IMG/VR virus record: IMGVR_UViG_3300032287_001282
Span: 1 to 36,382 of that record
From: a virus
Length of the DNA: 36,382 nt
Strand: one strand, 5' to 3'
Shown: positions 1 through 36,382 of the stretch, piece after piece
Position numbering within the stretch: the stretch's first letter is position 1
Layout of the letters: the number at the start of each line of letters is the position of its first letter
Notes under the pieces: model-generated
Seen by the model: only the letters and a program-made list of their open reading frames with translations
Database searches by the model: none
What the model was told of the DNA's origin: nothing
Program-made: the position numbers and the translations under genes

Positions 1-3000
1 CTCTTGTACAGCGCCTAATAATTTACCTTGCAATGGATCAAAATAATCTAAGTTTTCTAATGTATTATTAGTTGATGCACTAAACAACTGTATCGGACCT
101 ATACTATTAATATCTACTATTGGTGCAGAACTTCTATATACTGCCCAATCAGGTTCACTACTTGCGCTTATATAGCTAATTACTTGACCGTTTGTATCTT
201 CTGCCTGTTGCGTTGGGTTAAAATTAGGTGTACCTACAATCACACGATTGTTATTAAAGTCAATGGCTTGACCATACATTGGCTGAGCACCGTAATCTAG
301 ATTACGTGCATTTATACTTTGTGCGTATGCAAATTTGCCCGGGCTATTTACACTTTCATTGTATGCTGACAAATAGTCAAACATGTAAACTGCGCCGGCA
401 TTAGTAAATGTATCTACCCATTGTGTAGCATTATTATCAAATACTGTATCATTATCTGTTTCATCATCACTAAAATCAAATGTAGTTGCAGTATAACGTA
501 TTCCAGTTGGTGCACTAGCTACAAATGAACCTTGTTCATTAAATTTTACAACTGTACCAAACTGAGTTGGACCGTATACATGCGGGCACAAGATTTTTTG
601 TGTGTGAGTATAAAGAGATACACCCATCTCATCTAACGTTGCGCTATTTAACACAGCCAATGACAACTTGTTACTGTTAGTGCCAATTGCTAAATCTATC
701 AATTGAATAATAAGTTTGCCGTCAATTGCAGTTGATGTTACGTTAGTTATATTAGCCGCATTAATAGCATTAGATGCAACAGTTGCATTACCAGCAGTTA
801 ATGTTACTGCATAACCATTTAATAGTATTGTTCTTTCAGTAGTTATATTGCAATCTTGTGTACCAACAATGATACCATACTTTTCACCACCATTAGTATA
901 TCTATGTACTGCACCTTCTTGATTCTTATCATTTAATTCAAAAGGGGCACCAACTAATATTTCATTAGCAAAGTTATTAGTATCAACACTTGTACCAAAC
1001 TCTACACCAACTCTTGGTGTTTCTTCATTGGTTAACGTTTGTGTTAATACAAAATTGGAACTACTTACGTTAACAATATCACCCGCATTTACTGTTGTGG
1101 TTGATTGATTATAAATGTATAACGTTGAACCAATTACTGCGTAATAATCAGTGTCAAGCAATGTACCGTTAACGTTAACAAATAATGGTGTTGTCTGTGC
1201 AACAGCACTCATTGAACCGGTACTATTAGTCAATGACAATGTTGTACCATCAAGTGTGGTTGAAACAGTAATTGTTGAACCTACAATAGATTTAACATAA
1301 TATACTTGGTTTAGTGATATGCCACCAAATACCGTACCAGTAAAGACAATTGGTGTGCCGGTCGCACCTGAAGATAATCCGCTCACACTATCCAACGTTA
1401 TTGCATTACTACTAATTACTGTCGCAGTTTTAGTAGTAGTTGCAGGAGTCCATGTTAAATTAAACAATTGCGGAACAAATGTTTGACCTGTAAATTGTAC
1501 TTCAAAGTTCTGCACAGTTCTACCAAACGCATATGTATAGCCGTAGTTTTCAGTATTAACATCGTAATTTTTATATGGTGCACCAATTACAAGAGTATCA
1601 CCATAGTAGTCAGTTGCAAGAGAGTATCCAAATTGATCTCCGGACGTTGTTAATCCTAATGCGTCTCCGTCGATGATAGTAGAATATTCATACAAATCTG
1701 TAATTGTAGACTTGCGATAAACATAAACACTGTTATTTACAATATCAGATATATACAACCAATTTTTATCACCAGACATTGCAGTAGAACTTCCCCAATT
1801 TGTTACACCAACCGGAGCAGTAATAGTCTGATACAATTCTATTTCATTCTGCAATGTTGTAGTTATTAATTGATAAACATATACAACTGGTGTGCCTGTT
1901 GGTTGTGATATTACAAATAAATCATCTACATATGTAATCGTAGATCCAAATGATGCAGAATGGGTGAGAGTCTGATTAACAATATATGAATCAGTATTAA
2001 TATCAAATGCATATCTATACACTTCACCTGCATTTGCATCACCAATCAAGTATCCCATTAATGGTGTATATGCTACGGCACTACCAAATGATTGACTGTT
2101 CTGTCTTAAGATTTCTTTATCATATTGATAGTTTAATGATTTACGGAATACAGCCCAACTTCCATCATTATTTGTATCAGCCCAAACTTTAAGTTTGTTA
2201 AACTCATTGTCAATTAATGAAGGTAAGTCTGCAATTTCAGGTGCAGTAGCAACACGCTGACTTTGCATTCTGAAGCCAACACCTTGACCAGTAAGCGTAG
2301 TTATACTAGATGATAATGATAAGTTAATAATAACTTTGAATGGATCTACTACTGCGGCTACAATATAATAATTATTAATTTTTGAATTAAAGTTCAATAT
2401 TGCAAACAGTTGATACTTGGTCAAGTTATGTGCTTGACTGAACGTAATAGTTACTGTGCCATTTAAATTGTTCTTTGCAGTAGTGATGGCACCTAAACTT
2501 ACAGGAGTATAAACTTGCCAGTCAGCTAAGTAGTTCGCTAACCAAACATAATCACGAACATAGAATTGACTAATAGGAACTCTTACGTTGGCAGCGTTAC
2601 GTGCATTTGCTAATCCAGAATAGAAATAGCTTGACATTTTAACGTCATTGTAGTTTACATAACCTGCAGTCGGTAATAGTGTAGAAGGTTCAGTTGGACT
2701 AATTGTAGGTAAAACATCAGGAGAATTAATTGGCCTGCCGTAATTAGTAATAGAATACAATGGTATTTCTTGTTGTACTCCATCAGTGTACGTGCCATTA
2801 GTCAACCCAAGAATACTTGGATTACCTGTTAGTACCGGTTCTTGTAATCTAAGTTCAATAAAATTATCATTAAGTACGCCACCAAATTCACCAGACTTAA
2901 TAGCCCAGTTCTCGTAGATATCATAGTCGATGCCACCTTGTGGCAATGTAGCACCTTTAAATGCACTAGCGGCATTGAGTGTACCTTTTTGTTTAATTAA

Positions 3001-6000
3001 GTTTTTATAAACATTAACCTGAGTAATATCTGACAAATTAGCAGTTGCTAAATAATCTCTCGGGCGGTAACCAATCAAACTAAAACTTAACAGGTCTGCG
3101 TCATTTTCTAAGTTAGCATTGTTTACACTATAGTATAATGTACTTTCGTATGAACGAGTTTGGCTATTAGGTAATAAGCCCTTTTGTATTTCGGCGTAAG
3201 GAACTTCTTTCCAATCAAGCTCATCAAATACTTGTTTAGCTTGTACAATATTCAATGCACTCCAGTATCTGTTTTTGTAAAGTACAATTGCACCCTTTGT
3301 ATATTTGAATTCACTACTCCATTGTTGAATATTATCTTGGTTAAGAATAAATCCGGCAGCATCTACTGTACCATTCCATTCTGCTGTTTTTGCACCGCGA
3401 ACAAATATACGATTTTGTCTCAAGCCAGTAATCAAATTATAAATGATATCATCAAACAATGTTACATTGTTGAATACGATGCCATGTTCAAAATTACTAA
3501 TGTTAAACTGACCATAACTAATTGCATCACCTTGATTCAAAGGTTGTACAGTGAATGCTGTATTTTCACGCACAATAGATAAATCAGTTGATTGTATTGG
3601 ATATAAATTTTGATTCAATACAAAGTTTTGTTGACGCAATGTCAATGGTTGTACGATGTAACTGTCACGGTTGATAGCTAATGCAGTGGCAGCCGGGTTT
3701 ATAGTTGTAATACTACCAACTTCCCAGCCCATTTGTGACCAATACATGTATTCAGCAACCATTTGTGGCCATGTAACCGGTATAGCATTTTCAATTTGAT
3801 CAAATACTAAACCTTGTGTTTCTAAATATTTTCCATAACAATTTAAGAACTGTGCTACTTCTTGCACAGAATAGAATTCAGTACCATATGGTACTAAAAC
3901 AGTTCTATCATAAAATTCAGTTGCTAGTTTAACTGTTAAATTTTCTACTGTAATAGTTTCATTAATTCCGTTATTTTTAGGAACTAATATTTTAAAATAA
4001 GCATTGGTTTGTGAATTGCCATATACTTTGAATCCGTTATCAGATATTTGAATTACAACACCAGAGTATACAATTCTATCAAATGGTTGGTTATCATATA
4101 ATAAAACTTGATAACTTTCATCAGGAATTAACAATGAACTGTTATTACTATTTGCTGAACTCTTTTCAACATAAAATTGTAATAAATTTTTATCACTGTA
4201 ACCAGCAACACGATATACCAAACGAACATCTAAGTTGTCTAGTAGTTTAGTGATGTCGGTTGTAGCATCGACACCAACTTGTTTCTCAAAGTCTACAATC
4301 CAATTAATGTAACTTGTTGCAGGAGTACCATCTCCATATATTGGAATGTTTTTAACGTTTAGATGACTTCTGTTATTTACTAAGAACTGATTGAATTCTA
4401 CGTTATATTTGTAATGATCAATATCAACTGCTAGGTTATAGAATTCTGCAGGGCGTGTTAATGCAAGTATTCGCATTAAGTCAAATGCCCATGTACTACT
4501 TCTGCGATATGCGAATTCTGCAGGACCTACATCTCCTACTTTCCAGTCACGGTTAAATGTACTTTGATTATAATTACCTAATATAGATATAAACGGTGAT
4601 ACCAAATCACCATTACTGTCTACTGGAATTACACTAAGTAAACCATCACGTATGTATTTAGGTATCACTACAGGATTGCCGTTATTCCAGTCAACGCCGG
4701 CTGCCATGTCACCCCATAATACCAAGTTATCACTTGTATATGGAGCCGCACCGTAACGGCTTGTCCACCATGTAGGTTCATTTTCATAACCAATCATCTC
4801 CCACGGTGTAGCGTCAGGCGTAGAGGTATCATAATAATACAAATACAATCCTCTAAAATAACCTTGCTCAATTGCATTTCCGTTTATTTTATTACCATTG
4901 TTATCATAGTTGTATGAGAATTGATTATTCTTATTATAAAACTGTCTCTTATAATTAATTCTGTTTTCACCTACCCAATTTAAGAAAGATTCAGAATAGA
5001 TTTGTAAAAATTCATCGTAGGAGTAATCAGTTGTTCTAAAGAATCCAGGAAGAACTTCAGTCAGTTCAACAGGAATAACGTTACTTAATTTTAAATTGTT
5101 GTATACACGTGTTTCATATTCTAATAATACTTGATCTCTGAAGTCATCTAATGTGTTAGTTTCAGGGTTATAATTCCCATACAATTTATTAAATGAACCA
5201 TCATGACCTACAATAAAATATGTAGGTTGAGTATATGCTGTATCCAATGTTACCGATGGGATAGTTGCAGGATACAAACCTAATTTTGTAGGAGTATTTG
5301 GAACATAACTTCCATACGTTTGATTATATTCATTAATTACAATTTGATCGTTTGGTAATAAGTCGGTTGTTACTATTACTGATGGAGCTGTTGTGCTTAC
5401 TGTATAATCAACTCCGGTAATCAATTGAGTTGTTACTCCATCACGTATTAAGTATACCAATACACTGTAATAATTAGAAGTAGTGAAAGTATAAACTCTA
5501 CTTAGTGGATAGATACTAACATCAAGTGAATTTGCAAAGCTGTAAGTGTTACTGATGTATGCTGACTTGGAAGGCAGCATATCACTCCAAAAGAATGGTT
5601 CACTATCTGTTTTATTTGCAGTTATTTGATCCATTGCATCATCAAGTATCTGAGCCGGCGGTAATATGCTTGTATAGTTTGTATTATTAACAGTATCAAC
5701 TAGTAAAGTTTTAAATGTAATATATTGCCTGCTATTATACAATAAAGCATTGAATAGGTTATGACTTTGTTTGCGTAAGAATGTACCCGGTAATGCTAAT
5801 GATGAACTGTTCTGAATAATTCTATTGCCCCATGGCACCATATTACCTAAGTCACGATAGTTATTAGGTCCAAAAATTTCACCTGTAGTATTTGGGTTGT
5901 TGTAGAAAATACTCTGATATTGACCACGAATGTCACCGATGTTAACTATAGTAACATCTTCATTGAATGGATTATTACTTAAGTTAATTGGTATGCCATA

Positions 6001-9000
6001 GTATGCAGTACTACTTACTTGATTACTTAATATTAATATTTGAATAACTGTATCAATTGCATCTATATTTGGTATAGTTACCGTAGTTAACGTATCCGTA
6101 GAAGTTACTGTATAATGTGCAGGGTCAAGATAATTATTATTAATATAAACTTGTACAATTGGCCAATTTGTTGCAGTAGAACTTAATGGGGCAATATCAC
6201 ATGTAAACGTGTTTGATGAGGTGCTAGCATACCAGTTAAACTCAAATGTTTGATATTGAACACTAGGTGATACCGCAGTTTGCCAACCTAATTGACGTAC
6301 ATAATTAAGTCTATCAGTATAGTTGTAAACATAACCAGTATTTACGTTTTGTGTAATTGGATTAGTTCCATCGACATAATTAAATGTTTGTGAATTTAGT
6401 GTAACATCAAAGCTAATGTCACCTACGTTGTTAACTGATGAATATCGTATCGGAATGCCTAATATTGGATCATCATTTCCTACTCCCAACCCATAACTAA
6501 ACAATTTACTACCAGTAAATGAAGTACCAATATATACAGTTTTATCACCAAAACTAATTCCGTTGTCATCAAATATATCAAAGTATGGCGCTTGATTTAC
6601 TGTGGTTTTTTGCTGACCAGCAAACCATTCTAAGCCATCAAAGTAAAAATCTTTACCTTGGTTATAATAACCGCGATATACAGCAGTCTGTTCATCGGGT
6701 AATACATCCCCTTGCGGGGCTTCTGTTAATGTAATTACAGGAGTAGAATTTGGAGTAAGTGACGAGAATCGTGCAACATAAATTTTGTTTCTAACACTTA
6801 ATGTAGTGTCTGCGGCGAATACGATTCTTGCTCCATCAAATAATGCATAGTTACTTAAAGGTGTATCTGCTGTTACTACAGAGACATCCGTAGTGCCAAT
6901 GATGGGATAGTTAATACTATCCCATCCTATGGTAATAACAGTATTATTACCAATAACAGAAACATTTCTAATGTAAGTTATGTCGGGCAAAACACCTGCA
7001 GAATCAATAATATATTGTCCTGCTTCAAACAATCCACTTACATCAGATGATGGTATTGTAACAGTCGTGCTGTATGAATAAATTGTAGTTGCCACTGAAC
7101 CACTAGCTGTTGATAACGTTATCGGCGTACCTTGCTTTTCAGTTGATACAATAATATTATTTCCAGATATCTCAGTAATATAATAAACTTGAACAACTGT
7201 ATTAGGTACCGGTGTGTTTGGTACATATTGTAATAGTCCACCAATATCAGAAGCCACAGAAATACTATCATTTACATACAACCCAGTTGTACTGTTCAGA
7301 ACAATTTGGTTTGTTAATGCTACCGTTGACGATATGGTTTTACTAGTTATTGGTGACGGATAATTAGCAGGTGCAATAGTTGCATCGTAGGTTGACCAAC
7401 CTGCTACATCAGGATAATAGTTTTGTTGACCAGCAACTAAACTAAATGCATCAGTTGTTCTAGTGTCAATAAAGTCGATTGGATCTTTACCTACTACACC
7501 TGATTCAAATAAACGTAAGTTAGGATAAAATTCAATAATAGGACGTTTAGCTTTATTATCATTTGTAGCCCATGCTGTTACTAATGTAGGATCATTGTTA
7601 TATGTTGCAGTTGCGTTAATAACATCAATGTGGAACCAACGATTACTACGTGACCATGCATTGCGATTAATTGCGTTTCTTGCAATAGTAATATAATCTT
7701 GTTGTACTGGAATATATAATCCAGAGTCATAGTTACCAACGTCATACGGTGTAGTATCGTAGGGAATAAATGTGCCTTCTGAAAACAAACCGGGACTTAC
7801 TAATGATTCAACTGGTATCAATTCAATTGCATTACCAACACCTTCAACATAATATTCTACATTATTATACGACTCTGGGTATACATTTCCTTGAAACAAA
7901 ACTTTCAAGCCGTTAGTAAACACAACACCGTTTGGAGAGGTGTATGTTTTCTTTCCTAAAATTTGTGTTATAATATTGATTTCGTTTGTGGTATTACTAT
8001 CAACTAATTTAATAACACCAACTTTTGTGGCTGATGATCCATCTTGGTAATATAATTGATCCAATATTGCACTGTTGTATGGAATTAATTCTATTGATCC
8101 AGTAACGTTTCTATAGAAACCTCTATTACCATATTCAGTTCCGAATATAGGAATAATTTTTTGATTTGTAGGGATCGAACCGGATGGTGTAAGTTGAATT
8201 ACATCACCTGTCAATATTGATATAGTATAAAAAGTAGCATTTACTTCAGTAAAGTAACCACCTTCAAAGTTAGTTTGATCTAACTGATTACCGGGATATG
8301 TATAAGGTGAGCCGCCATCTTCATCAAACAATGTTTGATCATAAAATTTTGAAGTAAACCCGTATTCATCAAACACGCCGGTGTTGTAAAACATTACGGT
8401 TAAACCGTCTAGTGCGGTTACACCATCAATGCCACCAATCGAACTAATAGTAGCACCATTAACTTGACTAAATGGCAATGTAGATACTACATCACAACTA
8501 GGTCCTAATGGGAAGTTAAATTCATCTAATGCGTTCTTTTCAGGAACAACAAATGTGACTGATCCAGTCGTTGCTCCGTTATTAGTTACACCAAATACAT
8601 CTCTTGTCTGAACATTAGGTTGTGTAATACTGTAACCAGTTACGCCTGGTTCACCTTGAATCCAAAATTGTGTAGCTTGATCTACTGTAAACGTATATGT
8701 GCCACCACGCAATAATGTTAATGTTGGGTTAGGTGTAGATGTAGCATTAATATCTGATGAAATTAAATAATCAGTAGCTTCATCTACTACAGTAAAGTTT
8801 ACTGTATTGTAAACAATATCAGCAGAAATAACTACACGTGCAGGACCTTCTGGCAACCAATAGTATTGATTAAAGTTAATAATTTTATCTAAATCAGTAA
8901 AACTATCCCATGAATAGAATTGACTAGTAAACAATCTACTATTATTGTCAGTAATTCCACCTTCAAGTTTTAGTGCATCAACAATACCCGGATAGCTAAT

Positions 9001-9264
9001 AAAATCATTAGCAGTTGTATCATTTTCTTTTAAGAAAACAACACCCGGATCTAATTGATAATCTGTTCTAACCTTAGTTGGTTCAGTAACATAGTTATCT
9101 TTTGCATTAACGCCATATCCAAACTTACTACCTAAATATCCCTCAATCCTTTTTGTACTGGGTTGAGCAACCAACTGATCTAACGTTGCCTGCAAAAACT
9201 GGCTATTAGTTGTTGTTTGAAATATCTCAGGTAAAAAATTCAGCGTTCTAATTCTTGTTGCCAT
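1..9264 (-). CDS. Giant tail fibre/adhesin-like structural protein, C-terminus outside window
   Basis: One frame is open from the ATG at 9264 to the window edge (3088 codons, no stop), so the protein is at least 3088 aa and its C-terminus is missing. It starts 28 nt after gp6 in the baseplate operon, which points to a virion surface or baseplate-attached fibre. Residues about 175-245 contain a beta-sandwich-like segment (LTLLRGGTYTFTV, FWIQGEPGVTGY, GVTNNGA, VTFVVPE) of a kind I recall from cyanophage structural proteins. From about residue 2390 to the end there are recurring FG-GAP/integrin-type propeller motifs: FGSAVAY at about 2391, FGSTITYVDDLFVIS at 2437, WGSSTAMS at 2490, FGYSLATDYYGDTLVIGAPY at 2545, FGTSVDTNNFANEILVGAPF at 2756, FGTVVKF at 2901 and YGQAIDFNNNRVIVGTPNF at 2995. 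A host-binding role is inference. The late-promoter match in the 28-nt spacer is poor, so it is probably read through from gp6. Confidence 0.85.
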   Translation of the reverse strand, partial: MATRIRTLNFLPEIFQTTTNSQFLQATLDQLVAQPSTKRIEGYLGSKFGYGVNAKDNYVTEPTKVRTDYQLDPGVVFLKENDTTANDFISYPGIVDALKLEGGITDNNSRLFTSQFYSWDSFTDLDKIINFNQYYWLPEGPARVVISADIVYNTVNFTVVDEATDYLISSDINATSTPNPTLTLLRGGTYTFTVDQATQFWIQGEPGVTGYSITQPNVQTRDVFGVTNNGATTGSVTFVVPEKNALDEFNFPLGPSCDVVSTLPFSQVNGATISSIGGIDGVTALDGLTVMFYNTGVFDEYGFTSKFYDQTLFDEDGGSPYTYPGNQLDQTNFEGGYFTEVNATFYTISILTGDVIQLTPSGSIPTNQKIIPIFGTEYGNRGFYRNVTGSIELIPYNSAILDQLYYQDGSSATKVGVIKLVDSNTTNEINIITQILGKKTYTSPNGVVFTNGLKVLFQGNVYPESYNNVEYYVEGVGNAIELIPVESLVSPGLFSEGTFIPYDTTPYDVGNYDSGLYIPVQQDYITIARNAINRNAWSRSNRWFHIDVINATATYNNDPTLVTAWATNDNKAKRPIIEFYPNLRLFESGVVGKDPIDFIDTRTTDAFSLVAGQQNYYPDVAGWSTYDATIAPANYPSPITSKTISSTVALTNQIVLNSTTGLYVNDSISVASDIGGLLQYVPNTPVPNTVVQVYYITEISGNNIIVSTEKQGTPITLSTASGSVATTIYSYSTTVTIPSSDVSGLFEAGQYIIDSAGVLPDITYIRNVSVIGNNTVITIGWDSINYPIIGTTDVSVVTADTPLSNYALFDGARIVFAADTTLSVRNKIYVARFSSLTPNSTPVITLTEAPQGDVLPDEQTAVYRGYYNQGKDFYFDGLEWFAGQQKTTVNQAPYFDIFDDNGISFGDKTVYIGTSFTGSKLFSYGLGVGNDDPILGIPIRYSSVNNVGDISFDVTLNSQTFNYVDGTNPITQNVNTGYVYNYTDRLNYVRQLGWQTAVSPSVQYQTFEFNWYASTSSNTFTCDIAPLSSTATNWPIVQVYINNNYLDPAHYTVTSTDTLTTVTIPNIDAIDTVIQILILSNQVSSTAYYGIPINLSNNPFNEDVTIVNIGDIRGQYQSIFYNNPNTTGEIFGPNNYRDLGNMVPWGNRIIQNSSSLALPGTFLRKQSHNLFNALLYNSRQYITFKTLLVDTVNNTNYTSILPPAQILDDAMDQITANKTDSEPFFWSDMLPSKSAYISNTYSFANSLDVSIYPLSRVYTFTTSNYYSVLVYLIRDGVTTQLITGVDYTVSTTAPSVIVTTDLLPNDQIVINEYNQTYGSYVPNTPTKLGLYPATIPSVTLDTAYTQPTYFIVGHDGSFNKLYGNYNPETNTLDDFRDQVLLEYETRVYNNLKLSNVIPVELTEVLPGFFRTTDYSYDEFLQIYSESFLNWVGENRINYKRQFYNKNNQFSYNYDNNGNKINGNAIEQGYFRGLYLYYYDTSTPDATPWEMIGYENEPTWWTSRYGAAPYTSDNLVLWGDMAAGVDWNNGNPVVIPKYIRDGLLSVIPVDSNGDLVSPFISILGNYNQSTFNRDWKVGDVGPAEFAYRRSSTWAFDLMRILALTRPAEFYNLAVDIDHYKYNVEFNQFLVNNRSHLNVKNIPIYGDGTPATSYINWIVDFEKQVGVDATTDITKLLDNLDVRLVYRVAGYSDKNLLQFYVEKSSANSNNSSLLIPDESYQVLLYDNQPFDRIVYSGVVIQISDNGFKVYGNSQTNAYFKILVPKNNGINETITVENLTVKLATEFYDRTVLVPYGTEFYSVQEVAQFLNCYGKYLETQGLVFDQIENAIPVTWPQMVAEYMYWSQMGWEVGSITTINPAATALAINRDSYIVQPLTLRQQNFVLNQNLYPIQSTDLSIVRENTAFTVQPLNQGDAISYGQFNISNFEHGIVFNNVTLFDDIIYNLITGLRQNRIFVRGAKTAEWNGTVDAAGFILNQDNIQQWSSEFKYTKGAIVLYKNRYWSALNIVQAKQVFDELDWKEVPYAEIQKGLLPNSQTRSYESTLYYSVNNANLENDADLLSFSLIGYRPRDYLATANLSDITQVNVYKNLIKQKGTLNAASAFKGATLPQGGIDYDIYENWAIKSGEFGGVLNDNFIELRLQEPVLTGNPSILGLTNGTYTDGVQQEIPLYSITNYGRPINSPDVLPTISPTEPSTLLPTAGYVNYNDVKMSSYFYSGLANARNAANVRVPISQFYVRDYVWLANYLADWQVYTPVSLGAITTAKNNLNGTVTITFSQAHNLTKYQLFAILNFNSKINNYYIVAAVVDPFKVIINLSLSSSITTLTGQGVGFRMQSQRVATAPEIADLPSLIDNEFNKLKVWADTNNDGSWAVFRKSLNYQYDKEILRQNSQSFGSAVAYTPLMGYLIGDANAGEVYRYAFDINTDSYIVNQTLTHSASFGSTITYVDDLFVISQPTGTPVVYVYQLITTTLQNEIELYQTITAPVGVTNWGSSTAMSGDKNWLYISDIVNNSVYVYRKSTITDLYEYSTIIDGDALGLTTSGDQFGYSLATDYYGDTLVIGAPYKNYDVNTENYGYTYAFGRTVQNFEVQFTGQTFVPQLFNLTWTPATTTKTATVISSNAITLDSVSGLSSGATGTPIVFTGTVFGGISLNQVYYVKSIVGSTITVSTTLDGTTLSLTNSTGSMSAVAQTTPLFVNVNGTLLDTDYYAVIGSTLYIYNQSTTTVNAGDIVNVSSSNFVLTQTLTNEETPRVGVEFGTSVDTNNFANEILVGAPFELNDKNQEGAVHRYTNGGEKYGIIVGTQDCNITTERTILLNGYAVTLTAGNATVASNAINAANITNVTSTAIDGKLIIQLIDLAIGTNSNKLSLAVLNSATLDEMGVSLYTHTQKILCPHVYGPTQFGTVVKFNEQGSFVASAPTGIRYTATTFDFSDDETDNDTVFDNNATQWVDTFTNAGAVYMFDYLSAYNESVNSPGKFAYAQSINARNLDYGAQPMYGQAIDFNNNRVIVGTPNFNPTQQAEDTNGQVISYISASSEPDWAVYRSSAPIVDINSIGPIQLFSASTNNTLENLDYFDPLQGKLLGAVQE

Positions 9265-9292
9265 TATAAAATTCTCTATGGTTATATTATAC

Positions 9293-12200
9293 TTATGCTA
9301 TTTGCAATTCGGCGGGTGTAAGTGCGGCGATGACTATAACATCATTTGCAGTTGCGGCATTTACGAATATTTCATAAGGCAAACATTTAATTTCATATAA
9401 ATCTCCAAAACTCATTGTAGGATCGTTTGGTACTAGCACACAAGAACTTACTAACTCACCAATCTCAGCATGAATATATGCGCTTAATTCACTGAAATAG
9501 AATGTGTCACCAAAGTTCCAATTGTTAATATTAAAATAATTATTCATCTGTGTTAATACTGCGCTACGGATTTCACTATCACTAGCATTAGTATTAGAAT
9601 TCTTAATAACCTTAATTGTTCCTCTTAGTGCTTTAGCAGCCTTAGGACCAAATAATGGTTTAAACACTACACTATTTAAAATAGCACTATCACTTAACAT
9701 CTTATAATTATTAATTTGCGGATAATAAGAAGTTAACTCTGTGATACTTGGACGTAATGGTTCTGGTACAGTATTTGTACTGTCTTGTATATAATTTTGA
9801 TATGCAGTATAGTAAGCCTGTGTTACAATATACAAATCAATAATGTTCGTAGTTGCAGGATCAATACGTGTTGTATTGTTGCTGTTGTGACGATATTGGA
9901 ATTGTAATCCTTGACGTCCAGGTAACATACTATATTGTGGTTGTTCAGTTAAGATATAATAAGGAGTTGTTACTGTTTGATCTTGTACTGTAATATAAAA
10001 CTTATTATCTGAGTAGGCATAAAATAACTGTCCAACAGGATATTCATATTTTACAACTTCAATTTGAGTTTTAGTTGGGTATTGGTATGACACATCAGTT
10101 GATGGAATTAATTGAGTTCTTGTTAAATTGATAGCATCTTGAACTTCTTCAAAAAATACGTATATACCAATATTAGTATTACCGGTTACATACCCTGTAA
10201 TTTGATTAAAGAAATCTGGATTATCAATTAGTGTTCTGTCATTTACATTAATACTGGCAATTTCTACTTCAAAGTCATCAATGTATCCATCGCTTTGTAC
10301 TGTTTGACCAACAATACTAGATGAGATATTATTTACTAATGGGTAATTACTACCAGGTTGTGTATTAGTAGCTAATACATTTACAAAGTCTTGTAGAATT
10401 TGTCCACTGAATGGATCATATACTAATTTGCCGGCTTCATATGTAAAGCGAGTGTCAGCAACACTACCAAAGTAGTAAGCAAGAGAACGATAGGTTACAG
10501 TGTATCTGTTGTACCCGATACTTTCAAAATTTACAAAATAACCAGTTGCATTAAACGATTCAACACTCCAACGATTCTGTGCAATAGTCAATGAATTATT
10601 AAAAACTAAACTAAAGTTTTGTTGTAGTTCCATGCGTACTCTACATTCTTGTATGACAGAGTTTGGTAAAATGTTATCGAACGCAGGCAATATAACAGAT
10701 AGTATTGCATCTGTGGGTACATAACCACTTAGTGTGATTGGACCTGTTCCATTTGAGAAACTACCGGTGCCATTATTATATCCATCACCTACTACATTTA
10801 GTACAGTAGACCAAATATATGTTTTATTAGTAGGTGATACTATTCCATTAACTAAACGATTGTTGTTATCAAAGTAAAAACCGGCTGGAGCAGTAAATTT
10901 TAATAATGCACCTTTAGTGATATATTTGACTGCATTAGTTGAATACGTTCCTACAGGTATAGGATTATCTCCGCCATTCTGTATGTTATAAAAGTAACCA
11001 GTAAGAGTATTAGCATTTACTGTACTTGTTTGCCAAAAAACAGTACCATCACCTGACGCGGTGTTAACATTGTACCTAGTATAATTTTGTATGTAATATT
11101 GTGTGGATCTATTATCTGCTAAAATAGCAGCCAAATTATCTGTTAGGAATGTAATAATATCACCACTGTTATTAATAGTTAGTGGTGTAGCACCTTCTTG
11201 ATTAGTTAACCATATACCACCATCATTAGCAAAACTATTAGTGCTACTGTATTTGCCAGTTGGATCAAGCAAATCTAAATTCTTTGATACACCAACGCTA
11301 CTGCGATTAATAGCTTTTGATTTGATAATAGAGCTATACAATGTATACGGGAAGTTAGTATAATCTTCTCCATTAACCATACGATTTTGTGTATAGTAGC
11401 GAGTTGGTGCACGTTGTTTAATGCTAGCAAGACTTTCACGTGTTTGTGCGTTTGACACTGGCACTTGTAATGCTAGTCCAACTGTCAATGTTTCTTGACG
11501 ACCAACTCTGCTTACATAATTAAATGTGACTGTAATGCCTTGCATTTCAGTTGGATCAACAGTGTATGTCAATGCATTTCCTGAACGTACATATGCTCTG
11601 TAATTTCCTACAGGAATATTACTGAACACACCATCACCAAATATATAACTTACTTGGTCATTAAAGCGTGAGTTAACAGAAAAAATATCTTTGAAACTAG
11701 ATTCTGTTTGCAAATACGCATCAGCATAAATGTTATTCACTTGCTTCCATAATCCCAATGAACCATTGTTTTCACTTAACTGATACAACCATGTATCAGT
11801 ATTATTAATACCTTGAATATCAATATCAACTACTTGGTTACTGATTTTTTGTTGTAACGTAAAGTCAAAGTTTTGTAATGTGCCTTGTTTAAAATAGAAG
11901 AAGAAGCCTGTATTTGGACTACCGTAACCTAATTTATCGTTACGATATAACATATTAAATCTGTTGGTTGGTGCAGGTGGAATTTCGTATACGTAATCTT
12001 CATCTATAGTAGTTACACTACATAATTCAAATCCCATATTGATGCCATCAACTTGACTTTCGAACGGTACAATCGGTAATGTCCCTGCAGGGATTTGCAT
12101 TGTATATTCATCAGTTTTTACGCCAATGATTTGTGCAGTGTTGCCCGGACGGCCTATTTTTTGTGTATTAATTAGAGTAGCGTTAACAATCGTGTTGAAC

Positions 12201-12664
12201 TGCTCTAACCAATTTGAGTTAGCAGGATCGTTCCAAAGAATAGGAACATTGCCTAAGTTAAAACCATTCAAGTCTACAAGATTTTGAGTAGTTTGTATAC
12301 TTGTTACTTTCAAATAGCCCTGACCAGCTAAGTTACGTTTAGGAGTATAACTTACTAAGTTAGCTAATTTGATAACAGAATCACGGCGTTCAGCAGTATC
12401 AATGAAGTTTTCACGTGTATTTAAATCATTACGGAACGCAAGACCTTGGCCCATAAATGCCATAACGTCTAACAATGCTATGAATTCTGATGATTCAATA
12501 TAGTCATTGTATGTTTCAGGATAATACACACGCAAATAATCAATAAAGGTTTTGCGTAATGTTTCATAGTCATAACTTTTAAAGTCGGCTTGACTGAACG
12601 TTTGGTAAATTGCTTTCCAATCGTTTACACCGAATATTGCTGATTGTCTTGAACTTGTGGCCAT
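9293..12664 (-). CDS. 6: Baseplate wedge subunit gp6-like
   Basis: 1123 aa. The N-terminal 110 residues carry the gp6/baseplate-J-type signature: YDYETLRKTFIDYLR, then ESSEFIALLDVMAFMGQ, then AFRNDLNTRENFIDTAERRD and a VSYTPKR segment. T4 gp6 forms the ring that joins the baseplate wedges around the hub; the same role is inferred here. T4 gp6 is about 660 aa, so this version has about 460 extra residues, mostly beta-rich Asn/Thr/Tyr-rich sequence in the middle. The C-terminal part (GDTFYFSELSAYIHAEIGE) resembles the conserved dimerising end of gp6. It lies downstream of gp25, as in T4-like baseplate clusters. A GATAAATA late box sits 18 nt upstream of the start. The start ATG at 12664 gives the conserved N-terminus and is preceded by a weak AGAG ribosome site. 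Confidence 0.85.
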   Translation of the reverse strand: MATSSRQSAIFGVNDWKAIYQTFSQADFKSYDYETLRKTFIDYLRVYYPETYNDYIESSEFIALLDVMAFMGQGLAFRNDLNTRENFIDTAERRDSVIKLANLVSYTPKRNLAGQGYLKVTSIQTTQNLVDLNGFNLGNVPILWNDPANSNWLEQFNTIVNATLINTQKIGRPGNTAQIIGVKTDEYTMQIPAGTLPIVPFESQVDGINMGFELCSVTTIDEDYVYEIPPAPTNRFNMLYRNDKLGYGSPNTGFFFYFKQGTLQNFDFTLQQKISNQVVDIDIQGINNTDTWLYQLSENNGSLGLWKQVNNIYADAYLQTESSFKDIFSVNSRFNDQVSYIFGDGVFSNIPVGNYRAYVRSGNALTYTVDPTEMQGITVTFNYVSRVGRQETLTVGLALQVPVSNAQTRESLASIKQRAPTRYYTQNRMVNGEDYTNFPYTLYSSIIKSKAINRSSVGVSKNLDLLDPTGKYSSTNSFANDGGIWLTNQEGATPLTINNSGDIITFLTDNLAAILADNRSTQYYIQNYTRYNVNTASGDGTVFWQTSTVNANTLTGYFYNIQNGGDNPIPVGTYSTNAVKYITKGALLKFTAPAGFYFDNNNRLVNGIVSPTNKTYIWSTVLNVVGDGYNNGTGSFSNGTGPITLSGYVPTDAILSVILPAFDNILPNSVIQECRVRMELQQNFSLVFNNSLTIAQNRWSVESFNATGYFVNFESIGYNRYTVTYRSLAYYFGSVADTRFTYEAGKLVYDPFSGQILQDFVNVLATNTQPGSNYPLVNNISSSIVGQTVQSDGYIDDFEVEIASINVNDRTLIDNPDFFNQITGYVTGNTNIGIYVFFEEVQDAINLTRTQLIPSTDVSYQYPTKTQIEVVKYEYPVGQLFYAYSDNKFYITVQDQTVTTPYYILTEQPQYSMLPGRQGLQFQYRHNSNNTTRIDPATTNIIDLYIVTQAYYTAYQNYIQDSTNTVPEPLRPSITELTSYYPQINNYKMLSDSAILNSVVFKPLFGPKAAKALRGTIKVIKNSNTNASDSEIRSAVLTQMNNYFNINNWNFGDTFYFSELSAYIHAEIGELVSSCVLVPNDPTMSFGDLYEIKCLPYEIFVNAATANDVIVIAALTPAELQIA

Positions 12665-12682
12665 AGGTTGTTCTCTTTTAAG

Positions 12683-12690
12683 TATTTATC
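12683..12690 (-). promoter_or_regulatory. Late-promoter box upstream of gp6
   Basis: Minus-strand GATAAATA, one mismatch to the T4 late consensus TATAAATA. It lies 18 nt before the gp6 ATG within a 53-nt intergenic gap, so it leaves room for a short leader. It would let gp6 and the fibre gene be boosted separately from the upstream baseplate genes. Confidence 0.55.
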
Positions 12691-12717
12691 TTAAATGAAA
12701 ACCATGGATTTTTAGAA

Positions 12718-13167
12718 TTATTGTAAAATTGCGATATTTGTTGCGTTGTCAAAAAAGACGTTTAACAAAAATGCTTGGTTGAAGGGTGCTATAGCCATTT
12801 CAACCTCAATCAGTATGCCGTTCTCTTGGGGGTAGGCTTTTACATAATTTAGTACCAATCTAGGGTCTAAATTAGCAACTCTACGTATTTCATTTTCTAA
12901 TTGAAATTGAGTATCCGGAGTGTTTGGTTCGAATACAAAAGTCCAAAGAGTAGTACCGTACTCTGGTTTTCCTACTTTTTGACCTTGTTGAATGTTTAAT
13001 GCGTTAACAAAATCACGTACAACTAGCGGAGTATCTACTAACTTAAACTTCTTACCTACTCTGATAGATTGAATAGTTGAACCTGTGCCGCCATCTACTC
13101 CGGCATTTAAGTCAGTAGTCTGCGGTTTATTCGCATTAATTGTGCTGAATCCAATATAATTAGGCAT
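12718..13167 (-). CDS. 25: Baseplate wedge subunit gp25-like
   Basis: 149 aa, close to T4 gp25 (132 aa). The family core is visible: a VRDFVNALNIQQGQKVG segment, then PEYGTTLWTFVFEP (the gp25/IraD-like YGT-W-x-F-E signature) at about residues 63-80, then an ENEIRRVANLDPRLVL helix and the closing beta-hairpin. gp25 is a small wedge protein that helps trigger sheath polymerisation at the baseplate rim. It sits between gp5 and gp6, and its start is 8 nt after the gp5 stop. There is no Shine-Dalgarno sequence. Instead a CATAAATA box spans the gp5 stop, 5 nt before the ATG, so translation may be coupled to gp5 or start on a leaderless message. Confidence 0.88.
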   Translation of the reverse strand: MPNYIGFSTINANKPQTTDLNAGVDGGTGSTIQSIRVGKKFKLVDTPLVVRDFVNALNIQQGQKVGKPEYGTTLWTFVFEPNTPDTQFQLENEIRRVANLDPRLVLNYVKAYPQENGILIEVEMAIAPFNQAFLLNVFFDNATNIAILQ

Positions 13168-13175
13168 GATGATAT

Positions 13176-16100
13176 TTATGCTTTATTTGCTAGGTCTTTT
13201 ATCTTGTCTGTAATGTCCCCAAACAATTTAACTTCTGCTATATAGGCTAACTTAGTGGAATCAATTTCAGGATCTCCTTGCGGTAAATCATTTGCTGCCT
13301 GTAAATATGCGGCACGTGCTTGGGCAATCTTTTTACTTTGTGCGTCTTTTTCCAGAACCAATGCTTGCTGTTCTTTATATAACTCATTTAATCTGTCAGC
13401 TTCGGCTTTTGCCGAGCTTGATGGGCCAGTCCCCCCAAAGTTTGGTGTCGGAATTCTCTTATCACCTAAAACTGAACCCAATTGGGCTGTCAATTCACCT
13501 CGACTTGATGTATTTGAACCAATCGTTGGTAATTTAATTGGGAACGGACTAGATGAACTCAGCGAACTTAAACTTGCTTGTAGTGCTGAGGCTGCGCCGG
13601 CTGGTAATCCAGCTGATGCTAAAGATGTTAAACTTTGTTCCCCTTTTGCTAATCCGTCACTTATTGGGTTACCTTTTAATCCTGCTAAACTCTCAACTTT
13701 GTTTGTAGCTGTACTTAGGAAACCGGCACTGCTTGCAACATTGCCACTTAGTGTGGATGCGGCAGTAGTGATGCCATTTGTAACAGCGGCTGATGTATTT
13801 TTAATTAAATCTGCTGTTTGTCTTACTCCCGGCACATTTGGTAATGATGATCCAGATGCACCCACAATAGAAGTTATTGCTCCGGATGAACCAGGTAATG
13901 ATGTTATACCACTAGCCAATGATGACATTGATGGTGATGATTTACTTAACGCTGCCGCTCCAGCGGCTGCAATTACAGTACTCGTCAATGGATTAGTTAA
14001 TGTAGGTATACTTGATTTTAATGCTCCCGAAACTTGAGCCGCAACAGGTGAATTAGCTTGTGCTTCATTAGTGACTTGTCGTGTAGTATTTGAACTTGCA
14101 ATTTCTTTTAGATTTTGTGGTACTCCGGGAATAAATGATTTAAATGATTTTGTTATAGCAGAGAATGCTGAGCCGGCTAATCCTTTAGCACTATCTACTA
14201 ATCCGGATAATCCTTGCACAGCAGAAGTACCCATACCACCTAATGATGTTGCTACTGATGACAATCCGCCTGTAACTGTTGTTGACATTCCAGCCGCAAA
14301 ATTACCAGATGCTACTATTTGAGCTACGTCACTTGTTGCTCCGGTAGTTACACCGCCAACTGAATTAGCAACATTGCCTGCTGAATTTTTAACAAAGTCT
14401 ATTGTTTTGTCAAGACCTACTGTTGCTCCGGCGACAACAAGACCTGCAATTTGCGTTGGTGCTTCTTTGCCAGTAATGATACCTGCTTTCTGCAAACCTG
14501 TTTGTGCTTGTTGAAAGTTTGCTACTTGTGCTTTAACTTGAGATGTAGTGTTTTGAGATATTGCTGTTAATGTTTCTGCTCCTGCTTTACCTGTAAACAA
14601 ATTATTTGTCATTGCAGATTGAACATTGGCTCCACCTTGAACTAAACTATTAATTAATGTACTTGCACCTGGCTTCAGTATACCATCATTCTCTAGGCTT
14701 TTTGGAGTTAGTGCCGTCGCACCCACGCCAGCAGTCAATTGACCACTGGCATTTTCAAACACGCCAGCGCCAGTTGATACAACATTAGGTGCAATATTAG
14801 CCGCTGTTGTTGCAACTGTGCTTACCATAGACGATGTAACCGAATTAGTTAGTGACTCGCTTGTAGGTGCTGTTGCTGGAACTGTACTTGATAATGACGG
14901 GCTTGTAACATTGTCTGGAGCAGATGCGGCTGAATTATTTGCAGATGCAACTGCGCCCGACGGTGCAGCCGGTAATTCATCATTAGAATTATTACTAACT
15001 TTTACATCAACACCTTGATTTGCATTAGCCCACGGTGCGTGTGCCGGTGCACGACTTACAATACTTAATAACTTAGCAGGAGCTGCCGCCCAACCTTTAA
15101 TACTATCAAACAACGTATCGGTATGTGCTACAGACGGTAATGGAGCAACTACTTCCGGAGCAGTTGATGTTTCACCGGTGTTTAAATTAACCTTACTACC
15201 GTTAATAAACATATCTCCCGATGATGCATATGATCCGGAACCACCTGAACCCATACTCATTGGACCATCTACTTTAATAGTATAAGTTCCTAAGGTATAA
15301 CCTTTAAAGTTTGCACCTGCTCTAAAATTAATATCAGTTTCAGATTGAATGTTAATATTATCAGCCGCAATGTTTAAATCTTTTGTAGCATTGATATTGA
15401 TATTATTATCTGCATGTAAATTTAAATCACCCTGTGTTCTAATATTAACTGAGTTAGTAGCGTACATATCAATTGTACCCTCTTTACCTAACTCAATATA
15501 ACTTTGTCCGTTACTGTGAATGATGAATAATGTTTGACCGTCATCACTCATTAATATCTGATGACCCATTGCTGAACGGATTCGAACTAAACGATCATTG
15601 CCAATTAAATCTCCATCATCCATTACAATAGAATGTCCAGCTCTACGTGCAATTACACCCAATGTACTTTCTTTGCCACCATTGGCGGCTGTAGCAACGG
15701 TATCATCTGTATAACCACCCTTATATATAGGCCTGCCGGGTGTGAGTACTCCCCAACCAACACGACTTGGGCTTTCACGTAATGCACTAGAAGTAATAGT
15801 ACCTCTAATCGGATCTCTAATTAAACCTTGTTGTGATAATATAGAAGCAACATAACTATGTACTGGCTTAGGTGCGTCTAAAAATTTTGTTCCATCGGCT
15901 AGTGATGCGTTATTAGTATTCAAATTAGTCACCGGCAACTGTGTTGCACCACCGTAACTATTTGACTCACCTTTGTTCATAGTAACTTCACCGTCAGATG
16001 ATCCAATTGCCGGAACCATTTGTAGTAGTTCAGGGCTAGGGACGCCACCTATATAATAACCATAGTTCATATCACCATTAACAAATATACAAACTACTGT

Positions 16101-16418
16101 ACTTCCAATATCAGGTGGACTAAACCACATGCCATAACTACTTGGGTTTTGTGTATATGAACCATCTGTATCTTGTCCACCACTGCCTTGAGTGGCACCA
16201 AAGAAAGGGGTCATGTATGCTACAGTAACCCAACTAGAACTATCATCAGGATCAGGTGCACCAAAGTCAGCAATATAGACTTGTATTCTACCACCGCGTG
16301 TAGGGTCAATATTATTTTTTACGACACCGAGTGCTGGTTCTGAACGTATTACACCACCACCGGCATCTGGTGCATTAGCTTTTAATTTACCTTTTGGTTT
16401 AAAATAATCTTGTGCCAT
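13176..16418 (-). CDS. 5: Baseplate hub/tail spike protein gp5-like, without lysozyme domain
   Basis: 1080 aa. Residues about 20-140 form a gp5/VgrG-type OB-fold region (SEPALGVVKNNIDPTRGGR, then WVTVAYMTPFFGA, PPDIGSTVVCIFVNGD, YYIGGVPSPE). Residues about 265-375 hold short alternating repeats (HSNGQSYIELGKEG, NSVNIRTQGDLNLHADNN, ININATKDLNIAADNINIQS) typical of the triple-stranded beta-helix spike. T4 gp5 carries a lysozyme between these parts; here the region is short and I see no lysozyme Glu-Asp-Thr arrangement. After the spike comes about 560 residues of Ala/Ser/Gly/Thr-rich sequence and a charged coiled-coil-like end (AEADRLNELYKEQQALVLEK). The long tail makes the protein almost twice the T4 length (575 aa). 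AAGG precedes the ATG. Long open frames on the opposite strand here are composition artefacts. Confidence 0.82.
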   Translation of the reverse strand: MAQDYFKPKGKLKANAPDAGGGVIRSEPALGVVKNNIDPTRGGRIQVYIADFGAPDPDDSSSWVTVAYMTPFFGATQGSGGQDTDGSYTQNPSSYGMWFSPPDIGSTVVCIFVNGDMNYGYYIGGVPSPELLQMVPAIGSSDGEVTMNKGESNSYGGATQLPVTNLNTNNASLADGTKFLDAPKPVHSYVASILSQQGLIRDPIRGTITSSALRESPSRVGWGVLTPGRPIYKGGYTDDTVATAANGGKESTLGVIARRAGHSIVMDDGDLIGNDRLVRIRSAMGHQILMSDDGQTLFIIHSNGQSYIELGKEGTIDMYATNSVNIRTQGDLNLHADNNININATKDLNIAADNINIQSETDINFRAGANFKGYTLGTYTIKVDGPMSMGSGGSGSYASSGDMFINGSKVNLNTGETSTAPEVVAPLPSVAHTDTLFDSIKGWAAAPAKLLSIVSRAPAHAPWANANQGVDVKVSNNSNDELPAAPSGAVASANNSAASAPDNVTSPSLSSTVPATAPTSESLTNSVTSSMVSTVATTAANIAPNVVSTGAGVFENASGQLTAGVGATALTPKSLENDGILKPGASTLINSLVQGGANVQSAMTNNLFTGKAGAETLTAISQNTTSQVKAQVANFQQAQTGLQKAGIITGKEAPTQIAGLVVAGATVGLDKTIDFVKNSAGNVANSVGGVTTGATSDVAQIVASGNFAAGMSTTVTGGLSSVATSLGGMGTSAVQGLSGLVDSAKGLAGSAFSAITKSFKSFIPGVPQNLKEIASSNTTRQVTNEAQANSPVAAQVSGALKSSIPTLTNPLTSTVIAAAGAAALSKSSPSMSSLASGITSLPGSSGAITSIVGASGSSLPNVPGVRQTADLIKNTSAAVTNGITTAASTLSGNVASSAGFLSTATNKVESLAGLKGNPISDGLAKGEQSLTSLASAGLPAGAASALQASLSSLSSSSPFPIKLPTIGSNTSSRGELTAQLGSVLGDKRIPTPNFGGTGPSSSAKAEADRLNELYKEQQALVLEKDAQSKKIAQARAAYLQAANDLPQGDPEIDSTKLAYIAEVKLFGDITDKIKDLANKA

Positions 16419-16426
16419 AATTAACC

Positions 16427-18901
16427 TTATTCTCTGCCACCATCATCAAAACTTCGTTGATTTTCTGTATCTTTACTTGCGTCATCATCTTGTACTATGC
16501 CTGTTTCTGTGGTGATTGTTTGCTGATTTGTTGGTAGATTACCGGACGTATTTCCTAAATCTTGATTTGAATCTTGCTGATCGTTTATATCAGTATTATC
16601 ATTAGTGACTCCTCCATCTGACGTAGTTGGATCACTACTGTTTCCTGCACGATTAGCCGCATCAACTGCCGCATCATCGTTTGCGGCAGACTGACGGCCG
16701 GCAGCCGCGGCATCAGATTTATTGTTTAATGAATCCGGGAATGTATTAATTGTACATATTAATTCTTGTTCAAATTTACCTTTACTAAAAGTACTTGTAC
16801 AAGTTGTAACTTTGTAGCTCACACCGCCTCCCCTCTTAGCAATCTCAGCAGTTACGTCAGGTGGATACTTCCAAAATAGTATAGACTCATTGATGCCCAA
16901 TAAACCATCTTTATTAAAATAGTCAGTTGGTTCTTTAAAGTTAATTTCAATAAAAACTTGTCCACCATTTGGATTAATCGTATATCCATCTGTTCCATAA
17001 AACTTATTATAGAATGCATTAATACTACTAGGTGAAGGTTGCATTAAGAAATCTGGATCTCCTAATATTTGAATTTTTGCTGTAGCATATGCACCAGGAT
17101 CATATAGACTTGTCATAAACGAATTCTGTGCATACAGGCCGTCATTTAACAGACCTTGCTTAGGAGCATTTTGTTGTTTATTTGTAATGCTAGCGGAGTC
17201 TGTGTTACCACCTGATGCATTTGGATTACCATCAGCGTCAAGGGTGACATTGAAATAGGTGTTATCCATATTCTGTTCATATCTTATTATCTCAGAATTC
17301 TTTCCAGTAAACCAATATTCATAACGTTTATGAGGACCATAGTAATCAGGTGTTTTCTTTGCGTATGCGCTTACGACTACAGGTGTTTCATATAGTTGAA
17401 TGATGTAGGTTGTTTCGTACACAAAGTCATTCTGTTTTTTATCCCAACCTAAATTTTTAATTTCAGCGGTCATTGAATACCACTGAATTTTATTTTTTGA
17501 ATCGTTAGGATCTACTTCACCACCTTCTTCACTTGTAGTATAAACCTTAGTTAATGCGTTTGTTAAAAAGTCACTTTGTAAAATAATTTGATTGACTGCT
17601 TGTAATATAGGAGTGCCGCCCGGTACTGTGATTTCTCTAACAGTATTATCCGGGGGTTCTGTTTCCTTACTCACATTAACTTCTGCTGTATCATTTACTT
17701 TAGCCATAGCCCATTTACGTTTATCAATATCAGCTTTGCTAACAATGCTCGCAGATTTAATTACAGTTTTTGCGTCCCCCAGGAATACAACCTTCCATTT
17801 AGATGCTATTCCTATCTTTTTTTCTTTGAGTAATACCTTTTGGTCATTATTCAGTTTAGTAAATAAACCAGTATACATTTCATCATCACCTATCAATGCG
17901 TTATTAACGGTGTCTGCTATAACTTTTGCACCATTGTCAATAATACCTCGTTTAGAACCAAAAGGTACACCTGTAGTTACTGATGCGGCTGTAATGTTAT
18001 ATGTTACTGATTTACCTTCAAGTTTAAATTTCATTCCTGTAATCAGTATATCAAAGAAACGTTCAAATATACCATATGCATTTCCTTGTGGATCACCATC
18101 AGTGCCAGGTATATCTTTTGAGTTAATTAAATTACCATTTAAATCATATCCTTGAAAACGTATTCCTAACATAAAGAATTGTTTTGATGGATTTTGTAAA
18201 TCTTTATAGTTTTTAGACCTACTGACTTTTGCCAATGCCTCGGCTGCTCTTTTTAACCTAGTTATAAAAGAAAAGCCATATGGCTCAGTAACAGTAAAAC
18301 TCATTTTAAAGGTATTTGTCGCACCTCCGGTATCTTTACCATCAATAGCTTGTGAAATTTTTAAGTCATCAATAAAGAAATCTTGGTCAAATCCAGGAGC
18401 ACGTTTTGATGTTGTATTATTAATGCCTCCACTTTGTGCAATTAAGTATACACCATTACCAGAGTTGTTAACATCTTGGAATGCATTTATGTTTTTTCTA
18501 CCTGTTTGTATGAAAGCGTCATATGCATCAGGGGTTATCATGTATAATGATATCTGATAGGTATAGCTACTAAAATTACCTAAAGGGTTCTGCCAACGTT
18601 TGCCGGGTTTCTGAATAGATGTATTGCCGGCTGTTGTTCCTGATTTACCAGCTTGTGTTGTACCTGCATTAGCAAACGGTGGAGGAGCCGGAGTGCTAGA
18701 TGTATTGCCATCAGAATCAATAACTAGAGTAGAACCATCTTCAAAGGTTTGTATACTTGATCCGTCATCAAACCGTTGCATTGAACCTGAATCATCGTCA
18801 ATACCACCAGAAGATAGATACGAACGATTTTGCTGGTTAGTTTGTTCTGCGCCCGTGATTACTTCTACGACATTACCAAATTGATCAACAGTAGTTGCCA
18901 T
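16427..18901 (-). CDS. Tail/baseplate structural protein of unknown family
   Basis: 824 aa, directly between gp53 (its ATG abuts the gp53 stop) and gp5 (8-nt gap), so it belongs to the baseplate operon. Residues about 25-65 hold short FDDGSSIQTFEDGSTLVID repeats. A structured middle begins at about residue 105 (NPLGNFSSYTYQISLYMITP) and runs to about 720, with beta-rich segments such as FKMSFTVTEPYGFSFITRL. The last 100 residues are Asp/Asn/Gln/Ser-rich and look disordered. Its place next to gp5 makes it a candidate for the hub partner that gp27 provides in T4, but I see no motif that proves this, so the assignment is inference. An AGGA ribosome site lies 8 nt before the start. Confidence 0.75.
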   Translation of the reverse strand: MATTVDQFGNVVEVITGAEQTNQQNRSYLSSGGIDDDSGSMQRFDDGSSIQTFEDGSTLVIDSDGNTSSTPAPPPFANAGTTQAGKSGTTAGNTSIQKPGKRWQNPLGNFSSYTYQISLYMITPDAYDAFIQTGRKNINAFQDVNNSGNGVYLIAQSGGINNTTSKRAPGFDQDFFIDDLKISQAIDGKDTGGATNTFKMSFTVTEPYGFSFITRLKRAAEALAKVSRSKNYKDLQNPSKQFFMLGIRFQGYDLNGNLINSKDIPGTDGDPQGNAYGIFERFFDILITGMKFKLEGKSVTYNITAASVTTGVPFGSKRGIIDNGAKVIADTVNNALIGDDEMYTGLFTKLNNDQKVLLKEKKIGIASKWKVVFLGDAKTVIKSASIVSKADIDKRKWAMAKVNDTAEVNVSKETEPPDNTVREITVPGGTPILQAVNQIILQSDFLTNALTKVYTTSEEGGEVDPNDSKNKIQWYSMTAEIKNLGWDKKQNDFVYETTYIIQLYETPVVVSAYAKKTPDYYGPHKRYEYWFTGKNSEIIRYEQNMDNTYFNVTLDADGNPNASGGNTDSASITNKQQNAPKQGLLNDGLYAQNSFMTSLYDPGAYATAKIQILGDPDFLMQPSPSSINAFYNKFYGTDGYTINPNGGQVFIEINFKEPTDYFNKDGLLGINESILFWKYPPDVTAEIAKRGGGVSYKVTTCTSTFSKGKFEQELICTINTFPDSLNNKSDAAAAGRQSAANDDAAVDAANRAGNSSDPTTSDGGVTNDNTDINDQQDSNQDLGNTSGNLPTNQQTITTETGIVQDDDASKDTENQRSFDDGGRE

Positions 18902-19213
18902 TTATAGTCCTAATGTTTGTTTTAACAATTCTAATTTAGGTATGTATATACCCACACCGGTAACAAAATCAAAGTAAGGATCTTTTAATCTATTAGGATT
19001 TCGTTGTGCAAATACCCACCACAACCTACTATCACTATATAAGTCATATGCTAATAGGTCAGGTCTATATTGATACACTTCTGTTATTTCCCAATACACA
19101 TCTGATGGTTGCATGGGGATAGTCCTATTGACCATAATATCTAAGAATTTGTTATTTACAATCCCCGTAGCATTATACGGGCTTGTTGCTGGGTATACGT
19201 TATTAACTGCCAT
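18902..19213 (-). CDS. 53: Baseplate wedge subunit gp53-like
   Basis: 103 aa. The protein shows the gp53 signature almost end to end: VYWEITEVYQYRPDLLAYDL, then YSDSRLWWVFAQRNPNRL and the closing DPYFDFVTGVGIYIPKLELL, where the last element resembles a LysM-like fold. T4 gp53 (196 aa) joins neighbouring wedges; this is a short version consisting mainly of the conserved core. The ATG at 19213 overlaps the stop of the preceding gene (TAATG), and GGAGGAA lies at a good distance upstream. The TTG six nucleotides further up is too close to that ribosome site, so I prefer the ATG. Confidence 0.87.
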   Translation of the reverse strand: MAVNNVYPATSPYNATGIVNNKFLDIMVNRTIPMQPSDVYWEITEVYQYRPDLLAYDLYSDSRLWWVFAQRNPNRLKDPYFDFVTGVGIYIPKLELLKQTLGL

Positions 19214-20871
19214 TACCAAATTCCTCCGCCTTGACGTTGTGTTCCTCTTAACAATTTACCAGTACCATATTCTGTTAAACTAAATTTATTACTAATATCA
19301 TTACGTGTTACAATTGGTACTGCTGATATTTGTATTTGCATTTTTGTTGGCACATATGTAACATCCCTAGTTCCACCATTTGGATTAAAGTTTGGAGGTG
19401 CTGTTAATCCACCTTGATTCAATCCTTGACTGTTTAATCTGTCGTTTGATACACTACCACTATTTAAAGGAACGTTAGATGCCGATCTATTAACTCCAGC
19501 CGGGGTAGGAGTAGACCCTGCTCGTATATAGTCCACTTCAGTCGGTAATGCATAATTAAATGCTGTAATTGCTAATGGATGTGCATCAAATTGAAACGCA
19601 CCCAAACCACTTAGATAACACAACGGAGGGGGTGTTCCGATCTTTGGATTCTGATCTTGTCCATAAAACATTTTAGTCACACTTCTAAAGAAATGTATTA
19701 CTGCCAATAAGTAATTTGCTTCAAATGTATCTTGTGCTGTAAAATCGCATGTAATATTTATACTATCTACTGCACTACCCCTATACGTAAAAAACTTATA
19801 GTTACTATGCGTTAATTCTGCGTTATCATAATTTGCGGCATACTGAACTGATATTGCAGGTGTATACGGAAATATAACCCCATCAGTAGCGGCTAGTGGT
19901 AATAGTATACCCTCTTTGCCTTTATTTTTATAAAGATATGTAGCTCCGGGTGCTAAACTTAATCTTACACGCCAATCTGGTTTTGCTTGGAAGTTTGCTA
20001 CATCTTGTTGTGTTGCTTGACTTCTTGTATCCTGTAATGATGTTGATAAACCGCGAGGTGCACCCTGATTACCGGTGGGGTCAAACACATTTTCGTCATT
20101 TGGTGCACCGTTATTACCAGTTGGATCAAATACATTTTCCGTAACCGTATCAGGTGATGTTATCGTTTCATCTTGTCCGGCTTGACGTATATACGCATCT
20201 ACTTCTTCATCTGATAATACAGGTGGTTCTTGTAGTGTATTATCGTTAGCGGCAATTTGCTCATCTATGCCTGCAAATTCTAATGAACCATCTTCAAGTT
20301 GTCTTTGTCTTTCTACTTGGTCATCTATGCCAGTAAACTCATCTCCGTCATTAGTAACGGGAGGTTCTTGTAATATATCGCTAGTAGGAACTTGTATTTC
20401 TGTCCCAATATTTGTATTTGGATCACTGTTTGGATTGGGTTGTGTTTGTACTGTCTGTGTCGATGTAGTAGGCGTTGGGCTTGGATTGCTAATAGTAGAT
20501 ACTGGAATTGGTTGTGTCTCTGTTGGTGGAGGATTACCAGTTGCTGTGGATACCGCATTTGCTGTTGATGCCTGTTGTTGAACAGCTCCTGAGGTACTTC
20601 TCAGTGCTTGACCAAATCCAGCAAGTTCAAGAGATGCCGCCAGTCTATCGCCTCCAATAGCGGTGGTTATTTGATTTCGGATAGAGTTCAGATTTTCGGT
20701 GCTACTTGCTTCATCACCGGTACCGTTGGTTCCTGATGGTACGGTTATTGTAGCAGTTAAACCTGATGGTGCGGTTGTTACTGTGTATGTAGTAGTGTTG
20801 GTCTCTGTATTTAAAACCGCATTAATAACTGTTCCTCTAGAAGTTTTTTGCGTACTCGTATATTGTGGCAT
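19213..20871 (-). CDS. Baseplate tube-cap/initiator candidate (gp48/gp54-like)
   Basis: 552 aa, first gene of the baseplate operon. Residues 1-300 are Thr/Gln/Asn/Pro-rich and look disordered, with an internal duplication (ENVFDPTGNNGAP and ENVFDPTGNQGAP, 15 residues apart). The folded part starts at about residue 300 (DWRVRLSLAPGATYLYKN). It contains CDFTAQDTFEANYLLAVIHF with RSVTKMFYGQ after it, a YLSGLGAFQFDAHPLAITAF segment, and PTKMQIQISAVPIVTRNDIS near the end. This order matches the C-terminal half of T4 gp48 (TWDLTPRS, YFNYFSYGE, a PCQIQSIRFD segment, then LEITMREIITLNR) as I remember it, so a tube-cap or tube-initiation role at the top of the baseplate is likely but not proven. A GATAAATA late box and a TAAGGA ribosome site precede it. 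Confidence 0.6.
   Translation of the reverse strand: MPQYTSTQKTSRGTVINAVLNTETNTTTYTVTTAPSGLTATITVPSGTNGTGDEASSTENLNSIRNQITTAIGGDRLAASLELAGFGQALRSTSGAVQQQASTANAVSTATGNPPPTETQPIPVSTISNPSPTPTTSTQTVQTQPNPNSDPNTNIGTEIQVPTSDILQEPPVTNDGDEFTGIDDQVERQRQLEDGSLEFAGIDEQIAANDNTLQEPPVLSDEEVDAYIRQAGQDETITSPDTVTENVFDPTGNNGAPNDENVFDPTGNQGAPRGLSTSLQDTRSQATQQDVANFQAKPDWRVRLSLAPGATYLYKNKGKEGILLPLAATDGVIFPYTPAISVQYAANYDNAELTHSNYKFFTYRGSAVDSINITCDFTAQDTFEANYLLAVIHFFRSVTKMFYGQDQNPKIGTPPPLCYLSGLGAFQFDAHPLAITAFNYALPTEVDYIRAGSTPTPAGVNRSASNVPLNSGSVSNDRLNSQGLNQGGLTAPPNFNPNGGTRDVTYVPTKMQIQISAVPIVTRNDISNKFSLTEYGTGKLLRGTQRQGGGIW
20057..20139 (-). repeat. Two-copy imperfect direct repeat inside the 552-aa gene
   Basis: Copies at 20057-20094 and 20102-20139 (38 nt each, 32 of 38 identical by eye, period 45 nt). 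They encode ENVFDPTGN(N/Q)GAP twice. The period is a whole number of codons, so copy number can change without breaking the frame. The copies lie in the disordered N-terminal half of the protein. Confidence 0.75.
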
Positions 20872-20893
20872 AATATGTTGTTATCCTTACTTA

Positions 20894-20901
20894 TATTTAT
20901 C
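20894..20901 (-). promoter_or_regulatory. Late-promoter box for the baseplate operon
   Basis: Minus-strand GATAAATA, 22 nt before the ATG of the first baseplate gene, with TAAGGA between them. It matches the T4 late box at seven of eight positions and is the most plausible start for the 20-kb minus-strand operon. Confidence 0.6.
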
Positions 20902-20903
20902 TA

Positions 20904-20910
20904 CTAAATA
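20904..20910 (+). promoter_or_regulatory. Possible late box facing gp55
   Basis: Plus-strand CTAAATA, the same heptamer found in front of the tape measure, portal and gp67-like genes. It lies back to back with the minus-strand GATAAATA at 20894-20901, about 90 nt upstream of gp55. It would allow late autoregulation of gp55. It is also the loop part of CTACT...AGTAG. Confidence 0.35.
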
Positions 20911-20943
20911 AAGTAGTATTTTTACCCTTTCCATCACAAAATC

Positions 20944-20959
20944 GTTGCTTTTCAGCAAC
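20944..20959 (-). terminator. Weak minus-strand hairpin terminator between gp55 and the baseplate operon
   Basis: On the minus strand GTTGCT-GAAA-AGCAAC forms a 6-bp stem with a GAAA tetraloop, followed by GATTTTGTG. It would stop antisense transcription coming out of the plus-strand block before it reaches the baseplate promoter. The T run is short, so activity is uncertain. Confidence 0.4.
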
Positions 20960-20973
20960 AATAATGATATAAT
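20945..20973 (+). promoter_or_regulatory. Sigma70-type promoter for gp55
   Basis: TTGCTT (20945-20950), a 17-nt spacer and TATAAT (20968-20973, perfect -10) lie 25 nt before the gp55 ATG. This is a standard host-type promoter and fits early or middle expression of the sigma factor and the DNA-processing genes behind it. CGGAGAAC provides the ribosome site. Confidence 0.65.
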
Positions 20974-20998
20974 TATATCAACATAACAACGGAGAACT

Positions 20999-21904
20999 AT
21001 GTCCCTACCATCACGCAAACCTGTCAACTATTTGAATAATAAAGACATTTTAAAAGAAATACATGAAAGTAAGAACGCATATTGTTACTTCACAAAACCA
21101 GAATATCATCGCTATGACTTCATAGTAGACATGCCCCAATCAAGTATTGAGGAAAGTTTAGAATATGCTTTCAAACCAGAAACAATTCAACAAGCAAAAG
21201 AAACACGTGCATTACGTCTTAGCTTAGAACAAGGTAGCAAAGATGCTGTCAGTCCAGACTCAATAGATGTGACAGATTTAGTGTTTAGAGTTATGACTTG
21301 GGATCATGTCCCGGTCGCCCCAAAACAACCCCGCAAAACAGTTAAAAAGAAAACAGCAAAAGACATTTTTGAGTTTGAAGAAGCTGATCCAGATGAGATT
21401 TTTGCTGACTTAGAAGATAACACAACTAAAGCAGAAGTAGATGACATGGTTCATGTCAAAGTTAACTTTCCCCCATTCCAACATTACAAAATTGATTCAA
21501 CTAATACATTTCACTGTGTGGGCAAAAGTCATTGGGAAGGTGATTTAGAAACAGGTTCTTTCAATAAAGACCACGGCACAATTACGAATAAACTTGCCCG
21601 TATGTACATTATGATGTGTGAAAAATACGCAATGAAATATAATTGGCGTGGGTACACATACAATGACGAAATGCGTAACTCAGCTATACTACAATTAACA
21701 TATGTTGGATTACGATTCAATGAAGCAAAATCAGCAAACCCATTCGCTTACTACACAGCCGCTATAACAAATAGTTTCTGCCGTGTACTGAACACAGAAA
21801 AGCGCAATCAAAACATTAGAGATGATATTTTAGAAATTAACGGGCTAAACCCAAGTTGGTCAAGACAAGGTTCTGGATCAAGTTCCACTGTATACGAAGA
21901 ATAA
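20999..21904 (+). CDS. 55: Late-transcription sigma factor gp55-like, with large N-terminal insertion
   Basis: 301 aa, against about 185 in T4. The start (NYLNNKDILKEI, residues 10-21) matches the T4 gp55 N-terminal NYVNNKELLQAI. The sigma region-2-like part is at residues about 194-285: ITNKLARMYIMM, NWRGYTYNDEMRNSAILQL, RFNEAKSANPFAYYTAAITN and a basic RVLNTEKRNQN segment. This corresponds to the polymerase and -10-box binding part of gp55. Between them lie about 165 residues (25-190) that T4 lacks, with a Lys-rich stretch at 111-121 followed by an acidic one (FEFEEADPDEIFADLED). The T4 C-terminal clamp-binding LDFLYE is not visible; the protein ends SSSTVYEE. It should direct RNA polymerase to the ATAAATA/CTAAATA boxes in this window. 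Confidence 0.85.
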   Translation: MSLPSRKPVNYLNNKDILKEIHESKNAYCYFTKPEYHRYDFIVDMPQSSIEESLEYAFKPETIQQAKETRALRLSLEQGSKDAVSPDSIDVTDLVFRVMTWDHVPVAPKQPRKTVKKKTAKDIFEFEEADPDEIFADLEDNTTKAEVDDMVHVKVNFPPFQHYKIDSTNTFHCVGKSHWEGDLETGSFNKDHGTITNKLARMYIMMCEKYAMKYNWRGYTYNDEMRNSAILQLTYVGLRFNEAKSANPFAYYTAAITNSFCRVLNTEKRNQNIRDDILEINGLNPSWSRQGSGSSSTVYEE

Positions 21905-23014
21905 ATGCCAATAGTAAATATAGATTCATTATCACCCAGAAACGGATACAAAACTATTCGCAATTGGGGAGATCGGGACTACTGGTATGTCGTTGCACAA
22001 ATCAACAATGAATTAGTTGTTCCAAATGAAATTGTACATAGTGATTATACTATTGTAGTAAGTACTGATTTTGAAGCCTACCAAAGTATAGTAGGTCAAA
22101 TATATGATGAACTTGTTGTAAAACTTAATATTTTACCAAATAGAATACTTCTGTTAAGTGAGAACCATGATTTAGCAGATGTAATAATTAAAGAAGCAAA
22201 TCAACGAAATAAGGGTCTGATACAGTACGAGTGTACAATGGTATTTGAACTATCTATTAAATTTCAAACCAGTAAATATTATTCCAATCGCAAACATATC
22301 ATCCCCAAAACATCCGCACCTGCAAAGTATTTTTTAAATTTAAACAGAAGATGGAGAATACAACGACCTACATTTGTTGCGTTATTATATGCATCTGGTT
22401 TACAGAATAAGGGCCATATCAGTTTGCCTGTTGGGGACACATTAGATGGTAACGAGTATAATTGGTATACCACTATTGACACTATCACAGAACATATAAA
22501 GAATGATGACCACTTATACAGTTTAATAAAAAATAATTCAAACATAATTAATAATATACCGCCTCTATACTTAGATACGAATAAGTTAGATGTAAATAGA
22601 GTAAGATTATATTATGATGACATTGACCACAATGATACCACAAAATTATACAATGATACTGCATTTAGTATAGTCAATGAAACTTTTTTCTTTGAGAACA
22701 AAGGTAGATTCTTATCTGAAAAAACATTTAAGCCAATGACATATTATCACCCATTCATATTAATTACCGAGCCATTTTCATTAGAACTGTTACGTGATTT
22801 AGGTTATAAAACTTTTGAACCATTTATTGATGAAAGGTATGATAGAGAGTTAGACAATGCTAAACGGATGCGTATGATATTACAAGAAGTAGAAAGGTTA
22901 TGCAAAATGAATACTGTTGAAATGAATCAATTTTTAAAAAACGTTGCACCCATAACTGAATACAACTTCAAACGATTAGTTACAAACAAATCACATTCAT
23001 ATAAAATACTTTAA
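21905..23014 (+). CDS. Glycosyltransferase-like protein, exact family uncertain
   Basis: 369 aa; its ATG directly follows the gp55 stop, so the two are co-transcribed and probably translationally coupled. The C-terminal third contains FFENKGRFLSEKTFKPMTYY followed by HPFILITEPFSLELLRDLGY and KTFEPFIDERYD. I recognise this pattern (SEKT-x-KP, HPF, LGYKTF, IDE-x-YD) from proteins in phages and large viruses annotated as exostosin- or fucosyltransferase-like, so a nucleotide-sugar-binding half is plausible. The N-terminal half (residues 1-200) has no motif I can name. No signal peptide or membrane segment is seen. A role in glycosylating virion proteins, phage DNA or host surface is inference only. 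Its place between sigma factor and recombination genes suggests expression before late genes. Confidence 0.5.
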   Translation: MPIVNIDSLSPRNGYKTIRNWGDRDYWYVVAQINNELVVPNEIVHSDYTIVVSTDFEAYQSIVGQIYDELVVKLNILPNRILLLSENHDLADVIIKEANQRNKGLIQYECTMVFELSIKFQTSKYYSNRKHIIPKTSAPAKYFLNLNRRWRIQRPTFVALLYASGLQNKGHISLPVGDTLDGNEYNWYTTIDTITEHIKNDDHLYSLIKNNSNIINNIPPLYLDTNKLDVNRVRLYYDDIDHNDTTKLYNDTAFSIVNETFFFENKGRFLSEKTFKPMTYYHPFILITEPFSLELLRDLGYKTFEPFIDERYDRELDNAKRMRMILQEVERLCKMNTVEMNQFLKNVAPITEYNFKRLVTNKSHSYKIL

Positions 23015-23023
23015 CCATAACTG

Positions 23024-23052
23024 TTTACTTTGACAGTTCTAATTGATACAAT
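23024..23052 (+). promoter_or_regulatory. Possible promoter in front of gp47
   Basis: TTTACT, a 17-nt spacer and TACAAT end 6 nt before the gp47 ATG. A better -35 (TTGACA at 23030) has only 11 nt of spacing. Transcription from TACAAT would start about at the ATG, and no ribosome site is visible, so a leaderless message is possible. Evidence is weak. Confidence 0.3.
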
Positions 23053-23058
23053 AACAAC

Positions 23059-24075
23059 ATGAGTAACCTATTTAAAAAAGCCGCTGTATTCACCGACATT
23101 CATTTTGGTTTGAAGTCAAACAGCTTACAACATAACCAAGACTGTGCCAATTTTGTAGATTGGTTCATTAAAAAAGCAAAGAGTGAAGGATGTGAAACCT
23201 GTTTCTTCTTGGGCGATTATAACCACCATCGTGCAAGTATTAATATTCACACACTACAATTTGGATTGCAAGCATTGGAGAAACTAAGTGCTAACTTTGA
23301 TACTGTATATTTTATACCAGGCAATCACGATCTTTATTATCGTGACCGTAGGGACATTCATAGTGTTGAGTGGGCTAAACATTTACCAAACGTTAAAATC
23401 GTCAACGACTTCTTCCATCAAGGAGATGTAGTTATTGCCCCGTGGCTTGTGCATGATGACTATAAGAAACTACAAAAGATGAGCGGTAAATACATGTTTG
23501 GACATTTAGAATTACCTCGCTTCTATATGAATGCTATGGTAGAGATGCCCGATCATGGTGAAATCTCAGAAGAACACATGACTGGGTTTGAAAAAGTATT
23601 CAGTGGTCACTTTCACAAACGACAATCTCGTAAGAATATTTGGTATATCGGCAATGCTTTCCCGCATAACTATGCAGATGCAGGTGATGATGCACGTGGT
23701 ATGATGATATTAGAATGGGGCAGTGAGCCAGTATTTCATTCATGGCCAAGACAACCAATCTATCGTGTACATAAACTATCAGATATTTTAGAAAACCCAG
23801 AGGGCTATCTTTTAATTGATAGTCATGTTAGAGTACATCTTGACATTGATATTAGCTATGAAGAAGCTAACTTCATTCGTGAAACACTAATACCAGAACA
23901 CAAATTAAGAGAAATGACATTAATTCCAATGAAGGGCGAAGCTGTTGAGCAAGGTCAGAACGGTGACGGGCTACGATTTGAATCAGTAGACCAAATTATC
24001 ATTGACCAAATTAACGCCATCGAATCAAATAGTTTTGATAAGAAAATACTATTGGACATTTACAATACCCTATGA
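23059..24075 (+). CDS. 47: Recombination endonuclease subunit gp47 (SbcD/Mre11 family)
   Basis: 338 aa, the same size as T4 gp47 (339). The metallophosphoesterase motifs appear in order: FTDIHFG (D13, H15), LGDYNHH (D53, N55), IPGNHD (N89, H90, D91) and SGHFHKRQ (H184, H186). These residues bind the two Mn ions. With gp46 it forms the nuclease that resects DNA ends to make 3' single strands for recombination-dependent replication and takes part in host DNA breakdown. Its stop overlaps the gp46 start by 4 nt (ATGA), the usual coupling for this complex. No Shine-Dalgarno sequence is visible in front of the ATG. Confidence 0.95.
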   Translation: MSNLFKKAAVFTDIHFGLKSNSLQHNQDCANFVDWFIKKAKSEGCETCFFLGDYNHHRASINIHTLQFGLQALEKLSANFDTVYFIPGNHDLYYRDRRDIHSVEWAKHLPNVKIVNDFFHQGDVVIAPWLVHDDYKKLQKMSGKYMFGHLELPRFYMNAMVEMPDHGEISEEHMTGFEKVFSGHFHKRQSRKNIWYIGNAFPHNYADAGDDARGMMILEWGSEPVFHSWPRQPIYRVHKLSDILENPEGYLLIDSHVRVHLDIDISYEEANFIRETLIPEHKLREMTLIPMKGEAVEQGQNGDGLRFESVDQIIIDQINAIESNSFDKKILLDIYNTL

Positions 24076-26144
24076 TTACACTAAAGAATATTACATTACG
24101 AAACTTTCTATCAATCGGACAAGTAACACAAGCAGTAGACTTTGACAAAAAAGATTTAACACTTATTCTAGGTGAGAACTTAGACTTAGGTGGTGATGGT
24201 GCTCGTAATGGTACAGGTAAGACAACCCTTATTCAGGGCCTTAGCTATGCCTTGTTTGGTGTACCAATAAATGACATTCGCAAAGATAACTTAGTCAATC
24301 GTACAAACGGTAAGGCTATGATGGTCACACTTGAATTCAATGTCAATGGTACTGAGTACAAGATTGAACGTGGTCGTAAGCCAAACATTCTGAAATTTTA
24401 TGTAAACAATGTACAAGAAAAAGGTTCGGAAGATCAACAAGGTGAGAACAAAGAAACACAAGCGGCTATTGAGCGTGTGTTGAACATGACACCTGAAATG
24501 TTCCGTCATATCGTTGTACTCAATACTTATAGTCAACCATTCTTAGCCTTAAAGAACAACGAACAAAAAGATATCATTGAACAATTACTTGGTATCACCT
24601 TACTTTCAGAGAAAGCTGAAGTTGTTAAAGAACTAATTCGTAATAGCAAAGATGATATTCAACAAGAAGAATTTCGTGTTAAAGCTATCGAAGAAGCCAA
24701 CAAACGTGTTAAAGAACAAATCGATGCTATCAAGCGTAGACAAACACTATGGCTAAAGAAACATGATGAAGATTTAGCTAACTATGCATTAGAATATGAT
24801 GAGTTACTAAAAATTGATATTGATAGTGAATTACTAGCGCACAAAGATTTAGTTGTTTGGAATAAACAAAAAGAACAACAAGACACTTACAATGCGTTAG
24901 TTGCCCGTTCTACTGCTTGGCAACAAAAACACGATACTGATGTTTCAATAGCACATAAGGCTTACTTACTTAAAAATGAGTATGATATTGAGTCTGAATT
25001 ACAAGCGTGGACTAATCTAAAAGAGTGGTTGCATGATGAGTCAGAACAAAAATCTATAGCAACAATAATTGATACCCTAACCAAAAGTATCACAAAAGAA
25101 AAAAAATTAATTGATAAATTGGAACGGGAAGTTAAAGAACTAGAAGATCATAAGTGTTATGCTTGTGGTCAAGACTTCCACGATGCAAAGCATGAACAAG
25201 TTATGCAAGAAAAGGCTATGTTACTTGAAGGTGCTAAAGCTGATTTGCTAACATACGAAACACAACTAGCAATCAACAAGTCTTTAGTTAAAGAGTTAGG
25301 CGTTAAGCCTACCCCATCATATAAAAATGAAGCAGAAGCTATTCGTCATAGCGGTGACGTGGCTAACTTGAAGAAAGTTTGGGAAGATAAGAAACAAGAA
25401 TCTAATCCATTTAGTGACCAACTAAGTGAATTGACCCCTATTACTTTAGGTCAACAACCTGTTACTCATTATGATACTGAACGTGAAGCTGTTGAGCATC
25501 GCGGTAGAGTAAGTGCAATACTACAACAGATTCAAACTAAAGCAGAAGAAACTGACCCATACGCAGAACAAGTATATGATATGGAAAGTCAAGCGTTACA
25601 AGCAATTGACTTTGAAGCAATTAATAAATTGACAAAGACAATGGAGCATCAAAAGTTCTTGCTTGACTTGTTAACTAGCAAAGACAGTTTTGTTCGTAAG
25701 AAGATCATTGACCAAAACTTAAGTTACTTAAACGCACGATTGACACATTACTTAGATAAGATTGGTTTACCACATAATGTCGTCTTTAAAAATGATTTAC
25801 AAGTTGAAATTACTGAGTTGGGTCGTGAACTTGACTTTGACAACTTAAGTCGTGGAGAACGCAATCGTTTGATTCTAGGATTGAGTTTTGCTTTCCGTGA
25901 TGTATGGGAGAACTTATATGCTCCGATCAACACATTGTTTATTGACGAACTGATTGACTCAGGCTTAGATACACAAGGTGTTGAGAACAGTTTAGCAATA
26001 TTAAAAGACATGAGCCGTCGTAGACATAAATCTATTTGGCTTGTATCACATAGAGAAGAACTAGCTGGTCGTGTACCAAACGTATTGAAAGTTGTTAAAG
26101 AAAACGGCTTTACAAGTTACGCCACAACGACAGATATAGAATAA
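24072..26144 (+). CDS. 46: Recombination endonuclease subunit gp46 (SbcC/Rad50 family ATPase)
   Basis: 690 aa, longer than T4 gp46 (560) through a larger coiled-coil. Walker A is ARNGTGKTT at residues 44-52. A coiled-coil rich in Lys/Glu/Gln surrounds a zinc-hook CYAC (C362, C365). The ABC signature LSRGER is at 592-597, Walker B TLFIDEL at about 620 followed by the D-loop SGLD, and the H-loop VSHREEL near the end. The protein is the ATP-driven clamp of the gp46/47 end-resection complex and dimerises through the zinc hook. It overlaps gp47 by 4 nt. A complete set of motifs argues for a functional protein. Confidence 0.95.
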   Translation: MITLKNITLRNFLSIGQVTQAVDFDKKDLTLILGENLDLGGDGARNGTGKTTLIQGLSYALFGVPINDIRKDNLVNRTNGKAMMVTLEFNVNGTEYKIERGRKPNILKFYVNNVQEKGSEDQQGENKETQAAIERVLNMTPEMFRHIVVLNTYSQPFLALKNNEQKDIIEQLLGITLLSEKAEVVKELIRNSKDDIQQEEFRVKAIEEANKRVKEQIDAIKRRQTLWLKKHDEDLANYALEYDELLKIDIDSELLAHKDLVVWNKQKEQQDTYNALVARSTAWQQKHDTDVSIAHKAYLLKNEYDIESELQAWTNLKEWLHDESEQKSIATIIDTLTKSITKEKKLIDKLEREVKELEDHKCYACGQDFHDAKHEQVMQEKAMLLEGAKADLLTYETQLAINKSLVKELGVKPTPSYKNEAEAIRHSGDVANLKKVWEDKKQESNPFSDQLSELTPITLGQQPVTHYDTEREAVEHRGRVSAILQQIQTKAEETDPYAEQVYDMESQALQAIDFEAINKLTKTMEHQKFLLDLLTSKDSFVRKKIIDQNLSYLNARLTHYLDKIGLPHNVVFKNDLQVEITELGRELDFDNLSRGERNRLILGLSFAFRDVWENLYAPINTLFIDELIDSGLDTQGVENSLAILKDMSRRRHKSIWLVSHREELAGRVPNVLKVVKENGFTSYATTTDIE

Positions 26145-26178
26145 TTTTAAAGAGCCTCAAATAGACATAAGTAATAGT

Positions 26179-26739
26179 ATGCCAAGTCCACAGAAAAACA
26201 AAGGTTCCGGTTTTGAGCGAGAAATCGCTAAATATCTCTCAGAGAAGTACAATGAATCATTCATTCGTGCTCCCGGTTCAGGTGCTTATGTGGGAGGGAA
26301 GAATCAAACTCGCAAAGAAGTTTTACATGAAGGTCAGATCCGCTCATTCAAGGGCGATGTTGTACCCGGTCAATCATTTAAAAAAATGAATATCGAATGT
26401 AAATTTTATGCAGACTTCCCGTTTCATCTATTACTTACAGGGGAATGTAAAGTTATAGATGGTTGGCTAGACCAACTCATGGACGTAGCTGATCCAGATG
26501 ACATAAACATATTGTTTATGAAGTTTAACCGTAAGGGTCGTTATGTTTGCGTTCAAAGCAAACTAACATGGGTTGCAGACAACTTTGTTTATTACACATC
26601 ACAAAAACAAGGAGACTGGACAATTTTCGAATTTGATAGTTTCTTTCATTTCAACACCGAGTTATTAAAAACATATTCAAGCACAATAGACACCAAGTCA
26701 ACACAAGCTGAAAATTCCCTATTAACAATCAACATTTAA
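26179..26739 (+). CDS. PD-(D/E)XK nuclease, Holliday-junction-resolvase-like
   Basis: 186 aa. The N-terminus (NKGSGFEREIAKYL, E13) and RAPGSGAY (30-37) followed by GDVV (D60) and NIECKFY (E73, K75) reproduce the active-site layout of archaeal-type Hjc and related PD-(D/E)XK nucleases: an early Glu, a conserved Arg-x-x-x-Ser-Gly, then D and E-x-K. It is therefore probably a metal-dependent nuclease that cuts branched DNA. In T4 the resolvase gene 49 (an unrelated HNH-type enzyme) lies between genes 55 and 47/46, and here this gene follows 55-47-46, which suggests non-orthologous replacement. The C-terminal 50 residues are Ser/Thr-rich. A restriction-like nuclease of other function is the main alternative. 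The start is 34 nt after the gp46 stop with no clear ribosome site. Confidence 0.7.
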   Translation: MPSPQKNKGSGFEREIAKYLSEKYNESFIRAPGSGAYVGGKNQTRKEVLHEGQIRSFKGDVVPGQSFKKMNIECKFYADFPFHLLLTGECKVIDGWLDQLMDVADPDDINILFMKFNRKGRYVCVQSKLTWVADNFVYYTSQKQGDWTIFEFDSFFHFNTELLKTYSSTIDTKSTQAENSLLTINI

Positions 26740-27064
26740 GTATTTTAAAATTAGTTGTCTCCGTTGGGAGACCTCCTTGAAGAAGCCTGAAAGATGGCGG
26801 ATGGATCTGGAGCAAGCATGAATAGCGATATTCATGGGTATACCGAGAGGGCAATCGGCAAAGCGAACCCTCAACAAGTCTATTGATATTTTATCTTGAT
26901 TTAATAGAATGTGCGTTGCTGAAGAATTGTTTAAGTACAATAGCTTCACTACAATCCCGTAATAACTTTACAGAGCAACCGGTAGCAGTTAGTGTCAGAA
27001 ATAGGCGACTAACTGGGGAAAAGATAACACTGGATGACGGTCATGGCAAACATACCTTTCCCAT

Positions 27065-27088
27065 TGGTAGTGCAAATTTGCACTACCA
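27065..27088. repeat. Perfect 24-nt palindrome
   Basis: TGGTAGTGCAAA followed by its exact reverse complement TTTGCACTACCA. It could be a stem-loop in either transcript or a binding site for a dimeric protein. There is no T run beside it, so it is not a simple terminator. Confidence 0.8.
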
Positions 27089-27153
27089 TGGCTTCTAATC
27101 GGCAATATATCCCATTAACAATTAGAATAAAAACAATAGATTACCGTAAGAAA

Positions 27154-27196
27154 TAAGAACGAACGAAGTGAGTTCTTAGATGAACGAAGTTCATCT
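27154..27196. terminator. Tandem hairpins, possible bidirectional terminator
   Basis: TAAGAAC...GTTCTTA (27154-27178) is followed at once by AGATGAAC-GAA-GTTCATCT (27178-27196). Both contain GAACGAAG. They sit between converging transcripts of the nuclease gene and the gp26 region. The T runs are short (TTT on plus, TTATTT on minus), so they may equally be stems of the candidate RNA. Confidence 0.35.
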
Positions 27197-27241
27197 TTAA
27201 TAGAGAAACCCGATGTGATAAATGAATAATTACGGATTTGA

Positions 27242-27418
27242 TTAGAAGAACGGCATTTGCGTTTTCTTAGTAGTTTCCAAATTACTTTCAATCAATTTGT
27301 TTATCATTGATCTTTCCTCATAGGACATGTTAAGTACATCGGTGTATTGTACACCTCCCCTCATGTACCAAGTTAGTGTAAGCGCAGACTTTTTAATTTC
27401 TGCACTTTCCTTGTCCAT
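27242..27418 (-). CDS. Small tail-assembly (gp51-like?) protein, probably a -1 frameshift extension of gp26
   Basis: The frame is open from the gp26 slippery site (27478) to the stop at 27242. The first ATG gives 58 aa (MDKESAEIKKSAL start), but there is no ribosome site for it and no other usual start codon upstream. The 18 residues before the ATG (RLRLLHLNPEGVQKLIEN) look like normal helical coding sequence. The conserved-looking core is LTLTWYMRGGVQYTDVLNMS, then YEERSMINKLIE and a TTKKTQMPFF C-terminus, a pattern I recall from small proteins beside gp26 in T4-like marine phages. Read through the frameshift it adds 76 aa to gp26, giving a 350-aa product. The gp51 label is by position only. 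Confidence 0.65.
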   Translation of the reverse strand: MDKESAEIKKSALTLTWYMRGGVQYTDVLNMSYEERSMINKLIESNLETTKKTQMPFF

Positions 27419-27429
27419 ATTTTCAATCA

Positions 27430-27478
27430 GCTTTTGAACACCCTCAGGGTTTAGGTGTAAAAGCCTTAACCGAAAAAA
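27430..27478 (-). promoter_or_regulatory. Programmed -1 ribosomal frameshift signal
   Basis: Minus strand: slippery heptamer T TTT TTC (27478-27472) in the gp26 reading phase (GAT TTT TTC GGT TAA), one sense codon before the stop. It is followed by a 7-nt spacer GGTTAAG (27471-27465) and a stem of GCTTTTACACC (27464-27454) with GGTGT (2742 to 27438 side, i.e. 27442-27438) and AAAAGC (27435-27430), with a 2-nt bulge and an 11-nt loop. The -1 frame has a TGA just before the heptamer and then stays open for 76 codons. Confidence 0.7.
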
Positions 27479-28293
27479 TCAGTTACATTAATAACAATTG
27501 ATTGTTCATAATCGTGTTGGCAATGAACACATTTAATTTTCTGAGGTTTGATTTGTGTGCTATCTTTTAGTTTAGCATGGTAATCACGTAATTCTATGTA
27601 TGCATTCTTATCACAGTTTTGTAAGAAATCTAAAATAAATTCAGTTTCACTTACTGTGATATTTGGTGTTCTTACATATTCAATAGTTTGTGCTAAGACA
27701 GCCATAGTAACTTCTGTAATTTTTACAATCGCTTCTTGTGTCTTTTTGGTACGTTCTTCTTCTGGTAATGCATCCATAGTAGAAAACATTTTTTGAATTT
27801 CAAACTGTGCCATAGATGCTTGATTCATTTCTCTGTAAGTCAATGGTCTAAATTTAATGAACAAATCACCTGTTTGAAGTTCTTTAGTGTAGTCGCCGGG
27901 TTTCATTGTTTGAAGTATTCCAATTAAATTAATTGCATACGTAGCGACTTCCTTACAGCTAGGGCATTCACTTTCAATTTCCATATCATTACCTTGGGCA
28001 GCCGATCTGATAGCTATTAAAATAGCGTCTAAATCAGTACTAGGTATTGACCAAGGGTCTCTGATATCAGGGACACAGCTTTTTATAATTTCTACAATAG
28101 CAGAACCGTTAAACAATGCGTCTGGTGTTTTGCTAGTAATTTCATCAATTGCAGTCATGGGATAAATTGGTAATTCCCCTGTTTCTGTTTTATTCAGTGC
28201 TCCGGCCGGATATCCAATTCCTCCGCTAGGTAATTTCAAATAGATTGATGGTCTACGAAAATATTGTTTTAACGGGTTGTTTGCTAATGACAT
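27466..28293 (-). CDS. 26: gp26-like baseplate hub/tail assembly protein with zinc ribbon
   Basis: 275 aa (T4 gp26 is 208). The N-terminus (NPLKQYFRRPSIYLKLPSGG) and the ELPIYPMTAIDEITSKTPDA segment are typical of the T4 gp26-like baseplate family. Two CxxC pairs, ECPSCKE at about residue 110 and KCVHCQHDY near residue 258, would bind zinc. Proteins of this family act in hub assembly, and their position beside the tape-measure gene resembles that of tail-assembly chaperones. The C-terminus ends VTDFFG at a slippery TTTTTTC, where a -1 shift would append a further 76 residues. AAAGGAA precedes the ATG. The gene is divergent from the tape measure and has a late box and a terminator-like hairpin in its leader. 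Confidence 0.75.
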   Translation of the reverse strand: MSLANNPLKQYFRRPSIYLKLPSGGIGYPAGALNKTETGELPIYPMTAIDEITSKTPDALFNGSAIVEIIKSCVPDIRDPWSIPSTDLDAILIAIRSAAQGNDMEIESECPSCKEVATYAINLIGILQTMKPGDYTKELQTGDLFIKFRPLTYREMNQASMAQFEIQKMFSTMDALPEEERTKKTQEAIVKITEVTMAVLAQTIEYVRTPNITVSETEFILDFLQNCDKNAYIELRDYHAKLKDSTQIKPQKIKCVHCQHDYEQSIVINVTDFFG

Positions 28294-28307
28294 GTTATTC
28301 CTTTGAT

Positions 28308-28326
28308 AAAAAACGGGCTTTCGCCC
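28308..28326 (-). terminator. Terminator-like hairpin in the gp26 leader
   Basis: On the minus strand GGGC-GAAA-GCCC, then G and six T (28326 down to 28308): a compact GNRA-capped stem with a T6 tract, a textbook intrinsic terminator. It lies between the minus-strand late box and the gp26 ribosome site, with no minus-strand gene upstream, so it would act as an attenuator or as a stop for antisense read-through. Confidence 0.65.
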
Positions 28327-28330
28327 AATA

Positions 28331-28351
28331 CTAAATACTAATGATATTTAG
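28331..28351. promoter_or_regulatory. Divergent late promoters in an inverted repeat
   Basis: CTAAATA on the plus strand (28331-28337) and CTAAATA on the minus strand (28351-28345) form the arms of an inverted repeat with a 7-nt centre. The plus copy faces the tape measure (56 nt to its ATG), the minus copy faces gp26 (51 nt to its ATG). The same heptamer occurs before the portal and gp67-like genes. Confidence 0.55.
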
Positions 28352-28392
28352 TGTCTAAAAAACACCAAAAAAATTAATGGAAGCCCAATAAT

Positions 28393-31300
28393 ATGACACC
28401 CGAAGAACAAGAAAAAAGTGAAGCACTCTATAGATCGGTCAACGAACAGTTAGAGCGCCAAAATAACATTTTGGCTGCACAATTTGAACTTGCTAAGAAA
28501 ACGGCTGAAGCTCAGGGCATTAATATATCTAGCCTTAACAAATCCAAAACAGCTTATGATGGACTGTATGGCTCTACTACTAAACAGACTGCGGCTGGAG
28601 AAGCTAATGCACATGGTCTTGCAGTAATGAATCAAGCCATGGCCCAATTTGATAAGGCCGCAATATCTGGAACAGCCGCAACATTTGCCTTTGGTAAAGC
28701 ATTACTAAGCACCGAAAAGAGTTTTGCAAAATACAATGATGTATTGAAAAATGCAGGCGATGCCGCATGGGAAGCTAGTAAAAACTTTGGCTTACTTGGA
28801 ATGGCAACCGGTGCACTAATTAAAGGTGTCACTATGGCTGCTCAAGCGGCCACAAAACAAGCAGATAACACATTAAAAGCTACCGATGATTTAAGTAAGA
28901 TGGGTAGCGCAGGTGCATTTAGTGCTAAAGAAGTATTAAAGATGGGTCACGATGCTGGACTTACATCAAAGAATTTAGAAGTATTCACTAAAGCTACAAA
29001 AACATTAGGTACTGCAACAATAAGTTTGGGTAGTACTGCCGGAGAAGGTATTGCAGAATTTGCTAAAATGACTGCTGTTAGTAAAGAACAGCGAATGGCA
29101 TTTCAACGTTTAGGCATTAGTCAGGAAGAATTAATACAAAGTCAAGCAGATTTTGTTTCCATGCAAAAAGCATCCGGCGTACAGATTACTGCACGAATGA
29201 AGCAAGATGAAGGTTTGAAAAAGGCTTCATTAGAATACACTAAGAACTTATTAGAATTAGCGGCAATAACCGGTGAAGATGTTGAAGGTGCTAAAAAATT
29301 AAAACTAGAGGCTGAAACTGAACTTGAGACAAAAATTCAAACCAACATGATGCAACAGCGTATTAATGCGTTGCAAAAAGAAGGTACTCCTCAGGCAGAA
29401 GCTCAAGCAGAATTACTGAAAAAGGAATTAGAATCAAGACGTGGAATGCTTGAAGTTGCCACTAGTACAAAAGATGCAGAGATTAAATCAGCAACAGCAT
29501 CATTTTTAGCGACTGGCGCGATTACTGAGCAGTCAGTGGTGCTAAAACGATTAATTCCAAACATTGAAGAATTTGGTGAAAGAGTTAAAAGAGGCGAGAA
29601 CGTTGCTGTTGATTTTGCAAAAGCATTAGCTGATGGTGTTGATGCAAATGTAAGAAATGTTGGCACTGCTGGTATGCTAGATAAAGCAGTTGCAAAAACA
29701 TTTGGTATGACTGACCAAATGCTTACTTATAGCGCACAAAAAAGAGATGTAGACTTAAAAGCTGCCAAAGATGCTGCCGGCAAACTTATAGGTGCACCAG
29801 AAAAAGGTGAGACTGGTGACAAGACTGCTAAAGATCCAGCACAAATTGCTAGAAATGAATTAACTGAACTTGAAATTAAAGCACAAGTAGAGTTGGATAA
29901 ATTATTAGCAACTGTTAATCCTTTAATAACCGGGTTCGATAAAACCACTACAGCCGCTACGTTATTAGCCGGCGCAGCCGGATTAGCCGCAATTGCTTTA
30001 ACTGCTATGGCAGGTTTAAGTGCATTAAAAGACTTAAAAGGATTAGCAAGTAAAGGTGGTCCGGCTGGTAAAATGCCAGGTGGCGGTGCACCGACAGCTC
30101 CGGCTCCTACATCACCGACTAAGCCTTCTGGTATGTCGGTTGATGAAAAAGCCAAGTATGATAACTTACGTAAAGAAGGTGTACCAGCCGCCGAAGCAAA
30201 ACGACAAGCCGGCGGATTTAGTAGTTTAGTAAGTGCAGAAAATAAAATAACTCCACCAAAACCAGTTACACCACCAATACCAGTAGGTGCCGCAACTGAA
30301 ACATTAGCCAAAGAAGCAGGTGCTTTAGGTAAAATGGGAGGGGCATTGAGTACAGCTAGTAAATTTGCAGGACCGGCCGCAGGTGCAGTATCAGTATTAA
30401 CCGGTGGATACACCGCAATTCAAGGTTCCAAAGCCGTAGATGAAAAAGTTAAAAAAGGTGAGATTACTAAAGACGAAGGTACTGTTCAAAAATCTGAAGC
30501 TGTTGGCAAAGGTGCAGGTGGTGCTGTTGTCGGCTTAGGTGGCGCCGCACTAGGTGCCGCAATTGGTACAATGATATTCCCGGTAGTAGGTACTGCAATT
30601 GGAGCCGCATTTGGTGGATGGTTAGGCTCTAAGGGCGGTGAAATGGTAGGTGAGAATGTAGGTACTATTGTAGGGAAATCTATTATTGAAAAACCAAAAG
30701 TTGATGCTAGTGGTAGAGCTACAGCCGCAACTGATCCAAGAGTGGTAGGTACACAACAAAATCCAGCTAATGTAAAAACTACAGAACCAACAAGTACTAA
30801 ACCAGCAACAGCTACAAATGATCCAAGATTGAAAAATGCCGGCGCAGAATCTCCTGAGAATGTGGCTAAGGGTATAGCTGACATGGCAAAAGAAAATGCA
30901 ATGAGAGCCAGTGTATCTAATGCTGAATCTTTAAAATCAAATAAAGAATTTGTATCACTGGAAATTAATATTACTGCATTGAATAAGACGTTAATGTCAA
31001 CTAATACAGCATTAGCCAACTTAACAGCAACAATCAGCACTAATAAACCAACGACATTTAAAACATCTGAATCAAAACCAATATTTGACACAAAACCAGT
31101 ACAGGTTAAATTAACAACTGAACCAAAACCAGTTGACACTATACCAAAATTAGTTGACGCTACACCTAAACCAATTGACAACACAATTAAACCAGCACCA
31201 GTTAAACCAATGACTGATATTAATGACATGGGTGCAGCCGCAATTTATTCAAAATTAGTAGGTTCTATACAACTAGCAACAGCAAAACCAACTAATACTA

Positions 31301-32622
31301 CACCATCAGTTAGCATAGCAGACATACAAGCTAATATGGCTAAGGGAATGAATCAACCAGAAGCTCAGAAAGCCGCAGAAGCTAAAGCAGAAAGAGAAGC
31401 TAAAGCTAAATTTGATACTAGTACCAGAGCAACATCTGCAACTGATTCAAAATTAGTAGGAGTATCAACTAATTTAGATATGGAGAATCCTGTAGTCATT
31501 GCTAGGCAGATGAAAGAGGATGCACAAAAAACTATTGAACAACGAATAATTGATACACAAAAAATAACCAAAGCATCTGATTCCCAAGAGGTTAGTATGA
31601 CTACTTTGAATAGAACTTTGTTATCAACAAATACTGCACTAAAAGATTTAACAGGATCAATTACTAATATAACTAATCCTACTACTACCCCTGATAGTAA
31701 TGCAAACAAGCCAGTAACTGGTGGTGGTATTAGCATACCTGCAGGAATACTTGCTAGCTTTAAATCAGCATTAGGTGGAACGTCCGGTGGCGCATCCGGT
31801 GCATCGACTGTTAAATCAACAGGTGCACCAACTAGTGAACCAACTGCTAGTACTATGGCAATGACAAGTGAAGGTAAAAAGACTGCAAAGCCACCATCAC
31901 AACCACCCGAAGAAGGTGGCCCAGGCTCTGCAACAAAATCAGTAGACTTAGCAAAAATAATGAAGTTTGGAACAAACTCGGGAACTCAACAAAATTTTGA
32001 AGCATTAGATTCTACATTTAAAGATGCTGTTGTCGCTGCCGCAACTGAGTATAATAGTGTTACTGGTAATAAATTACAAGTTAATAGTGCTAAACGTGAT
32101 CCGGCAGACCAGCAAAGATTATGGGATGAATCAGTAGCAGCCGGCAGGACCGGTATCAGTCCAACTGGTATGCCTATAGGAAAACCAGGTCGTAGCTTGC
32201 ACGAAAAAGGTGAAGCTGTCGATATTCAAAATTATAAAGATCCTGATGCTGTAGCCGCAATGAATAAACAAGGGCTAACACAGAAGGTGCCTGGTGACCC
32301 AGTACATTTTCAAGCTCTTGAAGGTGGTATACTAAATGGTCCCAAATCGGGTTACCCAGTAGAGGGTACTATGCACGGTAGAGAAGCAATCATACCTTTA
32401 AATCCAGACTCTATAATTACTAAGTTATTAACTACCAGTGAAGCACAAGTCAAACAGGAAATGAACAATAATGTCACTACTAATACTCAATCATCAGATA
32501 ATACAAGTCAAATTATGGCAGATTTATACTCAATGATGGAAGAAAAGTTTGATACAATGATTGATATACTTGAAGATGGTAATGACCATACTGAAAAGTT
32601 AGTCAGGTTTTCTGCCGTATAA
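28393..32622 (+). CDS. Tape-measure-like protein with C-terminal M15 peptidase-like domain
   Basis: 1409 aa. The first 450 residues are helical and charged (ELEIKAQ- and KKLKLEAETELETK-type coiled coil). Two hydrophobic Ala/Gly stretches follow, at about 519-545 (LAGAAGLAAIALTAMAGLSA) and 706-745 (GGAALGAAIGTMIFPVVGTA), as in tape measures that enter the host membrane. Residues about 1225-1310 match an M15 (D-Ala-D-Ala carboxypeptidase/VanY-like) fold: VNSAKRDPADQQRLW, then SLHEKGEAVD (S-x-H-x(6)-D) and a second His in DPVHFQ. Next comes GGILNGPKSGYPVEGTMHGR and EAIIPL, a motif common near the end of tape measures. The protein would set tail length and may cut peptidoglycan peptides during infection. 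It takes the place of gp29 (590 aa in T4). Long reverse-strand frames inside it are artefacts. Confidence 0.8.
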   Translation: MTPEEQEKSEALYRSVNEQLERQNNILAAQFELAKKTAEAQGINISSLNKSKTAYDGLYGSTTKQTAAGEANAHGLAVMNQAMAQFDKAAISGTAATFAFGKALLSTEKSFAKYNDVLKNAGDAAWEASKNFGLLGMATGALIKGVTMAAQAATKQADNTLKATDDLSKMGSAGAFSAKEVLKMGHDAGLTSKNLEVFTKATKTLGTATISLGSTAGEGIAEFAKMTAVSKEQRMAFQRLGISQEELIQSQADFVSMQKASGVQITARMKQDEGLKKASLEYTKNLLELAAITGEDVEGAKKLKLEAETELETKIQTNMMQQRINALQKEGTPQAEAQAELLKKELESRRGMLEVATSTKDAEIKSATASFLATGAITEQSVVLKRLIPNIEEFGERVKRGENVAVDFAKALADGVDANVRNVGTAGMLDKAVAKTFGMTDQMLTYSAQKRDVDLKAAKDAAGKLIGAPEKGETGDKTAKDPAQIARNELTELEIKAQVELDKLLATVNPLITGFDKTTTAATLLAGAAGLAAIALTAMAGLSALKDLKGLASKGGPAGKMPGGGAPTAPAPTSPTKPSGMSVDEKAKYDNLRKEGVPAAEAKRQAGGFSSLVSAENKITPPKPVTPPIPVGAATETLAKEAGALGKMGGALSTASKFAGPAAGAVSVLTGGYTAIQGSKAVDEKVKKGEITKDEGTVQKSEAVGKGAGGAVVGLGGAALGAAIGTMIFPVVGTAIGAAFGGWLGSKGGEMVGENVGTIVGKSIIEKPKVDASGRATAATDPRVVGTQQNPANVKTTEPTSTKPATATNDPRLKNAGAESPENVAKGIADMAKENAMRASVSNAESLKSNKEFVSLEINITALNKTLMSTNTALANLTATISTNKPTTFKTSESKPIFDTKPVQVKLTTEPKPVDTIPKLVDATPKPIDNTIKPAPVKPMTDINDMGAAAIYSKLVGSIQLATAKPTNTTPSVSIADIQANMAKGMNQPEAQKAAEAKAEREAKAKFDTSTRATSATDSKLVGVSTNLDMENPVVIARQMKEDAQKTIEQRIIDTQKITKASDSQEVSMTTLNRTLLSTNTALKDLTGSITNITNPTTTPDSNANKPVTGGGISIPAGILASFKSALGGTSGGASGASTVKSTGAPTSEPTASTMAMTSEGKKTAKPPSQPPEEGGPGSATKSVDLAKIMKFGTNSGTQQNFEALDSTFKDAVVAAATEYNSVTGNKLQVNSAKRDPADQQRLWDESVAAGRTGISPTGMPIGKPGRSLHEKGEAVDIQNYKDPDAVAAMNKQGLTQKVPGDPVHFQALEGGILNGPKSGYPVEGTMHGREAIIPLNPDSIITKLLTTSEAQVKQEMNNNVTTNTQSSDNTSQIMADLYSMMEEKFDTMIDILEDGNDHTEKLVRFSAV
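30700..31690 (+). repeat. Two-copy internal protein repeat in the tape measure
   Basis: GRATAATDPRVVG (about residue 774) through TALNKTLMSTNTALANLTA (about 860) recurs as TRATSATDSKLVG (about 1009) through TTLNRTLLSTNTALKDLTG (about 1075). The copies are roughly 230 residues apart, separated by a Lys/Pro/Thr-rich linker. This looks like duplication of a helical module with divergence, a way to lengthen a tape measure. Confidence 0.6.
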
Positions 32623-32633
32623 TTGATTTAGCA

Positions 32634-32640
32634 CTAAATA
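32634..32640 (+). promoter_or_regulatory. Late box upstream of the portal gene
   Basis: CTAAATA lies in the 30-nt gap after the tape measure, 12 nt before the portal ATG; the context is CACTAAATACTATATAATA. No ribosome site is visible between box and ATG. Confidence 0.5.
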
Positions 32641-32652
32641 CTATATAATATT

Positions 32653-34452
32653 ATGACCTACAAAAAACGTTTCACAAATAAGAGTGGTATATCTAGCCCT
32701 ATCGGTGGTGGCAATAGCAACACCGGTGCATGGAACGGTAGCCCAGGACAAAATAATTCACCTACTGGTGGATGGAATAACTCTGAAATGGGTTATAAAA
32801 ACTATGGTAGTCGATTACCAGAAGTGTATACAGGCCACCCAAATCGTATTGAGCGATATAATCAATATGAAATGATGGATGTTGATGCTGAAATTAATGC
32901 ATGTTTAGATATCTTAGCTGAATTCAGTACACAGAAAAACGAACATAATGATACACCATTCAATCTTCAATTTACTGAAGAACCTACTCCACATGAAGTA
33001 GAATTATTAAAGACACAATTACAACAATGGTGTAAATTAAACGAATTCAATACACGTACTTTTAAGATTTTCAGAAATACAGTAAAGTACGGAGATCAAG
33101 TATTTGTGCGTGACCCAGAAACATTTAAATTGTTTTGGATTGACATGACCAAGATTATTAAAGTTATTGTTAACGAAAGCGAAGGCAAAAAGCCTGAGCA
33201 ATATGTTATCAAAGACATTAATATTAATTTACAAAACTTAACAGTAGCAACAAAAACAAATACAGACTTTGCCGCTAATCCTGCAACTGGCTTAGGTGGT
33301 ACAGGTGGTGGAGGTACAGGTGGTTCAGGTGGATATACTGTTCCATCAATGCCATATAATACTACGGGCAGTCGTTTCACTTTGGGTCAAGCTGAAAGTG
33401 CTATTGATGCAAAGCACATTGTTCACTTAAGTTTAACAGAAGGTTTAGACAGATTCTGGCCCTTTGGACAAAGTATTTTAGAGAATGTCTTTAAGGTATA
33501 TAAACAAAAAGAATTACTAGAAGACGCGGTTCTTATCTATCGTGTGCAACGTGCACCAGAACGTAGAATGTTTAAGATTGACGTTGGTAACATGCCAAGT
33601 CACTTAGCTATGGCTTTCGTTGAACGTATTAAGAATGAGATTCATCAAAGACGTATTCCAAGTGTGCATGGTGGTCAAGCTATTGTTGATGCCACCTACA
33701 ATCCATTGTCAATGAACGAAGATTACTTCTTCCCGGTCACTGCTGATGGTCGTGGTTCAAGTGTTGAAGTATTACCCGGTGGTCAGAATTTGGGTGAGAT
33801 TGATGACTTAAAATACTTTAACAATCGTTTAGCACGTGGACTACGTGTTCCTAGTAGTTATTTACCTACAGGCCCTGATGATAATACAACTCCAGTGAGT
33901 GACGGTCGTGTTGGTACAGCTATGATTCAAGAATTCCGTTTCAATCAATATTGCGAACGACTACAAAAGTATCTAAGCAATAAGCTAGACGAAGAATTTA
34001 AGTTATTCTTACGTTGGAGAGGCTTTAATATCGATTCGGGATTGTTTACACTAGAATTCAATCCACCACAAAACTTTGCGGCTTATCGTCAAAGTGAACT
34101 AGATAATGCACGTGTATCAGTATTTGGTACAATGGAAGCATTCCCATACATCAGTAAGCGTTTTGCTATGGAACGTTTCTTAGGCTTAACTGAAGAAGAA
34201 ATCACTAAGAACGAGAAATTATGGCGTGAAGAACATAATAAAGATTCAGATATTGAACCTACTGGTAGTGATTTGCGTAATATTGGAGTATCCGCAGGTG
34301 ATATTGAGACTGATATGGATACAGCAGATCAGATGGAAAATCCTCCTCCAGAAGATGGTGCTGAAGGCCCTGAAGTAGCAGGCCCTGTAGGTGATGCCGC
34401 AACTGGCGGTATGGCTGGCGGAACACCAGCGCCCGCAGGCAATGCAATGTAA
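32653..34452 (+). CDS. 20: Portal vertex protein gp20
   Basis: 599 aa (T4 gp20 is 524). Typical T4-type portal sequence: RIERYNQYEMMDVDAEINA, LDILAEFSTQ, ILENVFKVYKQKELLEDAV followed by LIYRVQRAPERRMFKIDVGN, EDYFFPVTADGRGSSVEVLP, GQNLGEIDDLKYFNNRLARG and LRVPSSYLP. The portal is the dodecameric ring through which DNA enters and leaves the head and on which the prohead core assembles. The N-terminal 50 residues and the C-terminal 70 are Gly/Asn- or Pro/Gly/Ala-rich extensions. A Gly-rich insertion (GLGGTGGGGTGGSGG, about residues 213-227) lies in a region expected to be an exposed loop. The gene starts the capsid cluster and is followed by the small basic protein. Confidence 0.95.
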   Translation: MTYKKRFTNKSGISSPIGGGNSNTGAWNGSPGQNNSPTGGWNNSEMGYKNYGSRLPEVYTGHPNRIERYNQYEMMDVDAEINACLDILAEFSTQKNEHNDTPFNLQFTEEPTPHEVELLKTQLQQWCKLNEFNTRTFKIFRNTVKYGDQVFVRDPETFKLFWIDMTKIIKVIVNESEGKKPEQYVIKDININLQNLTVATKTNTDFAANPATGLGGTGGGGTGGSGGYTVPSMPYNTTGSRFTLGQAESAIDAKHIVHLSLTEGLDRFWPFGQSILENVFKVYKQKELLEDAVLIYRVQRAPERRMFKIDVGNMPSHLAMAFVERIKNEIHQRRIPSVHGGQAIVDATYNPLSMNEDYFFPVTADGRGSSVEVLPGGQNLGEIDDLKYFNNRLARGLRVPSSYLPTGPDDNTTPVSDGRVGTAMIQEFRFNQYCERLQKYLSNKLDEEFKLFLRWRGFNIDSGLFTLEFNPPQNFAAYRQSELDNARVSVFGTMEAFPYISKRFAMERFLGLTEEEITKNEKLWREEHNKDSDIEPTGSDLRNIGVSAGDIETDMDTADQMENPPPEDGAEGPEVAGPVGDAATGGMAGGTPAPAGNAM

Positions 34453-34460
34453 GATAAATA
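34453..34460 (+). promoter_or_regulatory. Late box directly before the 76-aa gene
   Basis: GATAAATA begins right after the portal stop and ends 5 nt before the next ATG. Transcription from it would begin at or next to the start codon, so it would give a nearly leaderless message. No ribosome site is visible. Confidence 0.4.
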
Positions 34461-34465
34461 ATAAT

Positions 34466-34696
34466 ATGAAATTAATGGAAATGTTTAATCCACCTGTACA
34501 AGGTTACCAAGATGTTGAAGCAGACAACAGTAAACCTAAGTGGAAAGAAAGCCGTAAAACAAAACTTACATTAAAACAGATTCGTAAACTTAGAAAAATG
34601 ATGGATGTTCGTAACTTTGAACGACAGAAACATTTGAAGAAAGTACACGAACAATATGGTGCAGTACCAGCAGATGCCGCTACTCCAACTGCTTAA
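34466..34696 (+). CDS. Small basic protein of the head cluster
   Basis: 76 aa. The ATG at 34466 gives MKLMEMFNPPVQGYQDVEAD, while a longer frame starting inside the portal gene is only overlap. The middle is strongly basic (SKPKWKESRKTKLTLKQIRK, then LRKMMDVRNFERQKHLKKVH) and probably forms one long amphipathic helix. It sits between portal and the acidic gp67-like core protein, where T4-like phages keep small prohead core genes, so a role as a core or portal-binding peptide is reasonable but unproven. It is not acidic like T4 gp67. Its last 17 nt overlap the convergent SGNH gene. Confidence 0.7.
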   Translation: MKLMEMFNPPVQGYQDVEADNSKPKWKESRKTKLTLKQIRKLRKMMDVRNFERQKHLKKVHEQYGAVPADAATPTA

Positions 34697-35333
34697 AGTA
34701 ATTTAATATTCTATCACACATCTCCCTACTCTTAACTAAGTTGGGATGAACTCCATCAAAAAAAATATCAGGCGTATATTTTTTTCCTAAATTAACAATT
34801 TTTTCTTCTGCATCAAGTTCTTTGATCATATCATCGATGCATTCAGGAGAAGGATAATTTAATTTAATATAATTTAATTTATCATATCTTCCCAAACTTT
34901 GATTTTCTGGAATAGTCTCACCAACTTTTTCAAGCATTTCTGCTCTCCAGTTTTCTACTATAAAATCTGCCCACTCATACTTTTGTACATTATGTATCGG
35001 TGAATGACCACCAATGATAGCCCATTTAATGTTAGGATGAGTCTTGCGAATTCTTTCTATACGATTTGCTATATCGTCATTGATTGTATCAAGATAGTTT
35101 TTAAAGTTAAATGAAGAATTTAATTCAAAAGGATCTCTTATTAACGAAGTAAAATACCATACTATTACATCAAATTTAATTGCATTGCATCCTAAAAAAT
35201 TATCTGCTGCCTTTATACTATCAACATTGTTTTGTCCCATAACAGATAAGTTAATAACAGTATGTGATTCAGTGTTGTAATTTTGCCACGGCGAATAAAA
35301 TCCCCAACTATCCCCTATAACTAGTATATTCAT
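34680..35333 (-). CDS. SGNH/GDSL-hydrolase-like protein, inserted cargo gene
   Basis: 217 aa. Block I is NILVIGDSWGFYSPW (GDS at residues 7-9). The DGVHPN near residue 195 provides the Asp-x-x-His of block V, and IGGHSP at about 116 may be a further block. This is the layout of SGNH esterases/lipases that remove acyl or acetyl groups. No signal peptide is seen, so it would act in the cytoplasm or in the virion. It is the only minus-strand gene inside the head cluster, and has its own TATAAATA box and an upstream hairpin terminator, so it looks like a moron. I take the ATG at 35333; the longer frame would run into the gp67-like gene and its promoter. Confidence 0.65.
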   Translation of the reverse strand: MNILVIGDSWGFYSPWQNYNTESHTVINLSVMGQNNVDSIKAADNFLGCNAIKFDVIVWYFTSLIRDPFELNSSFNFKNYLDTINDDIANRIERIRKTHPNIKWAIIGGHSPIHNVQKYEWADFIVENWRAEMLEKVGETIPENQSLGRYDKLNYIKLNYPSPECIDDMIKELDAEEKIVNLGKKYTPDIFFDGVHPNLVKSREMCDRILNYFKQLE

Positions 35334-35338
35334 TGAAA

Positions 35339-35346
35339 TATTTATA
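35339..35346 (-). promoter_or_regulatory. Exact T4-type late box before the SGNH gene
   Basis: Minus-strand TATAAATA, a perfect match to the T4 late consensus, ending 5 nt before the ATG at 35333. It supports independent late expression of this gene. Confidence 0.5.
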
Positions 35347-35363
35347 TATTTTAACAAAAACGC

Positions 35364-35390
35364 AAAAAAACAGCACTTATTGTGCTGTTT
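35364..35390 (-). terminator. Hairpin terminator between SGNH and gp67-like genes
   Basis: CAGCAC-TTATT-GTGCTG (35371-35387), extended by three A-T pairs. On the minus strand it is followed by TTTTTTTGCG, a good terminator; on the plus strand the tail TTTCCTTTG is weaker. It shields the SGNH gene from antisense transcripts of the divergent promoter region. Confidence 0.65.
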
Positions 35391-35403
35391 CCTTTGATAC
35401 CCA

Positions 35404-35410
35404 CTAAATA
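35404..35410 (+). promoter_or_regulatory. Late box upstream of the gp67-like gene
   Basis: CTAAATA in the context CCACTAAATATAATAC, 32 nt before the ATG. CAGGAGAAA provides a strong ribosome site, as expected for an abundant head protein. Confidence 0.55.
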
Positions 35411-35442
35411 TAATACAAAGCCATTTACAGGAGAAACATACA

Positions 35443-36246
35443 ATGGATAACAAAAAATTTGAAACACTTATTGATTTGATTATCAATGAGAACGAAGAAC
35501 AAGCACGTGCATTATTTCACGATATCGTAGTTGAGAAAAGCCGTGAAATCTATGAAAACATGATGAACGATGAAATGGATGAAGGCATGGGCGGTCAAGT
35601 TGGTCAAATGATGGACGAAATCTCTGCTGAAGAATCTGGTGTTATCGAAGGCGAAGAAGAAGAAATCGACTTTGATGACGAAGGTGATGACGAGATTATC
35701 GACATTGAAGGTGGCGAAGAAGGCGAAGAAGGCGGTGCAGAAGTTGAAGATCGTCTAGTAAGCATTGAAGATAAGTTAGACCAATTGATGGCTGAATTTG
35801 AAGATATCATGGCTGACGGTGATGCTGATGAATTTGACGCAGGCGAAGAAGAAATGGACGCAGGTGTTGCCGATATGGAAGCAGGCGCTGAGGAAGAAGA
35901 AGCCGCAATGATGGAAGCTATCACATTGAAGAAAATTTCTGTTACACATGGTGACAATGGCGTTCAAACAAAAAGCACAAACTTAAATAACAGCGGTCAA
36001 GCTGGTATGGATAGTAAGCCAGTTAATTTCTCTGGTGGTACAGAATCTAACCCAACAGGCCCAAAAGGTCCATCTAATGCATACAGCAAAGGTGAGACAA
36101 GCGTTAAAAACGCAAACAACTGGAAGAATGCTCCAGCACAAAATAATGCAGACTTAGAAAAAGCTCCAGCTCCTAAAAAGGGCGACAATGGTGTAAATTC
36201 TAAGAGTCCAGTAGCTGAATCACGTACAGCTAAAAGACGCATCTAA
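35443..36246 (+). CDS. 67: Prohead core/scaffold protein, gp67-like
   Basis: 267 aa. The N-terminal 45 residues (FETLIDLIINENEEQARALF, then HDIVVEKSREIYENM) resemble T4 gp67 (LIEAIKSNDLVAARKLFAEA...). Residues about 50-155 are extremely acidic (GEEEEIDFDDEGDDEIIDIE, GGEEGEEGGAEVEDR), as in T4 gp67. The second half is Asn/Lys/Gly-rich and unlike T4, where gp67 is only 80 aa, so this may be gp67 fused or extended by another core segment. The protein should fill the prohead core and be cut by gp21 during maturation. It is directly followed by gp21, as in the T4 20-67-68-21 order. Confidence 0.75.
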   Translation: MDNKKFETLIDLIINENEEQARALFHDIVVEKSREIYENMMNDEMDEGMGGQVGQMMDEISAEESGVIEGEEEEIDFDDEGDDEIIDIEGGEEGEEGGAEVEDRLVSIEDKLDQLMAEFEDIMADGDADEFDAGEEEMDAGVADMEAGAEEEEAAMMEAITLKKISVTHGDNGVQTKSTNLNNSGQAGMDSKPVNFSGGTESNPTGPKGPSNAYSKGETSVKNANNWKNAPAQNNADLEKAPAPKKGDNGVNSKSPVAESRTAKRRI

Positions 36247-36260
36247 AGGAATCTGAGAGA

Positions 36261-36382
36261 ATGGCTTTGTATCTCAAAGAGCACTTGACATTTGACCGCG
36301 CAGGTATGGTGGTTGAGTCTGTCAGTGAAGGCGACAAGAAGAACCTTTATATGAAGGGTATCTTCATTCAGGGTGGGGTAAA
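36261..36382 (+). CDS. 21: Prohead core protease gp21, N-terminus only
   Basis: The first 40 codons are in the window and the frame is open at its edge. The start LTFDRAGMVVESVSEGDKKN and LYMKGIFIQGGVK matches the beginning of T4-like prohead proteases (in which a KGIF-Q-G segment leads to an NGRxYP motif). This serine protease degrades the core and trims head proteins. The ATG lies 14 nt after the gp67-like stop; AAAGGA and GAGAGA provide the ribosome site. Confidence 0.85.
   Translation, partial: MALYLKEHLTFDRAGMVVESVSEGDKKNLYMKGIFIQGGV

What the first reader, a model, noticed from the sequence alone, without database searches (positions are those of the whole stretch)
26745..27250. Unclassified large structured RNA candidate after the resolvase-like gene
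A 500-nt stretch in an otherwise tightly packed genome has no credible gene but at least eight stems, two of them nested long-range helices enclosing a branched 3' domain, a GNRA-capped stem and a pseudoknot. Phages are known to carry large ornate RNAs (GOLLD and ROOL are examples), and the size fits that class, but I could not match it to a family.
Basis: partly seen in the sequence, partly recalled or inferred. Interest (0 to 1): 0.75.

Follow-up and report, generated by a model that had tools for sequence, protein, structure and literature searches.

The report
Conserved structured RNA of jumbo phages
Hundreds of large tailed-phage sequences carry, at one fixed place in the genome, a roughly 360-letter RNA with an elaborate knotted fold that natural selection has kept although the letters changed; it makes no protein, is in no RNA catalogue, and is a distant cousin of larger phage RNAs of which only a fragment (the 'Polynucleobacter-1' RNA) had been catalogued.

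Summary
The stretch 26745-27250 codes for no conserved protein and holds a ~360-nt structured RNA (core 26749-27106, + strand). It sits at one syntenic place, between a PDDEXK/RusA-like resolvase gene and a convergent 58-aa gene, in all ~350 related IMG/VR loci examined. Across 143 distinct sequences my phylogeny-aware tests give strong covariation. A 15-helix model with two pseudoknots is 94% paired with 849 double changes; versions slid by 1-3 columns are 31-44% paired with 89-139. G-U outnumbers A-C four to one, so the + strand is the RNA.

No Rfam family matches. It is not an isolate, though: its 5' domain is homologous to 'bridge' RNAs at the same locus, and their 3' core is shared with ~75 phage RNAs, many of which carry Rfam's Polynucleobacter-1 (RF01718) as their 5' domain. 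RF01718 is therefore only a fragment of a larger phage RNA.

A new feature: two identical short boxes flank the last hairpin and change together (identity covariation), suggesting one partner binds both.

Best mechanism, inferred: a trans-acting, bivalent scaffold or adaptor RNA. The molecular target is unknown and transcription is untested.

The parts
26749..27106 (+). structured RNA core (about 360 nt)
   Evidence: conserved in 143 distinct sequences; 15 helices, 94.4% of cells paired, 849 double changes
26757..26772 (+). helix P1 (hairpin, 26757-62/26767-72)
   Evidence: covariation 26761:26768, 26762:26767
26773..26812 (+). P2 (26773-76/26809-12) with inner P2a (26785-87/26796-98) and conserved CUCCUUGA ... 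GAUCUGGAG
   Evidence: homologous in bridge RNAs by covariance model R1
26817..26836 (+). P3 hairpin with GNRA tetraloop
   Evidence: all 7 pairs change on both sides; GNRA in 98/138
26841..26984 (+). P4 long-range helix UACCG/CGGUA, continuous with P7 on its 3' side
   Evidence: 26841:26984 U-A/C-G/A-U
26847..26872 (+). P5 hairpin with inner P5a (26855-57/26864-66)
   Evidence: 100% of cells paired, 4 of 5 pairs with double changes
26874..26912 (+). P6 hairpin; its loop is the 5' strand of pseudoknot PK1
   Evidence: strongest covariation of the set, 26885:26902
26891..27027 (+). pseudoknot PK1 (26891-97 with 27021-27)
   Evidence: 26891:27027, 26893:27025, 26895:27023
26915..26979 (+). P7 long-range helix GUUGC/GCAAC enclosing P8 hairpin (26921-26947)
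   Evidence: 26918:26976, 26919:26975
26955..27019 (+). pseudoknot PK2 (26955-58 with 27016-19)
   Evidence: 26955:27019 U-A/C-G/G-C/A-U
26987..27014 (+). P10 hairpin
   Evidence: 9 of 10 pairs with double changes
27061..27091 (+). P11 hairpin; 8-bp inner stem nearly invariant, loop variable
27041..27049 (+). box 1 (KC..GGCAA)
   Evidence: 27041 identical to 27099: G/G 86, T/T 39, other 1; top non-Watson-Crick covariation
27099..27105 (+). box 2 (KCGGCAA)
   Evidence: as box 1
27157..27195 (.). two small hairpins between RNA and p58, possibly bidirectional terminators
   Evidence: sequence, conserved with compensatory changes by eye; not found by terminator scan
26179..26739 (+). upstream gene: PDDEXK_15 / RusA-like Holliday junction resolvase
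   Evidence: Pfam 2.7e-24, PHROG 244
27242..27418 (-). convergent 58-aa gene (p58), conserved, function unknown
   Evidence: present next to the RNA wherever the contig reaches that far, except one locus; no family hit
27466..28293 (-). T4-like baseplate hub gene
   Evidence: PF12322 7e-18

Best explanation
The + strand of 26749-27106 encodes an independently folding noncoding RNA, probably ending near the small hairpins before p58. It folds into a compact multi-helix core: P4 and P7 form one long-range stack enclosing P5, P6 and P8, locked by two pseudoknots and perhaps a GNRA contact. The core presents two identical single-stranded boxes on either side of the P11 hairpin. SHOWN: RNA-level selection on the fold, the fixed locus, no coding, identical co-changing boxes, and remote kinship with RNAs carrying the Polynucleobacter-1 domain. 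INFERRED: it acts in trans as a bivalent scaffold or adaptor. The rigid core would hold two copies of one partner, more likely a phage-encoded RNA-binding protein than a host molecule, because both boxes change together between phages. Its 5' domain is exchangeable between relatives and may bind a second partner. I put the RNA class itself at about 0.95, the + strand at about 0.9, and the bivalent trans-acting mechanism at about 0.4.
For: Covariation well above two tree-based nulls, and 849 double-changed cells against 245 in shuffles and 89-139 when slid. G-U 221 versus A-C 56 cells. In 275 loci the RNA lies between resolvase and p58 wherever the contig reaches that far, with one exception; later nhmmer scans found it in 355 of 357 sequences held. 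Identity covariation of the boxes: 27041=27099. In the related B family 76 of 77 have identical boxes of at least 11 types, with columns 210:262, 214:266 and 216:268 beyond all null values. Box spacing varies over 47-62 nt, so the two sites need not sit at a fixed distance. The phage loci are not 5' UTRs: the next gene is convergent. In Phosso and PA5oct the resolvase gene points the other way beside the comparable ORF-poor stretch.
Against: No transcript data and no isolate with the W-type RNA, so expression and stability are unproven. No partner is known. The boxes could instead be bound one at a time, be part of an internal tertiary contact, or act at the DNA level. Covariation statistics are my own re-implementation, not R-scape.
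Confidence: 0.45

Rival explanations
1. Cis-acting element: a 3' UTR / convergent-junction structure that stabilises or terminates the gp47-gp46-resolvase message and insulates it from the hub operon.
For: Lies between convergent operons, with small hairpins next to p58; no clear promoter of its own beyond a consensus-like match at 26722-26751.
Against: Terminators need no two-pseudoknot core, GNRA loop or co-evolving boxes. In PA5oct and Phosso the resolvase gene is on the opposite strand to the comparable stretch. Some relatives have several hundred extra bases between RNA and p58 (L027, L041, L065).
Confidence: 0.2
2. RNA-only multimer (cage or other oligomer) of the GOLLD/ROOL type.
For: Large ornate phage RNA with pseudoknots and a variable 5' domain on a conserved 3' part, as described for GOLLD (PMC12286853). 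Identical boxes could serve repeating contacts.
Against: No similarity to GOLLD, ROOL or OLE models; no tRNA in the window, whereas GOLLD and ROOL often lie near tRNA islands; smaller.
Confidence: 0.12
3. DNA-level element (replication origin or recombination site): palindrome P11 flanked by direct repeats beside recombination genes.
For: P11 inner stem is nearly invariant and palindromic; boxes are direct repeats; neighbours are gp46/gp47 and a resolvase.
Against: G-U pairs exceed A-C four to one, and compensatory changes over the core, including pseudoknots, act on single-stranded RNA.
Confidence: 0.1
4. A ribozyme or intron-like catalytic RNA.
For: Compact pseudoknotted core with invariant unpaired stretches (ACUACA, UUACAG, AACCGG).
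Against: Interrupts no gene; no Rfam ribozyme or intron hit; strand order does not match group I or RNase P as I know them (own knowledge).
Confidence: 0.08

Closest known systems
Polynucleobacter-1 RNA (Rfam RF01718, 141 nt; Weinberg et al. 2010, PMC2864571)
   Same: In related phage RNAs at the same locus RF01718 is the 5' domain directly before a 3' core. That core shares element order with this RNA: P5-like hairpin, P6-like hairpin whose loop pairs downstream, GUUG ... CAACCG, hairpin flanked by two identical boxes.
   Different: This RNA has another 5' domain (P1-P3) and does not match RF01718 even at E=10. The RF01718 model covers none of the shared core.
GOLLD and ROOL RNAs
   Same: Large, pseudoknotted, phage-borne, unknown function; GOLLD too has a conserved 3' and a variable 5' part.
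   Different: No model match; about 360 nt instead of about 600-800; not near tRNAs; fixed syntenic locus.
OLE RNA
   Same: Ornate large RNA with conserved fold.
   Different: Bacterial, not phage; no model match.

Membership tests
Polynucleobacter-1 (RF01718) | match to the RF01718 covariance model at or above its gathering score | tested here: not met
   no hit in the window at gathering score, none in the RNA region at E<=10
Superfamily of phage RNAs that includes RF01718 carriers | homologous 5' P1-P2 domain in bridge RNAs that carry the shared 3' core | tested here: met
   model R1: the only 7 hits with E<=1 in 551 kb (best 2e-6, 5e-5, 4e-3; the other four 0.12-0.84) all lie exactly 5' of the core
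Superfamily of phage RNAs that includes RF01718 carriers | match of the W P4-P7 domain model to the shared 3' core | tested here: not met
   model R2, no hit with E<=1; similarity of element order only
Superfamily of phage RNAs that includes RF01718 carriers | same locus: p58 and/or baseplate hub downstream on the opposite strand | tested here: met
   54 of 82 distant loci scanned, 52 of them among the 77 B-family loci
Superfamily of phage RNAs that includes RF01718 carriers | two boxes identical within an RNA and co-varying between RNAs | tested here: met
   W 125 of 126 at the diagnostic base; B family 76 of 77
GOLLD / ROOL / OLE | match to the Rfam covariance models | tested here: not met
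GOLLD / ROOL | location near tRNA genes | tested here: not met
   no tRNA in the window
GOLLD / ROOL | RNA-only homo-oligomer | not testable with these tools
   needs native gel, mass photometry or cryo-EM
Group I / group II introns, RNase P, tmRNA | Rfam or ARAGORN match | tested here: not met

The most novel reading that the evidence does not exclude
A distinct, previously unrecognised class of large phage RNA, a core component of a broad group of T4-like jumbo phages. It carries two identical, co-evolving recognition boxes on a pseudoknotted scaffold, with interchangeable 5' domains of which Polynucleobacter-1 is just one, and works as a bivalent docking platform for a phage-encoded partner.
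Probability: 0.4. Interest if true: 0.87.

Novelty: new variant of a known kind. Interest (0 to 1): 0.76.

Why it matters
It turns a single odd gap into a conserved RNA class present in hundreds of environmental phage genomes. It reinterprets the orphan Polynucleobacter-1 RNA as one domain of a larger phage RNA at a fixed locus. The identically changing boxes are a rare signature that makes the function question directly testable by changing one or both boxes. Few large phage RNAs have any known function.

Tried and rejected
Protein-coding (71-aa ORF): intact only in the window sequence, no third-position bias. Rfam families: the four weak hits at E 0.7-10 are chance. Mobile element: always the same locus, single copy. 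Copies in bacterial genomes via the resolvase: none. Copies in isolated phages: none by blastn with the W, L357 or L510 RNA. Salicola phage SCTP-2, the isolate with the closest resolvase, has no such gap and no match. W P4-P7 covariance model on the B family: no hit. Reverse complement of the B-family box as internal or nearby partner: no fixed position; an excess at -120 with G-U allowed looks like a match to the constant GUUGUUU sequence, not covariation. Late-promoter motif of T4 type directly before the RNA: none clear. Literature searches for a description of this RNA: none found.

Full report
Setting. The window is a 36,382-base IMG/VR virus record. Its genes are those of a T4-like myovirus: late sigma factor, gp47 and gp46 homologues, a PDDEXK_15/RusA-like resolvase (26179-26739 +), a baseplate hub (27466-28293 -), tape measure and portal. 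The nearest isolates by hub and portal are jumbo phages (Phosso 469 kb, Atu_ph07 490 kb, PA5oct/Paride 287 kb) at 31-54% identity. Related IMG/VR contigs reach 524 kb.

Observation. The stretch between the resolvase stop and the convergent 58-aa gene p58 (27242-27418 -) folds better than shuffles (z = -4.1 on +, -4.4 on -). It matches no Rfam family at gathering score, nor credibly up to E = 10, and holds no tRNA. The only ORF of note (26883-27098) is frameshifted or stopped in 53 of 54 diverse sequences, and differences do not concentrate on third positions.

Relatives. A search with the resolvase found 292 relatives and kept 80 loci. The gap is conserved at 70-97% DNA identity in about 75 of them. 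Two pattern scans and a second protein search raised this to 355 of 357 sequences held with an nhmmer match to the RNA; the two without are SCTP-2 and a contig that ends inside the resolvase. Several loci are pieces of the same contig; distinct full-length RNA sequences number 143. Of 275 loci, 235 have resolvase upstream and p58 downstream, 39 run off the contig on one side, and one lacks a detectable p58. So the RNA is a single-copy fixture of one locus, not a mobile element.

Fold. I computed APC-corrected G-test covariation over 366 columns, with two null models that place substitutions on a FastTree tree; the stricter one keeps each column's number of changes. About twenty pairs exceed or nearly exceed every null value. 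The MAFFT alignment was made from sequence alone. The deduced model has 92 pairs in 15 helices. On 54 diverse sequences 94.4% of cells form standard pairs, 69 pairs have double changes and 849 cells carry them; shuffles give 245, and slid versions 89-139 cells with 31-44% paired. P4 (UACCG/CGGUA) and P7 (GUUGC/GCAAC) share a continuous 3' strand and enclose P5, P6 and P8. PK1 joins the P6 loop to 27021-27027, and PK2 joins 26955-26958 to 27016-27019. P3 is capped by GNRA in 98 of 138. P11 has an almost invariant 8-bp stem with a variable loop. G-U cells outnumber A-C cells 221 to 56, which marks the + strand as the RNA. P8 and the ends of P1 and P11 are less certain (78-95% paired).

Wider family. 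Resolvases of more distant phages led to loci with a 400-1170 nt gap in the same place. Five of these share a motif, GGTACMGSMCAACCGCC. A scan with it and a profile from the five found about 130 matches, 77 of them strong ('B family'). In 15 of 20 B-family loci scanned, Rfam's Polynucleobacter-1 (RF01718) lies directly 5' of the shared core, and also in L357. Weinberg et al. 2010 list it for Burkholderiales and fresh water or estuary (PMC2864571). A covariance model of the window family's P1-P3 domain (R1) searched against 551 kb of distant loci gave seven hits with E<=1; all seven lie exactly 5' of the B core (best 2e-6, 5e-5, 4e-3; the other four are individually weak). So the window RNA and these bridge RNAs share the 5' domain, and the bridge RNAs share the 3' core with RF01718 carriers. 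The P4-P7 model R2 found nothing in the B family. Homology of that part rests only on element order: P5-like hairpin, P6-like hairpin with a loop that pairs downstream, GUUG, CAACCG, pseudoknot strand, box, hairpin, box. p58 and/or the hub follow on the opposite strand in 52 of the 77 B-family loci; I did not check how many of the rest end at a contig edge.

Boxes. In the B family two 7-nt boxes flank the last hairpin (CUC-box ... UCU-box). They are identical in 76 of 77 RNAs (six or seven letters) but differ between phages: AGAUGAU, GGAUGAU, AGAUAAU, GGAUGAA, ACCGAAC, AGCUGAG and others. The paired columns co-vary as identities (AA/GG, GG/AA, TT/AA/GG) beyond all null values. In the window family the strongest non-Watson-Crick coupling, 27041:27099, is the same thing: G/G 86, T/T 39, other 1. 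Rare joint changes of the following GGCAA can be seen by eye. No complement with a fixed position was found. Identity coupling of separated single-stranded sites is most simply explained by one partner that reads both; this is inference.

Mechanism. I propose a trans-acting bivalent scaffold. The steps shown are fold, strand (by G-U asymmetry), locus, and box coupling. The steps inferred are transcription as a discrete RNA, trans action, and a phage-encoded partner. The main rival is a cis-acting element at a convergent junction. The comparable stretch in PA5oct and Phosso argues against it, since there the resolvase gene points away; that those stretches are homologous is, however, not shown (no profile hit; fold z = -1.75 on 20 shuffles for PA5oct, -6.2 on 20 shuffles for Phosso).

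Verdict. I file it as a new variant: a diverged member of a phage RNA superfamily whose only catalogued piece is Polynucleobacter-1. It is not a member of RF01718 itself. Function is unknown experimentally.

Noticed in passing
L362:4780-5700 (Sinorhizobium phage Phosso), L364:5840-6740 (Pseudomonas phage PA5oct group): About 900-nt ORF-poor stretches between resolvase and baseplate hub in cultured jumbo phages; Phosso folds strongly (z -6.2), PA5oct weakly (-1.75). Homology to the window RNA not shown. Candidate isolates for RNA-seq.
   Followed up: partly
L537 ~5085-5156 (Marinobacter confluentis chromosome contig), L538 ~3233-3321 (Colwellia MAG): B-core-like motif (CCGTTG..GGTACAGGCCAACCGCC) in bacterial assemblies without resolvase, p58 or hub nearby; weak profile hits. 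May be prophage or a related bacterial RNA.
   Followed up: partly
L364:5840-6740: blastn reports three places per PA5oct-group genome for this stretch, so part of it seems repeated elsewhere in the genome.
   Followed up: no
window 28293-28393, 32653, 35443, 12664, 20871 upstream regions: A recurring TAAATA-type motif before structural genes, probably this phage's late promoter.
   Followed up: no
window 27242-27418: 58-aa gene p58, conserved next to the RNA across very distant phages, without any Pfam or PHROG match; may be an unrecognised small baseplate or chaperone gene.
   Followed up: no
L360:4500-5100: Long AT-rich array of repeated AGGCTAA/TAGGCA-like words between resolvase and RNA in this contig.
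   Followed up: no

Follow-up and report, generated by a model that had tools for sequence, protein, structure and literature searches.

Does the gp26 gene of a T4-like virus end at its own stop codon, or does a programmed −1 frameshift also join it to the short open reading frame that overlaps its 3′ end? We addressed this question in a 36,382-nt stretch of viral DNA (positions 1 to 36,382 of IMG/VR virus record IMGVR_UViG_3300032287_001282, hereafter the window), in which the gp26 frame ends GAT TTT TTC GGT TAA. Our guess, based on the T4-like genes it carries and on its relatives being uncultured, is that the window belongs to a Far-T4-like uncultured lineage; gp26 and frameshifting go unmentioned in the Far-T4 paper (PMC4360716). 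The sequence comparisons described below lead us to the view, held at a probability of roughly 0.93, that this one gp26 gene would give rise to both a short and a long tail assembly chaperone by −1 frameshifting at T TTT TTC. The features of the locus are collected in Table 1.

Table 1 Position and character of the features at the gp26 junction and next to it, in window coordinates.
Feature	Position	Strand	Remarks
AGGA ribosome-binding site of the gp26-like gene	28299..28302	-	From the sequence
gp26-like gene, 275 aa	27466..28293	-	Putative short chaperone form, TAC-N; PF12322 and phrog_150
Slippery heptamer T TTT TTC	27472..27478	-	In phase with gp26; invariant among relatives
6-nt spacer, closing with the gp26 stop TAA	27466..27471	-	From sequence and fold
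Bulged stem-loop	27429..27465	-	Likely stimulator; outer 6 bp GCTTTT/AAAAGC conserved in the clade
−1 extension FFRLRLL...TQMPFF, 76 residues past FF	27242..27478	-	Predicted to be the C-terminal domain of TAC-NC, the long form
Tape-measure-like gene with C-terminal lysin-like domain	28393..32622	+	phrog_794, phrog_1047, phrog_2649
Large structured non-coding RNA	26757-27205	+	Between the 3′ end of the extension and a RusA-like gene

Slippery heptamer and −1 frame

Searching viral contigs with gp26 as the query returned 80 relatives at 54–90% identity. Two of them (L050 and L063) were truncated by contig ends and were left out, and the 78 relatives with a complete junction together with the window made up 79 loci, 63 of which were distinct after de-duplication. 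The initial annotation had placed an in-phase T TTT TTC at the gp26 end, and we found TTTTTTC exactly ten bases ahead of the gp26 stop in 79/79 loci, fitting the in-phase X XXY YYZ pattern of a −1 programmed ribosomal frameshift site. In the gp26 family alignment, GAT TTT TTC showed zero synonymous variation (one AAT replaced GAT), against an entropy of 0.2–1.0 at the other conserved two-fold codons (F/D/Y/N/C/E/Q), other F and D columns included. A second sample of 96 stretches, drawn partly from the same contigs but collected through a sequence pattern of a non-coding element with no use of gp26, contained 81 loci with gp26 and extension, and TTTTTTC was present in 81/81.

Reading on from the heptamer, the −1 frame of the window is open for 78 codons (the two heptamer Phe codons plus the 76 reported initially) up to a stop at 27244–27242. 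The extension was kept in all 79 loci, and in 63/63 distinct loci it consisted of 78 stop-free codons terminating 224 bases beyond the gp26 stop; the same stretch held 6–8 stops in frames 0 and +1. Divergence over extension codons 3–20, before any candidate start, was highest at codon position 3 and lowest at position 2, which in these alignments is the protein-like signature of coding sequence, right from its opening codons.

The downstream frame had been described as devoid of a usual early start and of a ribosome site, and this holds for the window, where the first ATG is codon 21 (27418), with no earlier GTG or TTG and no good ribosome site. Among the distinct loci, the best internal ATG occurred in 37/63 and was replaced by Y, F or L in 26/63; where present, it had a Shine-Dalgarno (SD) match of just 3 nt in 36 of the 37. 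ATG, GTG and TTG were wholly absent from extension codons 5–30 in 16/63 loci, and in only 7/63 was a start within codons 3–30 accompanied by a 4-nt SD match. The gp26 start itself had an SD match of at least 4 nt upstream in 53/63. Evidence against frameshifting, as named beforehand, would have been a separate start shared by the relatives and equipped with a ribosome site; no such start was found, and the conserved −1 frame is open from the heptamer without a start of its own. The TGA just before the heptamer, also pointed out initially, is present in the window but not conserved among relatives, in which the −1 frame opens at points anywhere between −10 and −85 relative to the stop; the comparison places this TGA outside the frameshift signal.

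The N domain of gp26 showed homology to PF12322 (E=7e-18, 65.5 bits, cut-off 24.5), and its PHROG match was phrog_150, baseplate hub. An AF2 model of the 275-aa short form reached a pLDDT of 87; its BFVD matches were T4-like baseplate hub assembly proteins, i.e. its own family only, and a PDB structure search with this model, which covers the N part, gave no match at E≤0.001. Two CxxC pairs (C110/C113 and C255/C258) were invariant across the gp26 family, which suggests zinc ribbons in these chaperones; T4 gp51 and gp26 also contain similar pairs. Since the isolated extension had no significant match in Pfam or PHROG, its homology was drawn from profile comparison.

Downstream stem-loop and neighbouring elements

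Beyond a 6-nt spacer, the window folds into a stem-loop with a 2-nt bulge and 13 pairs, including two terminal G-U pairs, at −12.5 kcal/mol. The initial annotation was right about the bulge, but had counted a spacer of 7 nt and a stem of 11 bp. Because the window stem was not stronger than its shuffles (z = −0.34), a single sequence was insufficient to make the case, which comes from the relatives. The outer 6-bp stem was complete in 54/59 sequences, with 98.6% of cells paired, whereas 300 trials of synonymous recoding with the family's own codon usage left 0.9 stems complete on average and never more than 4. Compensatory changes comprised C-G to U-A in five sequences, G-C to A-U once and U-A to C-G once. 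The excess over recoding and these compensatory changes together indicate that the outer stem is selected as RNA within the clade, and its 6-nt spacing falls in the range of 5–9 nt past the heptamer where a stimulatory RNA structure is looked for. The inner helix was less well kept than the outer 6 bp, and a stem of the same form was absent from jumbo phages, whose folds differ and are mostly unremarkable. This clade specificity of the inner helix and of the stem in its exact form counts against the frameshift reading, as do the unexceptional fold of the window stem taken singly, the divergent orientation of the tape-measure-like gene and the lack of a PDB match to the gp26 model.

An alignment of related junctions had been suggested as the check on the initial annotation, and it showed the heptamer with its phase, the stem and the open −1 frame all to be conserved. 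Through its conserved heptamer, extension and stem, the junction supports the interpretation as a programmed −1 frameshift.

The gene on the other side of gp26 matched the phrog_794 tape measure (E=4.5e-13), the phrog_1047 tail-associated lysin and the phrog_2649 endolysin; residues from about 1200 to 1372 of its product form an endolysin or D-Ala-D-Ala carboxypeptidase-like domain. The putative chaperone gene thus adjoins a tape-measure-like gene, as noted initially, although the two are divergent and gp26 is not directly upstream as in lambda. At the far end of the window, a giant open frame (1–9264, minus strand, at least 3088 aa) continues past the left end and adjoins baseplate wedge and hub/lysozyme-like genes.

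Beyond the end of the extension lies a large structured RNA that is no part of the frameshift and may merit separate study. It was convergent with the chaperone gene in 84/84 loci, at a separation of 193–1010 nt. An RNAalifold consensus of 35 diverse relatives contained 66 pairs with 97% of cells paired, and 36 of the consensus pairs occurred as two or more Watson-Crick types. On the plus strand, G-U outnumbered A-C by 75 to 6, and compared with shuffles the z score was −3.4 for this strand and also −4.5 for the minus strand. Within the element we found a palindrome around GTAGTGCAAATTTGCACTAC (window 27071–27090) and a pair of adjacent hairpins whose loops resemble each other (27157–27197); the second hairpin (27178–27196) was paired in 35/35 sequences and carried compensatory changes. 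A 149-nt core model recovered 12/12 held-out clade loci and had no match in jumbo phages or T4 and no convincing one in S-PM2. The RNA had no match in Rfam, and neither an exact-pattern search of GTDB contigs nor a blastn search of annotated phages found it.

Distribution and T4 genes 26 and 51

Searches by tblastn with gp26 and the extension led to jumbo phages, which contain homologues of the extension and in whose records the two open reading frames are annotated as 'baseplate hub' and 'hypothetical protein'. All 13 cultured jumbo phages inspected had an in-phase TTTTTTC (11) or TTTTTTT (2), with the heptamer-encoded FF invariant; its position in the protein is kept even though the 0-frame stop follows at a distance of 10 to 40 bases. 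In cyanophage S-PM2, TCT TTT TTC GCA TAA is followed by a 14-bp hairpin, and the annotated 58-aa 'gp51' sits in the −1 frame; P-SSM4, Cr30, phiN3, AS-szw and PG216 have the same layout. A run of seven T was found in Cr30, phiN3, XacN1 and RAS14. Vibrio phage VAP7 (Ackermannviridae) had no X XXY YYZ heptamer, with CGTTTTTCG at the equivalent place. Past the extension, the jumbo phages L084, L087, L091, L092 and L094 have 680–840 nt free of annotated genes, the next gene being mostly endonuclease VII. The structured-RNA model of the window's clade had no match in these jumbo-phage stretches, which may hold another RNA or an unannotated element.

T4 gp26 and gp51 are both full-length members of PF12322, and gp51 has the longer C-terminus. 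The extension profile aligned with the gp51 C-terminus (hhalign P=3.4e-6, at the modest depth of six gp51 sequences), and the fused protein aligned over the entire length of gp51, again with few gp51 sequences. This homology, like the heptamer signal, the selected −1 frame and the stem, comes from sequence comparison. Because the signal is conserved, the heptamer recurs in relatives and the extension matches the gp51 C-terminus, gp26 and its extended product would be a short/long chaperone pair. By analogy, such a pair with a common N part beside a tape-measure-like gene matches tail assembly chaperones, and from this we infer the chaperone role; 'tail assembly chaperone' is a better name for the gp26 product than the 'baseplate hub subunit' of the databases. 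The finding likewise favours T4 gp26 and gp51 as tail chaperones over hub parts.

The end of T4 gene 26 reads GAG TTC TTT GAG, without a slippery heptamer, and T4 has its short (26) and long (51) forms in two divergent genes where the window phage has one. We counted one PF12322 copy in each of 8 window relatives (contigs of 103–352 kb, which may be fragments), one each in S-PM2, Atu_ph07 and 121Q, and two in T4, so that a genome had either one frameshifting gene or two genes and never both, to the extent that the relatives are complete. The simplest reading is that most lineages carry one frameshifting gene, while T4 and its near relatives carry two fixed genes. We lean towards frameshifting being ancestral for gp26 across the T4 superfamily (taken here as Far-T4-like, jumbo, cyano-, rhizobial and vibriophages), with T4 gp26 and gp51 arising from a duplicated frameshifting gene that was resolved into a fixed short and a fixed long form.

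Proposed mechanism, alternatives and known systems

We infer a frameshift event of low efficiency, in which the majority of ribosomes would terminate at TAA to give the 275-aa TAC-N. A minority would pause at the stem-loop 6 nt downstream, and both tRNA-Phe would slip back by one base on U UUU UUC; these ribosomes would continue in the −1 frame through the 76-residue C-terminal domain of a fused TAC-NC, 350 aa in total. On the model of lambda G/GT, the short form may coat the tape measure, and the rare long form may use its C-terminal domain to recruit tail tube subunits.

Slippage could instead occur during transcription, with RNA polymerase slipping on the T6 run to yield a mixed mRNA population. 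Poly-T runs can cause such slippage and the heptamer includes six T, which is short for that. The final base of the heptamer was always C within the clade, so the T run was never lengthened, and the stem kept against synonymous drift sits at the downstream spacing of a ribosomal stimulator; the phages with seven T (Cr30, phiN3, XacN1 and RAS14) are less clear-cut. We consider transcriptional slippage very unlikely. It is highly unlikely, too, that the short frame is a separate gene of 58 aa starting from the ATG at 27418, even though that ATG is found in the window and in 37 distinct loci and depositors annotate distinct open reading frames in Atu_ph07, 121Q, S-PM2, P-SSM4 and others. The unconserved start and its 3-nt SD matches described above speak against a separate gene, purifying selection is evident upstream of the ATG, and the invariant heptamer and the stem would be left unexplained. 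As for one long frame split by a sequencing or assembly error or by gene decay, a suspicion natural for an observation from a single contig at a homopolymer, the same frame relation recurs in 19 cultured phages and in two environmental sets, of 79 and 81 loci, that partly overlap. On these sequences, conservation has already refuted it, and its probability is negligible.

Under the frameshift reading, many T4-like phages, both environmental and cultured, would have the annotation of a core tail gene corrected, 'baseplate hub' and 'hypothetical' becoming one frameshifting chaperone gene. The contrast with T4 also offers a natural comparison between frameshifting and gene duplication as ways of setting the ratio of short to long chaperone.

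Vladimirov and colleagues reportedly found in 2022 that frameshifting is conserved in several T4-like groups, the T4 group relying on genes 26 and 51 instead. One later paper (PMC10885494) cites Vladimirov, Gautam and Davidson 2022 (Virology 566:9-15) for T4-like phages in which the short and long genes are separate, and another (PMC12846349) cites it for poly-T slippery sites in T4-like TAC-N genes. As these two papers present it, such genes had already been identified by Vladimirov et al. 2022, and the initial remark that a gp26 frameshift is not commonly described has to be withdrawn. Their T4-like chaperones, so far as cited there, share with ours the 26/51 gene family (PF12322), a poly-T site in the short gene and the short and long forms, while the window member differs in coming from an uncultured, Far-T4-looking lineage and in a downstream stem conserved in its clade only. 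What is added here is the evidence on the stem, the Far-T4-like clade and the contrast in copy number.

Lambda G/GT and P2 E/E' resemble the window gene as it is read here in being a single gene with a −1 slip near its 3′ end and a rare long form with a C-terminal domain, located in the tail region and adjoining the tape measure. The slippery sequence of lambda is G GGA AAG, unlike T TTT TTC of the window, and the lambda tape measure lies co-directionally downstream whereas that of the window is divergent. In the chaperones of Vandenendeviridae and Andersonviridae (phage Adele), the downstream open reading frame has been misannotated as hypothetical; their motif is GTTTTT, in other phage families, as against T TTT TTC in the window (PMC12846349).
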